Assembly (NCBI GenBank): GCA_031262405.1
Contig: JAISHS010000022.1
Location: forward strand, 1 to 64,000
Reading direction: 5' to 3'
Source: Oscillospiraceae bacterium
Lineage (GTDB): Bacteria; Bacillota; Clostridia; Oscillospirales; Oscillospiraceae
Length of the DNA stretch: 64,000 nt
How positions within the stretch are numbered: position 1 is the stretch's first letter; each line of letters begins with the position of its first letter. The notes under the pieces were generated by a model. The model was not told where the DNA came from, made no database searches, and was given only the letters and a program-made list of their open reading frames with translations. Below, one piece after another: positions 1-64,000 of this stretch. The position numbers were made by a program, and so were the translations under genes.

Positions 1-12
1 TGCATGACAATA

Positions 13-53
13 CCTCCTGTTGTACTTATCCTACAACAGGAGGCCCTTTTTTG
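13..53 (+). terminator. Rho-independent terminator of a gene upstream of the window
   Basis: Perfect 12-bp stem CCTCCTGTTGTA/TACAACAGGAGG, 7-nt loop, followed by CCCTTTTTT. Confidence 0.85.
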
Positions 54-245
54 TCACTGTCCGTTTTTACTGGACTTGTTCAGAAAGAAAAGCTCCCCTC
101 TTGACTCCCCGCAAAGAAAAGGTTTCAAAGGACGCTTCGCTCTGTTGGAGCGCGCCGCTCGCAGGCTCGCGGTCGTTGCCCGCTCCTTTACTTCGTAACA
201 GTCGCTACTGCCGTGGGTACGAAGCTGGGACGAGGCTTGGACGCC

Positions 246-671
246 TTAGTCTTTGTCTTTGCAGCAGCAGTCGTCGTCTTTGCAGCAGGCTTTGTCCTCT
301 TTTTCGAATTCGTCCTCGGAGACCTCGGTGAATTCGACCTCTACGCTAGCTTCGCTATCGCCGCCGGATTTCAGGCTCGCGAGCTCGTCCTTGATGTTTT
401 CGATCGTGGACAGGGTCTCGGTTACGCCCTCCACAAGATCGGCGAAGAGAGCGTCGGCATCGTCCTTTTTAGTCTCGTAATAGAGCTTGCCGATATCGTA
501 ATAGAGCTTGTCGAGCGTGGCGTTTTGGGTGGCAAGAGCGATGTTCAGCTTTGCCGCGCGGGAGACGTCCTTGGCCTTTTCGGCGGCCTTTTCCGCCAGC
601 TCCTTTGTCTTGTCGGCGACGACGCCGATGGTTGTGAATACCGTTTCCTTGATGTTCTGAAAATCTGCCAT
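246..671 (-). CDS. Hypothetical protein, helical, with Cys/Asp/Lys-rich C-terminus (KACCKDDDCCCKDKD)
   Basis: 141-aa ORF, RBS-like TAGGAGGAAATAAC before the ATG, compositionally coherent. Confidence 0.75.
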   Translation of the reverse strand: MADFQNIKETVFTTIGVVADKTKELAEKAAEKAKDVSRAAKLNIALATQNATLDKLYYDIGKLYYETKKDDADALFADLVEGVTETLSTIENIKDELASLKSGGDSEASVEVEFTEVSEDEFEKEDKACCKDDDCCCKDKD

Positions 672-742
672 TGTTATTTCCTCCTAAATTTAATTTGATG
701 TATTATTCGCTTGGTTCTTCCGCTTCGGCGGAATCCGAGGGG

Positions 743-774
743 GATTGCGGGTCAAGCCCGCAATGACGGGGGGG
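743..774. repeat. REP-like palindromic repeat, ATTGCGGG-TCAAG-CCCGCAAT followed by GACGGGGG
   Basis: Inverted repeat; related units at 37923-38032. Confidence 0.75.
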
Positions 775-797
775 CGGCGGACGCGCGATGCGCGCCC

Positions 798-1844
798 CTA
801 CGGGTGCGGGGTCTCGGACTCGGGGGCTTCGGGTTCGGGGGTTTCGGACTCGGTGGTCTCGGTCTCGGATTCTTCGGTGGTCTCCGTGGCTTCTTCGGTT
901 TCTTCGGCTTTTTCGGACTCGGGGGTTTCGGGTTCGGACTCTTCGGTGGTCTCCGCGGCTTCTTCGGACTCGGGGGTTTCTTCGGATTCGCTCTCGCGGA
1001 CGCGATTTACGAAGAGCTTCTCGGGCGGGTGCTCACGCGAGCCGTTGTAGCAGAGGATGAAGAGCGCCACGGCGAAGGTAAGCCCCGCGAGAACCTGGGA
1101 GACGCGCAGACCGGTGTTAAAGAGCATCAGACTGTCTGTCCGCAGACCCTCAATGAGCATTCTCATGAAACCATACCACGCGATATAGAACGCGAAAACC
1201 TGTCCGTCATAGCGGCGGCCTTTTTTCTTGGTGTATATGTGGATGATGAGAAGCCCCAGCAGGTTCCAGAGGGATTCATAGAGAAAGGTCGGATGTACAT
1301 AATAGGTTATTCCGGCTTCACTGGTCAGACCCATGCGGCAGAAAATTTCGGTTTCCGCGCCGAAGGCCTCGCGGTTGACGAAGTTGCCCCAGCGGCCGAC
1401 GGCCTGTCCGATGAGAAGTCCAGGCGCGGCGACGTCCAGAATTGCCGTTACGGGCTGGCGCTTAACACGCGCGACTATCAGGGCTGCCAATACCGCGCCG
1501 ATTACTCCGCCGTAGATCGCCAGTCCCCCGTTCCAGAGCTTGAAGATATCTGAAAGGTTGCCGCGATAGAGCGAGAAGTTGAAGGCGACATAGTAGAGCC
1601 GCGCAAAGACGATCGCGGAGGGGACGGCGGCGATAAGATAGTCATAGAAATCGTCGCCGCCCAAGCCGACGTGGCGGCGGTAGCGGTTCGAGTAGAGAAA
1701 CGCCAGCAGGAAGCCGACGGCGATTATCGCACCGTACCAATAGAGGGTGAGGCCGAAGATGGTAAAGGTGTTTTTTGCGGTGAAGGCGAAGCCCTCGCCG
1801 AGCATGGGGAAGGTGATTACCCCGTTGGGGACACTGGTTGGCAT
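798..1844 (-). CDS. lgt: Prolipoprotein diacylglyceryl transferase with Glu/Ser/Thr/Pro-rich C-terminal tail
   Basis: Lgt hallmarks such as GLLIGQAVGRWGNFVNREAFG and FLYESLWNL; low-complexity tail of about 65 aa. Confidence 0.95.
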   Translation of the reverse strand: MPTSVPNGVITFPMLGEGFAFTAKNTFTIFGLTLYWYGAIIAVGFLLAFLYSNRYRRHVGLGGDDFYDYLIAAVPSAIVFARLYYVAFNFSLYRGNLSDIFKLWNGGLAIYGGVIGAVLAALIVARVKRQPVTAILDVAAPGLLIGQAVGRWGNFVNREAFGAETEIFCRMGLTSEAGITYYVHPTFLYESLWNLLGLLIIHIYTKKKGRRYDGQVFAFYIAWYGFMRMLIEGLRTDSLMLFNTGLRVSQVLAGLTFAVALFILCYNGSREHPPEKLFVNRVRESESEETPESEEAAETTEESEPETPESEKAEETEEATETTEESETETTESETPEPEAPESETPHP

Positions 1845-1917
1845 GATGGTTTTCCTTCTCTCAAAGTATTATGGCTTGGAGCATAATATACTAGCGGCAG
1901 GGAGCATAATGAAAAAA

Positions 1918-3198
1918 TTATTCAATCTCGCCGAGTGGATTTAAAATAGACACGGCGGTTTTTTCCTCCGTGAGGTGGGAGGCGATGAAGCCGGAGACGT
2001 CGCCCTGCGTGACTTCATCTATAAGATCGAAGGCGTCCAGCGGATTAAAGTCCGAAAACACGCCCGTCACGAGCGACTGGCTGAGTGCGGAGAAGGAGCC
2101 GAGCAGACGAAGCTGTGAGCCGTAGAGGGCTTTTTTGCTGCGCCCGAAGAGCTCGGGGTCGACGCCGCCTGTGATCATAGAGGAGAGGTGCGAATTGATC
2201 CGTGCGAGAACGGCGGGCACATCGCGGCTCTCGCCGCCGACTATCGCCATGGCAGTTCCGGCGGTGAAGTCGGTCTCGTAGTCGAAGCCGCCGTTGAGAA
2301 GTCCCTCGGCGTAGAGATCGGTGAAAAGCGGTGAGGAGCGGCCGAAGAGCATTCTTAGAGTCAACTCCGCCGTGAGCAGCTGTTTCAGGCGCGCGCGGCC
2401 ATTTTCCGGTGGGAAGGCGCAGCCGAGCAGGAACAGCGGTGCGGAGACCTCCATATCGACGGCGATTTCGCGGCGGTTCGGCAGAGGCGAGGGCTCGACG
2501 CCATAGTCGCGCTCCGGGCGCTCTCCGGGCTCTGCGGGCAGGATTTTCCGCGCGGCTTCGATTATCTTCTCGGGGTCGGCATTTCCGACAACCGCTAAGG
2601 CCATATTCGAGGGGTTATAGAAAACCCTGTGGCAGTCGTTGAGGGTTTTTTCGGTGATTTCGGCGATGCTCTCGACGGAGCCCGCGACGCTGTCGCGCAC
2701 GGGGTTGACGAGATAGAGGCTCCTTAAAAGATTGTTATAGATAATAAAGTCCGGGCTGTCCTCAATCATGCGGATTTCCTGACCGATTATCCCCTGCTCC
2801 TTGCTAACGCTCTCGGCGGAGAAGTAGGGGGTGGAGACAAATTCGAGCAGGACGTCGAGATTTTCATAGAACAGCTGCGTGCACTCAAAATGATAAGCAG
2901 TCATGCCGGAGCCGGTGAAGGCATTCGGCGAGGCCCCGTTTGAGGAGAGCACGCTTAGGGCGTTGCCATAGGGCATATCGAACATCTTGTGCTCCAGAAA
3001 ATGCGCAACTCCGGCGGGGGTATCCAGCCACTTTCCGCCGAGCTTGAAGCGCCTGTCCGCGCCGCCGTAATCGGTGGCGAACATGGCATAGCACTTGTTA
3101 TAGTCCGGGCGGGGGACGATTTTTATAGTGAGTCCGTTGGGGAGCGTTTCAGTGATGAGACGCTCATTTATTTTTTTGTAATCGGCAATTTGCATCAC
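1918..3198 (-). CDS. M16-family metallopeptidase, YmfH-like (EF-P 5-aminopentanol modification-associated type)
   Basis: M16 zinc motif HFLEHKMF and family-like architecture; paired with a second M16 ORF. Confidence 0.85.
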   Translation of the reverse strand: MMQIADYKKINERLITETLPNGLTIKIVPRPDYNKCYAMFATDYGGADRRFKLGGKWLDTPAGVAHFLEHKMFDMPYGNALSVLSSNGASPNAFTGSGMTAYHFECTQLFYENLDVLLEFVSTPYFSAESVSKEQGIIGQEIRMIEDSPDFIIYNNLLRSLYLVNPVRDSVAGSVESIAEITEKTLNDCHRVFYNPSNMALAVVGNADPEKIIEAARKILPAEPGERPERDYGVEPSPLPNRREIAVDMEVSAPLFLLGCAFPPENGRARLKQLLTAELTLRMLFGRSSPLFTDLYAEGLLNGGFDYETDFTAGTAMAIVGGESRDVPAVLARINSHLSSMITGGVDPELFGRSKKALYGSQLRLLGSFSALSQSLVTGVFSDFNPLDAFDLIDEVTQGDVSGFIASHLTEEKTAVSILNPLGEIE

Positions 3199-4475
3199 TT
3201 ATCCTCCCCGCGCAGAAAGTAAACGGCGTCGCAGGCAACGCCTTGGGCAATCTCGACGAGCTGGTCGCGGGTCACGGTCTCCGTGAGCGCCGCCATCTCA
3301 GTCGGGGTGCAGTCCGGCCCGACGAGCATACGGTTGAGGTACCAGCTCTCCAAGGCGCGGGGGCTGTCCTCCATCGAGCGAAGGTCCCCGGCGATAGAGC
3401 GTTTTGCGCTCTCGAGCTCGTCGTCCGTAATGTCGCCGGCCTTCATGGCGTCCAGCTGGGCGAAGATTTCATTTAAGGCGGCGTCATAGTTTTCAAATTC
3501 GACGCCGGAGGAGACTGCCATTATGCCCTTGTGGACGTCCAGTATGCTTCCGGCGTAATACGCCAGAGATAGCTTTTCGCGCACATTCATGAAGAGCTTG
3601 CTGGTTACGCAGCCGCCGAAAACGCCGTTGAAGACGCGCAGGGCGGCAAGGTCCGGGTCCTCCATGGCGTCGCCCAGGCGAAAGCCCATGGTGAGCTTGC
3701 CCTGAGAAACCTGAAGGCGCTCTTCGAAATAGCGCCAGTTCTCCTCAAGGGGGTTGAGCCAGATATCGGTGCCCAGATCCGGCTCATGAATTCTGCGCTG
3801 CATCGCCGACAGAGCCGAGATTACGCTTCGGCGGATTTTTTGGGGCTCGGAGCTTCCGCAGTAGAAAACGTGCACCGGCGACTCGGCAAGAAGAGTGCGG
3901 TAACGTCCGGTGAGCGCGTGGGGGGTAATGTTCTCGGCGGCGGAGACGCTTCCCAGCTTGTCCACGCTGTAGGCCTCCATCGGGCACATGACCTCGAATA
4001 GGCGGGACAGGGCATAGGAGCGTTTGTCATTTATCCGCCCGGCAAGCTCTTCAATGAGCTGGTCGCGCTCGCTCTCGACATAGTCGCGACGGAGCTGTCC
4101 GCCGCTGGTGTTCGGCATCAGAAGGGTTTCGCCGAGCAGCGAAAGCATCTGCTCTGCTATCTTTCCGCCCCCGCCGACATAGGCGTCGTCGGGAAAGTCG
4201 GCATAGAAGCCCAGCACCTGAACCTCGCCCTTCTTGCGCACGATGGGGGAGAGCCCCGCGCCGTAGAGGGAGTCCAGTCTGCCGGAGATTGCCGCCATGT
4301 CGGGCAGGGTAGCCGTGCCCCGGCGCAATACGTTCGGGACGAGGGCGTTGAGCGAGGCGGTGTCGCGGTGCAGCGGGCTGAGAAGGCTCACGCTGACGCA
4401 GCCGGTTTTGAATTTTTTCGTGGTGAGGCAGGTGAACGCCACATTCGGCATTATTGTTTCGGTAGTAATTGTCAA
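3195..4475 (-). CDS. M16-family peptidase-like protein, YmfF-like, lacking the HxxEH motif
   Basis: Overlaps the start of the downstream M16 gene; N-terminal TTKKFKTGCVSVSLLSPL typical of YmfF. Confidence 0.8.
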   Translation of the reverse strand: MTITTETIMPNVAFTCLTTKKFKTGCVSVSLLSPLHRDTASLNALVPNVLRRGTATLPDMAAISGRLDSLYGAGLSPIVRKKGEVQVLGFYADFPDDAYVGGGGKIAEQMLSLLGETLLMPNTSGGQLRRDYVESERDQLIEELAGRINDKRSYALSRLFEVMCPMEAYSVDKLGSVSAAENITPHALTGRYRTLLAESPVHVFYCGSSEPQKIRRSVISALSAMQRRIHEPDLGTDIWLNPLEENWRYFEERLQVSQGKLTMGFRLGDAMEDPDLAALRVFNGVFGGCVTSKLFMNVREKLSLAYYAGSILDVHKGIMAVSSGVEFENYDAALNEIFAQLDAMKAGDITDDELESAKRSIAGDLRSMEDSPRALESWYLNRMLVGPDCTPTEMAALTETVTRDQLVEIAQGVACDAVYFLRGEDK

Positions 4476-4568
4476 AAATAAGCCCCCCTAAAGTGATGCA
4501 TGGCTCGCTTGACGCTATAGTTAGCAAAAGTATAGCACACCCCTAAGCCCTTGCACAACAACAATTTG

Positions 4569-7500
4569 TTAATTTTTGCCTTGGTTTTTCCCTTTATCTC
4601 CTTGCTGCCAGACTGTCTTGCCGTCAACAGTCAGGGTAATTGGGGCGTCACTCAGAGCTTCGGGCAGCTTGGGGGAGACGGAGAGCTTACCGTCCTTGAG
4701 CTTTAGCCCCAAGAGGTTTTCGGTCAGCACCCGCCAGAACCAGCCCGCCGCGCCCGTGTACCAGCTCCAGCCGGCAAGACCTGTACAGTCGGGGTTTGAG
4801 CTGACGTCGGCGGCGAGGGCATAGGGCTCGGCCTGATATACGCAGAGCTCGCGTTCGGAGGGCAGCAGAGCCTCTATAATTTCGAAGGCCTCGTCCGGGC
4901 GATTTTGCTCCAGCAGAGCCAGCGCCAACCATACTGAGGCGTGGGTATACTGTCCGCCGTTTTCGCGGAAGCCCGCCCCATAGCTCTCGATATAGCCGGG
5001 GCTGGGCGACGCCGAGACGAAGGGCGGCGTGAAGAGCTTTACGATTTTGTTCTCGCGGTCAAACAGCTGCTCTACCGCGCTTGTGAGCGCCTCGGAGACT
5101 CGTTCCGGCGCGGCATAGGGGTTGAGCGCGGCGAAGCTCTGGGCGATAGAGTCTATCCGGCAGGCGTCCTGACTTGCGCTGCCGAGGGGGGTGCCGTCGT
5201 CAAACCAGCCGCGCAGATACCAGGAGCCGTCCCAAGCGGCATCGGCGCTTTTGCCAAGCTCCTGTGCCGCGCGCTCTATTGCGAAGGCCTCGTCGTTTAA
5301 GCTCAGCCGCCGCAAAAGGTCTGTAAAGCGGCGCGCGACGTCGGAGAAAAACCAGCTGAGCCAAACGCTCTCGCCGTGGCCGTATTCGCCGACCTTGTCG
5401 AAGCCGTCGTTCCAGTCGCCGCCGCCTATAAGCAGCAGCCCATGTGCGCCGACGCCGCGCTCTATGACGCACTCGAGCGCCCTCTTGCAGTGGAGCAGTA
5501 CCGTGTCCGTATTTTCAGAGGGAACGGCGGTCTCATAGCGGTCGCGCTCGCCGGCTTTGAGCGGCTCGGAAACAAGCCAAGCGGTTTTCTCCCAGCAGAA
5601 ATCGGCGTCGCCGGTCTTTTCGATATATTCGCACAGAGCCCAAGGCAGCCAGATTAAATCGTCGCTGCAGCGGGTGCGAACGCCGCGCGAGGAGCCGGGA
5701 AGGCCGTGCCACCAGTGCATCACGTCGCCCTGCTCATACTGGGCGGCGCAGCACAGGCGAACTTGCTTTTTGGCAAGCTCGGGGTCGAGGAGAATCAGAT
5801 TTACCGCGTCCTGTAATTGGTCGCGAAAGCCGATAGCGCCGCCGCTCTGATACATGGAGCAGCGTCCCATGAGTCGGCAGGCGAGAGCTTGATAGGGCAG
5901 CCAGCCGTTTATGAGCCGATCGAGCGCGGGAATTGAAGTTTCAACCCGCACGCGTGAAAATTTCTGCTTCCAAAGCTCGGCGGTGTCCCGCGCGGAGGCG
6001 CGGGCGATCTCGGCGTCTAGAAGCTCGAGAAGCGTCTCCGGCTCGTCGCAGCCGGTGACGAGAATAAAGGGGCTCTCCGCCCTAAAGCGCAGACCCAGAC
6101 AGTCTGCTGCCCTTTCGGGATTATCCTCCCCGCCGCGAAGCCAAGCCTCGCGTTGGGTTACGGGTTCGGAAAACTGCGCCGAGGCGCAGACACGAAAGGG
6201 GTGCTCCGCGAAGGCGCTCTCGGGGCTTGTGACTGTTATCACCCCGTCCGAAATCTCAACTTGCAAATTCCGTCCCCGGAAGGCGTCGCCGCCCAGAACG
6301 AGATCGGTGAACCAGCTAATTTCCTGAGCCGCCCCCTCCCAGCTCACGATGAGCACTCGGGCGTTTACGTCCTCGGGAATGAAGGCGAGAGTCTCGATGC
6401 TCGCGCCCTCAAGGGCCCGCTCCCACTTTGCAAAGCCGAAGCCATAGGTGACCTTGGCGCTCTCGCCGGGGGCGCAAAAGGCGCTCCTGCCGGATATCAA
6501 CAGCTTTTCCGTGCCGTCGCAGGTGAAAACGTCGTTCTGCCAGCGGTTGATATGGTATTCGCGCGCGTTTTCAAACCACAGGTGCCCCGTGCCGCAGTCG
6601 GTTGCAAGGAAGCCGAAGCGGCCATTCGTTAGCATATTGCTCCAAGCGCGCGGGGGGAGAGAAGAGTTTACATAAAATTCAAAGCTATTATCTTTGTTCC
6701 AATGGAATTCGGGGATTTCAGTGGATAACGGAGCTTGAGCGGTAGACATAACATATTTGACATTCGCGCCGTCCTGCTCGCTCGGAGCAGCGGAGCAGCT
6801 GCGTTCAAGAACAAGCTGCGCGCCCTGAGAGGAGTCGAGAATGCGGATATGCGCCGAGCCCGAGCCGACGCTGTGGCGCAGATTTTCAAGGGTTGCCGCC
6901 AGCGGGCGCATATAGTCTCCGCCCTCGTCGGTGATGAGCACGAGATCATAGGGGCGCGCGAGCGCGGAGAGCAGATTGTGCGCGAGCATTTCCGCTCTCG
7001 CTGCGTCCAAATCCTCCTCGCCGCGAATTTCCCGCGCTATTATGGGCTGCTCGCCCGAGATTCCAAAACGCCAAAGCTCGCTCGTCGGCGGGCTGCTTCG
7101 GCGGGTCTGCGGAAATTCCAGAGCGCGGAGGGTGTCGAGCGCGGCGGAGACCTGAGTCTCGGTCATGCCGAGGCTCTTGGCATAGGCGGCGGGAAAGTCG
7201 CCCGCCTGGCAGTTCGGCTCGGTGAGTATTCTGTGCGCCGCGTCAAAGGCCTCGCGCTCATTAGAGCCGACGCCGATTGCTATGGTGACGGCGTTCTCGG
7301 CCCCCGCACCCAAGCGCAGAGGAAGCGCCGCGCAGACGAAGGGGGCGCAGAGCGCGCCGAGCTTTCCGGGAAGCTTTTCGGCGCAGTCCGCCGTGAGCTC
7401 TCCCCTGCCGGGGATCAGATCGCGCCGCGCGGAAAACTCCATAGGAGCGTCGGACGCCAGAGCCAGATAGCACTCGGGAATGTTTCCGCGCCGACTGCGG

Positions 7501-10500
7501 TGGATTACATAACATCCGTTAAGCTCGTAGGCGTCCAGCCCGAGAGAGTAAAACGCCGGATGGTTGATATAGTCGTTATAGGGCGCCAGCATCGGAACGA
7601 AGGAGCAGATTAGCCTTGCGCTCTTCTGGAGCTTTTCAGAGGGCGAGACGCAGATTCGGCGCTTTTCGCCGTTAGTCTCGCCGGATACGGAAACGGTGCA
7701 CTGCGCGCGAAAATCCTTATATTCCGTGGAGAATTTAGCGGAATAAAGCGTAAACTCCCAGGAGGTTTTAACCTCCTCGCCCAAATCGGGAGAGGGCAGA
7801 AGCGAAAAGAGCCTTCCCTCGTGCTCCAAACTTAGGTCAAGCCCGTGCGTGTTCGAGGGCGAATCTGATGGGGTGTAATAGGGCGAAAGGGTTCCCCACC
7901 GCGCGCGGGAGACGCCGGTGTCAGTTAACATAATATTATACGAACCGTTCGAGAGGGCGCAGAGCGTCGGGGCAGTCCAAGAAGCTCTCTCGCCGCGTCG
8001 TTCCCAAAAAATTCCGGCGGCACGCGGGGGAGTCTCCGGCGGCTTGCCCTCGCGGCGGTGGAGCACGCCGCCGCGCAGCGGCAGCTTTTCCTCCAAAAGG
8101 CAGGAGAAGGCAGAAAGGCTCGGCACGCGCATGAGCCGCCGCGGCATGAGGTCGTTTGTGAGGCAGTTTCCGATTGCAATGAGGCTCATTCCAAGGTGGT
8201 GAGCCATGGCGCAGCGGACAATTTCGCCCCGAGAGCCGTCCGAGCGGTTGTTTGAAAAGTCATAGGCGTCCCAGAAGCCATATTTGCCCTGCGGATAGAT
8301 GCTCTCTAAGTGGCGCAGATTGGCGACCGCGCTCCCCGCTCCGGCGGGCAGCGCGATAAAGCTGCTGTAGGGCGAGACGACGATTTCGCTGTCCATGCCG
8401 CGCTTTAGCGCGAGGGCTGCTACGCCGTGCGCCTTATAGCGATAGCTCAGACCCGGATCGAGGCTGTAATAGGCGCTCTCAGAGATGCCCCAGGGCAGCT
8501 TTGCCTTTTTGACGCGCCTTTTCTGCACGTCCACGCAGAAGCGGTCGGCCTCATAGATTAGGCTTCCGCGCACGCTCTTGAAGAACAGGCGCGGCATCAG
8601 ATATTCAAACATTGTGCCCGTCCAGCTGACGCAGCCCCGGCGGTTTCGATAGGCAACCTGCGCCCGCGAGAGCGCGCTCCAGTGGCGGCGGGGAACCTGC
8701 CCCCGGGCGATTGCAATGAAGCTCACCGAGCGCGCCTCGCTTGCCATGAGGTCGTAATAGCTCTTCGAGAGCGCGCCCTTGTCCGTGTCCATGCCAATGG
8801 AGAACAGGCGGCGGCGGGAGTCATAGAGCAGGCGAAAGTCCATCGGCTCGAGCAGCTCCTGACAGTAATCGGCAAGCTTTTCGAGTCCCAGCTCCAGAAG
8901 ACCCTCGCGGGCTATCATGAGGCAGACGGCCAGATTTCCGCTGTCAACGGTCGAGACATAGGCCGGGTGCAGCGGCTTTAGGGTCTGGGTGTCATACCAG
9001 TTATAGAGGTGGCCGTTCCATTTCGGCAGGCGGCGCATCGTCGCCAGAACATTTTCGAGAATGCCCAGAGCGCACTCCCGCCTCGCGACGCCGAGGTCGA
9101 GCGCGGCAAGGCAGCTAATAAGGCACAGCCCGATATTCGTGGGTGAGCTGCGGTGAGCCAGACCCACGGGCGGACGCTCCTGATAGTTGTCCGGGGGCAG
9201 AAAGTGATCAGAGGCCGTGCAGAATTCCTCAAAGAAGCTCCATATTTTAGACGCGCAGGCGAGCAGATAACGCCTGTCCTCCTCAGATAGCTTCGAGGAG
9301 GGCTTTTTCTTCGGCTGCGAGAGGGAATATGCTGCCGCCGGAGATAAAATCCAGATGAGCCCTACGGTTTCTCCTAAAATTGAGGGCGCGAAAATGAGGA
9401 GCACCAGCCCCAGAGCGCAGGACGGCCACATCATCGCGAAGTATTTGAGCGCACGGCTCTTGACCCCATCGAAGGCGGAGGCGGGGGTCCAGTTGAGCAT
9501 ATTCCGATGCGAGACGAGCATTCGCCAGAGGGCTGTCCCCGCGGCGCTCAGGCAGACATAGCTCTCGTAGGGCAAAAGCAGCAGGCGAATGAGCGTCTGC
9601 ATGAAAACGGCGTTCGCGCCGCGAAGAATATGACTGCGAAAGCGCAGTCTCGCGGAGGCGACGTCCTGAAACAGATTTCGATATACCGCCTGAACCAGCC
9701 TTGCGCAAAATGCCAAGAGCGCCGTGAGCGCGACAAATAAGGCCGCGCGGCTCGGCAGGAAGAAGGCGGTCAGGAAGGCGGCTAAACACGCCGGTGGAAA
9801 GAGGCTTCGCCTTACGCTGTCAAAGAGTCGGAACCTCTCAATGAGCGGCAGAGCCTTGCCGCGAGCACCCAGCCAGGGCGTGTTCTGCCAGTCGCCGCGC
9901 GTCCAGCGGTGCATCCGCTTGAAATAGGACAGCAAGTCTGAGGGGAAGCTGTCCAGCAGCTCGACGTCGCTCATGAGCGCGCCGCGCAGAAACGCGCCCT
10001 CCAGCGCGTCGTGGCTCAGAACGGTGTTTTCCGGGACTGCATTCTCCAGACACTCTCTAAAGGCCCGCACGTCGATGATGCCCTTTCCGGCGAAGCCGCC
10101 GCTGCTGAAGGCGTCCATATAGAGCTCGCTGCAGTCGCAGCCATAGGGGTCGCTGCCCCCCTGACCTGCGAAAACCCTGGAAAAGTCGCTCTTCTCAACG
10201 CTTCCCAGCGTTGTCGCCATGCGGGGCTGAATTACGGCGTGACCACGCACCACGCGGCGCAGCTTTTTGTCAACGACCGCATGGTTTAAGGGGTGGAGCA
10301 TCGCTCCGATGAGCATAGAGGCGCTCTCCGGAGTAAGGCGGGTGTCCTCGTCCAGAGTCAGGATATATCGCACGCCGCGCAGGGAGAGCGCGCAACCGGT
10401 CAAGCAGTTTGCCGCGCTTGCCTGCCCGTCAAGCAGCCGCGCAAGCTCAACAATCGCGCCGCGCTTGCGCTCGTGCGCCATATATTTTCCGTCGCGCTCA

Positions 10501-11804
10501 TTGAAAACGCGCTCGCGCAGGAACAAAAAAAATCCCCCGCCGTATTTGGCATTCAGCTTGTCTATTTCGCTTTTGATGGCGGAGATTATCTCCTCGTCGC
10601 CGTGGGCGCTTTTCTCCGAAAAGTCCGGCAAATCGCCCAGAACGCCGAAGAGCAAATTCGCTCCGGCGCGGGAATTGGCAAGATAATATTCCTCCAGCCT
10701 GCGCGCGAGAGTGCTGGCGCCACCCGCGCTCGTCAGCAGCGCAGAGATTACGCAGAGCGTGCGCCCGGCGGCGGGCACGCCGTCCTCAAGCTCCATGCGC
10801 GGCACGTGCGCCGGGGGCAAAAAGCGTAGGAGAAGCGCGTCGGCCATGAGCTTTACCAGCTCGAACACCGGAACGAGAAGCAAAAAGAAGGCCGGAAGCC
10901 AAGTCAGGAGAAACGCGGCAAGCGCGCTTGTAATAAGGGTCAAGAAAGAAATTGAAAAAGTATAAATCGCGCCGGAGGGGCGCTTTTCCTTCTCGCCGAG
11001 CGGCTTTATAAAGAGAAAGTGGCCGATGTGCCGCTCCCGCTCGTCAAAGGCAGAGCGGCTCATATAGAGCACGCGCTCGGCGACGCGAAGCTCGTTTACG
11101 CGCAGCTTCTTTGCAAGCTGCGCCGTGCGCCGCTTATAGTGCGCGCGGGTTTTCTCACTCATCTCGGAATAAATTCCGGCGGGGTCGGCCTTATATAACT
11201 GCTCCACGCGGTCTATGTCCTCAAGCAGCTCGGACAAATCTAGGGTAGAGAGAATTCGGAAGGAGGAAAAAAGCCGCTCGGCGGCGAGTGATGCCTCCGA
11301 CGTCAGAACGCCCTCGCCATAGAGAGAGCTTGTCTCATGCAGCAGCGCGGCGCGGAGCATCGCCGGAAGCAGATAAATCTCGCGCTCATTTAAAACATAA
11401 ACGCTCTGGCAGCCCTTGAAAAATTCGCGTGCTCGCGTCTCGGTAAGACGGCCGTCGCCTGCTCTCACGAGGCTCAGACAGAGCTCAAAGAGCACCGCTC
11501 GTCCCTTCACACAGGGCAGCTTCGCACCTAAGCGAAATTCGCCGAGGGCCTTTTGCGCCTCGCCCCGAGCTAAAAAAAAGTTGTCCAGCAGCCATTCCGC
11601 CGCCGTGGGCACGCTTTTCGCGCCGCCATATATCTTCGAGAGCTGATCGTGACGCACGGAGAGCATAGAAAGAGCACGCCTTGTCTCCCGCGCCGTACCG
11701 GAAAGGCGAGTTTTCCCCGTGGGACGCAGGAGCCTTGCCATGTTTTCGCCGTAAACGGCCAGCCCATCGTCCTCGATAGTCAGTCCATTGCCGTAAAAAG
11801 ACAT
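4569..11804 (-). CDS. Cyclic beta-(1,2)-glucan synthase-like protein (membrane GT84-type transferase + glucoamylase-like + GH94-type phosphorylase regions)
   Basis: 2411-aa ORF; GT region TLDEDTRL...LSHDALEG...RMHRWTRGDWQ; GH94-like C-terminal region with GGGDWNDGFDKVG and ENGGQYTHASVW. Confidence 0.88.
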   Translation of the reverse strand: MSFYGNGLTIEDDGLAVYGENMARLLRPTGKTRLSGTARETRRALSMLSVRHDQLSKIYGGAKSVPTAAEWLLDNFFLARGEAQKALGEFRLGAKLPCVKGRAVLFELCLSLVRAGDGRLTETRAREFFKGCQSVYVLNEREIYLLPAMLRAALLHETSSLYGEGVLTSEASLAAERLFSSFRILSTLDLSELLEDIDRVEQLYKADPAGIYSEMSEKTRAHYKRRTAQLAKKLRVNELRVAERVLYMSRSAFDERERHIGHFLFIKPLGEKEKRPSGAIYTFSISFLTLITSALAAFLLTWLPAFFLLLVPVFELVKLMADALLLRFLPPAHVPRMELEDGVPAAGRTLCVISALLTSAGGASTLARRLEEYYLANSRAGANLLFGVLGDLPDFSEKSAHGDEEIISAIKSEIDKLNAKYGGGFFLFLRERVFNERDGKYMAHERKRGAIVELARLLDGQASAANCLTGCALSLRGVRYILTLDEDTRLTPESASMLIGAMLHPLNHAVVDKKLRRVVRGHAVIQPRMATTLGSVEKSDFSRVFAGQGGSDPYGCDCSELYMDAFSSGGFAGKGIIDVRAFRECLENAVPENTVLSHDALEGAFLRGALMSDVELLDSFPSDLLSYFKRMHRWTRGDWQNTPWLGARGKALPLIERFRLFDSVRRSLFPPACLAAFLTAFFLPSRAALFVALTALLAFCARLVQAVYRNLFQDVASARLRFRSHILRGANAVFMQTLIRLLLLPYESYVCLSAAGTALWRMLVSHRNMLNWTPASAFDGVKSRALKYFAMMWPSCALGLVLLIFAPSILGETVGLIWILSPAAAYSLSQPKKKPSSKLSEEDRRYLLACASKIWSFFEEFCTASDHFLPPDNYQERPPVGLAHRSSPTNIGLCLISCLAALDLGVARRECALGILENVLATMRRLPKWNGHLYNWYDTQTLKPLHPAYVSTVDSGNLAVCLMIAREGLLELGLEKLADYCQELLEPMDFRLLYDSRRRLFSIGMDTDKGALSKSYYDLMASEARSVSFIAIARGQVPRRHWSALSRAQVAYRNRRGCVSWTGTMFEYLMPRLFFKSVRGSLIYEADRFCVDVQKRRVKKAKLPWGISESAYYSLDPGLSYRYKAHGVAALALKRGMDSEIVVSPYSSFIALPAGAGSAVANLRHLESIYPQGKYGFWDAYDFSNNRSDGSRGEIVRCAMAHHLGMSLIAIGNCLTNDLMPRRLMRVPSLSAFSCLLEEKLPLRGGVLHRREGKPPETPPRAAGIFWERRGERASWTAPTLCALSNGSYNIMLTDTGVSRARWGTLSPYYTPSDSPSNTHGLDLSLEHEGRLFSLLPSPDLGEEVKTSWEFTLYSAKFSTEYKDFRAQCTVSVSGETNGEKRRICVSPSEKLQKSARLICSFVPMLAPYNDYINHPAFYSLGLDAYELNGCYVIHRSRRGNIPECYLALASDAPMEFSARRDLIPGRGELTADCAEKLPGKLGALCAPFVCAALPLRLGAGAENAVTIAIGVGSNEREAFDAAHRILTEPNCQAGDFPAAYAKSLGMTETQVSAALDTLRALEFPQTRRSSPPTSELWRFGISGEQPIIAREIRGEEDLDAARAEMLAHNLLSALARPYDLVLITDEGGDYMRPLAATLENLRHSVGSGSAHIRILDSSQGAQLVLERSCSAAPSEQDGANVKYVMSTAQAPLSTEIPEFHWNKDNSFEFYVNSSLPPRAWSNMLTNGRFGFLATDCGTGHLWFENAREYHINRWQNDVFTCDGTEKLLISGRSAFCAPGESAKVTYGFGFAKWERALEGASIETLAFIPEDVNARVLIVSWEGAAQEISWFTDLVLGGDAFRGRNLQVEISDGVITVTSPESAFAEHPFRVCASAQFSEPVTQREAWLRGGEDNPERAADCLGLRFRAESPFILVTGCDEPETLLELLDAEIARASARDTAELWKQKFSRVRVETSIPALDRLINGWLPYQALACRLMGRCSMYQSGGAIGFRDQLQDAVNLILLDPELAKKQVRLCCAAQYEQGDVMHWWHGLPGSSRGVRTRCSDDLIWLPWALCEYIEKTGDADFCWEKTAWLVSEPLKAGERDRYETAVPSENTDTVLLHCKRALECVIERGVGAHGLLLIGGGDWNDGFDKVGEYGHGESVWLSWFFSDVARRFTDLLRRLSLNDEAFAIERAAQELGKSADAAWDGSWYLRGWFDDGTPLGSASQDACRIDSIAQSFAALNPYAAPERVSEALTSAVEQLFDRENKIVKLFTPPFVSASPSPGYIESYGAGFRENGGQYTHASVWLALALLEQNRPDEAFEIIEALLPSERELCVYQAEPYALAADVSSNPDCTGLAGWSWYTGAAGWFWRVLTENLLGLKLKDGKLSVSPKLPEALSDAPITLTVDGKTVWQQGDKGKNQGKN

Positions 11805-11900
11805 ATAGAACCTCCACTACTTTTTACTACTCTCGATAATCTTTTACAGTTTTTCCTATGTACGGCGTATTATTCAAGATTTGCTGTAAAGTAAAAAAGC

Positions 11901-11929
11901 TTGACAGCCGCGGCAATCTAGTGTATAGT
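11901..11929 (+). promoter_or_regulatory. SigA-type promoter for the ylxM-ffh operon
   Basis: TTGACA - 17 bp - TATAGT. Confidence 0.8.
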
Positions 11930-11973
11930 GAAGAGCACTTGGCAAATTTGCCTGTTTAATAGGAGGTTCGCGC

Positions 11974-12342
11974 GTGGCTCATAACACCTATGAGATGACA
12001 ATGCTGCTGGACTTCTACGGCCAGCTTTTAACGGAAAAGCAGCGCGAGTGCTGCGATATGTATTATAATGAGGATTTTTCCCTCGCGGAGATAGCCTCGC
12101 TTCAGAGCATAAGCCGCCAAGGCGTGCGCGACACGCTCGTGCGCGCGGAGCTGTCCCTTCGCGACACAGAGGAAAAGCTCGGATTACTAGCGCGGGAGCT
12201 GGAGCAGAGAGAAATTTTAGATTCTATGGCGACAAAGCTAAAGCAGCTCGAGCCTCTCCTGTCGGACGAGGCAAAGAAGCTGGCTCTGTCGCTGACAGAT
12301 GAACTTACAGTGCTGAGCAAGAGGTTGGGATATGGCGTTTGA
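11974..12342 (+). CDS. ylxM: YlxM/p13-type putative helix-turn-helix protein of the SRP operon
   Basis: LTEKQRECCDMYYNEDFSLAEIASLQSISRQGVRDTL; directly upstream of ffh. Confidence 0.92.
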   Translation: MAHNTYEMTMLLDFYGQLLTEKQRECCDMYYNEDFSLAEIASLQSISRQGVRDTLVRAELSLRDTEEKLGLLARELEQREILDSMATKLKQLEPLLSDEAKKLALSLTDELTVLSKRLGYGV

Positions 12343-13666
12343 GAGTCTCTCAGAAAAATTATCTGCCGCTTTCAAGAAGCTTCGCGGCAAGGGACGCCTG
12401 ACCGAGGCGGACGTAAAGGAGGCCATGCGCGAGGTGCGCCTGGCTCTCTTAGAGGCGGACGTCAGCTACAAGGTCGTCAAGGACTTCGTCAAAAAAGTCA
12501 GCGAGCGCGCCACGGGCAGCGACGTTCTGGACAGTCTCTCCCCGGCGCAGACGGTCATAAAAATCGTCAACGAGGAGCTAATCTCTCTCATGGGCGGCGC
12601 GGGCGCGAAGCTGAATATCTCGTCAAAGTCGCCGAGCGTCGTAATGCTCGTCGGCTTGCAGGGCGCGGGCAAGACCACTAACGGCGCAAAGCTTGCGGGG
12701 CTCATGAAAAAACAGAGCAAGAGGCCTCTGCTCGTCGCCTGCGACGTATATCGCCCGGCGGCGATAAAGCAGCTCGAGACCGTCGGCGAAAAGCTCGGCA
12801 TCCCGGTCTTTCAGATGGGTCAGGCAGACCCCGTCGCGATCGCCAAGGCCGCAATCGAACACGCCAAGCGCAACGGAAACGACCTTGTCTTTCTCGACAC
12901 GGCGGGCAGACTCCATATAGACGAAAAGCTCATGGACGAGCTCAAGGCCATCAAGGCGGCGACAAGCCCGGCAGAGATTATGCTGGTTGTCGACGCGATG
13001 ACAGGGCAGGACGCCGTGAACGCGGCGAGTGCCTTCGACGAGGCTCTGGGCATAGACGGCATACTCATGACGAAGCTCGACGGCGACGCCAGAGGCGGCG
13101 CGGCGCTGAGCGTTCGCGCGGTTACGGGCAAGCCCATAAAGTTCACCGGCACCGGCGAAAAGCTCGACAATATCGAGCCCTTTTATCCAGAGCGAATGGC
13201 GTCGCGAATTCTGGGCATGGGCGACGTGCTGACGCTAATCGAGAAGGCAGAAGCCAGCTTCGACGAGAAAAAAGCCCTCAAAATGGCGGAGAAGATGAAA
13301 AAAAATCAGCTCACCTTTGAGGACTATCTCGACCAGCTCCAGTCGCTAAAAAGCATGGGCGACATTAAGGACATCGCGGCAATGCTGCCCGGAATGGACT
13401 CCAAGGCGCTCAAGGGCGCGAAGGTAGACGAGGGCGCGATAAGCCGCACCGAGGCGATAATCCGCTCCATGACCCCCCATGAGCGGGCAAATCCGCAGGT
13501 ACTAAACGGCAGCCGCAAGCGGCGCATTGCCGCCGGAAGCGGCGTCACAGTCGTGGACGTCAACCGCCTCATCAAGCAGTTTGAAATGATGCGCGGCATG
13601 GCAAAGCAGATGACCGCCGGGGGTAAAAAGGCCAAGCGTATGCAAAAGGGTATGTTCCCGTTTTAA
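12332..13666 (+). CDS. ffh: Signal recognition particle protein Ffh
   Basis: GLQGAGKTTNGAKLA, DTAGRLHIDEKLM and C-terminal M domain. Confidence 0.98.
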   Translation: MAFESLSEKLSAAFKKLRGKGRLTEADVKEAMREVRLALLEADVSYKVVKDFVKKVSERATGSDVLDSLSPAQTVIKIVNEELISLMGGAGAKLNISSKSPSVVMLVGLQGAGKTTNGAKLAGLMKKQSKRPLLVACDVYRPAAIKQLETVGEKLGIPVFQMGQADPVAIAKAAIEHAKRNGNDLVFLDTAGRLHIDEKLMDELKAIKAATSPAEIMLVVDAMTGQDAVNAASAFDEALGIDGILMTKLDGDARGGAALSVRAVTGKPIKFTGTGEKLDNIEPFYPERMASRILGMGDVLTLIEKAEASFDEKKALKMAEKMKKNQLTFEDYLDQLQSLKSMGDIKDIAAMLPGMDSKALKGAKVDEGAISRTEAIIRSMTPHERANPQVLNGSRKRRIAAGSGVTVVDVNRLIKQFEMMRGMAKQMTAGGKKAKRMQKGMFPF

Positions 13667-13670
13667 TTGA

Positions 13671-13832
13671 AGGAACCTCTGATTAAATCAACTGTGGCGC
13701 GGACAGCGGATATTTTTCCGCCATACTTCACAAAAAGCCTCGTGAATACATCCAGTATTCACTGCGTTTTTTATCTCGTCTGACGAAAAAATTTCTCGTT
13801 GCCGCATCCACGCGACTTAATCAGAACTTCCT
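13671..13832. repeat. MITE-like element with imperfect terminal inverted repeats, between ffh and rpsP
   Basis: AGGAACCTCTGATTAAAT... / ...CTTAATCAGAACTTCCT ends; internal hairpins GTGAATAC-ATCCA-GTATTCAC and GCGGA-TATTTT-TCCGC. Confidence 0.6.
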
Positions 13833-13887
13833 TATAATTATAGAGAGACGGGGGAGAGCTTTCCCCTTGACAATGGAGGTGAAACAG

Positions 13888-14124
13888 ATGGTAAAGATCA
13901 GACTTCGCAGGATGGGCGCAAAGAAAAATCCCTATTACAGGATCGTTGTTGCGGACTCCCGCAGCCCGCGCGACGGCAGATTTATCGAGGAGATCGGCGC
14001 ATACGACCCCCTCACGAATCCCGCCACAGTGACGGTCAATTCAGAGCGCGCCAAGTATTGGCTCTCTCAGGGCGCTCAGCCGACCGAGACAGTCAGAGCT
14101 CTTCTGAAGAAGATTGACAATTAA
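13888..14124 (+). CDS. rpsP: 30S ribosomal protein S16
   Basis: [41 protein letters not shown]; start set after GGAGGTGAAACAG rather than at the ORF-track start. Confidence 0.97.
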
Positions 14125-14137
14125 CAATTGACAATTA
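14113..14137. repeat. 7-bp tandem repeat (ATTGACA/ATTAACA) spanning the rpsP stop codon
   Basis: attgacaattaacaattgacaatt. Confidence 0.8.
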
Positions 14138-14249
14138 AGACGAAGAGCGGATATTAGCCAGTGAAGAGATTTTAGCAAAGCAGAGTAGTCAAATAAGATA
14201 ATTCTCACGGAAAAGCGCGGGAATTTCGCGCGGTAGGAGAGCACCGGAC

Positions 14250-14480
14250 ATGAAAGAGCTTTTGACATTTATTGCGCAAAACCTTGTGGACACGCCCGAA
14301 GAGGTTAAGGTTACCGAGCGGGAGGAGCACGGGGAAACAGTTTTCGAAGTCCGCGTGGCGGACTCAGACATGGGCAAAATCATCGGACGTCAGGGGCGGA
14401 TAGTCAAAGAAATCCGCATCCTCATGCGCTCCGTAGCCCAGAGACAGGGGAAAAAGGTGTCCGTGGAAATCATGGACTAG
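14250..14480 (+). CDS. khpA: KH-domain RNA-binding protein KhpA
   Basis: KH motif MGKIIGRQGRIVKEIRILM; located between rpsP and rimM. Confidence 0.93.
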   Translation: MKELLTFIAQNLVDTPEEVKVTEREEHGETVFEVRVADSDMGKIIGRQGRIVKEIRILMRSVAQRQGKKVSVEIMD

Positions 14481-14481
14481 C

Positions 14482-14510
14482 ATTAGGGAGGCGTGATGAG
14501 CCTCCCTAAT
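14482..14510. other. Intergenic hairpin between khpA and rimM
   Basis: ATTAGGGAGGC-GTGATGA-GCCTCCCTAAT; no T-tract. Confidence 0.6.
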
Positions 14511-14552
14511 ACTGCAATTTGAAACGAAAATCGCGGCGTTGGAGAATCTTTA

Positions 14553-15035
14553 ATGCAAAATTATCTTGAGGCGGGAAAAATCGTCAATACCCACGGCATA
14601 CGCGGCGAGCTTAGAATCGAGCCTTGGGTGGATAGCGCCGAGTTTCTCGGCGGCTTTAGCCGCCTGTTTATAGATGGCGCGCCGTATAAACTCCTCGGCA
14701 GTCGGGTGCACAAGAGCTTCCTGCTGGCAAGTCTCGAGGGCGTTGACGACATTAACCGCGCAATGGTTCTCAAGGGCAAAACGGTCTATATCGACAAGTC
14801 CGAGGCAAAGCTGCCCGAGGGGGGCTTTTTCCTTGAGGACATTATCGGTGCGAGCGTCGTCACCGAGAGCGGGGACGAGCTGGGCAAACTCGCAGAAATC
14901 CTGCCCGCTCCTGCGGCGAACGTCTATATTGTCCGCGGCGACCGCGAGATTCTTATTCCGGCGGTGCCGGAGTTTATACTGAAAACCGATGTGGACGCGG
15001 GAGTTATTACCGTGCGCCTAATTGACGGGATGTGA
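14553..15035 (+). CDS. rimM: 16S rRNA processing protein RimM
   Basis: EAGKIVNTHGIRGELRIEPWVDSAEF and operon position. Confidence 0.96.
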   Translation: MQNYLEAGKIVNTHGIRGELRIEPWVDSAEFLGGFSRLFIDGAPYKLLGSRVHKSFLLASLEGVDDINRAMVLKGKTVYIDKSEAKLPEGGFFLEDIIGASVVTESGDELGKLAEILPAPAANVYIVRGDREILIPAVPEFILKTDVDAGVITVRLIDGM

Positions 15036-15912
15036 AGCTTTGGAGGACGGGGAAAAGAAAAATCCGCTGCTGCGGATCGACATATTGACGCTGTTCCCGG
15101 ACAGTATGCGCGCCGTCCTGGGCGAGAGTATCTTGGGCAGAGCAGCCCAGAAGGATATTATTGAGATAAATTGTATCCAAATTCGCGAATTCACCCACAA
15201 TAAGCAGGGTCAGGTCGACGACTATACCTATGGCGGGGGCTGGGGCTGCGTGATGATGGCGCAGCCGCTAAAGAGCGCTCTGGACTTCGCGCGCGAGAGC
15301 GCGGCGGGGCGAAAAACCCGCATCATTTACCTCTCGCCGCAGGGAAAACGCTTCGACCAGCAAAAGGCGCGGCAGCTCTTGCGCGATTTTGACCATCTCG
15401 TGCTCATATGCGGCCACTATGAGGGCGTCGACGAGCGATTCATCGAAGCCTGCGTCGACGAGGAAATCTCCGTCGGCGACTATGTCCTGACGGGCGGGGA
15501 AATCCCCGCGATGCTTCTTGCCGACTGCGTCTGCCGGATGGTACCGGGGGTGCTCTCGAGCGAGGAGTGCTTCACCGGCGAGAGCCACTGGGACGGCCTC
15601 TTGGAGTACCCGCAGTACACCCGCCCGGAGGTCTGGGAGGGGCTGGCCGTGCCGGACATTCTGCGCAGCGGGCACCACGCGAACGTGGCAAAATGGCGGC
15701 GCAAGCAGTCAATTTTGCGCACAAAGGCTCGCCGCCCGGACCTCTTTGAGAAGCTTGTTTTCACGGAAAAGTCCGATATAAAGCTGCTCGCGGAAATCGA
15801 AGCCGAAACTGAAGCCGAGACCGCGGCTGAGTTTGAAATCGAGATGGAGGCTGAAATTGAGTCCGCGCTCGAAGCCGAGGCACATGGGGAATCTGGATAT
15901 GGAGCTGACTGA
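15022..15912 (+). CDS. trmD: tRNA (guanine-N1)-methyltransferase TrmD, with acidic C-terminal extension (true start uncertain, possibly TTG near 15040)
   Basis: IDILTLFPDSM, ICGHYEGVDERFIE, SVGDYVLTGGE. Confidence 0.96.
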   Translation: MTGCEALEDGEKKNPLLRIDILTLFPDSMRAVLGESILGRAAQKDIIEINCIQIREFTHNKQGQVDDYTYGGGWGCVMMAQPLKSALDFARESAAGRKTRIIYLSPQGKRFDQQKARQLLRDFDHLVLICGHYEGVDERFIEACVDEEISVGDYVLTGGEIPAMLLADCVCRMVPGVLSSEECFTGESHWDGLLEYPQYTRPEVWEGLAVPDILRSGHHANVAKWRRKQSILRTKARRPDLFEKLVFTEKSDIKLLAEIEAETEAETAAEFEIEMEAEIESALEAEAHGESGYGAD

Positions 15913-16753
15913 TTTCGCTACAATTCGCGAGCTGCTCGCGAGGCACGGCTTTCACTTTTCAAAATCGCTGGGACAAAACTTCTTAACGGCGGCTTGGGTG
16001 CCGGAGCGAATAGCGGATGAGGCTGGGCTTGATAAGTCAACCGGCGTTCTTGAGATCGGACCCGGAATCGGAAGTCTCACCCAGGCGCTCTCACGCCACG
16101 CGGGAAGGGTCGTCGCCCTCGAGCTGGATAGACGGCTGGAGCCTATATTAAATGAATCACTCGCGGGATTGGATAATATTGAGATTTTATTCTCCGATCT
16201 GTTGAAAACAGACCTGCCCGCGCTGGTACGCGACCGCTTTTCGGGACTGCGCCCCGTGGTCTGCGCGAACCTGCCGTACAATATAACAAGCCCCGCAATC
16301 TCCGCGCTCATCGAGGCGGGCTGCTTTGCAGACCTAACCGTCATGGTGCAGCGCGAGGTCGCGCGGCGTATCTGCGCGAAGCCCGGAAAACCCGAATACG
16401 GCGCCTTCGGGGTCTATGTCAATTGGCACACGGAGCCTCAAATCCTCTTCGACGTGCCGCCGAACTGCTTTATGCCGCGCCCGAAGGTAACGTCGTCGGT
16501 GCTGCGGCTCACGCCGCGAAGCGCCCCTCCGGCGCAGGTTTCGGACGAAAAGCTGTTCTTCCGAATAGTCAGGGCTTCGTTCAACCAGCGGCGCAAAACG
16601 CTGGAAAACGCCCTCGCCTCGGGTCTGCCGGAGTTTTCAAAACCGGTACTGCACGAGACGATTGTCGCCCTCGGTCTGGGCGAGAAAATTCGCGGCGAGG
16701 CTCTCGCAATCGCGCAATTCGCGCTTTTGGCGAATGCGCTAGCCGAACTATAG
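15899..16753 (+). CDS. rsmA: 16S rRNA dimethyladenosine transferase RsmA/KsgA
   Basis: KSLGQNFL, VLEIGPGIGSLTQ, NLPYNITSP; ATG at 15899 overlaps the trmD end. Confidence 0.95.
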   Translation: MELTDFATIRELLARHGFHFSKSLGQNFLTAAWVPERIADEAGLDKSTGVLEIGPGIGSLTQALSRHAGRVVALELDRRLEPILNESLAGLDNIEILFSDLLKTDLPALVRDRFSGLRPVVCANLPYNITSPAISALIEAGCFADLTVMVQREVARRICAKPGKPEYGAFGVYVNWHTEPQILFDVPPNCFMPRPKVTSSVLRLTPRSAPPAQVSDEKLFFRIVRASFNQRRKTLENALASGLPEFSKPVLHETIVALGLGEKIRGEALAIAQFALLANALAEL

Positions 16754-16876
16754 CGAAGTATGTCGGAGAATTTTCCGCCCGCAATTCTCCGAACCGGCGA
16801 TTTCCCATCATTTCCAATATTTCCGGATTTTCTTGGGAAATGCCTATATCCTAAAATTCTAATGTGGTGAAGAGAA

Positions 16877-17707
16877 ATGTCTCAAACAGATAAAAAACCC
16901 TCCGGCAAGAGAATAGTCGTCAAGGTCGGCACCTCCACCCTCACGCGGGAGGGCGGAAAAATCAATCTGCGCAGCTTCGATTTGATAGCGCGGGTGCTCT
17001 CCGACGTGCACAACATGGGACACGAGATTATTCTGGTGTCCTCGGGTGCAATCGCGGTCGGCGCGCACAAGCTCAGCATGGAAAAACGGCCGGAGACGCT
17101 GGAGCAAAAGCAGGCGGCGGCGTCCGTCGGCCAGTGCGAGCTGATGCACCTCTACGACAAATTTTTCGGCGAGTACGGCAAGACCGTGGGACAGATTCTG
17201 CTCAGCGGCGACGACGTCGACGATGAGGAGATCAGCCGCAACCTCATAAATACCTTCGACTCGCTCCTCAAGCTCGGCGTAATTCCGATCGTCAACGAAA
17301 ACGACTCCGTCAGCTTCGCCGAAATCGAGACCCACGCGGAGGGGCACAAGGTGCTCGGCGACAATGACAAGCTCTCGGCGGTCGTCGCGGCGCTCTGCGA
17401 CGCGCAGCTGCTGGTCATGTTCTCCGATATCGACGGCCTCTACGACGGCGACCCCAAGGGCGAGGAAAAGCCCCGCCTAATCCGCGAGGTGCGCGTCATC
17501 GACGACGACATAACGTCTATCGCCGGGGGCACGGGCACGAGCCGGGGAACCGGCGGCATGATTACGAAGCTGCAGGCCGCGCGGCTGACACAGAGCCGCG
17601 GCATTGATATGATAATTACCAACGGCTCCGCGCCCGAAAAGCTCTATGACATAGTCGAGGGAAAGAGCGTCGGAACCCTCTTCGTGGGAAAGAAGGTAGC
17701 AAGATGA
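16877..17707 (+). CDS. proB: Glutamate 5-kinase
   Basis: VKVGTSTLT, SSGAIAVG, IVNENDSVSF, GDNDKLSAVVA. Confidence 0.97.
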   Translation: MSQTDKKPSGKRIVVKVGTSTLTREGGKINLRSFDLIARVLSDVHNMGHEIILVSSGAIAVGAHKLSMEKRPETLEQKQAAASVGQCELMHLYDKFFGEYGKTVGQILLSGDDVDDEEISRNLINTFDSLLKLGVIPIVNENDSVSFAEIETHAEGHKVLGDNDKLSAVVAALCDAQLLVMFSDIDGLYDGDPKGEEKPRLIREVRVIDDDITSIAGGTGTSRGTGGMITKLQAARLTQSRGIDMIITNGSAPEKLYDIVEGKSVGTLFVGKKVAR

Positions 17708-18951
17708 ACCAGATTGAGCAGCTCGGATTTTCGGCACGCGCGGCTGCAAGAGTGCTGGCGACGGCCTCGACGAGCCAAAAAAACCGCGCATTGGAGTTTA
17801 TCCGCGCGGGGCTCTTGGAAAATACGGACGAGATTCTCGCGGCAAACCAATTGGACATTCAAAATGCCGAGAAAGACGGCATGAAAAAGGCCTTCACAGA
17901 CAGACTCCTGCTCACGAGAGCCCGCATCGAGGGCATTGCCGCCGCTGTCGCGGAGGTTATCGCGCTGCCCGACCCCATCGGCGAGGCGATTTCCATGGCT
18001 AACCGCCCGAACGGCCTGACGGTCGCCAATGTGCGCGTGCCGCTGGGGGTAATCGGAATAATTTTCGAGTCGCGCCCGAATGTCACGGTGGACGCCGCCG
18101 TGCTCTGCCTCAAGAGCGGGAACGCCTGCATTCTGCGCGGGGGCAAGGAGGCGATTAACTCCAACATCGCGCTCTCAAATGTCATGCGCCGCGCCTTGGA
18201 AAAGGCCGGTCTGCCCGCCGGAGCGGTGGGGCTCGTCACGGACGCCACGCGGCAGAGCGCCGACGACATGATGACGGCGCGCGGTATTTTGGATTTACTG
18301 ATTCCCCGCGGCGGCGGCGGGCTCATTGACGCCGTGGTCGCAAAGGCAAAGGTGCCCGTGATCGAGACCGGAAAGGGCAACTGCCACATCTATGTCGACT
18401 CCGCCGCCGACCTTGAAATGGCGGTGCGGCTCACTCAAAACGCCAAGTGCTCGAGACCGTCAGTCTGCAACGCCTGCGAGACCCTGCTCGTGGCGAGACC
18501 CGTCGCGGATTCGTTTTTAAAGCTGCTGCGCCCCGAAATGCTCTCCTCCGGCGTCGAGCTGCGCGCGGACCCCGAGGCGCTGGAAATTATCGGAGACGCC
18601 GCCATTCCGGCGCAGGAGAGCGACTGGCAAGCGGAGTATGACGATTTGATTCTCGCGGTGAAGGTGGTCTCGGGACTGGGTGAGGCGATAGAGCATATCG
18701 AGAAATATTCTACTCACCACTCAGAAACTATCGTAACAGGAGATTATTCCGCCGCACGTCGCTTTGTGAATGAGGTCGATTCGGCGGCGGTCTATGTAAA
18801 CGCCTCCACGCGCTTCACGGACGGCGGGGAACTCGGACTCGGCGCGGAGATCGGCATCTCCACGCAAAAGCTCCACGCGCGCGGCCCCATGGGTCTGCGG
18901 GAGCTGACGAGCAACAAATACATCATCTATGGCGACGGACAAGTAAGGTAA
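17704..18951 (+). CDS. proA: Gamma-glutamyl phosphate reductase
   Basis: Full-length ProA; VPLGVIGIIFESRPNVTVDAA; ATGA overlap with proB. Confidence 0.98.
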   Translation: MNQIEQLGFSARAAARVLATASTSQKNRALEFIRAGLLENTDEILAANQLDIQNAEKDGMKKAFTDRLLLTRARIEGIAAAVAEVIALPDPIGEAISMANRPNGLTVANVRVPLGVIGIIFESRPNVTVDAAVLCLKSGNACILRGGKEAINSNIALSNVMRRALEKAGLPAGAVGLVTDATRQSADDMMTARGILDLLIPRGGGGLIDAVVAKAKVPVIETGKGNCHIYVDSAADLEMAVRLTQNAKCSRPSVCNACETLLVARPVADSFLKLLRPEMLSSGVELRADPEALEIIGDAAIPAQESDWQAEYDDLILAVKVVSGLGEAIEHIEKYSTHHSETIVTGDYSAARRFVNEVDSAAVYVNASTRFTDGGELGLGAEIGISTQKLHARGPMGLRELTSNKYIIYGDGQVR

Positions 18952-18957
18952 TTTATA

Positions 18958-19947
18958 ATGAACATCTCAGTAATCGGAAGCGGCGCCTGGGGAACGGCAC
19001 TCTCGCTCCTGCTGCTTGAAAACGGACACTCCGTCACGCTCTGGTCATATTACGACCACGAGACGCAGGAGATGAAAAGCCTCGGAGAAAACCACTTTCT
19101 CCCGGGGGTTCCACTGCGCGGCGATTTAATACTCACCTCTGAGCTCGACTGCACGCGAGACGCCGAGGCGGTCGTTCTGGCAACGCCCTCCTTCGCGGTA
19201 CGCGAGACCGCCGAGCGGCTCTCGCGGGTAATCGGCGCGGGCGTACCCGTGGTCTCGGTTGCAAAGGGCATAGAGCGCGGCTCGGACAAGCGCCTGAGCG
19301 AGGTTATTTCAGAGGTCTTTTCGGGCAAAAACCCCGTCTGCGCCCTCTCGGGACCCTCCCACGCAGAGGAGGTCGCGCGGCAGTTCCCGACGGCCGTTGT
19401 CGCGGCGTCGCAGGACGTCTCCGTCGCGGAGCGGGTACAGGACCTCTTCATGAACAGCCGCTTTCGCGTCTACACCACCGACGACATCATCGGGGTGGAG
19501 CTGTCCGGAGCGCTCAAAAACGTAATCGCGCTCTGCGCCGGCTGCTGCGACGGAATGGGCTTCGGCGACAATACCCTCGCGATGCTCATGACGCGGGGTC
19601 TGGCGGAAATCTCGCGCCTGGGGCTCGCGCTCGGCGGCAGACCGGAGACCTTCGCGGGACTTGCGGGCATGGGCGACTTAATCGTCACCTGCACCTCGCG
19701 CCACTCGCGAAACCGCCGCGCCGGGGTTTACCTCGGGCAGGGACTGCCCCCCAAACAGGCACTCGAGCGCGTCGGCGCGGTTGTGGAGGGCTATTACGCC
19801 GCGAGAGCGGGCTTAGAGCTTGCGCAGCATAGCGGCGCGGAAATGCCGATCACCGAGGCGATTTACGAGGTTTTGTATAACGAAGCCCCCCTGCGCGAGG
19901 CCTTCGAAAGCCTCATGTCGCGAGACAAAAAGCCGGAAAAGGGTTAA
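18958..19947 (+). CDS. gpsA: Glycerol-3-phosphate dehydrogenase [NAD(P)+]
   Basis: ISVIGSGAWGTALSLLL, ALSGPSHAEEVA, GLAGMGDLIVTCTS. Confidence 0.97.
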   Translation: MNISVIGSGAWGTALSLLLLENGHSVTLWSYYDHETQEMKSLGENHFLPGVPLRGDLILTSELDCTRDAEAVVLATPSFAVRETAERLSRVIGAGVPVVSVAKGIERGSDKRLSEVISEVFSGKNPVCALSGPSHAEEVARQFPTAVVAASQDVSVAERVQDLFMNSRFRVYTTDDIIGVELSGALKNVIALCAGCCDGMGFGDNTLAMLMTRGLAEISRLGLALGGRPETFAGLAGMGDLIVTCTSRHSRNRRAGVYLGQGLPPKQALERVGAVVEGYYAARAGLELAQHSGAEMPITEAIYEVLYNEAPLREAFESLMSRDKKPEKG

Positions 19948-19963
19948 CCCTTTTCCGACTTTA
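19927..19963 (+). terminator. Terminator overlapping the gpsA stop codon
   Basis: CGGAAAAGGGTT/AACCCTTTTCCG palindrome flanked by A-rich and T-rich sequence. Confidence 0.65.
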
Positions 19964-19964
19964 T

Positions 19965-20110
19965 AATTGAGAATTGAGAATTGAAAATTGACAATTAAAG
20001 GAGTCGCCGGTGGCGACAGAATTTTTTCGTCCCGCCCGCAGGCGTTTTATAATGTGTCGCGCTTTGCGCGACTCCACTAATTCTCAATTCTCAATTGTCA
20101 ATTGTCAATT
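19965..20110. repeat. Palindromic element: AATTGAG/AATTGAC heptamer arms around GTCGC hairpins
   Basis: Left aattgagaattgagaattgaaaattgacaatt, right aattctcaattctcaattgtcaattgtcaatt; inner ggagtcgc...gcgactcc. Confidence 0.8.
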
Positions 20111-22066
20111 CGCCATTCTCAGCGTAAACTCCGCCTTCGTACCGCCGCTGGCACTCGCACTCAGCCGAATCGTCCCGCCGTGCGCCCTAATAATCTCGCG
20201 CGTGATATAAAGCCCCAGACCCATACCGCCGGAGCCGGAGACGCCCCTGTCAAACTCGTGCCCGACGAGACTTTCGGGAATGCCCGCGCCGTCGTCGGTA
20301 ACCGAAACAGTAACAAATTCCTGCCCGGCTTCAGCCGAAATCTCGACCCGCCCCTGCTGCGTCGCCGCAATGGCGTTAGAGAGTAGATTCGACATTGCCC
20401 TTGCCAGCAGCGTCGCGTCGCCGAGCACACTCGGCAGCTTAGTCGGCAGACTGAGCGTGAGAGAGCAGCCCCGTTCGTCGGCAAGAGGTCTGAATTCGTC
20501 GGCGGATTTGCGCAGAAGGCTCGCCGGATCAAGCGCAGTCATGACCCTGTCAAACTCCTCCACGAGAGCCATATCTAGTGCCGTCTGCGCAAGCTCGGCG
20601 ACCTTCATGGTCTCCTCCTTGGCGAGGAAGAGCGACTCGCGCGACTTTGCGCTCCCAACGCCCTCCGCCTCCGGAAGGTTTCGCAGCGCGCGCTGAAGGT
20701 TCAGCGAAATGACGGTCAGCGGCGTTTTCATCTCGCGGGTGAGATTGGCAAGATACTGCGTTTTCACGAGTAGTAGGTTGTCGAGGAAGAGATTTTGCGC
20801 CGCAAGCTCCGCCGCCTGCCGCCGCGCCCGACCATAATCCAGCGCGAGCAAAACGCACTGGCTCAGCAGCAGGAACAGATTCGACACGACGCCTGCCATA
20901 TAAAGCCTGTCGCCCCAGATCAGCTTCGTGAGGACGCCCCAGACGCAGAAAAGCCCGATTGCCGCGAGATAAAGCCCCATAAATGGCTTGTCGGTTGCCT
21001 TTTTAGAGCGAATTCCGGCGATGAACAGGACAACCATCGGCAGAAAAGTCAGCGCCGCCATGATATAAACCCCGCCCTTAAGGATCACTAAAGGCGCGCA
21101 GCCCAGAATCGCCAGAGCGTAAAACCCCTTCCAGAGCTTCCCGCGCCGCCCCGGCGGAAACTTGATGCCGAAGGCCAGATGCGTGAACACAACAATGAGC
21201 GCCGTTCCCAAAGGTATGAGCGAAAGATATACCCAGAGCAGCGCGGCGTTCATCCCCTGCGGCAGCAAAAGCTGGGCAAAGCCGTTAGTCTCCAGAAAAA
21301 ACCTCACAGCCTGCACCAGACATATGAGCGCAAAGACGGCATAGATTTTCTCGCGGCGGTTACTTATAAAGAGCGCCGCGTGATAGAGCCCCATCAGGAG
21401 CACGGCGCCGATAAAGGCCGCCAAAACTATCCTGCGGGCAATTTGGTCTCGAAAGAGAACCTGCGCTCTGCCGACCAGAAGGTCATAGCGCAGACCGCTC
21501 TCCGCCCAATTAAAATTGGCCGCCTGAATTATAATCTCAGCCTCGCCCAAGCTCGTTTCAAAGGTTACAAGCTCGTTGCGCAGAGAGGAGGAAAAGCCCT
21601 CCGAATATGAGCTGACTGTCCCCGCGCGGAAAACGGTTTCGCCGTTAATGAATACCGCGCTGGCGTTCGGAATCTCCGGCACAAAGAGTGCAAGGCTGCT
21701 CTCGTCGGTCTTGAGCTTTAGGCGATAAGTCGCGCAGCCGTAAAGGGGATAGCCCTCTCGCGACCAGTCGGAGGGCACGGAGATAAGCTCAAAGTCACCA
21801 GCCTCGCCGGAGGCGAAATCCGCCGGAGTTAAAAGCTTACCGTAATAAAACTCCCAGTCCCCGCCAAGCGTGAAGAGAGTCTCGTTCATTTGCTCGCCGC
21901 GCAAATCAAGCGTGCCGTTTGAAGCGCGCCCAAGCTCCCGGTCGTATGGATACGACAAAAAGTAGAACACCGCCGCGCACAGTACGAGGATTCCGCATAA
22001 TATTACGTAAAAACCTGTCCGTTTCAAAGAAAACGCCCCGCTATCATATGTGTTGGTAAGACTCAT
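20105..22066 (-). CDS. Membrane sensor histidine kinase (7TMR-DISM-like sensor + HATPase)
   Basis: Multi-TM region, NLTREMKTPLTVI H-box, NLLSNAI, VSVTDDGAGIP, GLGLYITREIIRAHGG. Confidence 0.88.
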   Translation of the reverse strand: MSLTNTYDSGAFSLKRTGFYVILCGILVLCAAVFYFLSYPYDRELGRASNGTLDLRGEQMNETLFTLGGDWEFYYGKLLTPADFASGEAGDFELISVPSDWSREGYPLYGCATYRLKLKTDESSLALFVPEIPNASAVFINGETVFRAGTVSSYSEGFSSSLRNELVTFETSLGEAEIIIQAANFNWAESGLRYDLLVGRAQVLFRDQIARRIVLAAFIGAVLLMGLYHAALFISNRREKIYAVFALICLVQAVRFFLETNGFAQLLLPQGMNAALLWVYLSLIPLGTALIVVFTHLAFGIKFPPGRRGKLWKGFYALAILGCAPLVILKGGVYIMAALTFLPMVVLFIAGIRSKKATDKPFMGLYLAAIGLFCVWGVLTKLIWGDRLYMAGVVSNLFLLLSQCVLLALDYGRARRQAAELAAQNLFLDNLLLVKTQYLANLTREMKTPLTVISLNLQRALRNLPEAEGVGSAKSRESLFLAKEETMKVAELAQTALDMALVEEFDRVMTALDPASLLRKSADEFRPLADERGCSLTLSLPTKLPSVLGDATLLARAMSNLLSNAIAATQQGRVEISAEAGQEFVTVSVTDDGAGIPESLVGHEFDRGVSGSGGMGLGLYITREIIRAHGGTIRLSASASGGTKAEFTLRMAN

Positions 22067-22146
22067 CCTTGCTTAAGTAACTAACAAACAATCGATAGAC
22101 AGTCTGTAATTAGTTTAGTGTAACACAAAATGCAACCTAATGTAAA

Positions 22147-22190
22147 CTAATAAGCGGTTTACCGAAGCAATTTCGGCAAACCGCTTATAT
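22147..22190. terminator. Intergenic hairpin, probable terminator of the lacI-type gene
   Basis: ATAAGCGGTTTaCCGAA-gcaa-TTTCGGcAAACCGCTTAT. Confidence 0.6.
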
Positions 22191-22259
22191 TATAGGGTTA
22201 CATTTGTTATTTTTTGTTATTATTTGTAATAGTGTCGAACAAACCACACACTGGCTAAC

Positions 22260-23309
22260 TCAACTTGCCGGAACAGAGGGGATTTCTCTTTTGAGCAGCG
22301 AAGGCTGGCAGGTGCTGCTGCGAACCTTTAGGGTGCCGGAGGTTTGAATCTTGACAGAGTTCGGATGGGGGTTAAAAATGGTGTCAATGAGGAGCTTTAC
22401 CGCCCATTTTCCAATGTCAACGCGATGAACCCTCATGGTGGTCAGCGGCGTGTCGATCAGAGAAGCGGAGACAATATCGTCAAAGCCCATGACAGAAATA
22501 TCCTCCGGAACGCTGAGACCGGCGTCCTTCAGGGCGCGCATCGCGCCGATGGCGATAGCGTCGTTATCGCATACCAGAGCGCCGGGCAGCTCGGGATGGG
22601 TATCTAAAATCGCCTTCATATCCTCATAGGAGTCGGAGACCCCCGGCAACACGCTGAAAAGGTGGTCGGGAATCAGCTCCAGCTTATGAGAATCCAAAGC
22701 GCCCAAGAAACCGGCGAAGCGCTCGTTAAAATTGTTTATTCTTACTTTGCTCCGGACATAGCCGATTTTACGGTGCCCGATTTTGTATAGATAGTTAACC
22801 GCCTGCCTCACGATTTCGGCGTTATTCATGACAACGCAGTTCATGTTGAAGGAGGGAAGATAGTTATCGATTACTACGAGCGGCACATTGAGATTTGTGA
22901 GCAGACGAGATTCCTTTTCATGAAGACAGGTCCCGAGGAAGATAACGCCCATAGTCTGGCTGGAGCGCACGAGCTTCAGAGTGTCCTCAAGCGTATCGCT
23001 CGTAACGGTGGTCAGGATTAGGTTATAGCCCAGCTTGCGGGATTCAACTTCAACTGTGTCGATGATTTCGGAGATGAAATTGTCATTTTTCTCCGGGATA
23101 AGACCGGAATCATTATATTTCAGAAAACAAATATTCCCGTTAATCTTCGCGACGGTGGCGCCGCGCCTGTTAGAACTGTAACCATATTCATCCAGCAATT
23201 CCAAAACACGCTTGCGCGTCTGATCGCTGACGCCTGCTCGGTTGTTCAGCACAATTGATACAGTGGAGGGGGACACACCGGCGATTCTCGCTATGTCTCG
23301 AACTGTCAT
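22260..23309 (-). CDS. LacI-family transcriptional regulator
   Basis: MTVRDIARIAGVSPSTVSIVLNNRAGVSDQTRKRVLELLDEYGY; periplasmic-binding-like domain. Confidence 0.95.
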   Translation of the reverse strand: MTVRDIARIAGVSPSTVSIVLNNRAGVSDQTRKRVLELLDEYGYSSNRRGATVAKINGNICFLKYNDSGLIPEKNDNFISEIIDTVEVESRKLGYNLILTTVTSDTLEDTLKLVRSSQTMGVIFLGTCLHEKESRLLTNLNVPLVVIDNYLPSFNMNCVVMNNAEIVRQAVNYLYKIGHRKIGYVRSKVRINNFNERFAGFLGALDSHKLELIPDHLFSVLPGVSDSYEDMKAILDTHPELPGALVCDNDAIAIGAMRALKDAGLSVPEDISVMGFDDIVSASLIDTPLTTMRVHRVDIGKWAVKLLIDTIFNPHPNSVKIQTSGTLKVRSSTCQPSLLKREIPSVPAS

Positions 23310-23587
23310 TGTAAAGCAATCCTTTATTATGTATTTTAGAAAGCTATTGTTTTTTTCAACAGCTTACTAGTTGAATAATTAGTCTTATTATACAATGCTT
23401 GCGAAGACAATGCAAGGAATTTCCCATAATATCGTTCATTATTTCACAAAATTTACCCAATTGGTTACAATAAGTAACAGAATATTGCACGAAATTACAT
23501 TAGTTACATTCAATCAGTTACAACCTTTGTCAAAAAAGCCTCAGAATTTTCCGCACCCGTCCTTCGTTTGATTCACGACGACGGCGC

Positions 23588-23618
23588 CCGAGCGGGGGCG
23601 CATCGCGCCCCCGCTCGG
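23588..23618. other. Strong GC-rich hairpin between the MNT and lacI-type genes
   Basis: CCGAGCGGGGGCGC-ATC-GCGCCCCCGCTCGG, 14-bp perfect stem. Confidence 0.75.
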
Positions 23619-23634
23619 CATTTGAATAAGAGGA

Positions 23635-23946
23635 TTAAACGTGATAAACCACTTGTCCGGTGGAAATTACATGCTTTACAAAGCCGCTTTTGTCCTGTGT
23701 AGTATCGAGCATATGCGGCTCAATATCCCAACTTATATCATACGCTAAATTCCAAAGCCGTGAATTAGCTTTCAGCCAGTCGCCCTTAAAGCCATTGAAA
23801 ACTATACCAACGTCAATATCGCTTTCCTCGCTCGCGGCTCCCTTTGCGTAAGAGCCGAACAAAATAACAGCGGCGGGAGAAAACTCTTTTTTCACAGCGT
23901 CAGCATAGCGCTGTACTGTGTCTATAACTGCTGCTTTATCCAACAT
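23635..23946 (-). CDS. MNT-type minimal nucleotidyltransferase (MntA-like)
   Basis: GSX10DXD motif GSYAKGAASEESDID; internal Met (MLDKAAVIDTV) chosen as start. Confidence 0.85.
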   Translation of the reverse strand: MLDKAAVIDTVQRYADAVKKEFSPAAVILFGSYAKGAASEESDIDVGIVFNGFKGDWLKANSRLWNLAYDISWDIEPHMLDTTQDKSGFVKHVISTGQVVYHV

Positions 23947-24314
23947 AAAAGCTCCTCCGTTCCAGCCAGCAATTCGCGGCATATTTCGGCGTTCAGCCCC
24001 GCCGCGAGAGCTTCTTTATATTCCGGGTATCTCGCTTCAATATTCATCGGATTAAGGTTTTTAATAAACGCTTTTTGCTCGTCTGACATTTTGACATACA
24101 GCCCGCCGCGCTCGGCCAGTTTGAGCAAGTGATGAGTTTTAGGCGGCATTTTGCCCTCGGCACATTTGGCGGCAATAACGGCTTTCAATGCCTTTTCAAT
24201 TGTCTGATGGCACATAAAGCCGACATACAAATACCGTTTGCCCTTCAGCATAACCTTAGCCGTTTCCATATCGTAGTCGGCAAGAGCAAACCAATATTGC
24301 GCTCTTTCGTCCAA
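23922..24314 (-). CDS. HEPN-domain protein (HepT-like partner of MNT)
   Basis: YWFALADYDMETAKVML...YVGFMCHQTIEKALKAVIA...ARYPEY; TTG at 24314 sits behind AAGGAGG; overlaps the MNT gene start. Confidence 0.85.
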   Translation of the reverse strand: MDERAQYWFALADYDMETAKVMLKGKRYLYVGFMCHQTIEKALKAVIAAKCAEGKMPPKTHHLLKLAERGGLYVKMSDEQKAFIKNLNPMNIEARYPEYKEALAAGLNAEICRELLAGTEELLCWIKQQL

Positions 24315-24405
24315 AGCGAGGCACCTCCTTCGGTAAAAGTATTGTCCAGTCATGCGGATTTAACTATACAATAATAATATTACATAAAAGCGCAGAAAAA
24401 AGCCC

Positions 24406-26022
24406 CTATCTGTCCCACTTGGCTTCCAGCTGCTCTACCTGTTCGGCGAAACGCGCCAAATCCTTGTTCGGGCGGCCGGAGCTTGCACGCGCCGTGCGCA
24501 ATAGCGCTTCGCAGGCGGAAATGAGCCTACCCAGCGCGCGTTGAGAGCGCTCATCGCGCGAGGGACCGCGATTAGGCTCGGGCTTTATGATTTTAATGCC
24601 CGTCGTGCGCGTGATAACGCTGTCCGTCATGAGATCCCAGCTCGTCCCGCTGTAGGGCGCCTCAACCTCCAAAGAGCGCTCGTCGCGCAGCGTCTGAGCA
24701 AAGAGCTCGACAACGGCGTCCTCGCCGTGGTTGACAAAAACGCGCTTCGGAGCCCTTTTAAAGCCCGCCGCCCAGTCTAGCAGACCCTGCTTGTCGGCGT
24801 GCCCGCTGGAGCCGGGCATATTTGCGATTTCCGCCGCAACGCTAATCTGCTCGCCGAAGAGCTTTACGCTTTTCGCCCCGTCCAGCAGCGCGCGTCCGAG
24901 AGTTCCTTCGGACTGATAGCCCACGAAGAGAATAATAGACTCCGGCCGCCAGAGATTGTGCTTTAGGTGGTGGCGGATTCTCCCGGCCTCGCACATTCCG
25001 GAGGCGGAGAGTATGACCTTGGGCGTCGAATCTAGGTTAATCGCCTTCGATTCCTCAGCGGATACCGAGGTGTGCAGCCCCGGAAAGACCAAGGGGTTGG
25101 TGCCGTGCTCGAGCAGGGCGCGGGTGTCCGAGTCGAAGCAGTCGGGATTACTCTGGAGAAAAACCGCCGTAGCCTCGTTTGCCATGGGGCTGTCCACATA
25201 TACGGGAAAGCCGTCGTGACCGTGCACAAGACCGTCCTGCTTAATCTGCCGGATGAGATATAAAAGCTCCTGCGTGCGCCCGACGGCGAAGGAGGGGATA
25301 ACGACATTCCCGCCCCTATCCAGCGCGCGCTCAATGCAGTCGGCGAGAATCGGCGCGACGAAAGGGGCTTTCTCATGCAGCCTGTCGCCATAGGTGGACT
25401 CGATTACTAAGTAATCCGTCTCCTCCACAAGAACCGGCTCTTTTAGAATGGGCTTGTTCTTGTTGCCGACGTCGCCGCTGAAAACAATCTTGCGCTCGAC
25501 TCCGTCCTCCGACATGAAAATCTCGATGCAGGCGCTGCCGAGCAGATGCCCGATATCGGAGAAGCGGATGGTTACATTCTCGAGAATCTGTCGCTTTTCC
25601 CCGTAGCGGCAGGGCGCCATCGCCTCAAGGGCAAGCCGCGCGTCATTGGTGTCATAGAGCGGCTCATAGGGCTTTTCACCCGCGCGCTGAGCCTTCCTCG
25701 AGCGCCACTGCGCCTCCTGCTCCTGAATGTGCGCGGAGTCCATGAGCATAATCCTGCATAGATTAACCGTCTCCTCCGTGGCATAGACGGAGCCGGCAAA
25801 GCCGTTTTTAAAGAGCAGCGGAAGCTTTCCCGAGTGGTCTATGTGCGCGTGGGTGAGTAAAACAGCGTCGATAGCCGAGGGGTTAACGGGTATTTCTTTA
25901 TTTTCAAATGTATCAGAGCCCTGCTCCATGCCGCAGTCAACGAGCAGGCTCTTCCCGCCGACCTCGAGCAGCGTACAGCTGCCCGTAACCTCGTGCGTCG
26001 CCCCCAGAAATGTAACCTTCAT
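24406..26022 (-). CDS. MBL-fold / beta-CASP metallohydrolase with RNA-specificity domain
   Basis: LTHAHIDHSGKLP, STYGDR, ILSASGMCEAGRIRHHLKHNL, GYQSEGTLGR. Confidence 0.93.
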   Translation of the reverse strand: MKVTFLGATHEVTGSCTLLEVGGKSLLVDCGMEQGSDTFENKEIPVNPSAIDAVLLTHAHIDHSGKLPLLFKNGFAGSVYATEETVNLCRIMLMDSAHIQEQEAQWRSRKAQRAGEKPYEPLYDTNDARLALEAMAPCRYGEKRQILENVTIRFSDIGHLLGSACIEIFMSEDGVERKIVFSGDVGNKNKPILKEPVLVEETDYLVIESTYGDRLHEKAPFVAPILADCIERALDRGGNVVIPSFAVGRTQELLYLIRQIKQDGLVHGHDGFPVYVDSPMANEATAVFLQSNPDCFDSDTRALLEHGTNPLVFPGLHTSVSAEESKAINLDSTPKVILSASGMCEAGRIRHHLKHNLWRPESIILFVGYQSEGTLGRALLDGAKSVKLFGEQISVAAEIANMPGSSGHADKQGLLDWAAGFKRAPKRVFVNHGEDAVVELFAQTLRDERSLEVEAPYSGTSWDLMTDSVITRTTGIKIIKPEPNRGPSRDERSQRALGRLISACEALLRTARASSGRPNKDLARFAEQVEQLEAKWDR

Positions 26023-26040
26023 AGCATAATAACCTCGTAG

Positions 26041-26150
26041 AGTTTTGCCCCGCAGGGCAAAATAAATTTAAATCGTTTTTTTCAGCGGCGTGTACGGTGA
26101 AAAAAACTCTTCTCAGCTTGCGAGTGCCGCGCAGCGGCGCGTTGCAAGCT
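26041..26150 (-). repeat. Structured intergenic repeat, copy B (homologous to 58882-59045)
   Basis: Reverse complement has CAGCTTGC..GCCGC-TGC-GCGGC..GCAAGCTG..TTTTTTTCACCGTACACGCCGCTGAAAAAAACGATT..TTTTGCCC-TGCG-GGGCAAAA. Confidence 0.85.
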
Positions 26151-26164
26151 GCAACCAAACTGGC

Positions 26165-26189
26165 GGAAAAGGGCGAAGCCCTTTTTCGA
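26165..26189 (-). terminator. Probable terminator of the J-domain protein gene
   Basis: GAAAAGGGC-gaa-GCCCTTTTTC hairpin just after the stop codon at 26196. Confidence 0.55.
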
Positions 26190-26195
26190 CAAGCG

Positions 26196-26858
26196 CTAGC
26201 AGCAGCCAAAGCCAGGGCAGCAGAACAGATCAAACAGACACAGCGGCAGGCAGCAGGGATATCCGCCTGCCGAGTTCGGATAGCCCTGACCATAGCTTTG
26301 ATAGAAGGAGCCGCCGCGGCGAATCTCCTCTAAAAGCGTTCTATAGTCGTTGTTGTCCGGCTCCATATTAACAGCGCGCGTCGCCTGCTCCATCGCGGCA
26401 ACGCGGTTGCCGAGCCCGTAGTTGGCAAGCGCGCTGAGATAATACCATCGCCCCTCCCGCTCGTTTTCGGGAACCGTCGCGAGCGCAGAGAGCGCCTCCT
26501 GAAAATGCTGAGAGCGGATATAGTTAAGCGCCGCCGTATAGGCGGTGTTCCCGCCGCCCGAGGCGCCCCTCGCGCCGCCGAAGCCTCCGAAGCCACCGAA
26601 ATTCCCAAAGCCTCCAAAGCCGCCGAAACCGCCGCCTTCGGAACCATATTGCCCCCAGCCGCCCTGCGCATTTGCCTGCGGATTCTTTATCTGATCATAG
26701 GCGGCGTTAATTTCATTCATGCGCCGCTGGGCATTCTTATTGCCGGGGTTCAAATCCGGGTGATATTTCTTCGCCAGGGCGCGATAGGCTTTTTTTATCT
26801 CCTCATCGCTAGCCCCATGCGGGACGCCGAGTACCTTGTAGGGGTCGTCCATGCTCAT
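26196..26858 (-). CDS. J-domain protein with Gly/Phe-rich linker, TPR-like segment and Cys-rich C-terminus
   Basis: J domain with HPD ([10 protein letters not shown]), [17 protein letters not shown]-terminal [21 protein letters not shown]. Confidence 0.92.
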
Positions 26859-27691
26859 CTCCTTATTTTCGCTTTCTTCCGCTTCTCCCGCCGCTCATAT
26901 CTCGTCCAGACGCCGGAATATAGAATATTCCTCAAAAGCTCCGCATCCTCGACAATAGGCAGCTTCTCATAAGCCAGCGTACAGTTTCCGATGAGAACTG
27001 TCAATAGCTCCAGAAAAAATTTCTCGTCCGCGCCCTGACCTTGAAGCCCCGCCAGCGGGTTATATCGCCCTCGCCGCGCGTCCGTTTCCAAATCCATGAA
27101 CGCGTCCATGATGTAAATAAACTCTCCCAAAAAGCCGCCCATCGCGCGCAGAGTCTCCTGCCAGCGGTCTTCTTTATATACAAAAAGCTCCGCCATAAGC
27201 TGCCCGAAGAGCTTAGAGCCCGCATCCGGATCGGCTCTTCCCGAGGCCTCGAGCGCAGACAGAGCGTCGATGCAGCTCGTCATCGCGCCGCACTGCCTCG
27301 GCCAGAGCAGCGACACCTTCCGAAACTTGCGCCGGAGCAGCCGCGCGTAAACCAAACTTAAAAAATCCCGCTCGTCCTGCCAGTTGTCCAGCGCGTTGAG
27401 ATAACTCAGAGCCACCGTCATATCGGCGGCATAAGCGGAAAGCTCGCTCGTCTCATAGTCGTGCTTCTTCACCGGATGAATAAAGCACCGCTCACAGCCA
27501 AAGCAGCCCTCCGGCTCATAGAGCGAGGACAGCGTCAATACTAAAAACGCCATATCGTAATTGAGCGCAATCCTCCCCAAAAACCCGTGCCGCTGCTTTA
27601 AACTGCGGCAAAGCCCGCAATAGACCGCCTTATAGCGGTGCTTTTGCTCCTCGGATAGCGTTTCGGCATTCGCCGTGACGAAGCCGAACAT
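26855..27691 (-). CDS. DUF5685-like Cys-containing helical protein
   Basis: [55 protein letters not shown]; family name recalled, not searched. Confidence 0.8.
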
Positions 27692-28095
27692 CAGGTTTTC
27701 CTCTCAAAACCCGTGCCGCACCTCTTACATACGATGCGGATTTTTCCCTTGCCGCGCGGCACGCGCAAAGCCGCCCCGCAGGACGGGCACTTGAAAAACT
27801 TAAATTCGCGCCGCTGGTTCCACATATCCCGCCGCAGGCGGAAAAAGTCCTTGAAAGCCTGCTTCGCCTGCAGGTATTTGGCGTTCTCGTCCCGCCGCGC
27901 GGCTAGCTTTCGGGAAAACATCCGATAAACCGTGTATAGAATCACCGCGAGCGCCGCGACATAAACTAGGTCCCTGATACCACTCGGCAGGAAGATAGAG
28001 ATGACGATCAGCACGAGATAGACTATCGAAAGAAAGCGCGTAAACGCGTCTCCTCCATAGCGCCCGGACATAAACCTTGTGAATTTCTGCCGCAA
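27691..28095 (-). CDS. Small membrane protein with C-terminal zinc ribbon
   Basis: Hydrophobic segments followed by FKCPSCGAALRVPRGKGKIRIVCKRCGTGF. Confidence 0.85.
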   Translation of the reverse strand: MRQKFTRFMSGRYGGDAFTRFLSIVYLVLIVISIFLPSGIRDLVYVAALAVILYTVYRMFSRKLAARRDENAKYLQAKQAFKDFFRLRRDMWNQRREFKFFKCPSCGAALRVPRGKGKIRIVCKRCGTGFERKT

Positions 28096-28127
28096 ATCAA
28101 AACCTCCTTTGCCGGAAGAGGGCTGAA

Positions 28128-30098
28128 CTAATTATTCTCGAATTGACTATTATACAACTCCGCGTAAAACCCGCCCTGCGCGAGCAGCTCCTCATGGGTG
28201 CCGCGCTCGACAATCTCGCCGTCGCGCAGTACCAAAATCAAATCGGCACTCTTTATTGTAGACAATCTGTGCGCGATTATGAATGAGGTGCGACCGCGCG
28301 TTAGCGCCTCCATCGCACGCTGAATCTGAATCTCCGTGCGCGTATCGACAGAGCTTGTCGCCTCGTCGAGTATCAGCAGCGGCGCATTCTCTACAATCGC
28401 GCGCGCGATTGTAAGCAGCTGCCGCTGCCCGTCAGAGAGCGAAACGCGCTCGCCGAGATCGGTGTCATAGCCCTCCGGCAGGGTGCGGATGTAGTGGTCT
28501 AGCCCGACCATCTTGCAGGCAGAGACCACCTGCTCATCGGTGACTCCCGGAATGCTATAGGCTATGTTCTCGCGGATCGTCCCGTCAAAAATCCAGGTGT
28601 CCTGCAGAACCATGCCGAACAAATTGTGCACGCACTCGCGCGTCATCCGTTTTTCGGGAATGCCGTCAATGAGTATCTCGCCGCTGCCCGGCTCATAAAA
28701 CCGCATGAGCAGATTTACAATCGTCGTCTTGCCGCTGCCCGTCGGACCCACAATGGCAACCTTCTGCCCGGGAAGCGCCTTCGCGGAAAAGTTCTTGATT
28801 ACGGGCGCACCCTGCGAGAAGCTAAAGCTCACGTCCGTAAACTCGCCCTCGCCGCGTGCATCGCGCCCCCTAACCGCGCCCTCTTCCTCGGGATGAAGCG
28901 CCTTCGCGGAAAATTTCTTGACAAGGGGCACGCCCGGCGTATAGCTAAAGCTCACGTCAACAAACTCGACCTCGCCGCGCGTCTCATGCTCACTGATAGC
29001 TCCCTCTTCCTCCGGCGAAAGCTCCTCCTGATCGAGAAACTCAAACACGCGCTCGACCGCCGCCGCGGCGGACTGGAGCGTCGTCGCCGCCTGCGCAAAC
29101 TGGTTCAGCGGCTGGGAAAACAGCCGCACATATACGATAAAGGCGACGATAACCGAAAAATCCATCCTCCCGTCAAGCGCCAAGGCGCCGCCCACAACAC
29201 AGACCGCAACAAAGCCCAGATTGCCGATAAAGCCCATGAGCGGCATCATAATTCCGCTTATGAACTGCGCCTTCCAGGCGCTCTCCAGCAGCTTCTTATT
29301 TATTTGAGTGAAGGTTTTTTCACTGCTGTCCTCCGCGTTATAGGCGCGGACGGTGTTGAGCGCGGCATAGATTTCCTCTATGTGCCCGTCAATTTTGCCG
29401 AGCTGCTTCTGTTGATTCTTAAAATACTTCTGCGACCTGCCGATAATGAGCGTCACCAAAACAAAGCCCAAAATCGTCGCACCGACGGCGACCGCGGCGA
29501 GCGTCGCGTCCGTTACGAACATCATAATGAGCGAGCCGAAGAAGAGGAAAAAGGCGCTCGTGAGCTGACCGACGCTCATATTGAGGGTCTGCGCCATGGT
29601 GTCAATGTCGTTCGTGACCCGCGAGAGAATGTCGCCGAAATTCACCTTGTCAAAATAGGCGAGGGTGAGTCGGTTAATCTTCGAGCTTATGTTCTCGCGC
29701 ATGGAATAGGACAGCTTCTGCGTGACCGTCGCCATAATAAAGCCCTGACCATAGGCGCAGAGCGCGCCGACGCCGTAGACAATAATCAGCGTAATTCCAA
29801 TCCGCGCCGTCTCCGCGAGATCAAGCTTTGCCGAAAAATCCCCCGCCGCGAGGGACATTATATAGTCCTCCACGAGCTTCGTCATCGCGCGGAGCCTGTC
29901 GGGCCCGACGATTACGCAGATTGCGCCGACCGCTGAGAGGATAAAGGCGGCTATAATAACCCTGCCATAGGGCTTGGCAAAGCCGATGAAGCGGCCGAGC
30001 GCCGCCTTAAAATTCTTGGGCTTTTCAAAGCCCCCGCGCCCGGGTCCGCCCGGCCCCGGGCCGCGTCTCATGGGAGGAGTTCTTCTGTCGTCAGGCAT
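28128..30098 (-). CDS. ABC transporter, fused permease/ATP-binding protein (exporter half B)
   Basis: GPTGSGKTT, LSDGQRQLLTIARAIVENAPLLILDEATSSVD; multi-TM N-terminal region. Confidence 0.96.
   Translation of the reverse strand: MPDDRRTPPMRRGPGPGGPGRGGFEKPKNFKAALGRFIGFAKPYGRVIIAAFILSAVGAICVIVGPDRLRAMTKLVEDYIMSLAAGDFSAKLDLAETARIGITLIIVYGVGALCAYGQGFIMATVTQKLSYSMRENISSKINRLTLAYFDKVNFGDILSRVTNDIDTMAQTLNMSVGQLTSAFFLFFGSLIMMFVTDATLAAVAVGATILGFVLVTLIIGRSQKYFKNQQKQLGKIDGHIEEIYAALNTVRAYNAEDSSEKTFTQINKKLLESAWKAQFISGIMMPLMGFIGNLGFVAVCVVGGALALDGRMDFSVIVAFIVYVRLFSQPLNQFAQAATTLQSAAAAVERVFEFLDQEELSPEEEGAISEHETRGEVEFVDVSFSYTPGVPLVKKFSAKALHPEEEGAVRGRDARGEGEFTDVSFSFSQGAPVIKNFSAKALPGQKVAIVGPTGSGKTTIVNLLMRFYEPGSGEILIDGIPEKRMTRECVHNLFGMVLQDTWIFDGTIRENIAYSIPGVTDEQVVSACKMVGLDHYIRTLPEGYDTDLGERVSLSDGQRQLLTIARAIVENAPLLILDEATSSVDTRTEIQIQRAMEALTRGRTSFIIAHRLSTIKSADLILVLRDGEIVERGTHEELLAQGGFYAELYNSQFENN
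28767..29012 (-). repeat. In-frame tandem duplication, 2 x 123 bp (41 aa), inside the ABC transporter gene
   Basis: EEEGAISEHETRGEVEFVDVSFSYTPGVPLVKKFSAKALHP followed by EEEGAVRGRDARGEGEFTDVSFSFSQGAPVIKNFSAKALPG. Confidence 0.95.
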
Positions 30099-31857
30099 TT
30101 TTCAGTTCCTCCTCCGATAACTGCGAATAGGCAATCTCGCGATAGACCTGACAGTCTCGCATCAGCTCGTCGTGGGTGCCGATTCCAACGGTCTGTCCGT
30201 TTTCAAGCACTATAATCTTATCCGCGTCGCGAATAGTGCCTATCCGCTGGGCTACGATGAGTCGCGTAGAGTCTGAAAGCTCCTCGTTAAGGGCGCGGCG
30301 AAGCTGCTTATCCGTCTTGAAATCCAGCGCGGAGAAGGAGTCGTCAAAGATGAAAATCTCGGGCTCGCGGCAGACCGCCCGCGCGATGGAAAGCCGCTGC
30401 TTCTGACCGCCGGAGACGTTCGCGCCGCCCTGAGCAATGCGCGAGTCGTAACCTTCCTCCATCTTATTAATAAATTCGTCGCCCTGAGCAATTTTCGCCG
30501 CATATTTAATCTGCTCTATTTCCGGCTCGGGTTTGCCGTTGTCTCCGAAGGCTATGTTACTGCTAACGGTGCCGGAGAACATGACGCTCCTCTGCGGAAT
30601 ATAGCCCAGTCTGTCGCGCAGCTGCCTTAGGGTATACTGCCGCACGTCGACGCCGTCCACTAAAACCGTCCCCTCCGTCGCATCATAAAAGCGGGGGATA
30701 AGATTGACGATAGTCGATTTTCCGCTGCCCGTCGAGCCGATAAAGGCAACTGTCTCGCCGCGCTCGGCCTTAAAGGAGATGTTCTTTAATACATAGTCCT
30801 CCGCGCCCGGATACTTAAAGCTCACGTCCCGAAACTCAACGGTGCCCTTCAGCTCCTGTGAAATCTCCGCTAGGCCCGGCCCGTCGAGAACGCTGGAGGG
30901 GGTGTCCAGAACCTCGTTGATACGCCGCGCGGAAACGAGCACGCGCGGGAGCATTACGAAGATGAAAACCATCATAACAAAGCTCATTACAACCTGCATG
31001 GCGTAAGAGGAAAAGACGACCATATTAGAAAAAAGCGTCAGCTTGTCAAGAGCCTGCGCCCTATCAATGAGCGAGGAACCGATCCAATACACCGAGAGGG
31101 GAAGTCCGCTCATAACCAGGTTCATACAGGGCATCATAAAGCTCATAGTCCGCGTGGTGAAAAGATAGTTCCCCGTTAGGGCGCGGTTTGCCTTGCGGAA
31201 TTTGCTCTCTTGATATTTTTCCGCGTTATAGGCTCTCACCACGCGCAGCCCCGTCAGGTTCTCGCGGGTTATAGCGTTTAGGTTGTCGGTGAGGGTTTGA
31301 ATCTTGCGAAAGCGCGGGACAACAAGCGTAGAGATAAAGGATATAACGAGCACGATAAAGATCACCGCAACGCCGGTGGCAAGCGTCCATTCGCTAGTTC
31401 CCTTTCCGGCAATCTTGACCAGAGCCCAAACCGCCATAATCGGCGCGCGCAAAACCACTTGCATACCCATGGCAATCAGAAACTGCACCTGTACCACGTC
31501 GTTGGTAGAGCGCGTAATGAGGCTGGCGGTTGAAAAGCGGTTGACCTCGCCCATGGAAAAGGAGAGCACCTTGCGGAAGACCTCAAGCCTAAGATTACTG
31601 GCAAAACCGGCGGAGATGCGCGCGGCAAAAAAGCCAACTATAATCGCCAGCGCAAGCGAGCCTAAGGCGCAGGCAAGCATCTTCGCGCCCTCGTTCCATA
31701 TTTCGGCGGCAGTGCCTCCGGCGGGAATCAGACTCGTGATATTCGTCATAAAGTCCGGAATACGCAGCTCAAGATATACCTGACCGGCAACGAAGGCCAC
31801 GCTCAGCAGCACCGCCAGCCACTCCTTGGCAGTCAGCCGCTTTAACAGTTTCAGCAT
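30091..31857 (-). CDS. ABC transporter, fused permease/ATP-binding protein (exporter half A)
   Basis: GSTGSGKSTIVNLIPRFYD, VSGGQKQRLSIARAV; overlaps the next ABC gene start. Confidence 0.96.
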   Translation of the reverse strand: MLKLLKRLTAKEWLAVLLSVAFVAGQVYLELRIPDFMTNITSLIPAGGTAAEIWNEGAKMLACALGSLALAIIVGFFAARISAGFASNLRLEVFRKVLSFSMGEVNRFSTASLITRSTNDVVQVQFLIAMGMQVVLRAPIMAVWALVKIAGKGTSEWTLATGVAVIFIVLVISFISTLVVPRFRKIQTLTDNLNAITRENLTGLRVVRAYNAEKYQESKFRKANRALTGNYLFTTRTMSFMMPCMNLVMSGLPLSVYWIGSSLIDRAQALDKLTLFSNMVVFSSYAMQVVMSFVMMVFIFVMLPRVLVSARRINEVLDTPSSVLDGPGLAEISQELKGTVEFRDVSFKYPGAEDYVLKNISFKAERGETVAFIGSTGSGKSTIVNLIPRFYDATEGTVLVDGVDVRQYTLRQLRDRLGYIPQRSVMFSGTVSSNIAFGDNGKPEPEIEQIKYAAKIAQGDEFINKMEEGYDSRIAQGGANVSGGQKQRLSIARAVCREPEIFIFDDSFSALDFKTDKQLRRALNEELSDSTRLIVAQRIGTIRDADKIIVLENGQTVGIGTHDELMRDCQVYREIAYSQLSEEELKNA

Positions 31858-31896
31858 TAATGTTCCTTCTTCTCTTCAAAATGGATAATAGACTTC

Positions 31897-31922
31897 AAGG
31901 GGCAACTGCTTGCCCCTTGTTA
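31897..31922. other. Intergenic hairpin upstream of the ABC exporter operon
   Basis: CAAGGGGCAA-CTGC-TTGCCCCTTG. Confidence 0.6.
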
Positions 31923-32022
31923 AGTGTAACCCTATAAAGTATATACTACGTCAATTCATTGTCAACCGCCGCACCTAAATGAAAAGTAAAATTATTGTAA
32001 AATTTGCCTTCCGCGTAAATGT

Positions 32023-32958
32023 TTATACTTGTTTATACTTGCCGCCTCCAATAAATTCCCTAAGGAGCGCGTTATCGGGGATCAACTCCGCCGAGACCGG
32101 CTCAAAGAGGTCAAAGGCGGTATAAATCTTCTTGAGCTCCGCGCTTCGCTCACAGTCGGGCACGTTTAGGAAGAAGCTCTGCGCGAAGCCGCGCATAAGC
32201 CCCACCTCATAGGGAAGGGAGGAGTCAAATCTGAAATTGGCCTTGCCCTTAAAGGGACCTATATAGTCCTTCTCGCCGCGCCTGATGTTCCCCCAAAGCT
32301 TCATCGTATATTCCGGAGCCGCCCCGCGATACAGCTTATCGCGCACCAGCCTGCGCACGAGCCGCATCCAGGTCCCTTTGAAGCAGACCTTGCCCGCCTC
32401 ATCCTTAACGTCGCTGCGCGCGCTGATATAAAGCTTCATCGCCTCCGGCTGATAGTGCGTCACCATGTCGTTGAGCGCGTGAATGCCCTCCACAACCACA
32501 ATCTCGTTTTTACCCAGCTTAATTCTCTCCGAGGGCTCACTCTCGCGCCTCTGCTGGGCAAAGTTATATGCCGGAACCTCAATCTCGCGCCCCGCCGCCA
32601 AATCCTCAAAGTGCCGCCCCAGAAGCTCCATGTCGAGACAAAAGGGCGACTCCAAATCCAGCTCGCCGTTAGGAAGCCTTGGACTCGTCTCATCCACCGT
32701 TTTGTAATAGCTGTCCATACCCAGCGCATAGGAGCCGATCCCGCGGCTTTCAAGCTCCTCCTCAATCTTCATAGAGGTCGTGGTCTTTCCGCTGCCGGAG
32801 GGCCCCGAAATCAGAAGAATCGGAGACTTCTCAATATTATACATCACCATGTCCGCGGCAAGCATAATCTTGTCGTGAAACTCCTCGTTGCACTCGCGCA
32901 CAAATGAAGCCGGGTCCGCCCTAACGGCGCTGTTTATCTCCGCTAACTTATATGCCAC
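32023..32958 (-). CDS. Uridine kinase-like nucleoside kinase
   Basis: LISGPSGSGKTTTS, LGMDSYYK, VVEGIHALND. Confidence 0.88.
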   Translation of the reverse strand: MAYKLAEINSAVRADPASFVRECNEEFHDKIMLAADMVMYNIEKSPILLISGPSGSGKTTTSMKIEEELESRGIGSYALGMDSYYKTVDETSPRLPNGELDLESPFCLDMELLGRHFEDLAAGREIEVPAYNFAQQRRESEPSERIKLGKNEIVVVEGIHALNDMVTHYQPEAMKLYISARSDVKDEAGKVCFKGTWMRLVRRLVRDKLYRGAAPEYTMKLWGNIRRGEKDYIGPFKGKANFRFDSSLPYEVGLMRGFAQSFFLNVPDCERSAELKKIYTAFDLFEPVSAELIPDNALLREFIGGGKYKQV

Positions 32959-34406
32959 TTCAGCTTCTCCTTATTTTCAACAATGCTTTCTATACTCTCT
33001 ATATATTCCTTGGGATACTTCGGGTTGAAAATCCGCTCAATCCTCCCGCCGGGCAGACAAAGCTTCGTCGAGGCCCCGCCGCCGAGCGCAATCACAGAAA
33101 AAAGCTCCTCCATCATGCAGATGTTATATAAACTGCCCGTCCCGCCTTTTTCCCAGCCGACGTTCTCAAAGCCGCCGGACATATATTTCTGACGATAGAG
33201 ATAGTATGGCGCAAAGCCCGCCTCATTAAGCGCGAAACAAGCCTCATCAAGCATTTTGCCGACGGCGCCCGCGTCCGGTCTCGCCGTATCTCCCAGCGTA
33301 ATCGCCGAGCCCTTTTTAAGTGCCAGCGTGTGAATGGTAATATTCTCCGGCTTCATGGCCAGCACCGTCTCAAGCGTCGCGGCAAATTTTTCCGGACTGT
33401 CCGCCGGAAGCCCCGCAATGAGGTCCATATTGAGCTGGAAAGCCCCCGCGTCCCGCACCAGCTCCACAGCATTAACCACATCCCGCGCCGTGTGCCGCCG
33501 ACCAATCGCCGCCAAAACACCGTCGTCCATACTCTGCGGATTGACGCTCACGCGCGTCACCCCGTGTTCCCGCAAAACCGCCAGCTTCTCCGGCGTAATC
33601 GTATCTGGCCTGCCGGCCTCCACCGTAATCTCCCGCAATAGGGAAAAATCAAAGGCCGCCTCGAGCGCACGAAACAGCGCATCCAGCTGCCCCGCCGAGA
33701 GCGTCGTCGGCGTGCCCCCACCGATATATAGGCAAACCGCGCGCCGCCCCGTCTCACGCAGAGCCGCACCAACCGCTTCAATCTCGCGAAAAAGCGCCGC
33801 CAAATAATCCGGAATCAGCCCCGCACTTTTACCCACATCGGCGGATACAAAGCTGCAATAGCTGCACCGCGAGGGGCAAAACGGAACCCCGACATAGACC
33901 CCCACATCCTCTTTAGCCAGCTGCGCCTTCACACTTCGCGCCGCCTTCGCCGCAGCCAGACACAGCCGCGCCCTATCAGAGCGCACCTCATACTCACGGC
34001 AAAACCTCGACACCGCCGCGCGCTCGGAAACGCCCTCGTCCAAAATTGCGCTCATGAGCTTCGCCGGTCGAATCCCGGTAAGGCTGCCCCAGACGGGCTT
34101 CTCCATACCGGCGCCTAGCGCCGCGCGGTAAAACGAGAGCTTAACGAGCCTGTCCAGCACCCGCTTGCGCACTAGTTCCCCCGCGCTATCGTCCTTTTTC
34201 TCCCGCGCCCGACCGATATAGCACCCGCCGCCGATCACCAGACGGCACACCGCGGTATAAAACCGCGCCCCCTCAAATAAGCGGCTCTCGCAATAATCAC
34301 CCTCCGGCGCCGCCTCGGGATAAACCGGCCGCTCCTCCGGGAAAAACATAAGCAGCGCCTGCTCCAAACTATAGCGCAGCTCATGACCAATTAAATACAG
34401 TTTCAT
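32943..34406 (-). CDS. hemZ: HemZ-like coproporphyrinogen dehydrogenase / radical SAM protein
   Basis: VGVPFCPSRCSYCSF, IGGGTPTTLSAGQL, SVNPQSMDD; N-terminal extension typical of HemZ. Confidence 0.9.
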   Translation of the reverse strand: MKLYLIGHELRYSLEQALLMFFPEERPVYPEAAPEGDYCESRLFEGARFYTAVCRLVIGGGCYIGRAREKKDDSAGELVRKRVLDRLVKLSFYRAALGAGMEKPVWGSLTGIRPAKLMSAILDEGVSERAAVSRFCREYEVRSDRARLCLAAAKAARSVKAQLAKEDVGVYVGVPFCPSRCSYCSFVSADVGKSAGLIPDYLAALFREIEAVGAALRETGRRAVCLYIGGGTPTTLSAGQLDALFRALEAAFDFSLLREITVEAGRPDTITPEKLAVLREHGVTRVSVNPQSMDDGVLAAIGRRHTARDVVNAVELVRDAGAFQLNMDLIAGLPADSPEKFAATLETVLAMKPENITIHTLALKKGSAITLGDTARPDAGAVGKMLDEACFALNEAGFAPYYLYRQKYMSGGFENVGWEKGGTGSLYNICMMEELFSVIALGGGASTKLCLPGGRIERIFNPKYPKEYIESIESIVENKEKLKWHIS

Positions 34407-34425
34407 ACACTAAACATAGACCCAA

Positions 34426-34471
34426 TTACGACGATAGTCAAGGATTTTTTAATCCTTGACTATCGTCGTAA
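34426..34471. other. Perfect 21-bp inverted repeat upstream of hemZ
   Basis: TTACGACGATAGTCAAGGATT-TTTT-AATCCTTGACTATCGTCGTAA. Confidence 0.9.
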
Positions 34472-34527
34472 AAATAAAAGATATTAAATAATAAATAATA
34501 GACAGTCATTGCAATCGGCCGCTTTTT

Positions 34528-34588
34528 TATTGTGTCGCCTCCGGCGACTCCATAATTGTCAATTGTCAATTCTCAATTGTCAATTGGC
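34528..34588. repeat. GTCGC hairpin + AATTGTC heptamer repeat (partial copy of the 19965-20110 element)
   Basis: tgtcgcctccggcgactccataattgtcaattgtcaattctcaattgtcaattgg. Confidence 0.75.
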
Positions 34589-34606
34589 TCTGCTCCGCAG
34601 GAGCCC

Positions 34607-36553
34607 TTACTTGTACTCAAAATCCGTCGCGCTATACATCCGCGCCTGCATATCCCCTTCCGACACCTCGCGCGTCACCGGCTCTATGTCCAGATTCTCC
34701 CTCAGCCAGGCGTTAGTCCGCGCGGAGTCAAGCGTCGCATTGACGTTTAAACCCCAGACAAACCTCTCGTTACCTAAGGGATCCAAAACCAAGCTCTTTG
34801 TATCGCCCGGCTGACTCTCCAAAGCGTCACGCAGCCAACTGAAGCTTAAGCTGATATGAAGGTCATAAAAGAATTGAGTATACTCCTTGTCGTCCGTTCT
34901 TAAAATCCAAGCCTGACCGATGTTACCGTCCTGCATATCGGGCAGAATGCACTCGGTGTAAAGCTCATAGGCCTGCTCCTGCGTGATCTCAATCGACTCA
35001 TACTCGTGCTTCTCGAGGTTATAAAACTCCACCCAGCCCGTATCCATATTCTCCTTCGCGACAGGCCGCTCGGGAAGCTTGCGCCTTAATATCATCTCCG
35101 GCGTATTGAGAAAGTCCTGAAGAGCTTGCGCATCGTCCGAAGCGTCGATATTGAGCGTATAGCGACGCTGAACGTGCGAGCCGTTCTTTAGCTCATAGTC
35201 AAATCTCACAGCCACGACGCCGTCGTCATAGTTCGGATTCTCGTTCAGCGCCTTGTGCGAGATTATACTCGCGTGAAGCTGACGGACAAATTCTATTTCC
35301 TCCGGCTCATTCAGCTGAGTGGCCTCGCCGATATCACTCAGATACACATTGTCAATCTCACTCAGCTCCGGCACGCGCCGCTCAAAGCCGAAGAGGTCAA
35401 AGTCCATCGCGAGAATCAGCCCCACGCACAGGGCCGCTACCAGTCCCCACTTTTTAAAGTTCGCGCCCGAAAATACGCGCAGGGTCTTCTCCAGCAGCAT
35501 CTCCCCCGCGAAATAGCCGACGAAGGCGCCGACGGCCGCAAAGGCGCAGATGTAATATGCCGCAACAGATGTGAGAGTCCGATCGTAGATGATTTCATAG
35601 AGGCAAATCCCCAAGACCACCGCGCAGCCAATAGTTAAGCAGTATTTGAAAACCGGCCTTAGGGGTCGCACGGCGACGACGTCTCCGGCACTCTCCATGC
35701 GCCGGCGGCGCAGCAGCAGCAGCGCCAAAAACGCCATGACAAGCCCCACCGCGCCGAGTACGAAGAGATAGTTCCAGCCGGTGTAGCTAGCGCCCGTCAC
35801 TTTTTCGATGCCCGCTAAGTCCTTGGTTATTACTGCCGGAACCGAGGTGCGTAAAATAAGGTGAGCCGCCGGGGAAAAGCTCGTGAAGGCGGAGTTGCTC
35901 TCAAGAGCGTTGCTGTATAGACCATACGAAAAGCGGTCAAGCATATTGTAGAGCAGACTCAAAAATACCACGGCGGTAAAATTCAAAATCGCATAAATCG
36001 CCGGCAGCACCAAAATATGCCCCGTCAGCATCGCGCACAGACAGGCGAAGCCATAGAAAAACAGATTCAGAAGACACATCATCGCCAGCATCTGCGCCGC
36101 ATAGCCGATAAGAGCCAGACCGTAAGCCGCGCCGACCGCCAGAGCCAGCAGGAACATTATAATATTACTCAGGAGCATGAAGACAAGCCCCGGCGTAAAG
36201 ACGGAGATAAAGAGCCCCTCGCGCTTAACGGGAGCGGAGGCCATGAGCGAGACGCCCCTGCCTGTATAGAGCCAGTGGAAGGCCGCCATAGCGAAGAAAA
36301 TGCCGAAGATTGCACTCATGAACATTCCGCCCACATAACCGGCTCGCAGCAGATATGCCCCCGTCGTGCTTGTAGCGTATATTATGTCGCGGGGAGTAAA
36401 GGCTAGGCTCAGCCTGGTGTTGAGAGCGACCGGCACGATGAGCAGCCAGATCACGAAATAAGCCGTATAGAGCGGCCAAAAACGATTGAGCTGACTTAAA
36501 AACAGCGCCTTATTAAAGTATGATGTCTTTGACTTCATAGTCCTCACCCCCAA
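34607..36553 (-). CDS. ABC transporter permease with large extracytoplasmic domain
   Basis: Multiple hydrophobic segments; overlaps the ABC ATPase gene in a GntR-ATPase-permease cassette. Confidence 0.85.
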   Translation of the reverse strand: MGVRTMKSKTSYFNKALFLSQLNRFWPLYTAYFVIWLLIVPVALNTRLSLAFTPRDIIYATSTTGAYLLRAGYVGGMFMSAIFGIFFAMAAFHWLYTGRGVSLMASAPVKREGLFISVFTPGLVFMLLSNIIMFLLALAVGAAYGLALIGYAAQMLAMMCLLNLFFYGFACLCAMLTGHILVLPAIYAILNFTAVVFLSLLYNMLDRFSYGLYSNALESNSAFTSFSPAAHLILRTSVPAVITKDLAGIEKVTGASYTGWNYLFVLGAVGLVMAFLALLLLRRRRMESAGDVVAVRPLRPVFKYCLTIGCAVVLGICLYEIIYDRTLTSVAAYYICAFAAVGAFVGYFAGEMLLEKTLRVFSGANFKKWGLVAALCVGLILAMDFDLFGFERRVPELSEIDNVYLSDIGEATQLNEPEEIEFVRQLHASIISHKALNENPNYDDGVVAVRFDYELKNGSHVQRRYTLNIDASDDAQALQDFLNTPEMILRRKLPERPVAKENMDTGWVEFYNLEKHEYESIEITQEQAYELYTECILPDMQDGNIGQAWILRTDDKEYTQFFYDLHISLSFSWLRDALESQPGDTKSLVLDPLGNERFVWGLNVNATLDSARTNAWLRENLDIEPVTREVSEGDMQARMYSATDFEYK

Positions 36554-37406
36554 GCTCGTAGATAAAAATCTCCTCCAGCGACAGCGGCACCAGATCCATA
36601 AAGAGCGGACTTGCCGTCGCGAGACTGTTTGCGACCTCCTCGCGGCTCCCGCGAATTATAAGCGTGTTGAGTCTTCCCGTTCCGGAGCGGCTCAATATGT
36701 CGAGACTGTCCGGAATCGCCCCGCCGTCCGGCAGAGCCAGCTGCACCTTGACCAGATTCTCCTGCAGCTCCGAGAGCGTCCGCTCGAGAAGCATCTTGCC
36801 GTGATTCATAATTCCCACATGGTCACAGACGTCCTCCAGCTCGCGCAGATTGTGAGAGCTAACCAAGACCGTCGTTCCGTGCTCGGCGACGTCGGACATA
36901 AGAATGCTCCAGACCTGACGGCGCATAACGGGGTCGAGTCCGTCCACCGGTTCATCCATCACGAGCAGCCTCGGGCAGCAGCTGGCCGCGATTAGAAACG
37001 CCGCCTGCTTCTGCATACCCTTAGACAGCGAGCGCATCTTCACCTTCTCGTCCAGCGAGAACGCCTTTAAAAGCTTTTCATATCTCTCGCGGCTAAAGCG
37101 GGGATAGAGCCCCGCGTTAAAATTAGCCATGTCCTTTATCGTGGCCTGCGTGAAGAAAAACACGTCGTCGGGAATATAGGCTGTGCCCGCCTTCATCCAG
37201 GCGTTTTCAAAAATCTCCTCGCCGCCGACCAGAAGCTGACCGGAGTCCTCCCGCATGATGCCCGTTATGTGGCGGATAAGGGTAGACTTGCCCGCGCCGT
37301 TCGGACCGACCAGCCCATAGATAGCGCCGACCGGCACCGTCATGTTCAGCTCATCGAGCGCCTTGAAATCGCCGAAATATTTTGTGAGGTTAGTCGCCTT
37401 TATCAT
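36513..37406 (-). CDS. ABC transporter ATP-binding protein
   Basis: GLVGPNGAGKSTLIRHI, LLVMDEPVDGLDPVMR. Confidence 0.95.
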   Translation of the reverse strand: MIKATNLTKYFGDFKALDELNMTVPVGAIYGLVGPNGAGKSTLIRHITGIMREDSGQLLVGGEEIFENAWMKAGTAYIPDDVFFFTQATIKDMANFNAGLYPRFSRERYEKLLKAFSLDEKVKMRSLSKGMQKQAAFLIAASCCPRLLVMDEPVDGLDPVMRRQVWSILMSDVAEHGTTVLVSSHNLRELEDVCDHVGIMNHGKMLLERTLSELQENLVKVQLALPDGGAIPDSLDILSRSGTGRLNTLIIRGSREEVANSLATASPLFMDLVPLSLEEIFIYELGGEDYEVKDIIL

Positions 37407-37780
37407 TTATTATATCCCCCCTCGTTCTCCTGTCCGGCAATGCGGCAGACAATCTCCTCGTCCGCAACTCCCGCCTGCCTAAGCTCCGTAACCGTCGAGT
37501 CCAGCGCCAAGAAAAGCTGCTCCCGCCGCGCGTCCTTCGCCTTTGAAAAGTCCGCCACAAAGCTGCCGCGTCCGGCCACGGAATAGATATAGCCCTCGCC
37601 CTCAAGCTCTCTGTAGGCCTTTTGAATGGTGTTCGGATTGACCGCCAAAGAGCTTGCAGTCTCGCGCACAGAGGGAATTCTGTCGTCGGTAGCCAGAACC
37701 CCGGTGAGTATAGCGCGCCTGAGCGAGTCCTTGATCTGCTCATAAATCGGCCTCGGGTCTTTATAGTTAACCGAAAACAA
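37403..37780 (-). CDS. GntR-family (YtrA-type) regulator
   Basis: LFSVNYKDPRPIYEQIKDSLRRAILTG...IPSVRETASSLAVNPNTIQKAYRELEGEGYI; TTG start at 37780 preferred over the longer ORF. Confidence 0.9.
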   Translation of the reverse strand: MFSVNYKDPRPIYEQIKDSLRRAILTGVLATDDRIPSVRETASSLAVNPNTIQKAYRELEGEGYIYSVAGRGSFVADFSKAKDARREQLFLALDSTVTELRQAGVADEEIVCRIAGQENEGGYNK

Positions 37781-37796
37781 TTTTTCACCCCCAACT

Positions 37797-37815
37797 GTAT
37801 TAGATGTGTTAATAC
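37797..37815. promoter_or_regulatory. Candidate GntR/YtrA operator
   Basis: GTATTA-GATGTGT-TAATAC inverted repeat about 17 bp upstream of the GntR start. Confidence 0.5.
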
Positions 37816-37922
37816 GGTCAGAATACACCACAAGAGAGGCTTTGTCAAGTGTTTTTCGGAAAAATTTACTAAAAAACTTAGTTGATAAAAAAAGACAAAT
37901 ATAGTATAATTCAAAAACTTGT

Positions 37923-38032
37923 CCCCCACCGTCATTGCGGGCCCCGACCCGCAATCCCCCACGGCTTCCGTTCATCCACGAGATTCCGGATCAAGTCCGG
38001 AATGACGGGGGAGTCGTCCGGAATGACGGGGG
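37923..38032. repeat. Cluster of REP-like repeats
   Basis: ATTGCGGG-CCCCGA-CCCGCAAT, ATTCCGGA-TCAAG-TCCGGAAT, and a partial TCCGGAATGACGGGGG. Confidence 0.8.
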
Positions 38033-38115
38033 CGCCATTCTTCTAATGATTTTTTAATCAAACCACCCATTACATTCTAATATTAGTGTGCAAGAATAAA
38101 TTGTAATCTTTGGTA

Positions 38116-38143
38116 TTGCTTTTCAAAGAACCCGTGTTATAAT
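38116..38143 (+). promoter_or_regulatory. Candidate mnmG promoter
   Basis: TTGCTT - 16 bp - TATAAT. Confidence 0.55.
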
Positions 38144-38190
38144 AAAACAAGCGTTACGCAACAATTGTTGCAGAGAGGAGGGGAGAGACC

Positions 38191-40074
38191 ATGATTTTTG
38201 ATGCCGGGCCTTGCAGCGTCGCCGTGATCGGCGCGGGACACGCCGGAATCGAGGCCGCACTGGCGTGCGCGCGTCTGGGACTCGACACGGTCATCTTCTC
38301 CCTGAATCTGGACAGCGTCGGGAATATGCCCTGCAACCCCGCGATAGGCGGCACAGGCAAGGGTCAGCTCGTGCGCGAGCTGGACGCTCTGGGCGGCGAA
38401 ATGGCTCGCGCGGCGGACAAAGCCTGTATTCAATACAGAATGCTCAATCTCGGCAAGGGCGCGGCGGTGCACTCCCCGCGCGCTCAGGCAGACAGGCGGC
38501 ATTACCAGTCCGTCATGAAAAACACTCTCGAAAACCAAAAGAATCTGCGCGTCAAACAGGCAGAGATAACCGAAATCGGGCTTGAGCGCGGCGCCGTCGC
38601 CTTTGTCCGCACCTCCACCGGCGCAACCTACCCCTGCCGCGCGGCGATAATCTGCTCGGGCACCTATCTCGGCGGGCGCGTCGTCATGGGGGGCTTCCTG
38701 CGCGACTCGGGGCCGGACGGCCTCGCGGGGGCGTACTCCCTCGGCGGCTGCCTAAGGAAGCTCGGGCTCTCCCTGCGCCGCTTCAAAACCGGAACGCCCC
38801 CGCGCGTCAACGGCGCAAGCGTCGATTATTCTAAGATGGAAATCCAGCTTGGCGACGAGTGCGCGGAGCCCTTTTCCTTTGAAACCCCCGAAGCTCCGCC
38901 GAACCGCGCTGTGTGCTACCTCACCTATACCAACGAGCGCACCCACGAGATAATCCGCAATAATCTGCACCGCAGCCCGCTCTTCGGCGGCGTAATCGAG
39001 GGCGTCGGTCCGCGTTACTGCCCGTCCATTGAAGACAAGGTCGTGCGCTTCGCGGAAAAAAAGCGCCACCAGCTCTTCATCGAGCCGATGGGTCTCGGAA
39101 CAAATGAGCTGTATATTCAGGGCTTCTCCTCCTCCCTGCCAGAGGATGTGCAGATTGAAAGTCTGCGCACCGTCCCGGGACTCGAGAACGCCGAGATAAC
39201 AAGAGCCGCCTACGCTATCGAATACGATTGCGTCGACCCCACCCAGCTTCGCGCGACGCTGGAGGTCAAGGGCGTCCCCGGCCTCTTCGGCGCGGGACAG
39301 TTCTGCGGCTCCTCGGGCTATGAGGAGGCCGCCGTTCAGGGCTTCGTCGCCGGTGTCAACGCCGCACGGAAAATTTTAGGTCAGAGCCCCTTCATTCTCC
39401 GCCGCGACTCCGGCTATATCGGCGCGCTCATTGACGACCTCGTCACGAAGGGAACGGAGGAGCCATACCGCATGATGACCTCGCGCAGCGAATACCGCCT
39501 GCTCCACCGTCAGGACAACGCCGACGAGCGCCTCTCGCACCTCGGCTTGGAGATAGGACTCGTCTCCCCGGAGCGCCACCGCGCCGTTTTAGAAAAATAT
39601 GAGTCCATCCGCTTTGAGATCGACCGGCTCGAAAAAACCTTCGTCCCGCCGACGGCGCAGCTGAATTCCTTCCTCGCCGACCACGATACCGCCCCGGTGG
39701 AGACCGGCGTGAGTCTCGCGTCTCTCCTGCGCCGCCCCCAGCTCGACTACGCCGCGATTGCCCCATTCGACCCCGAGCGTGATGAGTCGTTGCCACGCGC
39801 CGTAACTCAGGGCGCGCAGATCTCGCTTAAATACGCCGGCTACATCGAACGCCAGCTGCGTCAGGTGAAGGAATTTGAAAAGCTCGAGAGCCGCCGCCTC
39901 CCGGAAAACATCGACTATGAAAAAATAAACGGCCTGCGCCTCGAGGCAAGGGCGAAGCTGCAAAAAATAAGACCGGAAAACTTCGGCCAAGCCTCCCGCA
40001 TCTCCGGCGTCTCCCCGGCAGACGTCGCAGCTCTGATGGTATACGTTGAATCGCGCAGCGATTCAACGAATTGA
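38191..40074 (+). CDS. mnmG: tRNA uridine-5-carboxymethylaminomethyl modification enzyme MnmG/GidA
   Basis: GAGHAGIEAALACARLG, NPAIGGTGKGQLVRE, full-length family match. Confidence 0.98.
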   Translation: MIFDAGPCSVAVIGAGHAGIEAALACARLGLDTVIFSLNLDSVGNMPCNPAIGGTGKGQLVRELDALGGEMARAADKACIQYRMLNLGKGAAVHSPRAQADRRHYQSVMKNTLENQKNLRVKQAEITEIGLERGAVAFVRTSTGATYPCRAAIICSGTYLGGRVVMGGFLRDSGPDGLAGAYSLGGCLRKLGLSLRRFKTGTPPRVNGASVDYSKMEIQLGDECAEPFSFETPEAPPNRAVCYLTYTNERTHEIIRNNLHRSPLFGGVIEGVGPRYCPSIEDKVVRFAEKKRHQLFIEPMGLGTNELYIQGFSSSLPEDVQIESLRTVPGLENAEITRAAYAIEYDCVDPTQLRATLEVKGVPGLFGAGQFCGSSGYEEAAVQGFVAGVNAARKILGQSPFILRRDSGYIGALIDDLVTKGTEEPYRMMTSRSEYRLLHRQDNADERLSHLGLEIGLVSPERHRAVLEKYESIRFEIDRLEKTFVPPTAQLNSFLADHDTAPVETGVSLASLLRRPQLDYAAIAPFDPERDESLPRAVTQGAQISLKYAGYIERQLRQVKEFEKLESRRLPENIDYEKINGLRLEARAKLQKIRPENFGQASRISGVSPADVAALMVYVESRSDSTN

Positions 40075-40096
40075 GAATTAACGTGAAATAGAACCT

Positions 40097-40168
40097 AGCC
40101 GCCGCAGCGGTCTGCGATAACAAAGCGCGAGGAACGCGCGACTTATCAAAATTGCGTAGCAATTTTTT
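40097..40168 (+). repeat. Structured intergenic repeat, family 1, copy A
   Basis: 54-bp stretch identical to 56599-56652, then hairpin AAAATTGC-GTA-GCAATTTT. Confidence 0.95.
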
Positions 40169-40192
40169 CAATAATAAGAAGGGAGTGGAAAA

Positions 40193-41275
40193 ATGCTCGA
40201 ACCAAAGCAAAAAGTCGTCCTCGGTCTCTCCGGTGGGGTGGACTCCGCCGTCGCGGCGCGACTGCTTCAAGAACGCGGCTTTGAGGTCTTCGCCCTGCAC
40301 CTAATCACCACCCAAACACCCTCTACACCCCCCGAAAACGCCTCTCCCCCCATCCCCGCCGCTACCCCCAAAATCGCCTCCGCACCCCCCTCGAGCGCCG
40401 TCGAAGACGCTCGGAAAACGGCTCAGGCACTCGGAATTCCCTTCGCCGCCATCAACATTTCGAGAGAGCTCGAGGAGCAGGTCTGCGCTCCCTTCGTAGC
40501 TTCCTACCTGCGCGGCGAGACCCCAAATCCCTGCATTTTTTGCAACCCAAAAGTGAAATTTAAGACATTAATCGACTATGCGGATAATATCGGAGCATAT
40601 TATGTCGCGACAGGACATTATGCCCGCGCAATCGACGGCGGCCTATATAAGGCAAAATCCCTAAAGGATCAGAGCTATATGCTAAACCGCCTGACCCCGG
40701 ACCAGGTCGCCCGCGCCATTTTCCCCCTCGGAGACCTCGAAAAAACCCAGGTTCGCGCCCTCGCCGAAAACTGGAATTTACCCCCGGCAAACAAGCCCGA
40801 CAGCATGGAAATCTGCTTCATTCCCGACGGCGATTTCGGCGCCTATATCGAGCGTCGCGGGGTGTATTTTCCGCCCGGAAACGTCGTCTCAAAAACAGGC
40901 GAAACCCTAGGAAAACACAGGGGAGTGCATCGCTACACAATCGGTCAGCGCAGGGGTCTGGGCATAGCCGCGGGGGGCCGCCTTTTCGTCTGCGAAATCC
41001 GCCCCGGCACGAACGAAGTCGTCCTCTCAGACGGGGCCGATCTGCTCACAAATGAGGCCCTCGCGCGCGATGTAAACTGGCTCGTACCCTGCTGCGAACC
41101 CTTCGAAGCCGACGTCAAAATCCGCCACTCCAAAACGCAGACCCCCGCCCTAGTCACACCCACCCCCGAAGGCGCGAAAATAGCCTTTAAAACCCCCGTC
41201 CGCGCCCCCACCCGCGGCCAAAGCGCCGTGTTTTATGTAGCTTCTCGCCTCATCGGCGGCGGCTTTATAGACTAA
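40193..41275 (+). CDS. mnmA: tRNA-specific 2-thiouridylase MnmA with Pro-rich insert
   Basis: GLSGGVDSAVAARLL, TPNPCIFCNPKVKFKTL, VATGHYA, SMEICFIPDGDF. Confidence 0.95.
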   Translation: MLEPKQKVVLGLSGGVDSAVAARLLQERGFEVFALHLITTQTPSTPPENASPPIPAATPKIASAPPSSAVEDARKTAQALGIPFAAINISRELEEQVCAPFVASYLRGETPNPCIFCNPKVKFKTLIDYADNIGAYYVATGHYARAIDGGLYKAKSLKDQSYMLNRLTPDQVARAIFPLGDLEKTQVRALAENWNLPPANKPDSMEICFIPDGDFGAYIERRGVYFPPGNVVSKTGETLGKHRGVHRYTIGQRRGLGIAAGGRLFVCEIRPGTNEVVLSDGADLLTNEALARDVNWLVPCCEPFEADVKIRHSKTQTPALVTPTPEGAKIAFKTPVRAPTRGQSAVFYVASRLIGGGFID

Positions 41276-41382
41276 AAACCGCCCTGTCCGCATACAAAAA
41301 GAAAACTCTAAAACAGAAATTAAGTATCTAAAATATCCTATCAAGACAATTTATTTGAAAATATAGACTATTAGGAGAATTC

Positions 41383-42297
41383 ATGGACAAAATCATCGAA
41401 GTCAAGGGACTGCGCAAGTCCTATGGCGAGGTGCAGGCCGTCAGAGACATAGACTTCTATGTCGAGCGCGGTAAGCTCTTCGCCTTCCTGGGCCCGAACG
41501 GCGCGGGAAAATCCACCACAATCGATATCATCTGCACCTTCCTGAAACCCGACTCCGGCGAGGTTCTCGTGGACGGAAATCTGCTCGGGCGCGACGACAA
41601 CGAAATCCGCTCGAAAATCGGTGCTGTGTTTCAAGACGGATTGTTAGATAAACTGCTCACAATCGAGGAAAATCTGAACGCTCGAGGCGCACTTTACGGT
41701 CTTCACGGTGCGGCGCTTAAAGAGGCCGTGAAGAAGACCGCCGAGCTCACCGGCGTCACGCCGCTATTAAAGCGGCAGTACGGAAAGCTCTCAGGCGGTC
41801 AGCGGCGGCGCTGCGATATCGCCCGAGCGCTCGTTAATACCCCAAAAATTCTCTTTTTAGACGAACCGACCACCGGACTTGACCCCCAGACGCGAAAAAA
41901 CATCTGGGAGACCATCATAAACATACAGCGGGACAGCGGCATGACCGTTTTCCTCACCACCCACTACATGGAGGAGGCGGCCGAGGCCGCCCACGTAATC
42001 GTCATCGACAGCGGAAAAATCGTCGCCAGCGGCACCCCCTCAGCCCTCAAGGAGAAGTACTCCCGCGACCGTCTGATCCTCTCCTGCACCGACAAGGCCG
42101 CCGCCGCAAAAATCCTCACATCCCGCGGATTAACTTACATCGAGGGCGAGGACACGCTGGAGGTAACCCTCGCGGCGACGCTCGACGCCCTTTCGATTGC
42201 GCAGGCTGCCCGCGAGCATCTGAGCGGCTTTGAGGTATTAAAGGGCACGATGGACGACGTATTTCTCGCCATAACGGGAAAGGAGCTGAGAGAATGA
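41383..42297 (+). CDS. ABC transporter ATP-binding protein
   Basis: GPNGAGKSTT, LSGGQRRRCDIARALV, FLDEPTTGLDPQTR. Confidence 0.96.
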   Translation: MDKIIEVKGLRKSYGEVQAVRDIDFYVERGKLFAFLGPNGAGKSTTIDIICTFLKPDSGEVLVDGNLLGRDDNEIRSKIGAVFQDGLLDKLLTIEENLNARGALYGLHGAALKEAVKKTAELTGVTPLLKRQYGKLSGGQRRRCDIARALVNTPKILFLDEPTTGLDPQTRKNIWETIINIQRDSGMTVFLTTHYMEEAAEAAHVIVIDSGKIVASGTPSALKEKYSRDRLILSCTDKAAAAKILTSRGLTYIEGEDTLEVTLAATLDALSIAQAAREHLSGFEVLKGTMDDVFLAITGKELRE

Positions 42298-43148
42298 TTG
42301 CCTTCATGAATCGAAACCTAAAAATTTTCTTTAAGGACAAATCCGCCGTTTTCTTCTCACTTTTGGCGGTATTTATTATAATCGGTCTCTATGCGCTGTT
42401 TTTGGGCGAGACTTGGACAGATAGCTTCTCGGACGTGCCGGGCATACGCTTTGTCATGGACTCGTGGATCATGGCGGGGCTGCTCTCCGTGACCGCCGTC
42501 ACAACCACTATGGGCGCGCTGGGAACAATGGTTATCGACCGCTCGCAAAAAATTGTCAAGGACTTCAAGACCTCGCCGATTAACAGTAGCAGCTTAACCT
42601 GCGGCTACATACTAAGCGCCGTCATAATCGGAATTATAATGAGCCTCGCCGCGCTCGTGCTGGCGGAAATATATATCGTCGCAAGCGGCGGAGAGCTTCT
42701 CGGCGGCGTCGCGCTCCTCAAGACTCTGGGGCTGATTGTCCTGTCCAGTCTCGCTGGAACGAGCCTCATGCTCTTTTTCACGACCCTTTTTCACAGCCAA
42801 AACGCCTATTCCGCCGCCGGCACCGTAATCGGCACGCTGATTGGCTTCGTCACCGGTATCTACTTACCCATTGGCACCCTTCCAGACGCCGTCCAGTGGG
42901 TAGTCAAGTGCTTCCCAATCTCCCACGCCGCCGCGCTCTTCCGCCAGACAATGATGTCGGCGCCCTTGGAGGCCTCCTTCGCCGGCGCGCCCGAACAGGC
43001 GGTCGCGGAGTTCAGCGAGCTGATGGGCGTGACCTTCACCTACGGCTCTTCAACGGCCTCGCCGCTCGCCAGCATAATAGTCCTCCTCGCCAGCTCCGCC
43101 GTTTTCTTCCTGCTCTCACTGCTGGTGATCTCGCGTAAGGTAGATTAA
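42294..43148 (+). CDS. ABC-2 type transporter permease
   Basis: Multi-TM ORF, ATGA overlap with the ATPase gene. Confidence 0.9.
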   Translation: MIAFMNRNLKIFFKDKSAVFFSLLAVFIIIGLYALFLGETWTDSFSDVPGIRFVMDSWIMAGLLSVTAVTTTMGALGTMVIDRSQKIVKDFKTSPINSSSLTCGYILSAVIIGIIMSLAALVLAEIYIVASGGELLGGVALLKTLGLIVLSSLAGTSLMLFFTTLFHSQNAYSAAGTVIGTLIGFVTGIYLPIGTLPDAVQWVVKCFPISHAAALFRQTMMSAPLEASFAGAPEQAVAEFSELMGVTFTYGSSTASPLASIIVLLASSAVFFLLSLLVISRKVD

Positions 43149-43168
43149 AACTCACAAGATAAAATGAC

Positions 43169-43194
43169 AATTCCGCCCAATTTTGGGCGGAATT
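43169..43194. terminator. Bidirectional terminator between convergent genes
   Basis: AATTCCGCCCAA-TT-TTGGGCGGAATT. Confidence 0.8.
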
Positions 43195-43226
43195 TATAAT
43201 ATCTATTATCTCTTATCTGCTATCTC

Positions 43227-44252
43227 TTATCTGCCCTTCAGTCCGAACATCCAACTGACAACTTTAATACGGCTGGCTACTTCATATGTCAGGAAAGTTA
43301 GGACAATCGTGCCCAGCATAATAAGCGGAATCTGTATCCAATAATTGCTTGTCAGCTTCAGTATGAAGAAAGCTGTAACAACCAGCCAAGATTGATGAAA
43401 AATATACACTCCAAAGGATGATTTTGAAAGATAGCCGCTCTTCTTGCCGCTGAAATCGAGGTAGTGTCTCCCCAGACCCAGAAGAGTCAGGATTGCAAAC
43501 CAGCTTACAGCCTCGTAGCATATGTGATTAAAAATACTTGTGAGTATGTATCCGACGATTGTTATAGGAAGCAGTAAAAAACGGTATTTTTCGAGCTTTT
43601 CAAGCACATTTTCATTCGATAGAAAGAAATACCCCAGCAGAAAATACGCCAGATATTCGGTTGGACTTCTGCCGCCGATTTCCAGCAGCATATTCCCGAT
43701 ACAGGGCGCAAGCCCCAATAAAAGAAGAAGCACCAGAGGAATATCGTCGCCGAGAGTGTCCTTGCCTTTTTTCTTATGCCAAAGCATAAATGGAAGACTG
43801 ATGATTGATATTACAAAAAGAAAAAGTATGAACCACAGCTGCCCCGGTGTAAAAGCGCCGTCAGTACCCCAAAAATCGGTCAGCTTAGTAAAATAATCCA
43901 AATAATTAGCTTCACCCTTATGAAATAAGCTCGCAAGATATGCTTGTATCGGAATCAGAAGCAGCAATCCGAAAATCAGCGGGACAAGAAGCCTGTTTAC
44001 CCGTTCCTTGGCATACTCACCCGCGCTTCGCCGCCTGAGGGCATAGCGGGAGCTTATCCCCGCGACGGCAAAGAGCAGCGGCATCATCCAAACCCAATTT
44101 ATATGGATGAACATACTTGGAAAGGCCAGAGCCTCGCCGTTGACGTAAAACGCCTCGCCCCAATTATTATAAATCATGAAGGTGTGATAAGGGAAAAGCA
44201 TTAGGATTGTCACGACCCGCAGATTGTCAAGGTAGTGTTTTCTGTTTGTCAC
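43227..44252 (-). CDS. Acyltransferase-3 family membrane protein
   Basis: YLDNLRVVTILMLFPYHTFMIYNNW and multi-TM architecture. Confidence 0.88.
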   Translation of the reverse strand: MTNRKHYLDNLRVVTILMLFPYHTFMIYNNWGEAFYVNGEALAFPSMFIHINWVWMMPLLFAVAGISSRYALRRRSAGEYAKERVNRLLVPLIFGLLLLIPIQAYLASLFHKGEANYLDYFTKLTDFWGTDGAFTPGQLWFILFLFVISIISLPFMLWHKKKGKDTLGDDIPLVLLLLLGLAPCIGNMLLEIGGRSPTEYLAYFLLGYFFLSNENVLEKLEKYRFLLLPITIVGYILTSIFNHICYEAVSWFAILTLLGLGRHYLDFSGKKSGYLSKSSFGVYIFHQSWLVVTAFFILKLTSNYWIQIPLIMLGTIVLTFLTYEVASRIKVVSWMFGLKGR

Positions 44253-44282
44253 AATTAAAAACCTCTTTTGTTGCGAGCAGTT

Positions 44283-45647
44283 TCAAAGCCCCCGCAGTGC
44301 CTCGACAATTTCCTCAAACCTCGCGCTGTGCGAGGCCTTGACCAGTACGCTGTCGCCCGATTTTATAAGGCGCGGCAGCGCGGAGATAAGCTCCGCGCGG
44401 GTCTCAAAATGCTTTGCATTTTGAAGTCCCGCCGAGAGCGCCCCGGCATGGGTCTCGCGGGAGAGTCCCCCCGTCGTGAGAAGCAGCTGCACGCCGCTAT
44501 TCGCCGCTTTTGCGCCGACTTCACGGTGCAGCGCTCTCTCATCGTCCCCCAGCTCAAACATATCGCCCAAAATCGCGACGCGCCGCCCGTCAAGCAGGGT
44601 CAGAGAGTCGAGCGCGGAGGCTACAGAGTTTGGGTTGGCGTTGTAGCAGTCGTTGATAATCGTAAGCTCGCCCGAGCTCTCGAGGGCGCTTCGCCCGCCG
44701 ACGGGCGAATACTCGGCGAGTCCCCGGGCGATTTCCTCGTCCGTCAAGCCGAGATAAATCCCCACCGCCGCCGCGCCGAGAGCCGCGGAGACAAGGTGCA
44801 ACCCAAAGGCGCCGAGCCGCGCCTCAAAGCGGCGGGAACCGCCCACGATAGTGAGGCTCATGCCCTCCGCGCCCAGCAGCTTCACATTTTCCGCGCGGAC
44901 AGAACAGTCCTTAGACAGCCCGAAGCGAACCGTTTCGCGGCTGACTTTTATTTTGCAAAGCTGAGCATCGTCGCCGTTTAGGAAGATCACGCCGTTTTCC
45001 GGCAGATAGGGCAGAAGCTCTGTTTTTGCACGCAAAACGCCGTCGAGGTTTTCCAAGAACTCCAGATGCGCATAGCCGATAGCGGAGAAATACGCGATCG
45101 TCGGCCTCACCATTCTTGCCAATTGCGTCATCTCACCAAAGTGCGAGATGCCCAGCTCGATGACCGCCGCCTCGTGTTCCCGGGTCAGACCGAAGAGCGT
45201 GAGCGGCGTACCGAGGTTGTTGTTGAGATTTGCGAAGGTCTTGTGCACCTTAAAGCGTTGCGAGAGCACGTGCCAGAGCAGCTCCTTGGCGGTGGTCTTG
45301 CCGACGCTGCCGGTGACGCCGATTATGGGGATGTCGAACTTGCCCCTGTAAAATTCCGCCGCCGCGCCCAGAGCCTCAACCGTGTCCGGCACGATTATCA
45401 CGGGAATCGGGCAATCCTCCGGCGCGCGCTGACCCAGGGCGCAGACCGCGTCGCGCTGCGCCGCCGCCGCTATAAAGTCGTGCCCGTCGCTTCGCTCGCC
45501 TAAAATCGCGGCGAAAAGGCAGCCGGGAACGGCGTCTCGGCTGTCCTTGACGACGGCATTCAGCGGCGCGTCAGGCTCGGCGAGCGCCCCGACGACTTTG
45601 CCGCCGACCGCCGTAACAAATTCTCTCAGACTAAGCTCCATGCGCAA
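44283..45647 (-). CDS. murF: UDP-N-acetylmuramoyl-tripeptide--D-alanyl-D-alanine ligase
   Basis: GVTGSVGKTTAKELLWHVL, INDCYNANPNSV, ILGDMFELGDDE. Confidence 0.96.
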   Translation of the reverse strand: MRMELSLREFVTAVGGKVVGALAEPDAPLNAVVKDSRDAVPGCLFAAILGERSDGHDFIAAAAQRDAVCALGQRAPEDCPIPVIIVPDTVEALGAAAEFYRGKFDIPIIGVTGSVGKTTAKELLWHVLSQRFKVHKTFANLNNNLGTPLTLFGLTREHEAAVIELGISHFGEMTQLARMVRPTIAYFSAIGYAHLEFLENLDGVLRAKTELLPYLPENGVIFLNGDDAQLCKIKVSRETVRFGLSKDCSVRAENVKLLGAEGMSLTIVGGSRRFEARLGAFGLHLVSAALGAAAVGIYLGLTDEEIARGLAEYSPVGGRSALESSGELTIINDCYNANPNSVASALDSLTLLDGRRVAILGDMFELGDDERALHREVGAKAANSGVQLLLTTGGLSRETHAGALSAGLQNAKHFETRAELISALPRLIKSGDSVLVKASHSARFEEIVEALRGL

Positions 45648-45699
45648 AAACCCCTTCGTTATCCTAAGAAGATAAGTAATCCAATAAAATTAGATAATC

Positions 45700-46740
45700 T
45701 CAATACTTGTTATATTTCTTCAAAGAGACCGCGATGATATCCTCGCAGAGCTCACTATAGCCGCGCCCCTGAGCTGCCGCCATTTGCGGCACCAGACTCG
45801 TGGGCGTCATGCCCGGCAGGGTGTTCGCCTCGAGGCAGTAGAGCCGCCCGGCGGCGTCCATGAGAAGATCCACCCGGCAATAGGCCTCCAGCATGAGCGC
45901 ACGATAGGCCGCCTCGCTCACAAGACTGACGCGCTTTGCCTCGTCCTCGGTGATATTTGCGGGGCAAATCTCCTCCGTCAGACCGGCCTGATATTTATTT
46001 TTGTAGTCATAGAAGCCCTCGCGGGGGATAATTTCAATAATCGGCATGGCGACCCCATCCATAACGCCGCAGGTCAGCTCGCGCCCGGCTATGTATTTCT
46101 CGACCAGAACCGCGTCCTCATATTTAAACGCCAGCTCCAGCGCCGGAAGGTAGTCGTCGGGATTGCGAACGATAGAGGTGCCCACGCTCGAGCCGCCGGA
46201 GCAGGGCTTCACGACGCAGGGGAAGCCGATGTTCTCATAAGAATCGGCCGATTTATAGAGGGTTATGCCCATGGGCGTACCTATTCCATAGGCGGCTAGG
46301 AGTTTTTTCGAAAGCTCCTTGTTCATCGCCAGCGCGCTTCCCAGATAGCCGCTGCCGGTATATTTGACGCCAAAAACATCCAGCGTCGCCTGAATCCTGC
46401 CGTTTTCGCCGTCCTCGCCGTGAAGCGCGAGAAAGGTTATGTCGGCGGCGCGGCAAAGCTCGATTACGTTCGCGCCGAGAACGCCAAAGTTGCCGGGCGC
46501 GCGCGCGGCTTTCAGCGCCTCGAGATCGGGCTCCGTCTCGGGCACGGAATAAGGCTCGTCAATCTGCTCGGAAGTAAAGGCCTCCAAGGGCTGCTCGAAA
46601 GGCCGCGAATACCCTAAAAAGGAGTCCACCAGCGCGACAGCGTGGCCGCGCTCACGCAGGGCGCGGGCGATAAGGGTTCCCCCGGTGAGTGAAACGTCCC
46701 TCTCAGAGCTCAGTCCGCCGCAAAGTACAACAATGTTCAT
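45700..46740 (-). CDS. ddl: D-alanine--D-alanine ligase
   Basis: CGGLSSERDVSLTGG, LHGEDGENG, EANTLPGMTPTSLVPQ. Confidence 0.96.
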   Translation of the reverse strand: MNIVVLCGGLSSERDVSLTGGTLIARALRERGHAVALVDSFLGYSRPFEQPLEAFTSEQIDEPYSVPETEPDLEALKAARAPGNFGVLGANVIELCRAADITFLALHGEDGENGRIQATLDVFGVKYTGSGYLGSALAMNKELSKKLLAAYGIGTPMGITLYKSADSYENIGFPCVVKPCSGGSSVGTSIVRNPDDYLPALELAFKYEDAVLVEKYIAGRELTCGVMDGVAMPIIEIIPREGFYDYKNKYQAGLTEEICPANITEDEAKRVSLVSEAAYRALMLEAYCRVDLLMDAAGRLYCLEANTLPGMTPTSLVPQMAAAQGRGYSELCEDIIAVSLKKYNKY

Positions 46741-46940
46741 GGTTAGCACCTCGATTTGGGAATAATGTTATAAATATAATGATATACAATTATATCATGT
46801 AAAAAGCCGTTTTACAACACTAACCAAACTTACCAAAATATCCGGGCACGCGCCGCCGCGCAAATCGCACAAAAAGTGCACGTTTCAGCGTATAATTTTT
46901 CTCAAGTGGAATAAAATTTAATAGACATACTCCGCAGCTC

Positions 46941-46969
46941 TTGACAAGCGGCGGGAGATATGGTAAATT
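46941..46969 (+). promoter_or_regulatory. Candidate feo promoter
   Basis: TTGACA - 17 bp - TAAATT. Confidence 0.65.
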
Positions 46970-46975
46970 CACAGT

Positions 46976-46993
46976 GGTTAGATAAGACTAACC
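46976..46993. promoter_or_regulatory. Palindromic operator upstream of feoA
   Basis: GGTTAG-ATAAGA-CTAACC, extended by AATTCAC...GTGAATT. Confidence 0.65.
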
Positions 46994-47016
46994 GGTGAAT
47001 TCGGGGGTGAAAATAG

Positions 47017-47238
47017 ATGAGAACACTCAGTAATGTCAAAATCGGCGAGTCGGCGACGGTAGCTAAGCTCCATGGCGAGGGCGCGCTAAAGCGCCGCATA
47101 ATGGACATGGGGGTAACCAAGGGCACCGAGCTCTATGTCCGGAAGGTCGCGCCTCTGGGCGACCCAATCGAAGTCACGGTTCGCGGCTACGAGCTGAGCC
47201 TGCGCCGCGAGGACGCTTCAATGATCGAGGTCATTTAG
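47017..47238 (+). CDS. feoA: Ferrous iron transport protein A
   Basis: LHGEGALKRRIMDMGVTKGTELYVRKVAPLGDPIEVTVRGYELSLRREDA; upstream of feoB. Confidence 0.95.
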   Translation: MRTLSNVKIGESATVAKLHGEGALKRRIMDMGVTKGTELYVRKVAPLGDPIEVTVRGYELSLRREDASMIEVI

Positions 47239-47254
47239 TTATTTTTTACACACC

Positions 47255-47272
47255 GGTTAAACGCGACTAACC
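47255..47272. promoter_or_regulatory. Second copy of the feo palindrome, between feoA and feoB
   Basis: GGTTAA-ACGCGA-CTAACC. Confidence 0.55.
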
Positions 47273-47291
47273 AGAGAGGACGAAGAGGTCT

Positions 47292-49433
47292 ATGGAAATC
47301 AAAATTGCCCTTGCGGGGAACCCGAACAGCGGAAAGACGACTATGTTCAACGACCTAACCGGCTCGTCTCAATATGTCGGCAACTGGCCGGGCGTCACCG
47401 TCGAGAAGAAAGAGGGTCGCCTCAAGGGTCAAAAGGACATCATAATTCAGGATTTACCGGGGATTTATTCCCTCTCTCCCTATACTCTCGAGGAGGTTGT
47501 GGCGCGGAAATATCTTGTCGGCGAGAAGCCGGACGCTATAATCGCGATTGTGGACGGCACCAATATCGAGCGTAACCTATATCTCGCGACCCAGCTGATT
47601 GAGCTTGGCATACCCACCGTCGTCGCGGTGAATATGATGGATCTCGTCCGGCGCAGCGGCGACGTTATCGACTTTGAAAAGCTCGGGAAAGCCCTCGGCT
47701 GCGACGTAATTGAGACCTCCGCGCTAAAGGGCGAAGGCTCGATTGCGGCGGCGCAGCTTGCCGCCGAGCTTGGAGCGCAGCGTAAGATCAAGGAGATTCC
47801 GCCGCTCTTTAACGGCTCAGTGGAGCACGCCATAGCCCACATTGAGGAGATTATAGACGGTCTCGTGGAGGAGCGCTTTCTGCGCTGGTACGCCATAAAG
47901 GTGTTCGAGCGCGACAAAGAAGTGATAGCTGAGCTGAAGCTAACCCCGAGCATTCTGGAGCATCTCGAGAAGCATATAACGGAGTGCGAGCGCGAGCAGG
48001 ACGACGACGCGGAGAGCATTATAACCAACCAGCGCTATGAGTATATAACAAAAATCGTCTCCCGCGCCGTGAAAAAGAAAAAAAGCGGACTCAAAAACAA
48101 CGCCTCAGACAAAATTGACCGCGTTGTGACGAATCGCTTTCTCGCTCTGCCCATCTTTGCGGCGGTTATGTTTTTGGTCTACTATATCTCCATGGGCGCC
48201 GTCGGCGGCGCAGTCACGGATTGGACGAACGAGGTTCTCTTCGGCGAGGTGATAATAACAAACCTCAGCTCCGCCTTTACCGCACTCGGGGTCGCGCCTT
48301 GGCTGACGGGGCTTACGGTGGACGGCATAATCGCGGGGGTCGGCGCGGTAATCGGCTTTGTCCCGCAGATGTTTATACTTTTTCTGCTTTTGAGCATATT
48401 AGAGGATGTGGGCTATATGTCAAGGATAGCCTTCATCATGGACAGACTTTTCCGCCGCTTCGGACTCTCGGGAAAGAGCTTCATTCCGCTGCTCATCGGC
48501 TCCGGCTGCTCTGTGCCGGGGATTATGGCAAGCCGCACTATAGAGAGCGTGCGAGATCGCCGCATGACGGTTATGACGACGAGCTTTATCCCCTGCGGGG
48601 CGAAGCTGCCGATAATCTCAATGCTGGCCGGAGCAATATTCGGAAACAGCCCTTGGGTGGCGGTGAGCGCCTATTTTGTGGGTATTGGCTCCGTCGTAGT
48701 CAGCGGCATTATCCTGAAAAAGACAAAACCCTTCGCCGGAGAGGCGTCGCCCTTCGTTATGGAGCTGCCGCATTACCATATCCCCGCCGCCGAGAGCGTC
48801 CTGCGCGCGACCTGGGAGCGCGGCTGGAGCTTTGTCAAACGCGCGGGCACCGTGATTCTCGCATCCAGCGTAATTTTATGGTTCCTGCAGGCCTTCGGAA
48901 TCGAAAACGGCGCGCTGACTATGGTGACGGACAACAATTCGAGTCTGCTGTCGAGTCTCGGCGGCTTCATCGCCCCGGTGTTCTCACCTCTGGGCTTCGG
49001 CGACTGGAAGGCCGCCGTCGCAACCCTAACGGGGCTACTCGCCAAGGAAAATGTCGTGGGAACCTTCGGAGTGCTCTATGGCGCGGCAAGTGCCGCCGAG
49101 TCCGGCGGAAACCTCTGGTCAGCCCTCGCCGCCGATTTTACGGGGCTAACCGCCTATAGCTTCATGCTCTTCAACCTGCTCTGCGCCCCCTGCTTTGCCG
49201 CGATGGGCGCGATTCGTCAGGAGATGAAGAGCGCCGCTTGGACCTGGGGAGCCATCGGCTACATGACGGTCTATGCCTACTGTATCTGCCTCATGGTGTA
49301 TCAGTTCGGGCTGCTGCTCTCAACCGGGCAGCTGAGCGCCGCCACCTTCATTGCGCTTGCCGTCGCGATAGTGTTTATCTATATGCTTACGCGGCGCAAC
49401 AACAATTTGCGCGCGACGAAATCTGCCGATTAA
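47292..49433 (+). CDS. feoB: Ferrous iron transport protein B
   Basis: ALAGNPNSGKTTMFNDLTGSSQYVGNWPGVTVEKKEG, FIPCGAKLP. Confidence 0.98.
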   Translation: MEIKIALAGNPNSGKTTMFNDLTGSSQYVGNWPGVTVEKKEGRLKGQKDIIIQDLPGIYSLSPYTLEEVVARKYLVGEKPDAIIAIVDGTNIERNLYLATQLIELGIPTVVAVNMMDLVRRSGDVIDFEKLGKALGCDVIETSALKGEGSIAAAQLAAELGAQRKIKEIPPLFNGSVEHAIAHIEEIIDGLVEERFLRWYAIKVFERDKEVIAELKLTPSILEHLEKHITECEREQDDDAESIITNQRYEYITKIVSRAVKKKKSGLKNNASDKIDRVVTNRFLALPIFAAVMFLVYYISMGAVGGAVTDWTNEVLFGEVIITNLSSAFTALGVAPWLTGLTVDGIIAGVGAVIGFVPQMFILFLLLSILEDVGYMSRIAFIMDRLFRRFGLSGKSFIPLLIGSGCSVPGIMASRTIESVRDRRMTVMTTSFIPCGAKLPIISMLAGAIFGNSPWVAVSAYFVGIGSVVVSGIILKKTKPFAGEASPFVMELPHYHIPAAESVLRATWERGWSFVKRAGTVILASSVILWFLQAFGIENGALTMVTDNNSSLLSSLGGFIAPVFSPLGFGDWKAAVATLTGLLAKENVVGTFGVLYGAASAAESGGNLWSALAADFTGLTAYSFMLFNLLCAPCFAAMGAIRQEMKSAAWTWGAIGYMTVYAYCICLMVYQFGLLLSTGQLSAATFIALAVAIVFIYMLTRRNNNLRATKSAD

Positions 49434-49458
49434 ACCCTGCACTAAAGGAAGTGATCGA

Positions 49459-49641
49459 ATGCTCCAATTTATAATTGAAAATCTTGCGACTATAATTATC
49501 GGCGCGCTTGTCGCGGCGCTCTTCGTCTACTGCGTGGTGAAGCTTGTGCGCGAGAGAAAGGGCGGAGACTGCTCCGCCTGCGGCTGCAACTGCGCCTCCT
49601 GCCCCAACTCCGCCGGCTGCCATAGCCCCCCTAAAAAATAA
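49459..49641 (+). CDS. FeoB-associated Cys-rich membrane protein
   Basis: One TM segment + CSACGCNCASCPNSAGC. Confidence 0.9.
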   Translation: MLQFIIENLATIIIGALVAALFVYCVVKLVRERKGGDCSACGCNCASCPNSAGCHSPPKK

Positions 49642-49655
49642 ACCAACCGCGAAAA

Positions 49656-49687
49656 AGTCCCGAAGCAAGTTGCCTCGGGACTTTTTT
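49656..49687. terminator. Terminator of the feo operon
   Basis: AAAAAGTCCCGA...TCGGGACTTTTTT. Confidence 0.85.
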
Positions 49688-49690
49688 CGT

Positions 49691-50548
49691 TCACTGTTTC
49701 TTCATCTCCACCGTTAGGTGGTTATACGGTATCGAAACTCCCGCTGAGTCGAGCGCGCCCTTGACGCTCTCGAGAGCGGCGCTGCGCAGCTCCCAATAGT
49801 CCTCGGTCTTGCACCAGAACCGCGTCATGATGTCGACCGAAGAGTCGCTCAGCTCCCAAACCCGCACAAAGGGCGGCTCGGGCTCCGAGAGAACCCGCGT
49901 ATCCTTCGCGATTGTGCCCTCAATAACCGCCCGGGCCTTTGCCAGATCGCTCTCATAGGCGACGGGGAAGGTGAGGTCGATTCTGCGCTTGTCCGCGACG
50001 GAAAAGTTTACCACTGTCTCGTCCGCGAGCTTGCCATTGGGGATATAAATCCTGCGGTTGTCTATGGTGACGAGCACCGTGTGAATCACGCCAATCTCGG
50101 CGACCGTGCCGGAGAAGGCGCCCGCCTCTATGAAATCACCGGTGGAAAAGGGCTTGCTCGAGAGCAGAAACAGCCCCCCCGCGACATTTGAGAGCGAGTC
50201 CTGCAGCGCCAGCGAGACCGCCAGACCCAGAGCGCCCAGAATCGTGATGAGCGAGGTAATCGGAATACCCAGCTGCGAGGCGATTATTATGAACAGAACA
50301 AAATACAGCAGGAGCTTTATAGTCTTGAGCAGAAACTCACGCAGACTTAAGTCCAGCCGCCCGCTTTTTTTGAGTAGCTTGCGAAGGATTTTACTTAAGA
50401 TATTTACGAGCAATAAGCCTAACAGCAAAATGATTACCGCAGACAGGAGTTTAGTGACCTGAAGATTACTCAGCACCTTGCCTAACTGCACCCAAGTTCC
50501 TTCGTCTATGGAATCGGCATTAGCAAACATTTTAAATTCCCCCTGCAC
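49691..50548 (-). CDS. Small-conductance mechanosensitive channel (MscS family)
   Basis: GALGLAVSLALQDSLSNVAGGLFLLSSKPFSTGDFIE. Confidence 0.95.
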   Translation of the reverse strand: MQGEFKMFANADSIDEGTWVQLGKVLSNLQVTKLLSAVIILLLGLLLVNILSKILRKLLKKSGRLDLSLREFLLKTIKLLLYFVLFIIIASQLGIPITSLITILGALGLAVSLALQDSLSNVAGGLFLLSSKPFSTGDFIEAGAFSGTVAEIGVIHTVLVTIDNRRIYIPNGKLADETVVNFSVADKRRIDLTFPVAYESDLAKARAVIEGTIAKDTRVLSEPEPPFVRVWELSDSSVDIMTRFWCKTEDYWELRSAALESVKGALDSAGVSIPYNHLTVEMKKQ

Positions 50549-50714
50549 TCTTATTTTACGAAATTATCTATCCATATTTGCGAAACCGTCTGTCTTCACT
50601 GTCAATTTGTCATATATAATAACACTTTTTCCCTAAACTTGCAACATCCAAATCAGGCGTCGGGGAGAGCAGCCCTCACCACGCGGGTTTTCCGAGCATA
50701 AGATATAACGAATG

Positions 50715-50748
50715 GCGGCTTACCGGACTTAAGGTAGGCTGCTTTTTT
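50715..50748 (+). terminator. Terminator/attenuator-like hairpin in the cotJ leader
   Basis: GCGGCTTACC-GGACTTAA-GGTAGGCTGC then TTTTTTC, with two G-U wobbles. Confidence 0.5.
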
Positions 50749-50789
50749 CTTGTAATACAGACTCTCAAAAAATGAAAGGAGAACAACCT

Positions 50790-51008
50790 TTGGAAAGTAT
50801 AAACGCAACGGGATTTCGGATTATGTCTCCGACAGACGAGACCCCGACGCCCGGATATCCCGGCGATGAAAAGGTTCTTGCCATGGCATATGTCAAGTGG
50901 CAGGACTGGAAAGAGACCTACAGCGAAGAAGACGCGCTCAAAAACGGCACGCTCTTTAAAGAACTGAACCTGCCCTTCAGGGGCGAGGGAGGAGGCAGCG
51001 CGACATGA
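50790..51008 (+). CDS. cotJA: Spore coat associated protein CotJA
   Basis: Family-like sequence and cotJABC order; TTG start behind AAAGGAG. Confidence 0.85.
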   Translation: MESINATGFRIMSPTDETPTPGYPGDEKVLAMAYVKWQDWKETYSEEDALKNGTLFKELNLPFRGEGGGSAT

Positions 51009-51262
51009 GCGAGAGAAAAAAGCTGTTGAAACAGATTCAGGAGTGCGACTTCGTGCTCTATGAGACCGCGCTGTTTCTGGACACACACCCCAGCAACCGT
51101 GCGGCACTGCAAAATTACCGTAAGCATCAGTTAAAGCGCCGCGACCTGGTAGAAACATTCACAAAGAAATTCGGAATGCTTGAGCACGATGATTTTGGCG
51201 GCGGTATAAGCTGGAGCTGGGTCGATTCACCCTGGCCCTGGGAAAGTGAAAAGGAGGCGTAA
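51005..51262 (+). CDS. cotJB: Spore coat protein CotJB
   Basis: LLKQIQECDFVLYETALFLDTHPSNRAAL; ATGA overlap with cotJA. Confidence 0.93.
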   Translation: MSERKKLLKQIQECDFVLYETALFLDTHPSNRAALQNYRKHQLKRRDLVETFTKKFGMLEHDDFGGGISWSWVDSPWPWESEKEA

Positions 51263-51905
51263 AAATATGTGGAAATATGATAAGAAGCTCCAATACCCCG
51301 TGAAAATTAAGAACCCGAACCCCAAGCTTGCGCAGGCAATAATGAGCCAGCTCGGCGGACCGGACGGCGAACTCGGCGCATCGATGCGCTATCTGAACCA
51401 GCGTTACAGCTGCCCCTTCGGCGAAATCACAGCCACACTCACAGACATCGGCACTGAGGAACTCGCGCACATGGAGATGATCTCTGCGATTGTGCTGCAG
51501 CTCACAAAAAACCTCACGATAGACGAGATAAAGAAGTCCGGCTTCGACCAATACTTTGTCGATCACACGACGGGCATCTACCCCGTTTCCGCCGCCGGCG
51601 TGCCCTACACAATGGCATATATCGAGAGCAAGGGCGACCTGCTGACGGATCTGCACGAGGACCTCGCGGCGGAGCAGAAGGCGCGGACGACCTATGACAA
51701 CATCCTGCGCATGGCGGACGATCCCGACGTGCGCGATGTAATCAAGTTCCTGCGCCAGCGTGAGCTGGTACACTACCAGCGTTTCGGCGAGGCTCTGCGC
51801 ATAGCACAGGAGAAGCTCAACGCGAAGAACTATTACCTCTTCAACCCCGAATTCGACGTCAAACAGCGCGAAGAAACGCTGAAGAATAAACCGAAGAAAT
51901 TCTAA
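51246..51905 (+). CDS. cotJC: CotJC manganese catalase-family spore coat protein
   Basis: MRYLNQRYSCPFGEITATLTDIGTEELAHMEMI (more likely start is the ATG at 51267, MWKYDKKLQYPVKI). Confidence 0.95.
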   Translation: MKRRRKNMWKYDKKLQYPVKIKNPNPKLAQAIMSQLGGPDGELGASMRYLNQRYSCPFGEITATLTDIGTEELAHMEMISAIVLQLTKNLTIDEIKKSGFDQYFVDHTTGIYPVSAAGVPYTMAYIESKGDLLTDLHEDLAAEQKARTTYDNILRMADDPDVRDVIKFLRQRELVHYQRFGEALRIAQEKLNAKNYYLFNPEFDVKQREETLKNKPKKF

Positions 51906-51956
51906 GCTCCACTGCAAGGCGGAAGTATTAGAATAATTACAAAGGCTGAGCGTTAC

Positions 51957-51984
51957 AAAAGAGCTGCCTCCGAGCAGCTCTTTT
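51957..51984. terminator. Terminator of the cotJ operon
   Basis: AAAAGAGCTGC-CTCCGA-GCAGCTCTTTT. Confidence 0.85.
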
Positions 51985-52009
51985 GTTTATCGCCCACGCG
52001 CGACGCTTT

Positions 52010-52906
52010 CTATTCTCCGATTCTAAAGTCCAATACCTGCTTATCTGCGTCAAAGCCGTCCAATTTAAGGTAATGTACCGCTGAGTCTATGAGGGCTCTC
52101 GCGGGACTCAAGCCGATAATCTCACTGCCGATAATTTTCACGCCCCGGCGCTCCGCCTCGGCGGCAACCGCATTAAAGATGCGGTATAGGGGCGTTTCGG
52201 CGTAGTTAGTCATGTTAATCGAAACCTGAGCTGCGTTCTTGCCCTCCAAGAAAACGCCAATCGCCTTGCAGTATTTATAGCCGCCGCTTGAAAAGCGAAT
52301 TGTTTTTGCAATCTCACTTGCAATATTCTTGTCGGGAGTGTCGAGATTTATGTTGAAGGCAATGAGCGGCGCGCGCGCGCCGACAGCTACCGCTCCGGCT
52401 GAAATATGCGGGGCATTTCCGAAATCCGGAACCCAATCGGGATTTTTCATCTTCTCGCGCAGTCCCTCAAACTCGCCCCTGCGCACCGAGGCAAGGTTGC
52501 GACGATACTCGGCGCAGGCCGATTCCTCATAGAGATAGACCGGAATTTTAAGCTCCTCGTATATTCGCTCACCGACTCGTTTAGACAGCTGCACACACTG
52601 CTCCATTGTCGCACCGCTGAGGGGGATGAAGGGGATAACGTCCGTCGCGCCCATGCGCGGGTGCTCGCCGGAGTGATGGCGAAGATCGATCAATTCGCAG
52701 GCGGTCTTGCACAGGGCGAAGGCCGCCTCCTCTATGCCCTTCGGCGAGCCGACGAGGGTATAGACGCTGCGGTTGTGGCTTTTGTCGCCGGAAAAATCGA
52801 GCAGGCTGACTCCGGGAACACTCTTTGCCGTCTGCTCCAGCGCGGTCAGAACGGCTCTATTGCGCCCCTCTGAAAAATTCGGAACGCATTCAATTATTGT
52901 CGCCAT
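52010..52906 (-). CDS. ftcD: Glutamate formimidoyltransferase
   Basis: ECVPNFSEGRN, HSGEHPRMGATDVIPFIP, VAVGARAPLIAFNINLDT. Confidence 0.95.
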   Translation of the reverse strand: MATIIECVPNFSEGRNRAVLTALEQTAKSVPGVSLLDFSGDKSHNRSVYTLVGSPKGIEEAAFALCKTACELIDLRHHSGEHPRMGATDVIPFIPLSGATMEQCVQLSKRVGERIYEELKIPVYLYEESACAEYRRNLASVRRGEFEGLREKMKNPDWVPDFGNAPHISAGAVAVGARAPLIAFNINLDTPDKNIASEIAKTIRFSSGGYKYCKAIGVFLEGKNAAQVSINMTNYAETPLYRIFNAVAAEAERRGVKIIGSEIIGLSPARALIDSAVHYLKLDGFDADKQVLDFRIGE

Positions 52907-53045
52907 AGACGGCGTCTCCTTTTAAGCCGGTATTTACAAGTTCTCCGTCCCGGTTTCGTACCCACGGAAACGGCTGATTTTGCATACATTGTAACACGTA
53001 TATAACCGCTTGTCATTATTGATAAAAGAATTTTCGCATCTGTGC

Positions 53046-53074
53046 TTGAAATCGGAGCGGGTTTGTAGTAGAAT
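53046..53074 (+). promoter_or_regulatory. Promoter of SRP RNA
   Basis: TTGAAA - 17 bp - TAGAAT. Confidence 0.75.
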
Positions 53075-53086
53075 TGCTTCCAGACT

Positions 53087-53340
53087 TGTGGCAAGGCTGC
53101 ACTAGCCGGGGAGCCAGCGGTGCCCTGTAACCCGCAAACCGCTACAGCGGGGGTGAATTCCCGTCCCAGGGGAGCTGATGTGTTGTCTGCCCGAAGCAAG
53201 TAGTGTTGACAGTCCGGTCTCGCGCAACGGATGCCCGTGAACCATGTCAGGCGGGGAACCGAGCAGCATTAAGCGGGTTTCTCCGTGTGCCGCGAGGCAG
53301 CCGGACTCGAGCCAACTACTTCGGTAACGGATGGATTAGA
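53087..53340 (+). ncRNA. ffs: Large-type (Alu-containing) bacterial SRP RNA; ends approximate
   Basis: Conserved S-domain GTGAACCATGTCAGGCGGGGAACCGAGCAGCATTAAGCGG and 5' CTAGCCGGGGAGCCAGCGGTGCCCTGTAACCCGCAAACCGC; upstream of dnaX. Confidence 0.92.
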
Positions 53341-53404
53341 CTTCTCGAAGATAGGTGTGCAGTCTCGCCATGGGTCTAGATTTGTCGTGAAAGGTTGCGA
53401 CGAC

Positions 53405-55054
53405 GTGGAACAAGCTCTTTACAGAAAATGGCGGCCGCGCACCTTCGACGATGTGGCGGGGCAGGAACAGGTGACTCGGACGCTCAAGGCGCAGGTGGCG
53501 CAGGGGCGCACGAGTCACGCCTATCTTTTCATCGGCGTGCGCGGCACAGGAAAAACCACCTGTGCAAAGCTTCTTGCCCGCGCGGTCAACTGCGAAGGTC
53601 CCGTGGACGGGAACCCCTGTAACCATTGCGCCAGCTGCCTCGGAATCGAGAGCGGCGGCGTTATGGACGTCGTCGAGATTGACGCGGCCTCGAACAACGG
53701 CGTGGATAATGTCCGCGCCCTGCGGGACGAGGCGGTTTTTTCTCCCGCCAGCGTAAAAAAACGCGTGTACATCATCGACGAGGTGCATATGCTCTCGACG
53801 AGTGCCTTCAACGCGCTGCTGAAAATTCTCGAGGAGCCGCCGGAGCACCTCATGTTCATCCTCGCGACGACGGAGCTGCACAAGATTCCCGCGACGGTTA
53901 TGTCCCGCTGCCAGCGTTACAGCTTTCGGCGGATTTCGCCGGAGATTATCCAAAAACGTCTGGAATTTGTCGCGCGGCAGGAGGGCATTGCCCTCGAGCC
54001 TAGCGCGGCGGAGCTGCTCTCGCGGCTCGCGGACGGGTCGCTGCGCGACGGTTTGTCGCTGCTCGATCAGTGTCGGGGGACGGAAACCGTCTCGGCGCAG
54101 CGGGTGCTCGACGCGATGGGCTTGGCGGGGAATTTCCGCACTGCCGAGCTGTTAGGGCACATAGCCGGTTCCGACACGGCGGCGGCAATTGAGCTTTTCG
54201 AGAGCCTCTGGAGAAACGGAAAGCCCCCGGCGACGGTGCTCGGCGAGCTTGCCACCGCGCTGAGAGATACTATGCTGCTGGCAATCGCGCCGCGCGGAGG
54301 GCGCGAGCTTCTCTCCGGCGGCTATGACGAGGCGACGCTAAAGCGGCTCGGCGAGAAGGTCTCATACCGCGCGGCAATGCAGCTTTTGGGGGTTTTGCAG
54401 GAGCACATCGGCGCGCTGCGCGACGGGCGCGATCCTCGAATTCAAGCGGAGCTTTGTATTATATCGCTGTGTCAGCCGAAGCTGCTCGACACGCCCGAGG
54501 GCTTGTCTCTGCGGCTGACAAGGCTCGAGGATGCGATAAAAAGCGGCGCGGTCCTGCCGGAAATTGTTCCGGCTGCTACGCCGGAAGCCGTGACGACACC
54601 GGAGCCGGAGGATGCTCCGATTCCGGAGGAGCCGACCTTTGATTATGAGGAATCGGGCGCGGCTGTTTTGGATATGCCGCCGGTGAGCATTCCCGTTCCG
54701 AAGGAGCCGCGATTTAGCTTGAGTGCTTCGGAGAGCAACCCATCGCCGGAAGAGGGGGACGGCGGGCTTTGGCAGAGGCTCTCGGCGGAGCTGAACCGAA
54801 CGATGCCGCCGTTTATCGCCGTGAGGCTCAAGGGCGCGTCGCTGCGGCGCGAGGGCGAGGCGCTTGTGATTTCGGTGAAGAGCGCGCCGGCGAAGGCGGC
54901 GCTCGAGAAGCCGGAGCCGCAGGAAATTATACGCGCGGGTATTGAAAAAGTTCTGGGCGAGGCAGCGCTCTTTTGGCTGGAGGTCGCGGTGCCGACGGCG
55001 GGCGGCGGCGATCTCGACGCTCTTGCAAGATTCGGGAATGTGAAGTTCGACTGA
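53405..55054 (+). CDS. dnaX: DNA polymerase III subunit gamma/tau
   Basis: EQALYRKWRPRTFDDVAGQEQVT, GVRGTGKTTCAKLLA, zinc module; GTG start preferred over the ORF-track start inside SRP RNA. Confidence 0.96.
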   Translation: MEQALYRKWRPRTFDDVAGQEQVTRTLKAQVAQGRTSHAYLFIGVRGTGKTTCAKLLARAVNCEGPVDGNPCNHCASCLGIESGGVMDVVEIDAASNNGVDNVRALRDEAVFSPASVKKRVYIIDEVHMLSTSAFNALLKILEEPPEHLMFILATTELHKIPATVMSRCQRYSFRRISPEIIQKRLEFVARQEGIALEPSAAELLSRLADGSLRDGLSLLDQCRGTETVSAQRVLDAMGLAGNFRTAELLGHIAGSDTAAAIELFESLWRNGKPPATVLGELATALRDTMLLAIAPRGGRELLSGGYDEATLKRLGEKVSYRAAMQLLGVLQEHIGALRDGRDPRIQAELCIISLCQPKLLDTPEGLSLRLTRLEDAIKSGAVLPEIVPAATPEAVTTPEPEDAPIPEEPTFDYEESGAAVLDMPPVSIPVPKEPRFSLSASESNPSPEEGDGGLWQRLSAELNRTMPPFIAVRLKGASLRREGEALVISVKSAPAKAALEKPEPQEIIRAGIEKVLGEAALFWLEVAVPTAGGGDLDALARFGNVKFD

Positions 55055-55073
55055 CTTGGGAGGTTAACTATAC

Positions 55074-55427
55074 ATGGCACGTAACAATTTTCGCGGTGGG
55101 GCGATGCCCGGCGGCGGTATGAACATGAACATGATGAAGCAGGCGCAGAAGATGCAGCAGGAGATGCTAAAGATGCAGGAGCAGATGGAACTGGCGGCGT
55201 TTACCGCAAGCTCCGGCGGCGGCGTTGTCGAGGCGACTGTGAGCGGAAAGCGCGAGCTTACAAAGCTCGTGATAGACCCGGACGCGGTCGATCCTGAGGA
55301 CGTCGAGATGCTCCAAGACCTGGTGATAGCCGCCGTGAACGAGGCTCTTCGCCGCGCGGAAAACGCCGCCAACGAGGGCATGGCGAAATTTACCGGGGGA
55401 CTGAATCTGGGGTCGCTGGGACTGTGA
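55074..55427 (+). CDS. YbaB/EbfC nucleoid-associated protein
   Basis: MKQAQKMQQEMLKMQEQME...GVVEATVSGKRELTKLVIDPDAV; downstream of dnaX. Confidence 0.95.
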   Translation: MARNNFRGGAMPGGGMNMNMMKQAQKMQQEMLKMQEQMELAAFTASSGGGVVEATVSGKRELTKLVIDPDAVDPEDVEMLQDLVIAAVNEALRRAENAANEGMAKFTGGLNLGSLGL

Positions 55428-56581
55428 CGCCGCTAATAGTAATCATTTATCTCGCGTTTATCGGTCTCGGCCTGCCGGATTCGCTGCTGGGCAGCGCCTG
55501 GCCTGTCATGCACATAGATCTCGGCGCGGCCGACTCGAGCGCGGGGATAGCATCACTTCTCATAACACTCTGCACGATTGTCTCCAGCCTGTTCAGCGGG
55601 CGGGTTATCGCGAAGTTCGGCACTGGGAGGCTTGCCGCCGTAAGCACGCTTGTTACGGCACTTTCGCTCTTTGGGATGTCGTTTTCAAATTCGCTGTGGC
55701 TGACCTGCGCGCTGGCAATTCCCTTCGGGCTGGGCGCGGGCAGCGTAGACGCCGGACTCAACGGCTATGTCGCCGAAAACCTTGAGGTGCGGCATATGAA
55801 CTGGCTCCACTCGTTTTGGGGTCTGGGCGCGGCGGTGGGACCGGTTATTCTCTCGCTCTGGATAGCTGTCGGTTCTTGGCGCGGCGGTTACAGGACAGTC
55901 GGCGGCCTTCAGCTCATGCTGGCGCTGGTGCTGCTGTTTTCGCTGCCGCTCTGGAAGCGCTCCGGCGGGGAGAAGGCGCAGCAGGAGTCCGTCCGCCACG
56001 CGACGCCGTTTCGGAAGCTTTTTCGGCTGCCGGGGGCGATTGCGGCGTTTTTGTCTTTTCTTTTCTATTGCGCGCTGGAGACTACGGTCGGGCTTTGGGG
56101 CGCGACTTATCTCGTCGGGGTGCAGGGCATGAAGCCGGGCTCGGCGGCGGGGGTTGTTTCGCTGTATTACGCGGGCATTATGTTAGGGCGGCTTGCCGGG
56201 GGCTTTTTGAATGCGAAGCTCCCGCAAAAGCGGCTCATGCGAATCGGCACGGCGATAATCGTTCTCGGCGTCGCGGCGCTAATTTTGCCGCTGGGTCAGA
56301 TTGTCGCGTCGGCGGGGCTGCTGCTCATCGGGCTGGGCTGCGCGCCTATCTATCCGGGGCTTATGCACGAGACGCCGGAAAACTTCGGCTCGGAGCATTC
56401 GCAGTCCGTCGTCGGGGCTCAGCAGGCCTGCGCCTACACAGGCTCGGCTCTCGCGCCGCTGCTCTTCGGATACATGGGCGGATCTATTGGATATGGCGTT
56501 CTCCCGTATTTCTGCGCGGTTCTACTGGCGGGAATGATAGTGTCCATGTACAGGCTACATAAGAGAGCGATTAACAATTGA
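55424..56581 (+). CDS. MFS transporter
   Basis: 12-TM-like ORF, LGAGSVDAGLNGYVAENL. Confidence 0.9.
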   Translation: MTPLIVIIYLAFIGLGLPDSLLGSAWPVMHIDLGAADSSAGIASLLITLCTIVSSLFSGRVIAKFGTGRLAAVSTLVTALSLFGMSFSNSLWLTCALAIPFGLGAGSVDAGLNGYVAENLEVRHMNWLHSFWGLGAAVGPVILSLWIAVGSWRGGYRTVGGLQLMLALVLLFSLPLWKRSGGEKAQQESVRHATPFRKLFRLPGAIAAFLSFLFYCALETTVGLWGATYLVGVQGMKPGSAAGVVSLYYAGIMLGRLAGGFLNAKLPQKRLMRIGTAIIVLGVAALILPLGQIVASAGLLLIGLGCAPIYPGLMHETPENFGSEHSQSVVGAQQACAYTGSALAPLLFGYMGGSIGYGVLPYFCAVLLAGMIVSMYRLHKRAINN

Positions 56582-56598
56582 GATTTTAATTGGGGAGA

Positions 56599-56668
56599 AG
56601 CCGCCGCAGCGGTCTGCGATAACAAAGCGCGAGGAACGCGCGACTTATCAAATCGCGTAGCGATTTTT
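56599..56668 (+). repeat. Structured intergenic repeat, family 1, copy B
   Basis: 54 bp identical to 40097-40150, then hairpin AAATCGC-GTA-GCGATTT. Confidence 0.95.
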
Positions 56669-56688
56669 AAATTAAAAGATAATAGATA

Positions 56689-56724
56689 ACGTAAAAACCG
56701 CTCCTCGGAGCGGTTTTTTACGTT
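56689..56724. terminator. Bidirectional terminator between convergent genes
   Basis: AAAAACCGCTCC-TC-GGAGCGGTTTTTT, extended by ACGT on both sides. Confidence 0.88.
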
Positions 56725-57997
56725 ACAGCACCTTATTTATCGAGTACATATCCTGCATGACGAGGTAGCCGGGGCGGAAGAGGTTGTCGATAGTCCAGTA
56801 GCTGACCCCGGCGAGATTATAGTCCGCGACGAGTCCCAAGCGCGCGCGGTAGCTGCGGGCGTCGTCAAACCAGACCTCGTGGCGCACGCTGTTTGAGTAG
56901 TAGTTGAAATACGGCGACTGGGATGCGCCGTCATACTTAATCTCCGCGCCGGTTCGGGCGGCGAGGGAGGTTGCGGCGGCGTTGGTGAGAACCTTTGCCG
57001 AGGAGCCCTGCACGAAGGGCAGCGTCCAGTCATAGCCGTAGTTTGCCATGCCCATAAGAATCTTGCGCGGAGGAATCGCCGTCACGGCGTAGTCGAGCAC
57101 CTGAGTCACGGGTCCGATGGGCGAAACCGCCATAGCCGGACCCTTGAGATAGCCCCACTCATAGGTCATGATGTTCACCAGATCGCAGACCTCGCCGTGC
57201 ACCGGGTAGTCGTGTGCCTCATAGAGCGTGCCCACCTGATCTCCCGAAATTTTCGGCGCGACGGCGGAGACCAGCAGGAAGCCGCGCGCGTGTAAGGCTT
57301 CCGAAAGGCGGCGCAGGAGCCCGTTATAGCTCTCGCGGTCGAAGGGATAGACATACTCAAAGTCGATTATCAGCCCGTAATAGCTGCGCGAGGTCAGAGT
57401 GTTCAAAACGTTTTGCACAAAGGCGTCCTGAGCAGTCCCGTCGGTCAAAACCGCGTGTGCGATATCGCTTGAAAAGCCCCCTCCGGGTTTTGTGTTCGTG
57501 ACTGACATCAGCGAGGCGACGCGCTCCGAGGCGGCGGCCGCGATGAGCGTCGCGTCATTTAGGGGAAGCAGCTGCCCGGCGGCGTCCACCTCATAGGAGA
57601 AGGGGCTTACATAGGTGAGATAGGGGAAGGTCTCGCCGATTCTGCCCATGTTCAGACTCGTGGTGTAGCCGTTTACGTCTATGCCGCGCGTGGGCGTGCC
57701 GGAGCGGGGGATTACTACGCGCTGACCGGGATAGAGCATATTGGCGTTCGTTATCGACGGATTTGCCGCGAGAATTGCGCTGACCGAGACGCCGTAGCGC
57801 CGCGCGATTGAATAGAGCGATTCGCCGCGCGCGACGATGTGGTTGACGTCACTGGTTTGTATGACGAGCGCCTGACCCACGCTGAGCGTATAGGGCGCGT
57901 CGATCTGGTTGTCAAAGGCAAGCGCGTCCACGCTCGTGCCGTAGCGGCGGGAGATTCCCCAGAGCGTGTCGCCTCTTTTTACGGTGTAAATTGTCAT
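56723..57997 (-). CDS. LysM + GH18-like spore germination / cortex-lytic type protein (YaaH/SleL-like)
   Basis: Two LysM motifs (YTVKRGDTLWGISRRYGTSV, HIVARGESLYSIARRYGVSV) + GLIIDFEYVYPFDRESY. Confidence 0.93.
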   Translation of the reverse strand: MTIYTVKRGDTLWGISRRYGTSVDALAFDNQIDAPYTLSVGQALVIQTSDVNHIVARGESLYSIARRYGVSVSAILAANPSITNANMLYPGQRVVIPRSGTPTRGIDVNGYTTSLNMGRIGETFPYLTYVSPFSYEVDAAGQLLPLNDATLIAAAASERVASLMSVTNTKPGGGFSSDIAHAVLTDGTAQDAFVQNVLNTLTSRSYYGLIIDFEYVYPFDRESYNGLLRRLSEALHARGFLLVSAVAPKISGDQVGTLYEAHDYPVHGEVCDLVNIMTYEWGYLKGPAMAVSPIGPVTQVLDYAVTAIPPRKILMGMANYGYDWTLPFVQGSSAKVLTNAAATSLAARTGAEIKYDGASQSPYFNYYSNSVRHEVWFDDARSYRARLGLVADYNLAGVSYWTIDNLFRPGYLVMQDMYSINKVL

Positions 57998-58056
57998 TAA
58001 ACCACTCCTTGGATTAGGATTTCTGATTCATCCTATTCAAGGAGGGGAGCTTTTGC

Positions 58057-58617
58057 TTATTTTACGGGCGCTTTATCCATAAATCTGCTCAAGGGTTTTG
58101 TGAGTACAAGGCAGAGGGCAACGGTGAGCACGGTGTTCGGCAGCATGTAAGTCGAGTTATAGAGCAGGGAATAGAGCCAAGAGTTGTTGATGGTCGTGCC
58201 AAAAAGCTCTCCCGACAGGGTGATGTAAATCGTTATGCCGCTGATGAAGTGAACGACAAAGCGCGCGGCACAGCCGATAAGCGCGCCGAGCACCAGACCA
58301 TGACGGCGGCCGCGCATCACTCCGGCGAGACCCACGGCCATATATGCGAAGAAATAGTCCAGCAGCATAGACTCCCAGTTGATAGCCGCGCCGTTTGAAA
58401 AGAAGAATTTCAGAGCGCCGAAGAGCAGACCGACGCCCAGTCCCCAGACCGTGCCTCGGCGCACGGCGAAAACAACCAGCGGAATCATCACAAGGCTCAG
58501 CGAGCCGCCAAAGCCGCCGAAGCTGAGACCGATGGGAATCTCGAGGTAGCTGAGCACCATGGCAATGGCGATGAATATCGCGCCCTCCGCGATCGTCCTC
58601 AAATGTGTGTTTTTCAT
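58057..58617 (-). CDS. thiT: ThiT-like energy-coupled thiamine transporter S component
   Basis: Multi-TM MKNTHLRTIAEGAIFIAIAMVLSYLEIPIG; downstream of a TPP riboswitch. Confidence 0.92.
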   Translation of the reverse strand: MKNTHLRTIAEGAIFIAIAMVLSYLEIPIGLSFGGFGGSLSLVMIPLVVFAVRRGTVWGLGVGLLFGALKFFFSNGAAINWESMLLDYFFAYMAVGLAGVMRGRRHGLVLGALIGCAARFVVHFISGITIYITLSGELFGTTINNSWLYSLLYNSTYMLPNTVLTVALCLVLTKPLSRFMDKAPVK

Positions 58618-58677
58618 AATGACCTCCCAGAAAAAATAAATAATAGATAAAAGATAATAAATAATAGACCCAAAACA

Positions 58678-58711
58678 AAAAGTCCGCACTCCTATTTAGA
58701 GTGCGGACTTG
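58678..58711 (-). terminator. Riboswitch expression-platform terminator
   Basis: AAGTCCGCACTC-TAAATAG-GAGTGCGGACTTTTT on the minus strand. Confidence 0.88.
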
Positions 58712-58717
58712 TCCACG

Positions 58718-58830
58718 AATGTGACTTCCCTACGCCGGAATTACCCGGATCAGGTTCCGCACCGTATGGTGCAAGGGTACCGCGCCTCAATTGGCGTCGT
58801 CTCAGCCGGGAAGAACCCAGCGCCCCTTAT
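58718..58830 (-). promoter_or_regulatory. TPP riboswitch (THI element)
   Basis: Minus strand GGGGCGCTGGGTTCTTCCCGGCTGAGACG...GGAACCTGATCCGGGTAATTCCGGCGTAGGGAAGT. Confidence 0.95.
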
Positions 58831-58835
58831 AATGC

Positions 58836-58870
58836 AAACTCAAACCCGCCTACGGCTGGGCTTTGAGTTT
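58836..58870. other. Hairpin upstream of the riboswitch
   Basis: AAACTCAAA-CCCgcctacggctGGG-CTTTGAGTTT. Confidence 0.6.
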
Positions 58871-58881
58871 GATCCTTTTTC

Positions 58882-59045
58882 ACAGCCCGCCACGTGCCGC
58901 TACGCGGCGACTCGCGGGCTGAGCAGTGTTTTTTTCGCCGTACACGCCGCCGAAAAAAACGATTGGAATATTGCGCTGCGCGCAAAAACGATTGGAAATT
59001 GTGTCGCCGAAAAAAACGATTGGAATATTGCGCTGCGCGCAAAAA
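58882..59045 (+). repeat. Structured intergenic repeat, family 2, copy A, with an internal tandem duplication (40-bp units at 58949-58988 and 59006-59045)
   Basis: CAGCCCGC..GCCGC-TAC-GCGGC..GCGGGCTG..TTTTTTTCGCCGTACACGCCGCCGAAAAAAACGATTGGAATATTGCGC-TGC-GCGCAAAAA. Confidence 0.9.
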
Positions 59046-59125
59046 ATTTGAAAACTGCGCTACGTGCAAAATAGTGACTAATGGTGATAATACAATAGCT
59101 GGAAGGGCTTGTCAAGCATAACTTT

Positions 59126-60241
59126 TTATTTTTCCAACACTTCCGCCGCGCGGGCGAGATGGTCGATGATCTTAATGCTCTGGGGGCAGACGCTCTCGCA
59201 CTGGCCGCAGGCTATACAGTCGGAGGCGTCCGCAGAGGAGGATGCAAAGACATATTCCCTCCGGGCGCGGTCGAGATCGTCATACACCAGATCGAAATTG
59301 AGACAGTCTAAAATCCCGGGGATGTTGATATTCTGCGGGCAGTCCTTGAGGCAGTAGCCGCAGCCGGTGCAGGGGATTCGGTCTATGGCCTCGAGGGCGA
59401 CGCTTGCGCGCTCAATGGTCTTAAGCTCACTCGGCGTCAGCGGGGCGAAGTTATCCATAAATGCGAGGTTCTCTTCCATCTGCTCAAGGCTCGACATTCC
59501 GCTCAGAACAGTTATGATGCCGTCTAAGCTTGCGCCGAAGCGCAGCGCCCAGGAGGCTTCCGAGGCGTCCGGTGCGGCGGCCTTGAGAATCTTGCCCACG
59601 CTCTCGGGCAGATTTGCCAGAACTCCGCCCTTTACCGGTTCCATTATGATTATGGGCTTATTGTGCTTGCGCGCGACCTCATAGCACTTGCGCGACTCGA
59701 TAGACTCGCTCTCCCAGTCGGCGTAGTTGATCTGGAGCTGGACAAACTCCATTTCGGGGTGAGCGGTCAAAATATCGTCCAGAAAATCCGCTCTGGAGTG
59801 GCAGGAGAAGCCGAGGTGGCGGATTAGCCCCTTTTCCTTTTGCTCGGCTAGGAAATCCCAAATTCCGAAGTCGTCAAAGACCTTACTGCGTCCGACGCCG
59901 AGATTGTGCAGGAGGTAAAAGTCGAAGTAGCCCGCGCCCGTGCGCTCAAGCGAGGTAAAGAGCATTTGCTTTGCTTGCTCGGCGGTTCTGGCGTCCCAGG
60001 CGGGCAGCTTCGTCGCCAGAAGAAAGCTCTCGCGCGGGTAGCGGTCAACGAGGACGGGCTTCACGATCTTTTCGGACTTGCCTTCTATGTAGCCATAGGC
60101 AGTGTCGAAATAGTTGAAGCCCTTTTCGAGAAAGAGATCCGCCATGCGTTTTGTTTGTTCAAGGTCTATCTCGTCGCCTATCATGGGCAGACGCATGAGA
60201 CCGAAACCGAGTTTTTTGATGTTTTCACCGAGATATGGCAT
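59126..60241 (-). CDS. Aldo/keto reductase with C-terminal 4Fe-4S ferredoxin-like domain
   Basis: LGFGLMRLP, CTGCGYCLKDCPQNINIPG, CIACGQCESVCPQSI. Confidence 0.95.
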   Translation of the reverse strand: MPYLGENIKKLGFGLMRLPMIGDEIDLEQTKRMADLFLEKGFNYFDTAYGYIEGKSEKIVKPVLVDRYPRESFLLATKLPAWDARTAEQAKQMLFTSLERTGAGYFDFYLLHNLGVGRSKVFDDFGIWDFLAEQKEKGLIRHLGFSCHSRADFLDDILTAHPEMEFVQLQINYADWESESIESRKCYEVARKHNKPIIIMEPVKGGVLANLPESVGKILKAAAPDASEASWALRFGASLDGIITVLSGMSSLEQMEENLAFMDNFAPLTPSELKTIERASVALEAIDRIPCTGCGYCLKDCPQNINIPGILDCLNFDLVYDDLDRARREYVFASSSADASDCIACGQCESVCPQSIKIIDHLARAAEVLEK

Positions 60242-60391
60242 TTTTTGTGCTCCTATTCTTTAGAAAAGATTGTCACTGATGGGACTAAGCTAGTATAGCA
60301 CCTAAAAAATAAAAACACAAACATAAACTTGAAAACATTCGGTAAAAAGTGTAAGATAAAAATAATATTGATTCATTGTTTTTTGAACGGA

Positions 60392-62242
60392 GTGATTTAT
60401 ATAGATACCAAACTGGAAAGGCTGCTCACCCGATCGGCAAAGCCCGCGCGGTATACGGGCGGGGAATACGGGCAGATTGTCAAGGAGAAGGCAAATATCG
60501 ACCTGCGCATGGCGCTTTGCTTCCCGGATACATATGAGATCGGAATGTCAAATCTCGGCGCAAAAATCCTCTACGGCGTGATTAACGCCCTAGACGGAGT
60601 CTGGTGCGAGCGGGTGTTTGCGCCCTGGGGAGACTTTGAGGATGGTCTGCGCCGCGAGGGTATTGCCCTCTACGCCCTCGAGAGCGGGGACGCGATAGGT
60701 CAGTTTGACGCGATCGGCTTTTCCCTTGGCTATGAGCTGAGCTACACGACGGTGCTAAATATGCTCAATCTCGCGGGGCTGCCGGTGAAAAGCGCGGATA
60801 GGCCGAGCCTGCTACCGCTGGTTTTCGCGGGGGGAACGGCCTGCGTCAATCCTGAGCCGATGGCGGATTTTCTCGACCTCATGGTCGTCGGCGAGGGCGA
60901 AGAAGTGTCCATCGAGCTGCTTGAGCTGCTGCGCCGGGCGAAGCGTGAGGACTGGGAAAAGGCGCGGTTTTTATCCGATGCGGCGAATATTGAGGGGATT
61001 TATGTCCCGTCCCTCTATAATCCGGTATATAACGCCGACGGCACAATTTCACAGATAGAGGCTCTGCCCGGTGCGCCGGAGAAGGTCACGAAGCGGATTG
61101 CGGCGGATTTTGAAAACAGCTTTTACCCGACAACTCCCGTCGTGCCCTCGACGGAGATTGTCCACGACAGGGTCGTGCTGGAGCTGTTTCGCGGCTGTGT
61201 GCGCGGCTGCCGCTTCTGTCAGGCGGGCTTCGCCTACAGACCGGTTCGGAGCCGGAGCGCGGAAAAATGCATTGAATACGGCGTCGCGGCACTGGAGAAC
61301 ACGGGCTATCAGGAGATTAGCCTCTCCTCGCTGAGCACCAGCGACTATCGGGGGCTAAACGTGCTCTGTGACGGGCTTCTCGATTACTGCGAGCCGCGCG
61401 GAATCGGGCTTTCGCTGCCCTCGCTTCGGGCGGACAACTTTTCAATTTCGCTCATGGAGCGCGCGCAAAAGGTGCGCCGAAGCGGACTTACCTTTGCGCC
61501 GGAGGCCGGGACGCAGAGGCTGCGCGACGTGATTAATAAAAATGTCCGCGAGGAGGATCTCTTAGAGTCGCTGCGCATTGCCTTCGAGGGCGGTTGGAAC
61601 ACGGTGAAGCTCTATTTCATGCTCGGCCTGCCGACGGAGACGGACGAGGATGTTTTAGGCATAGCGGCGCTTGCGGAAAAGGTACTCAAGCTCTGGAAAA
61701 AAACCGCCAAGAACAAGACGCGCGGGGTGAAGATAACGGTCTCGACCTCCTGCTTTATCCCCAAGCCGCACACGCCCTTCCAGTGGGAGGCTCAGGTCTC
61801 GCCGGAGGAATATATGCGCCGCGTCACGCTCCTGCGCGATAATCTTCGCACGCGCGCCATTACTTATAACTGGCACGGAGCCGAGGAGAGCGTTATTGAG
61901 GCGGTGCTCTCGCGCGGGGACAGGCGGCTCGGTGCGGTGATCGAGGAGGTCTGGAAAAACGGCGGGCGGCTCGAGGCTTGGAGTGAATATTTTTCCTATG
62001 AACGCTGGATGCAAGCACTTCAAAAATTTGACCTGACGGCGCAGTTTTATGCCGCGCGGGAGAGGCATACGGCCGAGGTTTTACCTTGGAGCCGCGTGGA
62101 TTTGGGCGTGAAGCCCGCGTACCTCATGCAGGAGCGGGAGCAGGCTTTAGCCGGGCGCGTGACGCCGGACTGCCGGAGCGGCTGCTCAGACTGCGGAGCG
62201 GGCTGCTTGCTGGAAGGGGGGCTTTGCGATGGACGGGCTTAG
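60392..62242 (+). CDS. B12-binding-domain radical SAM protein (TIGR03960-like); start uncertain
   Basis: LFRGCVRGCRFCQAGF, DTYEIGMSNLG, FAPEAGTQRLRDVINK. Confidence 0.93.
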   Translation: MIYIDTKLERLLTRSAKPARYTGGEYGQIVKEKANIDLRMALCFPDTYEIGMSNLGAKILYGVINALDGVWCERVFAPWGDFEDGLRREGIALYALESGDAIGQFDAIGFSLGYELSYTTVLNMLNLAGLPVKSADRPSLLPLVFAGGTACVNPEPMADFLDLMVVGEGEEVSIELLELLRRAKREDWEKARFLSDAANIEGIYVPSLYNPVYNADGTISQIEALPGAPEKVTKRIAADFENSFYPTTPVVPSTEIVHDRVVLELFRGCVRGCRFCQAGFAYRPVRSRSAEKCIEYGVAALENTGYQEISLSSLSTSDYRGLNVLCDGLLDYCEPRGIGLSLPSLRADNFSISLMERAQKVRRSGLTFAPEAGTQRLRDVINKNVREEDLLESLRIAFEGGWNTVKLYFMLGLPTETDEDVLGIAALAEKVLKLWKKTAKNKTRGVKITVSTSCFIPKPHTPFQWEAQVSPEEYMRRVTLLRDNLRTRAITYNWHGAEESVIEAVLSRGDRRLGAVIEEVWKNGGRLEAWSEYFSYERWMQALQKFDLTAQFYAARERHTAEVLPWSRVDLGVKPAYLMQEREQALAGRVTPDCRSGCSDCGAGCLLEGGLCDGRA

Positions 62243-62888
62243 GCTTAAATTCACCAAAACAGGCCGCGCGGCGTTTATCTCACACCTTGACCTCATGCGC
62301 ACGATGCAGCGCAGCTTCATGCGCGCAGGTCTGCCGCTGAAATACAGCGAGGGCTTTAACCCGCACGCGATTATTTCAATCGCGCTGCCGCTGTCAGTCG
62401 GGACGCGAAGCGTCTGTGAGCTGATGGACTTTAAGCTGCGCGCTTTCATGGCGGAAAAGGAGCTGGTTTACGCTCTCTCGCGCACGTTGCCGGAGGGTCT
62501 TCGCGCACTGGACTGCTATGAACCGACACGGAAATTCAAGGAGATAAAATGGCTGGAAATTAACGGGCGGCTCGACTATGACTCTCGGGACATAAACGAG
62601 ATGGCGGCGGGACTGACGGAGTTTTTCGGACGGGAGAAGCTTGTTATCGAGAAGAAGTCAAAGAGCGGCACGGCGCCCACGGACATTGCCCCCGGCATTC
62701 ACAGCGTTCAGCTCGACACCGGAGCGGGCGCGGTATATATAAGCGCCGTCTTGTCGGCACAGGAGCCGACGGTTAAGCCGGAGCTGCTCGTCTCCGCGCT
62801 CAGCCAGCTGGAACCCTCGCTTGCCCCTGACTTCGCCGCCTTCAGACGCGAGAGAATTCTCGATGGTGAATTCGGAGAATTCAGATAG
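62229..62888 (+). CDS. DUF2344 / TIGR03936-like protein
   Basis: LRLKFTKTGRAAFISHLDLMRTMQRSFMRAGLPLKYSEGFNPHAIISIALPLSVG; overlaps the radical SAM gene. Confidence 0.93.
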   Translation: MDGLRLKFTKTGRAAFISHLDLMRTMQRSFMRAGLPLKYSEGFNPHAIISIALPLSVGTRSVCELMDFKLRAFMAEKELVYALSRTLPEGLRALDCYEPTRKFKEIKWLEINGRLDYDSRDINEMAAGLTEFFGREKLVIEKKSKSGTAPTDIAPGIHSVQLDTGAGAVYISAVLSAQEPTVKPELLVSALSQLEPSLAPDFAAFRRERILDGEFGEFR

Positions 62889-62891
62889 TAA

Positions 62892-62917
62892 AATTGCCGC
62901 TTCCGCAGAAGCGGCAA
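62892..62917. terminator. Bidirectional hairpin/terminator between convergent genes
   Basis: TTGCCGCTTC-CGCA-GAAGCGGCAA. Confidence 0.75.
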
Positions 62918-62924
62918 CTATTTC

Positions 62925-64000
62925 TCAAGCCTGTGCTTGCGGCAGCGCAATAATCGCTTTGAACAAATCCCCATCGAGCTCTAATCTCAGCGAGCCGCCT
63001 TGAAGCTCCGTGAGGCTGCGGGCGATGGAGAGCCCAAGACCGCTGCCCTCGGTGTTGCGGGAGCGGTCTCCGCGCACGAAGCGTTCCATAAGCTCCTCGG
63101 CAGTGATGTTCAAAATTTCGCGGGAGGTATTCTTAAACGTAACCCGAATCTCGCCCTCCGGGGCGGAGACGTCCACGAAGGCGCGGGTGCCGGACTGGGC
63201 GTATTTGCGAATGTTGCCCAAGATATTGTCAAACACGCGCCACATTAGCCTTCCGTCGCAGAGCGCATAGAGGGGGCGGCCGGGGTCGGTGTAGATGAGC
63301 GAGATGTTCGCGTCGGATAGCCTCTCGGAGTATTCGCCCAGTGCCTGACGCAGCAGCTCACAGACGTCGTACCTCGCCTTCTCGACCGTAATCACGCCGC
63401 TCGACGCCTTCGACGCCTCGATCAGATCCTCCGTCAGCTTCTTGAGCCGCGCGGACTGCCTCTCGAGCACCTCGAGATATTCAGCCGAGGCTCCGCCCTC
63501 TGCGTGCTCCTTTTTGAGCAGATCCACATAGTTGATGATGGAGGTGAGCGGGGTCTTTATGTCGTGGGAGACGTTGGTGATAAGCTCCGTCTTGAACTGC
63601 TCGCTCTTGAGCCGCTCGATGACGGCCTTTTCCATGCCCTCGGAGATGCTGTTGAGGTTTTCTCCGTGCTGCTTAAATTCCCAAAACATCTTCGACGTGT
63701 CGGTCTTGTAGCTCAGGTTGCCGCGGGCAAGCTCGAGCCCTCCGCTCTTGAGAATCCTCATCTGATACGCCAGATAGATAACGCCGACGAGCAGCGCGAT
63801 ATTATACATAAAGAGCAGGAAGATGAAGAATCCAAAGGCTTCGGTAGCCCCCCAGAGCAGAATCAGCTCCCCACATCCCGCGCCGAGGAACACGAGCACA
63901 CTTCGCCAGACCAGCGGAATCATGTGGAAGAGTTCCACCATCTTTCTCCAGAGAAATCGCAGAGCGCGCCAGAGCCAGAGGTAAATAAGCGTGTTGCGCC
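62925..64000 (-). CDS. Membrane sensor histidine kinase, truncated at the window edge
   Basis: ITNVSHDIKTPLTSIINYVDLL, GSGLGLSIARSLTELQGG; the reading frame stays open upstream of 63941 (RNTLIYLWLWRALRFLWRKMVELF) to position 64000. Confidence 0.93.
   Translation of the reverse strand, partial: RNTLIYLWLWRALRFLWRKMVELFHMIPLVWRSVLVFLGAGCGELILLWGATEAFGFFIFLLFMYNIALLVGVIYLAYQMRILKSGGLELARGNLSYKTDTSKMFWEFKQHGENLNSISEGMEKAVIERLKSEQFKTELITNVSHDIKTPLTSIINYVDLLKKEHAEGGASAEYLEVLERQSARLKKLTEDLIEASKASSGVITVEKARYDVCELLRQALGEYSERLSDANISLIYTDPGRPLYALCDGRLMWRVFDNILGNIRKYAQSGTRAFVDVSAPEGEIRVTFKNTSREILNITAEELMERFVRGDRSRNTEGSGLGLSIARSLTELQGGSLRLELDGDLFKAIIALPQAQA

Follow-up and report, generated by a model that had tools for sequence, protein, structure and literature searches.

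Short repeats that are present in many copies, lie in intergenic regions and form hairpins are familiar from the BOX, REP and ERIC types, and the element described here shares these properties. Insertion sequences of the IS1182 family form a second point of comparison, and ISfinder lists these with target duplications of up to about 60 bp. Within this family, IS1272 of Staphylococcus has been reported to pick inverted-repeat targets of 21–85 bp by structure, and to replace the target without duplicating it (PMC5678879). We analysed two hairpin-rich repeats in the first 64,000 nucleotides of a contig (JAISHS010000022.1, hereafter the window) from the draft genome of an Oscillospiraceae bacterium (G000, 1.44 Mb, 78% complete). 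Judged from sequence comparisons, each is very probably an old copy of a miniature inverted-repeat transposable element (MITE) mobilised by an IS1182-family transposase.

The initial annotation of the window placed two diverged copies on opposite strands, at 26041–26150 and from 58882, and both are present there. The core pattern has exactly two matches in the window and none in 100 shuffles, and 26066–26125 is an inverted match of 60 nt (87%) to 58910–58969. The reported change of both arms of the outer stem, from CAGCTTGC/GCAAGCTG at 26041 to CAGCCCGC/GCGGGCTG at 58882, is confirmed, as is that of the inner hairpin, GCCGC-TGC-GCGGC in one and GCCGC-TAC-GCGGC in the other. The extent originally given to the 26041 copy covers three of its hairpins (hp1 to hp3) but misses a fourth (hp4, to about 26195) and the end motif at 26033–26042. 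The homology of the 'final hairpin' assigned to the 58882 copy (TTGCGC/GCGCAA) is not clear; in the 3' part of this copy a 29-bp tandem array stands in place of hp1 and the CTCTGCGAGG end. The sense direction is the minus strand at 26041 and the plus strand at 58882, and the features are as follows.

26031–26195, minus strand (the sense strand): copy 1, the whole element, with boundaries set by alignment of the G000 copies
26164–26190, minus strand: hp4, a variable, terminator-like hairpin at the 5' end, GTCGAAAAAGGGC..GCCCTTTTCC
26114–26151, minus strand: hp3, with outer stem CAGCTTGC/GCAAGCTG and inner stem GCCGC/GCGGC; two-sided changes in 4/8 outer pairs
26075–26107, minus strand: hp2, the core of the family, with stem GTTTTTTTCA/TGAAAAAAAC and conserved loop CCGTACACGCCGC
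26043–26062, minus strand: hp1, hairpin TTTTGCCC/GGGCAAAA
26033–26042, minus strand: end motif, CCTCGTAGAG / CTCTACGAGG
58837–58964, plus strand: copy 2 (hp4 58837–58871, hp3 58883–58921, hp2 58928–58960)
58955–59071, plus strand: 29-bp tandem array, about four units of AAAAACGATTGGAATATTGCGCTGCGCGC, starting inside the end of copy 2

Copy 1 fills the gap between two genes, one for a DnaJ-domain protein (stop codon 26196–26198) and one for a beta-CASP metallo-hydrolase (start codon at 26022), and the GAGG of its end motif, 10 nt upstream of the ATG of the downstream gene, could act as the Shine-Dalgarno sequence. GCTTGTC at 26188–26194 is an eroded left terminal repeat, for which the intact form in relatives is CAG.CTGTC[AG]AAAAA. 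In both copies of the window the terminal repeats persist only as eroded traces and no target duplication was seen, and the G000 copies in general look old, given their eroded ends and the absence of any remaining duplication. The structure, as tested on copy L004, folds far better than shuffled sequences whichever strand is taken (z -4.6 and -6.3).

Other features of the window and its genome are recorded here for completeness. A match resembling a TPP riboswitch lies beside copy 2 (58710–58837, minus strand; 39.7 bits, E 2.6e-6, below the Rfam gathering score of 54.3), upstream of ORF 58057–58689. A second hairpin-rich repeat, AGCCGCCGCAGCGGTCTGCGATAACAAAGCGCGAGGAACGCGCGACTTATCAAA, is present as an identical 54 bp at intergenic positions 40097–40150 and 56599–56652, and a third repeat family, around CCGCGTAGCGGCACGCTCCAACAGAGCGAAGCGTCATTGGG, is found in many places in G000 (L022, L023, L025–L030).

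In the sense direction the element is composed of hp4, hp3, a short purine link, hp2, hp1, and the end CTCTRCGAGG. The sequence of hp4 varies, hp3 has the form CAGCYYGC...GCRRGCTG with the inner GCCGC/GCGGC stem, the hp2 stem encloses either CCGTACACGCCGC or CCGCACAGGTCGC, and hp1 is exemplified by TTCGCCC/GGGCGAA. Intact copies in relatives have ends of the form CAG.CTGTC[AG]AAAAA...TTTTTTGACA..CTG, the left of which continues into the terminator-like hp4, and the 186–259 bp between the ends leave no room for a transposase gene. A conserved insert of about 45 nt, GAAGGTGAATTGCCCCGAAGGGGCAAGAGAAGCCGCCCTGGGGCG, is an optional part of the hp2 loop and is present in two different hosts (L096, L098, L099 and L103 in G010, and L165), and two loci in G036 (L293, L296) have two hp2-like core hairpins in tandem.

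When 14 copies from G000 are aligned, 97.1% of cells are paired and 11/36 pairs have two-sided changes; none of 500 shuffles was as high, and slid controls are about 43–52% paired. The covariation that had been proposed from two sequences is thus retained once many copies are compared, and in an alignment of 36 diverse copies spanning many genera, made without use of the structure, hp2 has two-sided changes in 9/12 pairs, with 64 two-sided cells and 2 one-sided ones (0/500 shuffles as high). Nearly all of the two-sided changes are from one Watson-Crick pair to another.

The expectation that further copies would be found in the host and its relatives is also borne out. There are about 17 copies in G000, 23 in G009, 15 in G010 and one in G008, and none were found in eight other genomes of the genus. 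A covariance model (R3) finds the element in 107/201 genomes, and 46/72 genera, of the same family (Oscillospiraceae), and the same ends and interior recur at unrelated loci across many genera. In a class-wide sample of 293 genomes, searched with stricter filters so that absence outside the family is not proof, model R3 matches only genomes of this family. The exact core pattern matches GTDB contigs in at least 116 stretches, and the titles among the 80 matches listed carry Oscillospiraceae or broader Clostridia names.

The copies in G009 have sharp ends, CAGACTGTC[AG]AAAAAGCCC...GACAAGCTG, beyond which the same terminator hairpin stands on the left and again on the right. Among the 33 copies with both ends and enough flanking sequence, 25 are flanked by a repeat of at least 15 bp and 21 by one of at least 20 bp, and none of about 3000 mismatched pairings reached 15 bp. 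The duplicated target is usually a whole terminator hairpin, typically with 24–40 bp duplicated, and at L092 two adjacent hairpins are duplicated (about 62 bp). The flanking genes are convergent in 20 cases and divergent in four, as expected of terminators. In all 14 clean cases, in which a duplication of at least 20 bp abuts both ends, the dyad of the hairpin, once restored, lies no more than half a base from the centre of the duplication. In several cases the palindrome extends past both limits of the duplication, and the best explanation is that a single longer palindrome occupied the site before insertion. One G009 locus, between Crp/FNR-like and thioredoxin-like genes (names inferred from sequence), has the arrangement terminator, element, identical terminator; in the congeners G001, G002 and G007 the same gene pair is separated by a single terminator and no element, and this one locus thus provides an empty site.

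Full-length insertion sequences with terminal ends matching those of the short element are present in two Oscillospiraceae genomes, each of which also carries many copies of the short element. The first (G100; CAGTTTGTCAAAAAAAC...GTTTTTTGACAAACTG, 1496 bp) is flanked by two copies of a 31-bp perfect hairpin, ACAGGTCCGGCATTTCAAATGCCGGACCTGT, and the second (G067; CAGACTGTCGAAAAAC...TTCTTCGACAGTCTG, 1540 bp) has a hairpin sequence repeated on both sides. Their transposases match NF033551, the IS1182 family, at 385 bits (cut-off 270, E about 1e-115), as well as PF13751, PF05598 and PF01609. Further IS1182 ends in the same bacterial family adjoin hairpins, and some lead straight into a hairpin of terminator type that, like hp4, lies just within the element (L230, for example). 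The repeat, which the initial annotation could not assign to a family, is placed with IS1182-family elements by its ends, by the duplication of its hairpin targets and by the full-length insertion sequences that share those ends, and an IS1182-type enzyme is probably the mover. The attributes of a MITE are all present, namely short length without a transposase gene, terminal inverted repeats, target duplication, occupied and empty sites, and ends common to an autonomous element, and the target is palindromic, as expected of an IS1182-family derivative, with duplications centred on the dyad in 14/14. The weakest part of this account is the enzyme, since a search for IS1182 transposase in G000, G008, G009 and G010 found none, despite the 23 similar copies in G009; all four assemblies are drafts, in which the gene may have gone unassembled, or it may have been lost. 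Co-occurrence gives no support either: 8/16 genomes with a strong IS1182 match carry the element, no excess over the family-wide half. The conserved interior, as would mark an autonomous copy, was not found in the IS1182 loci L224–L271.

A plausible model for insertion is that the IS1182 transposase takes the palindrome of an intrinsic terminator as its target, probably guided by structure rather than sequence, and that both strands would be cut symmetrically about the dyad, near the base of the hairpin. Filling in of the staggered cut would then duplicate the hairpin, such that the length of the duplication follows that of the hairpin and a terminator is kept on each side. The observation that dyad-centred duplications track hairpin length suggests structure-guided symmetric cleavage, and makes a question on IS1182-type transposition testable. 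Because insertion duplicates the terminator, both neighbouring genes remain terminated. The interior stems may be kept perfectly complementary at the DNA level either because selection acts on a cruciform or on a single-strand hairpin, or because replication corrects the palindromes.

The strong covariation and the conserved loops, together with the optional hp2-loop subdomain that some copies have, are also what would be seen were the repeat a cis-regulatory or non-coding motif whose RNA structure is under selection; a 5' leader would be one example, given how often start codons follow it in G000. At about 9 of the 19 listed G000 ends of the CTCTRCGAGG type the GAGG is 6–11 nt upstream of the ATG of a good ORF, in five of them at exactly 6 nt; three other such ends abut the stop codon of an opposite gene. 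However, the genes downstream of the G000 copies are unrelated (TGT, FtsW/RodA-type, FliO-like, ThiF, beta-CASP hydrolase and alpha/beta hydrolase), and the end of the element has apparently been taken over as a ribosome-binding site rather than marking a regulon. In relatives, moreover, the element sits at terminators and not in leaders. The pairs themselves also speak against an RNA: in hp2 of 150 copies (1200 cells, requiring at least 6/8 pairs formed, a criterion that does not favour G-U over A-C) there are only four G-U (0.3%), compared with 10 A-C (0.8%), the mismatch to be expected from the other strand, and 16 other mismatches (1.3%), whereas in a small control, six tRNAs encoded at the same loci, the acceptor and T stems have G-U at 7/72. 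An RNA selected on one strand should tolerate G-U above A-C, and the near absence of G-U in hp2 favours a palindrome kept at the DNA level. No Rfam family matches the element, either at gathering score in the window and seven further loci or at a relaxed E-value in one G010 copy and the 58882 region. A structure carried on a mobile element, in any case, needs no host regulatory role, and we consider the RNA motif improbable. The earlier choice between a mobile structured DNA repeat and an RNA motif is thereby narrowed, with the copies, ends and target duplications upholding the first and the second weakened.

Two further accounts are much harder to reconcile with the data. The element is intergenic, multi-copy and hairpin-rich, as would be a REP- or BIME-like sequence moved through single-strand hairpins by a RAYT (Y1) transposase, an association raised in the initial annotation. 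To our knowledge, Y1 enzymes do not make terminal inverted repeats or target duplications of 24–40 bp, both of which are present here, and we regard this origin as highly unlikely. A search for the Y1 transposase (PF01797) found none in the four element-bearing genomes of the genus (G000, G008, G009 and G010); within the genus it occurs only in element-free genomes. The identical flanking hairpins could alternatively reflect terminator arrays that arose by local duplication or recombination around terminators, with no mobility at all, and palindrome-correcting replication could keep the stems. This would leave unexplained the recurrence of the same ends and interior at unrelated loci in many genera, the single-terminator empty sites of congeners, and the full-length IS1182 elements that share these ends and duplications, and there is very little chance that it is correct.

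We therefore return to a MITE moved by an IS1182-type enzyme. The class of element is known, and what is new, as far as could be found, is its spread across a family, its conserved and covarying multi-hairpin interior, and its dyad-centred duplications; no prior description was found in open papers. The element is very abundant in a major gut family, apparently with no earlier description, and its covarying interior cautions against taking covariation in an intergenic repeat as proof of RNA. A further, rather doubtful idea is that the interior (hp3-hp2-hp1, with conserved loops and the optional loop domain) is itself a functional structured DNA hairpin or RNA that was spread through the family on terminator-targeting IS1182 ends, and in some hosts was taken over as a ribosome-binding leader.

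The closest relatives are the IS1182 elements of Oscillospiraceae (G100, G067; NF033551), which have the same terminal repeats (CAG.CTGTC[AG]AAAAA / TTTTTTGACA..CTG), are likewise inserted beside a terminator hairpin that is duplicated, and may have a left end that runs into a terminator-like hairpin (L230); they differ in being 1.5 kb long, with a transposase gene and without the hp3-hp2-hp1 interior. Compared with BOX, REP and ERIC repeats, the element has its own ends, a hairpin target duplication, a core sequence of Oscillospiraceae, and no RAYT link. IS1272 similarly targets inverted-repeat (stem-loop) structures and not a sequence, but its target repeat is reported to be replaced and not duplicated (PMC5678879), whereas the target of the present element is duplicated; this IS1182 precedent is therefore not identical.

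Follow-up and report, generated by a model that had tools for sequence, protein, structure and literature searches.

Intervening or variable insertions occur in stable RNA genes. Among repeats that lie between genes, the described systems closest to the element reported here are the REP/REPIN (BIME) sequences with their RAYT transposases (PMC3116915, PMC12306157) and the ERIC/NEMIS-type stem-loop repeats (PMC2267715). The former resemble it in being short, intergenic, hairpin-forming and often placed between the genes of an operon; the latter share with it an intergenic position, probable transcription and folding as RNA. ERIC/NEMIS-type repeats can alter the expression of neighbouring genes, and RNA-level effects of Yersinia ERIC are cited in PMC2267715. 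For candidate structured RNAs, a survey of human microbiomes provides 3161 entries (PMC8040213).

We analysed a stretch of 64,000 nt (hereafter the window) from an uncultured, gut-type Oscillospiraceae bacterium, together with the rest of its assembly and related genomes. The element found there, which we call A, is a new family of an already known kind of element. Its long copies enclose a class-wide RNA element, B, unnamed in Rfam, and this nesting makes the A+B composite a new variant.

Results

Two short copies of A lie on the forward strand of the window. Copy 1 (72 nt, 40097-40168) occupies the gap between mnmG (38191-40074, forward) and mnmA (40193-41275, forward), the latter having its own SD-like AAGGGAG after A. 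Copy 2 (70 nt, 56599-56668) follows an MFS transporter gene (55424-56581, forward) and faces a convergent LysM/GH18 gene (56723-57997, reverse), from which it is separated by a GC-rich terminator-like hairpin with a U-run, recognised in the forward-strand sequence at 56693-56719. By sequence comparison, a block of 54 nt has the same letters in both copies (40097-40150 and 56599-56652), as an earlier note on this DNA had stated, and both copies do lie on the same strand after a CDS (mnmG ends at 40074 and the MFS gene at 56581). When up to 3 mismatches were allowed, the 29-nt core of this block matched at exactly two places in the window, whereas 100 dinucleotide shuffles gave no match, so the pair is no chance repeat.

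The window also contains AT-rich micro-repeats of the AATTGTCAATTCTCAATT type (20079-20121, 34554-34596 and 14113-14137), a 41-nt exact direct repeat (58948-58988 and 59005-59045, 57 nt apart), two adjacent 123-nt repeats that are 77% identical (28772-29017) and an ordinary bacterial large SRP RNA (RF01854; 53097-53362).

In copy 1, the predicted fold consists of three hairpins on the forward strand. The 5' hairpin (40098-40111), GCCGC-CGCA-GCGGU, is invariant; as read from the sequence, the alternative CGCAG-CGGU-CUGCG is possible. The central arm (40116-40147) is a GATAA/TTATC stem around GCGCG-AGGAA-CGCGC (40125-40139), and the 3' hairpin (40148-40166), AAAATTGC-GTA-GCAATTTT, is weak (-4.4 kcal/mol) with pairs that covary between copies. 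Its counterpart in copy 2 is AAATCGC-GTA-GCGATTT (56650-56666), a U:A to C:G double change that bears out the compensatory change already noticed between the two copies.

In the assembly to which the window belongs (1.44 Mb, 78% complete), we recovered 11 copies of A, nine short (70-75 nt) and two long (~183 nt), so the family is not limited to the pair in the window. The short copies are 83-100% identical in pairwise comparison (mean 92%) and the two long ones are 85% identical to each other. A starts with AGCCGCCGC and ends with AATTTTTT; the 5' third is nearly invariant, and a variable CGT/CTT/CCT/CAT/AGA followed by AGCC precedes the first hairpin. In the alignment of the nine short copies, 95.8% of helix cells were paired, against 24-45% in slid controls, and 8 cells showed double changes, above all 500 shuffles. 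These double changes fall in the 3' hairpin, which exists in TGC/GCA, CGC/GCG and CAC/GUG versions with GTA or GAA loops, and in the GATAA/TTATC stem, where copy C25 has a G:C to A:U double change; two 3'-hairpin variants found elsewhere in the genome (CAC/GUG; loop GAA) contribute a second covarying pair. The middle stem has two adjacent G-A/A-G mismatches (GCGAG/CGAGC) in about half of the copies and is therefore not kept by Watson-Crick covariation. This middle stem is GCGCG/CGCGC in its fully paired version. Folding of A as RNA shows no unusual stability (z = -1.2 to -1.6 in the two copies of the window). The 3'-hairpin versions are joined in several combinations with two versions of the central stem, a mosaic that suggests exchange between copies.

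A had no family match in Rfam at gathering or relaxed thresholds and was not found in phage and viral collections. It has no terminal inverted repeats, AGCCGCCGC and AATTTTTT not being inverted copies of each other, and no inverted pairs occur among the 11 copies. We detected no target duplication (longest flank repeats of 5.0 nt versus 4.9 in cross-paired flanks) and no larger or autonomous element sharing the ends of A, whose 5' end occurs in the 11 copies only.

All 11 copies are intergenic, with neighbours named by NCBIfam/Pfam. Eight lie between co-directional genes: short copies in mnmG-mnmA, between a phage terminase and an unnamed gene in a prophage, between a spoVD-like PBP gene and murE, in secA-pgeF, in argC-argJ and between htrA and a flgF-like gene (here with a terminator-like hairpin after A), and long copies in yqfD-phoH and between a radical SAM/DUF512 gene and der. 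Of the remaining three, one follows a CIRCE-like inverted repeat in the hrcA leader, one occupies the divergent gap between argH and an M23 peptidase gene, and one, at 56599, precedes the convergent LysM/GH18 gene. The earlier note was right about a repeat family with a same-strand bias and a compensated hairpin; its idea of a 3'-UTR element or a repeat targeted to gene ends suits the copy at 56599 but is too narrow for the family as a whole.

Between same-strand genes A is in sense orientation in 8 of 8 cases (two-sided sign test, 0.008), a statistic that rests on search hits and local stretches of the assembly; divergent and convergent gaps carry no information on orientation. The count becomes 9/9 with the hrcA-leader copy, which, being located after CIRCE, lies inside the hrcA transcript. 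The orientation check that the earlier note had called for gave a sense bias. The antisense strand of A carries a GC-rich hairpin followed by TTTGTTAT. Through it, insertions in the reverse direction might be mildly terminating, which would account for the bias; we offer this only tentatively, since the stem is weakened in half of the copies.

A is a recent gain. It had no blastn match in 60 relatives, among them all 11 other genomes of the same genus, and its covariance model gave a single hit, weak and isolated (24 bits, E 0.007), in 150 other genomes of the family. The gaps that hold A here measure 118 nt (mnmG-mnmA) and ~290 nt (yqfD-phoH). In the same-genus species read, the gap between mnmG and mnmA measures ~10-90 nt, has an SD and lacks A (seven close homologues), and yqfD overlaps phoH or almost touches it (six homologues), again without A. 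The close or near-overlapping arrangement of both gene pairs in congeners that lack A points to a recent insertion. These congeners are distant (MnmA 55-65% identical at the loci compared), so the empty sites give no exact junction and regional expansion is possible besides insertion. With near-identical dispersed non-coding copies that are absent at the orthologous sites of these distant species, A has the hallmarks of a short interspersed element.

Both long copies (L026, C27:3287-3477, and L027, C17:40036-40222) carry an insert at the same place (...AAAGGTCTCC ... CGACGAGG(C)...GAGGAACG). This insert is B, a structured RNA element of ~110 nt that also stands alone in the same assembly, for example twice in a tRNA array. 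A covariance model built from nine copies found 12 copies of B in this assembly. It also detected B in 141 of 201 family genomes, which represent 88 of 106 genera (maximum per genome at least 19), and in 42 of 291 genomes taken from the class. Named records with B include Oscillospiraceae, Flavonifractor, Pseudoflavonifractor and other Firmicutes, and partial matches occur in one Subdoligranulum plasmid and one phage record. Across 111 distinct rows, 95.1% of cells were paired, compared with 74% in shuffles and 33-48% in slid controls, the latter being the fairer control since the alignment was fitted to the model; double changes affect 27 of 29 pairs (636 double-change cells versus 161 in shuffles). 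Rfam searches at gathering and relaxed thresholds gave no family for B and matched only neighbouring known RNAs, and no named match turned up in the literature searched.

B is often associated with stable RNAs. In four congeners and several other genera (L067, L066, L069, L071, L075, L083 and L096), arm P12 of class A RNase P RNA contains it, the remaining congeners having short or different P12 arms. Elsewhere its 3' end is -1 to +2 nt from the 5' end of tRNA-Phe, -Cys, -Lys, -Glu and -Arg, of tmRNA (two genomes) and of 5S rRNA (L029:1493-1603 and 1891-2000, L111, L148, L154, L132, L076 and L080); in the tRNA array of the window's own assembly, two copies directly precede tRNA-Phe and tRNA-Cys. 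The junction is not flush at one tmRNA, which is 84 nt away, and at one tRNA-Ala, which is 141 nt away. Antisense copies are flush with the CCA end of tRNA-Gly, tRNA-Pro (two) and tRNA-Leu (L114, L128, L168 and L158). In L158, and less clearly in L128 and L168, the reverse strand of B resembles an intrinsic terminator right after CCA, which offers an ordinary explanation for the antisense placement in L158. The same four antisense loci, flush with a tRNA 3' end, make it less likely that B acts only in sense, as a processing element or ribozyme, on the 5' ends of stable RNAs.

Placement of the 3' end of B at a hairpin base holds for stable RNAs only. It was rejected as a general rule (helix at ≤4 nt in 61 of 93 loci versus 56-67 of ~90 control windows), and no junction rule was found outside stable RNAs. 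The ORF-based context of B is uninformative, because its reverse strand is often open. In L103, L127, L095 and L152, B units, tandem or single, are bordered on their far side by a duplicate of a gene tail that includes the stop codon, and in L098, L099, L120, L122 and L137 B forms head-to-head pairs whose first hairpin is common or abutting.

Discussion

In our view, A is probably a short interspersed element, non-autonomous and lineage-specific, that serves as a transcribed spacer made of hairpins. It would spread in trans into non-coding gaps, mostly between co-transcribed genes, and selection would then retain it in sense orientation. Transcribed within the operon mRNA, it would fold as three consecutive hairpins and separate genes formerly close or almost overlapping. 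Its effect would most likely be exerted at the RNA level, as a spacer or a processing/stability element that might uncouple the translation of neighbouring genes and protect or expose mRNA ends. Since neither a transposase nor a target duplication, a terminal inverted repeat or an autonomous relative was found, mobility is deduced from the distribution of the copies only. The long copies would be composites in which B, otherwise independent and class-wide, sits in the central arm of A; the same internal junctions at two loci indicate that A and B moved or were inherited together.

A regulatory origin, with A as a cis-regulatory terminator/attenuator or 3'-UTR stability element copied to chosen genes (a regulon), seems unlikely. 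It would agree with the always non-coding and probably transcribed positions, with the final hairpin and U-run and, as a 3'-UTR element, with the copy at 56599. However, the 3' hairpin is weak (-4.4 to -5.3 kcal/mol) and A/U-rich, unlike the stable GC-rich stem with sense U-tract of an intrinsic terminator, and a terminator scan gave no forward-strand terminator at A. Moreover, the host genes belong to no common pathway (tRNA modification, wall, arginine, secretion, sporulation, prophage and heat shock) and copies lie between genes that are normally co-expressed. We also doubt that A is a single-strand-DNA mobile element, of REP/REPIN type or IS200/IS605-derived, moved by a Y1 (HUH) transposase. 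Subterminal hairpins, the lack of terminal inverted repeats and target duplication and the intergenic placement would suit such an element, but the 5' end of A is limited to the 11 copies and thus shared with no larger element. The search for a RAYT-like Y1 transposase proposed in the earlier note found no PF01797 match in the own genome, a weak argument given its 78% completeness, nor in 8 of the 11 other congeners searched, the domain being present in 3 of the 12 genus genomes.

That A arose by deletion from a larger structured RNA element containing B, with its family representing B in decay, appears very improbable. B does lie in the middle of both long copies, which diverge more (85%) than the short ones (mean 92%), and the GAGGAACG..GCGAC of A resembles the AGAGGA..CGACGA of B. 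Nevertheless, the long copies hold B and A's own GAGGAACG..GCGAC side by side, and other copies of B lack the 5' and 3' arms of A. Within the A family itself, the long copies may be ancestral and the short ones deletions.

As for B, the best reading is a wider, unnamed mobile RNA domain, its mobility being deduced from the dispersed, multi-copy distribution. The flush junction of its 3' end with the mature ends of stable RNAs has a bolder reading, namely that B, and the A+B composite along with it, propagates at the RNA level as a bacterial SINE-like element, with a reverse transcriptase that might be primed on, or switch template at, tRNA, tmRNA and 5S rRNA ends; we regard this as a long shot. 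B may be a mobile element, a processing signal or both, and these possibilities can be tested.

A is a structured element that has recently entered gaps within essential operons of a poorly studied gut lineage, and it offers natural with/without pairs for testing operon coupling. B is the more important of the two, as a strongly covarying, high-copy, Clostridia-wide RNA that has no Rfam family despite its place inside RNase P RNA and against tRNA, tmRNA and 5S rRNA ends, and it may confuse the annotation of stable RNA genes in many genomes.

Compared with REP/REPIN sequences, which are GTAG-flanked imperfect palindromes of 20-40 nt often arranged in inverted pairs, A is a 72-nt unit of another design, with three unlike hairpins, ~11 copies, a same-strand bias and no RAYT found. 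MITE, ERIC and NEMIS elements are recognised by terminal inverted repeats and target site duplications, neither of which was found for A, and ERIC folds as one long stem. B is similar to the candidates of PMC8040213 in being an unnamed covarying RNA, a likeness of kind and not an entry-by-entry comparison, but differs from them in its additional occurrence within RNase P RNA and directly at tRNA ends. Finally, B recalls the insertions of stable RNA genes by its location in the variable arm P12 of RNase P RNA, whereas members of its family also occur scattered between tRNA and protein genes and, as a nested part, within A.
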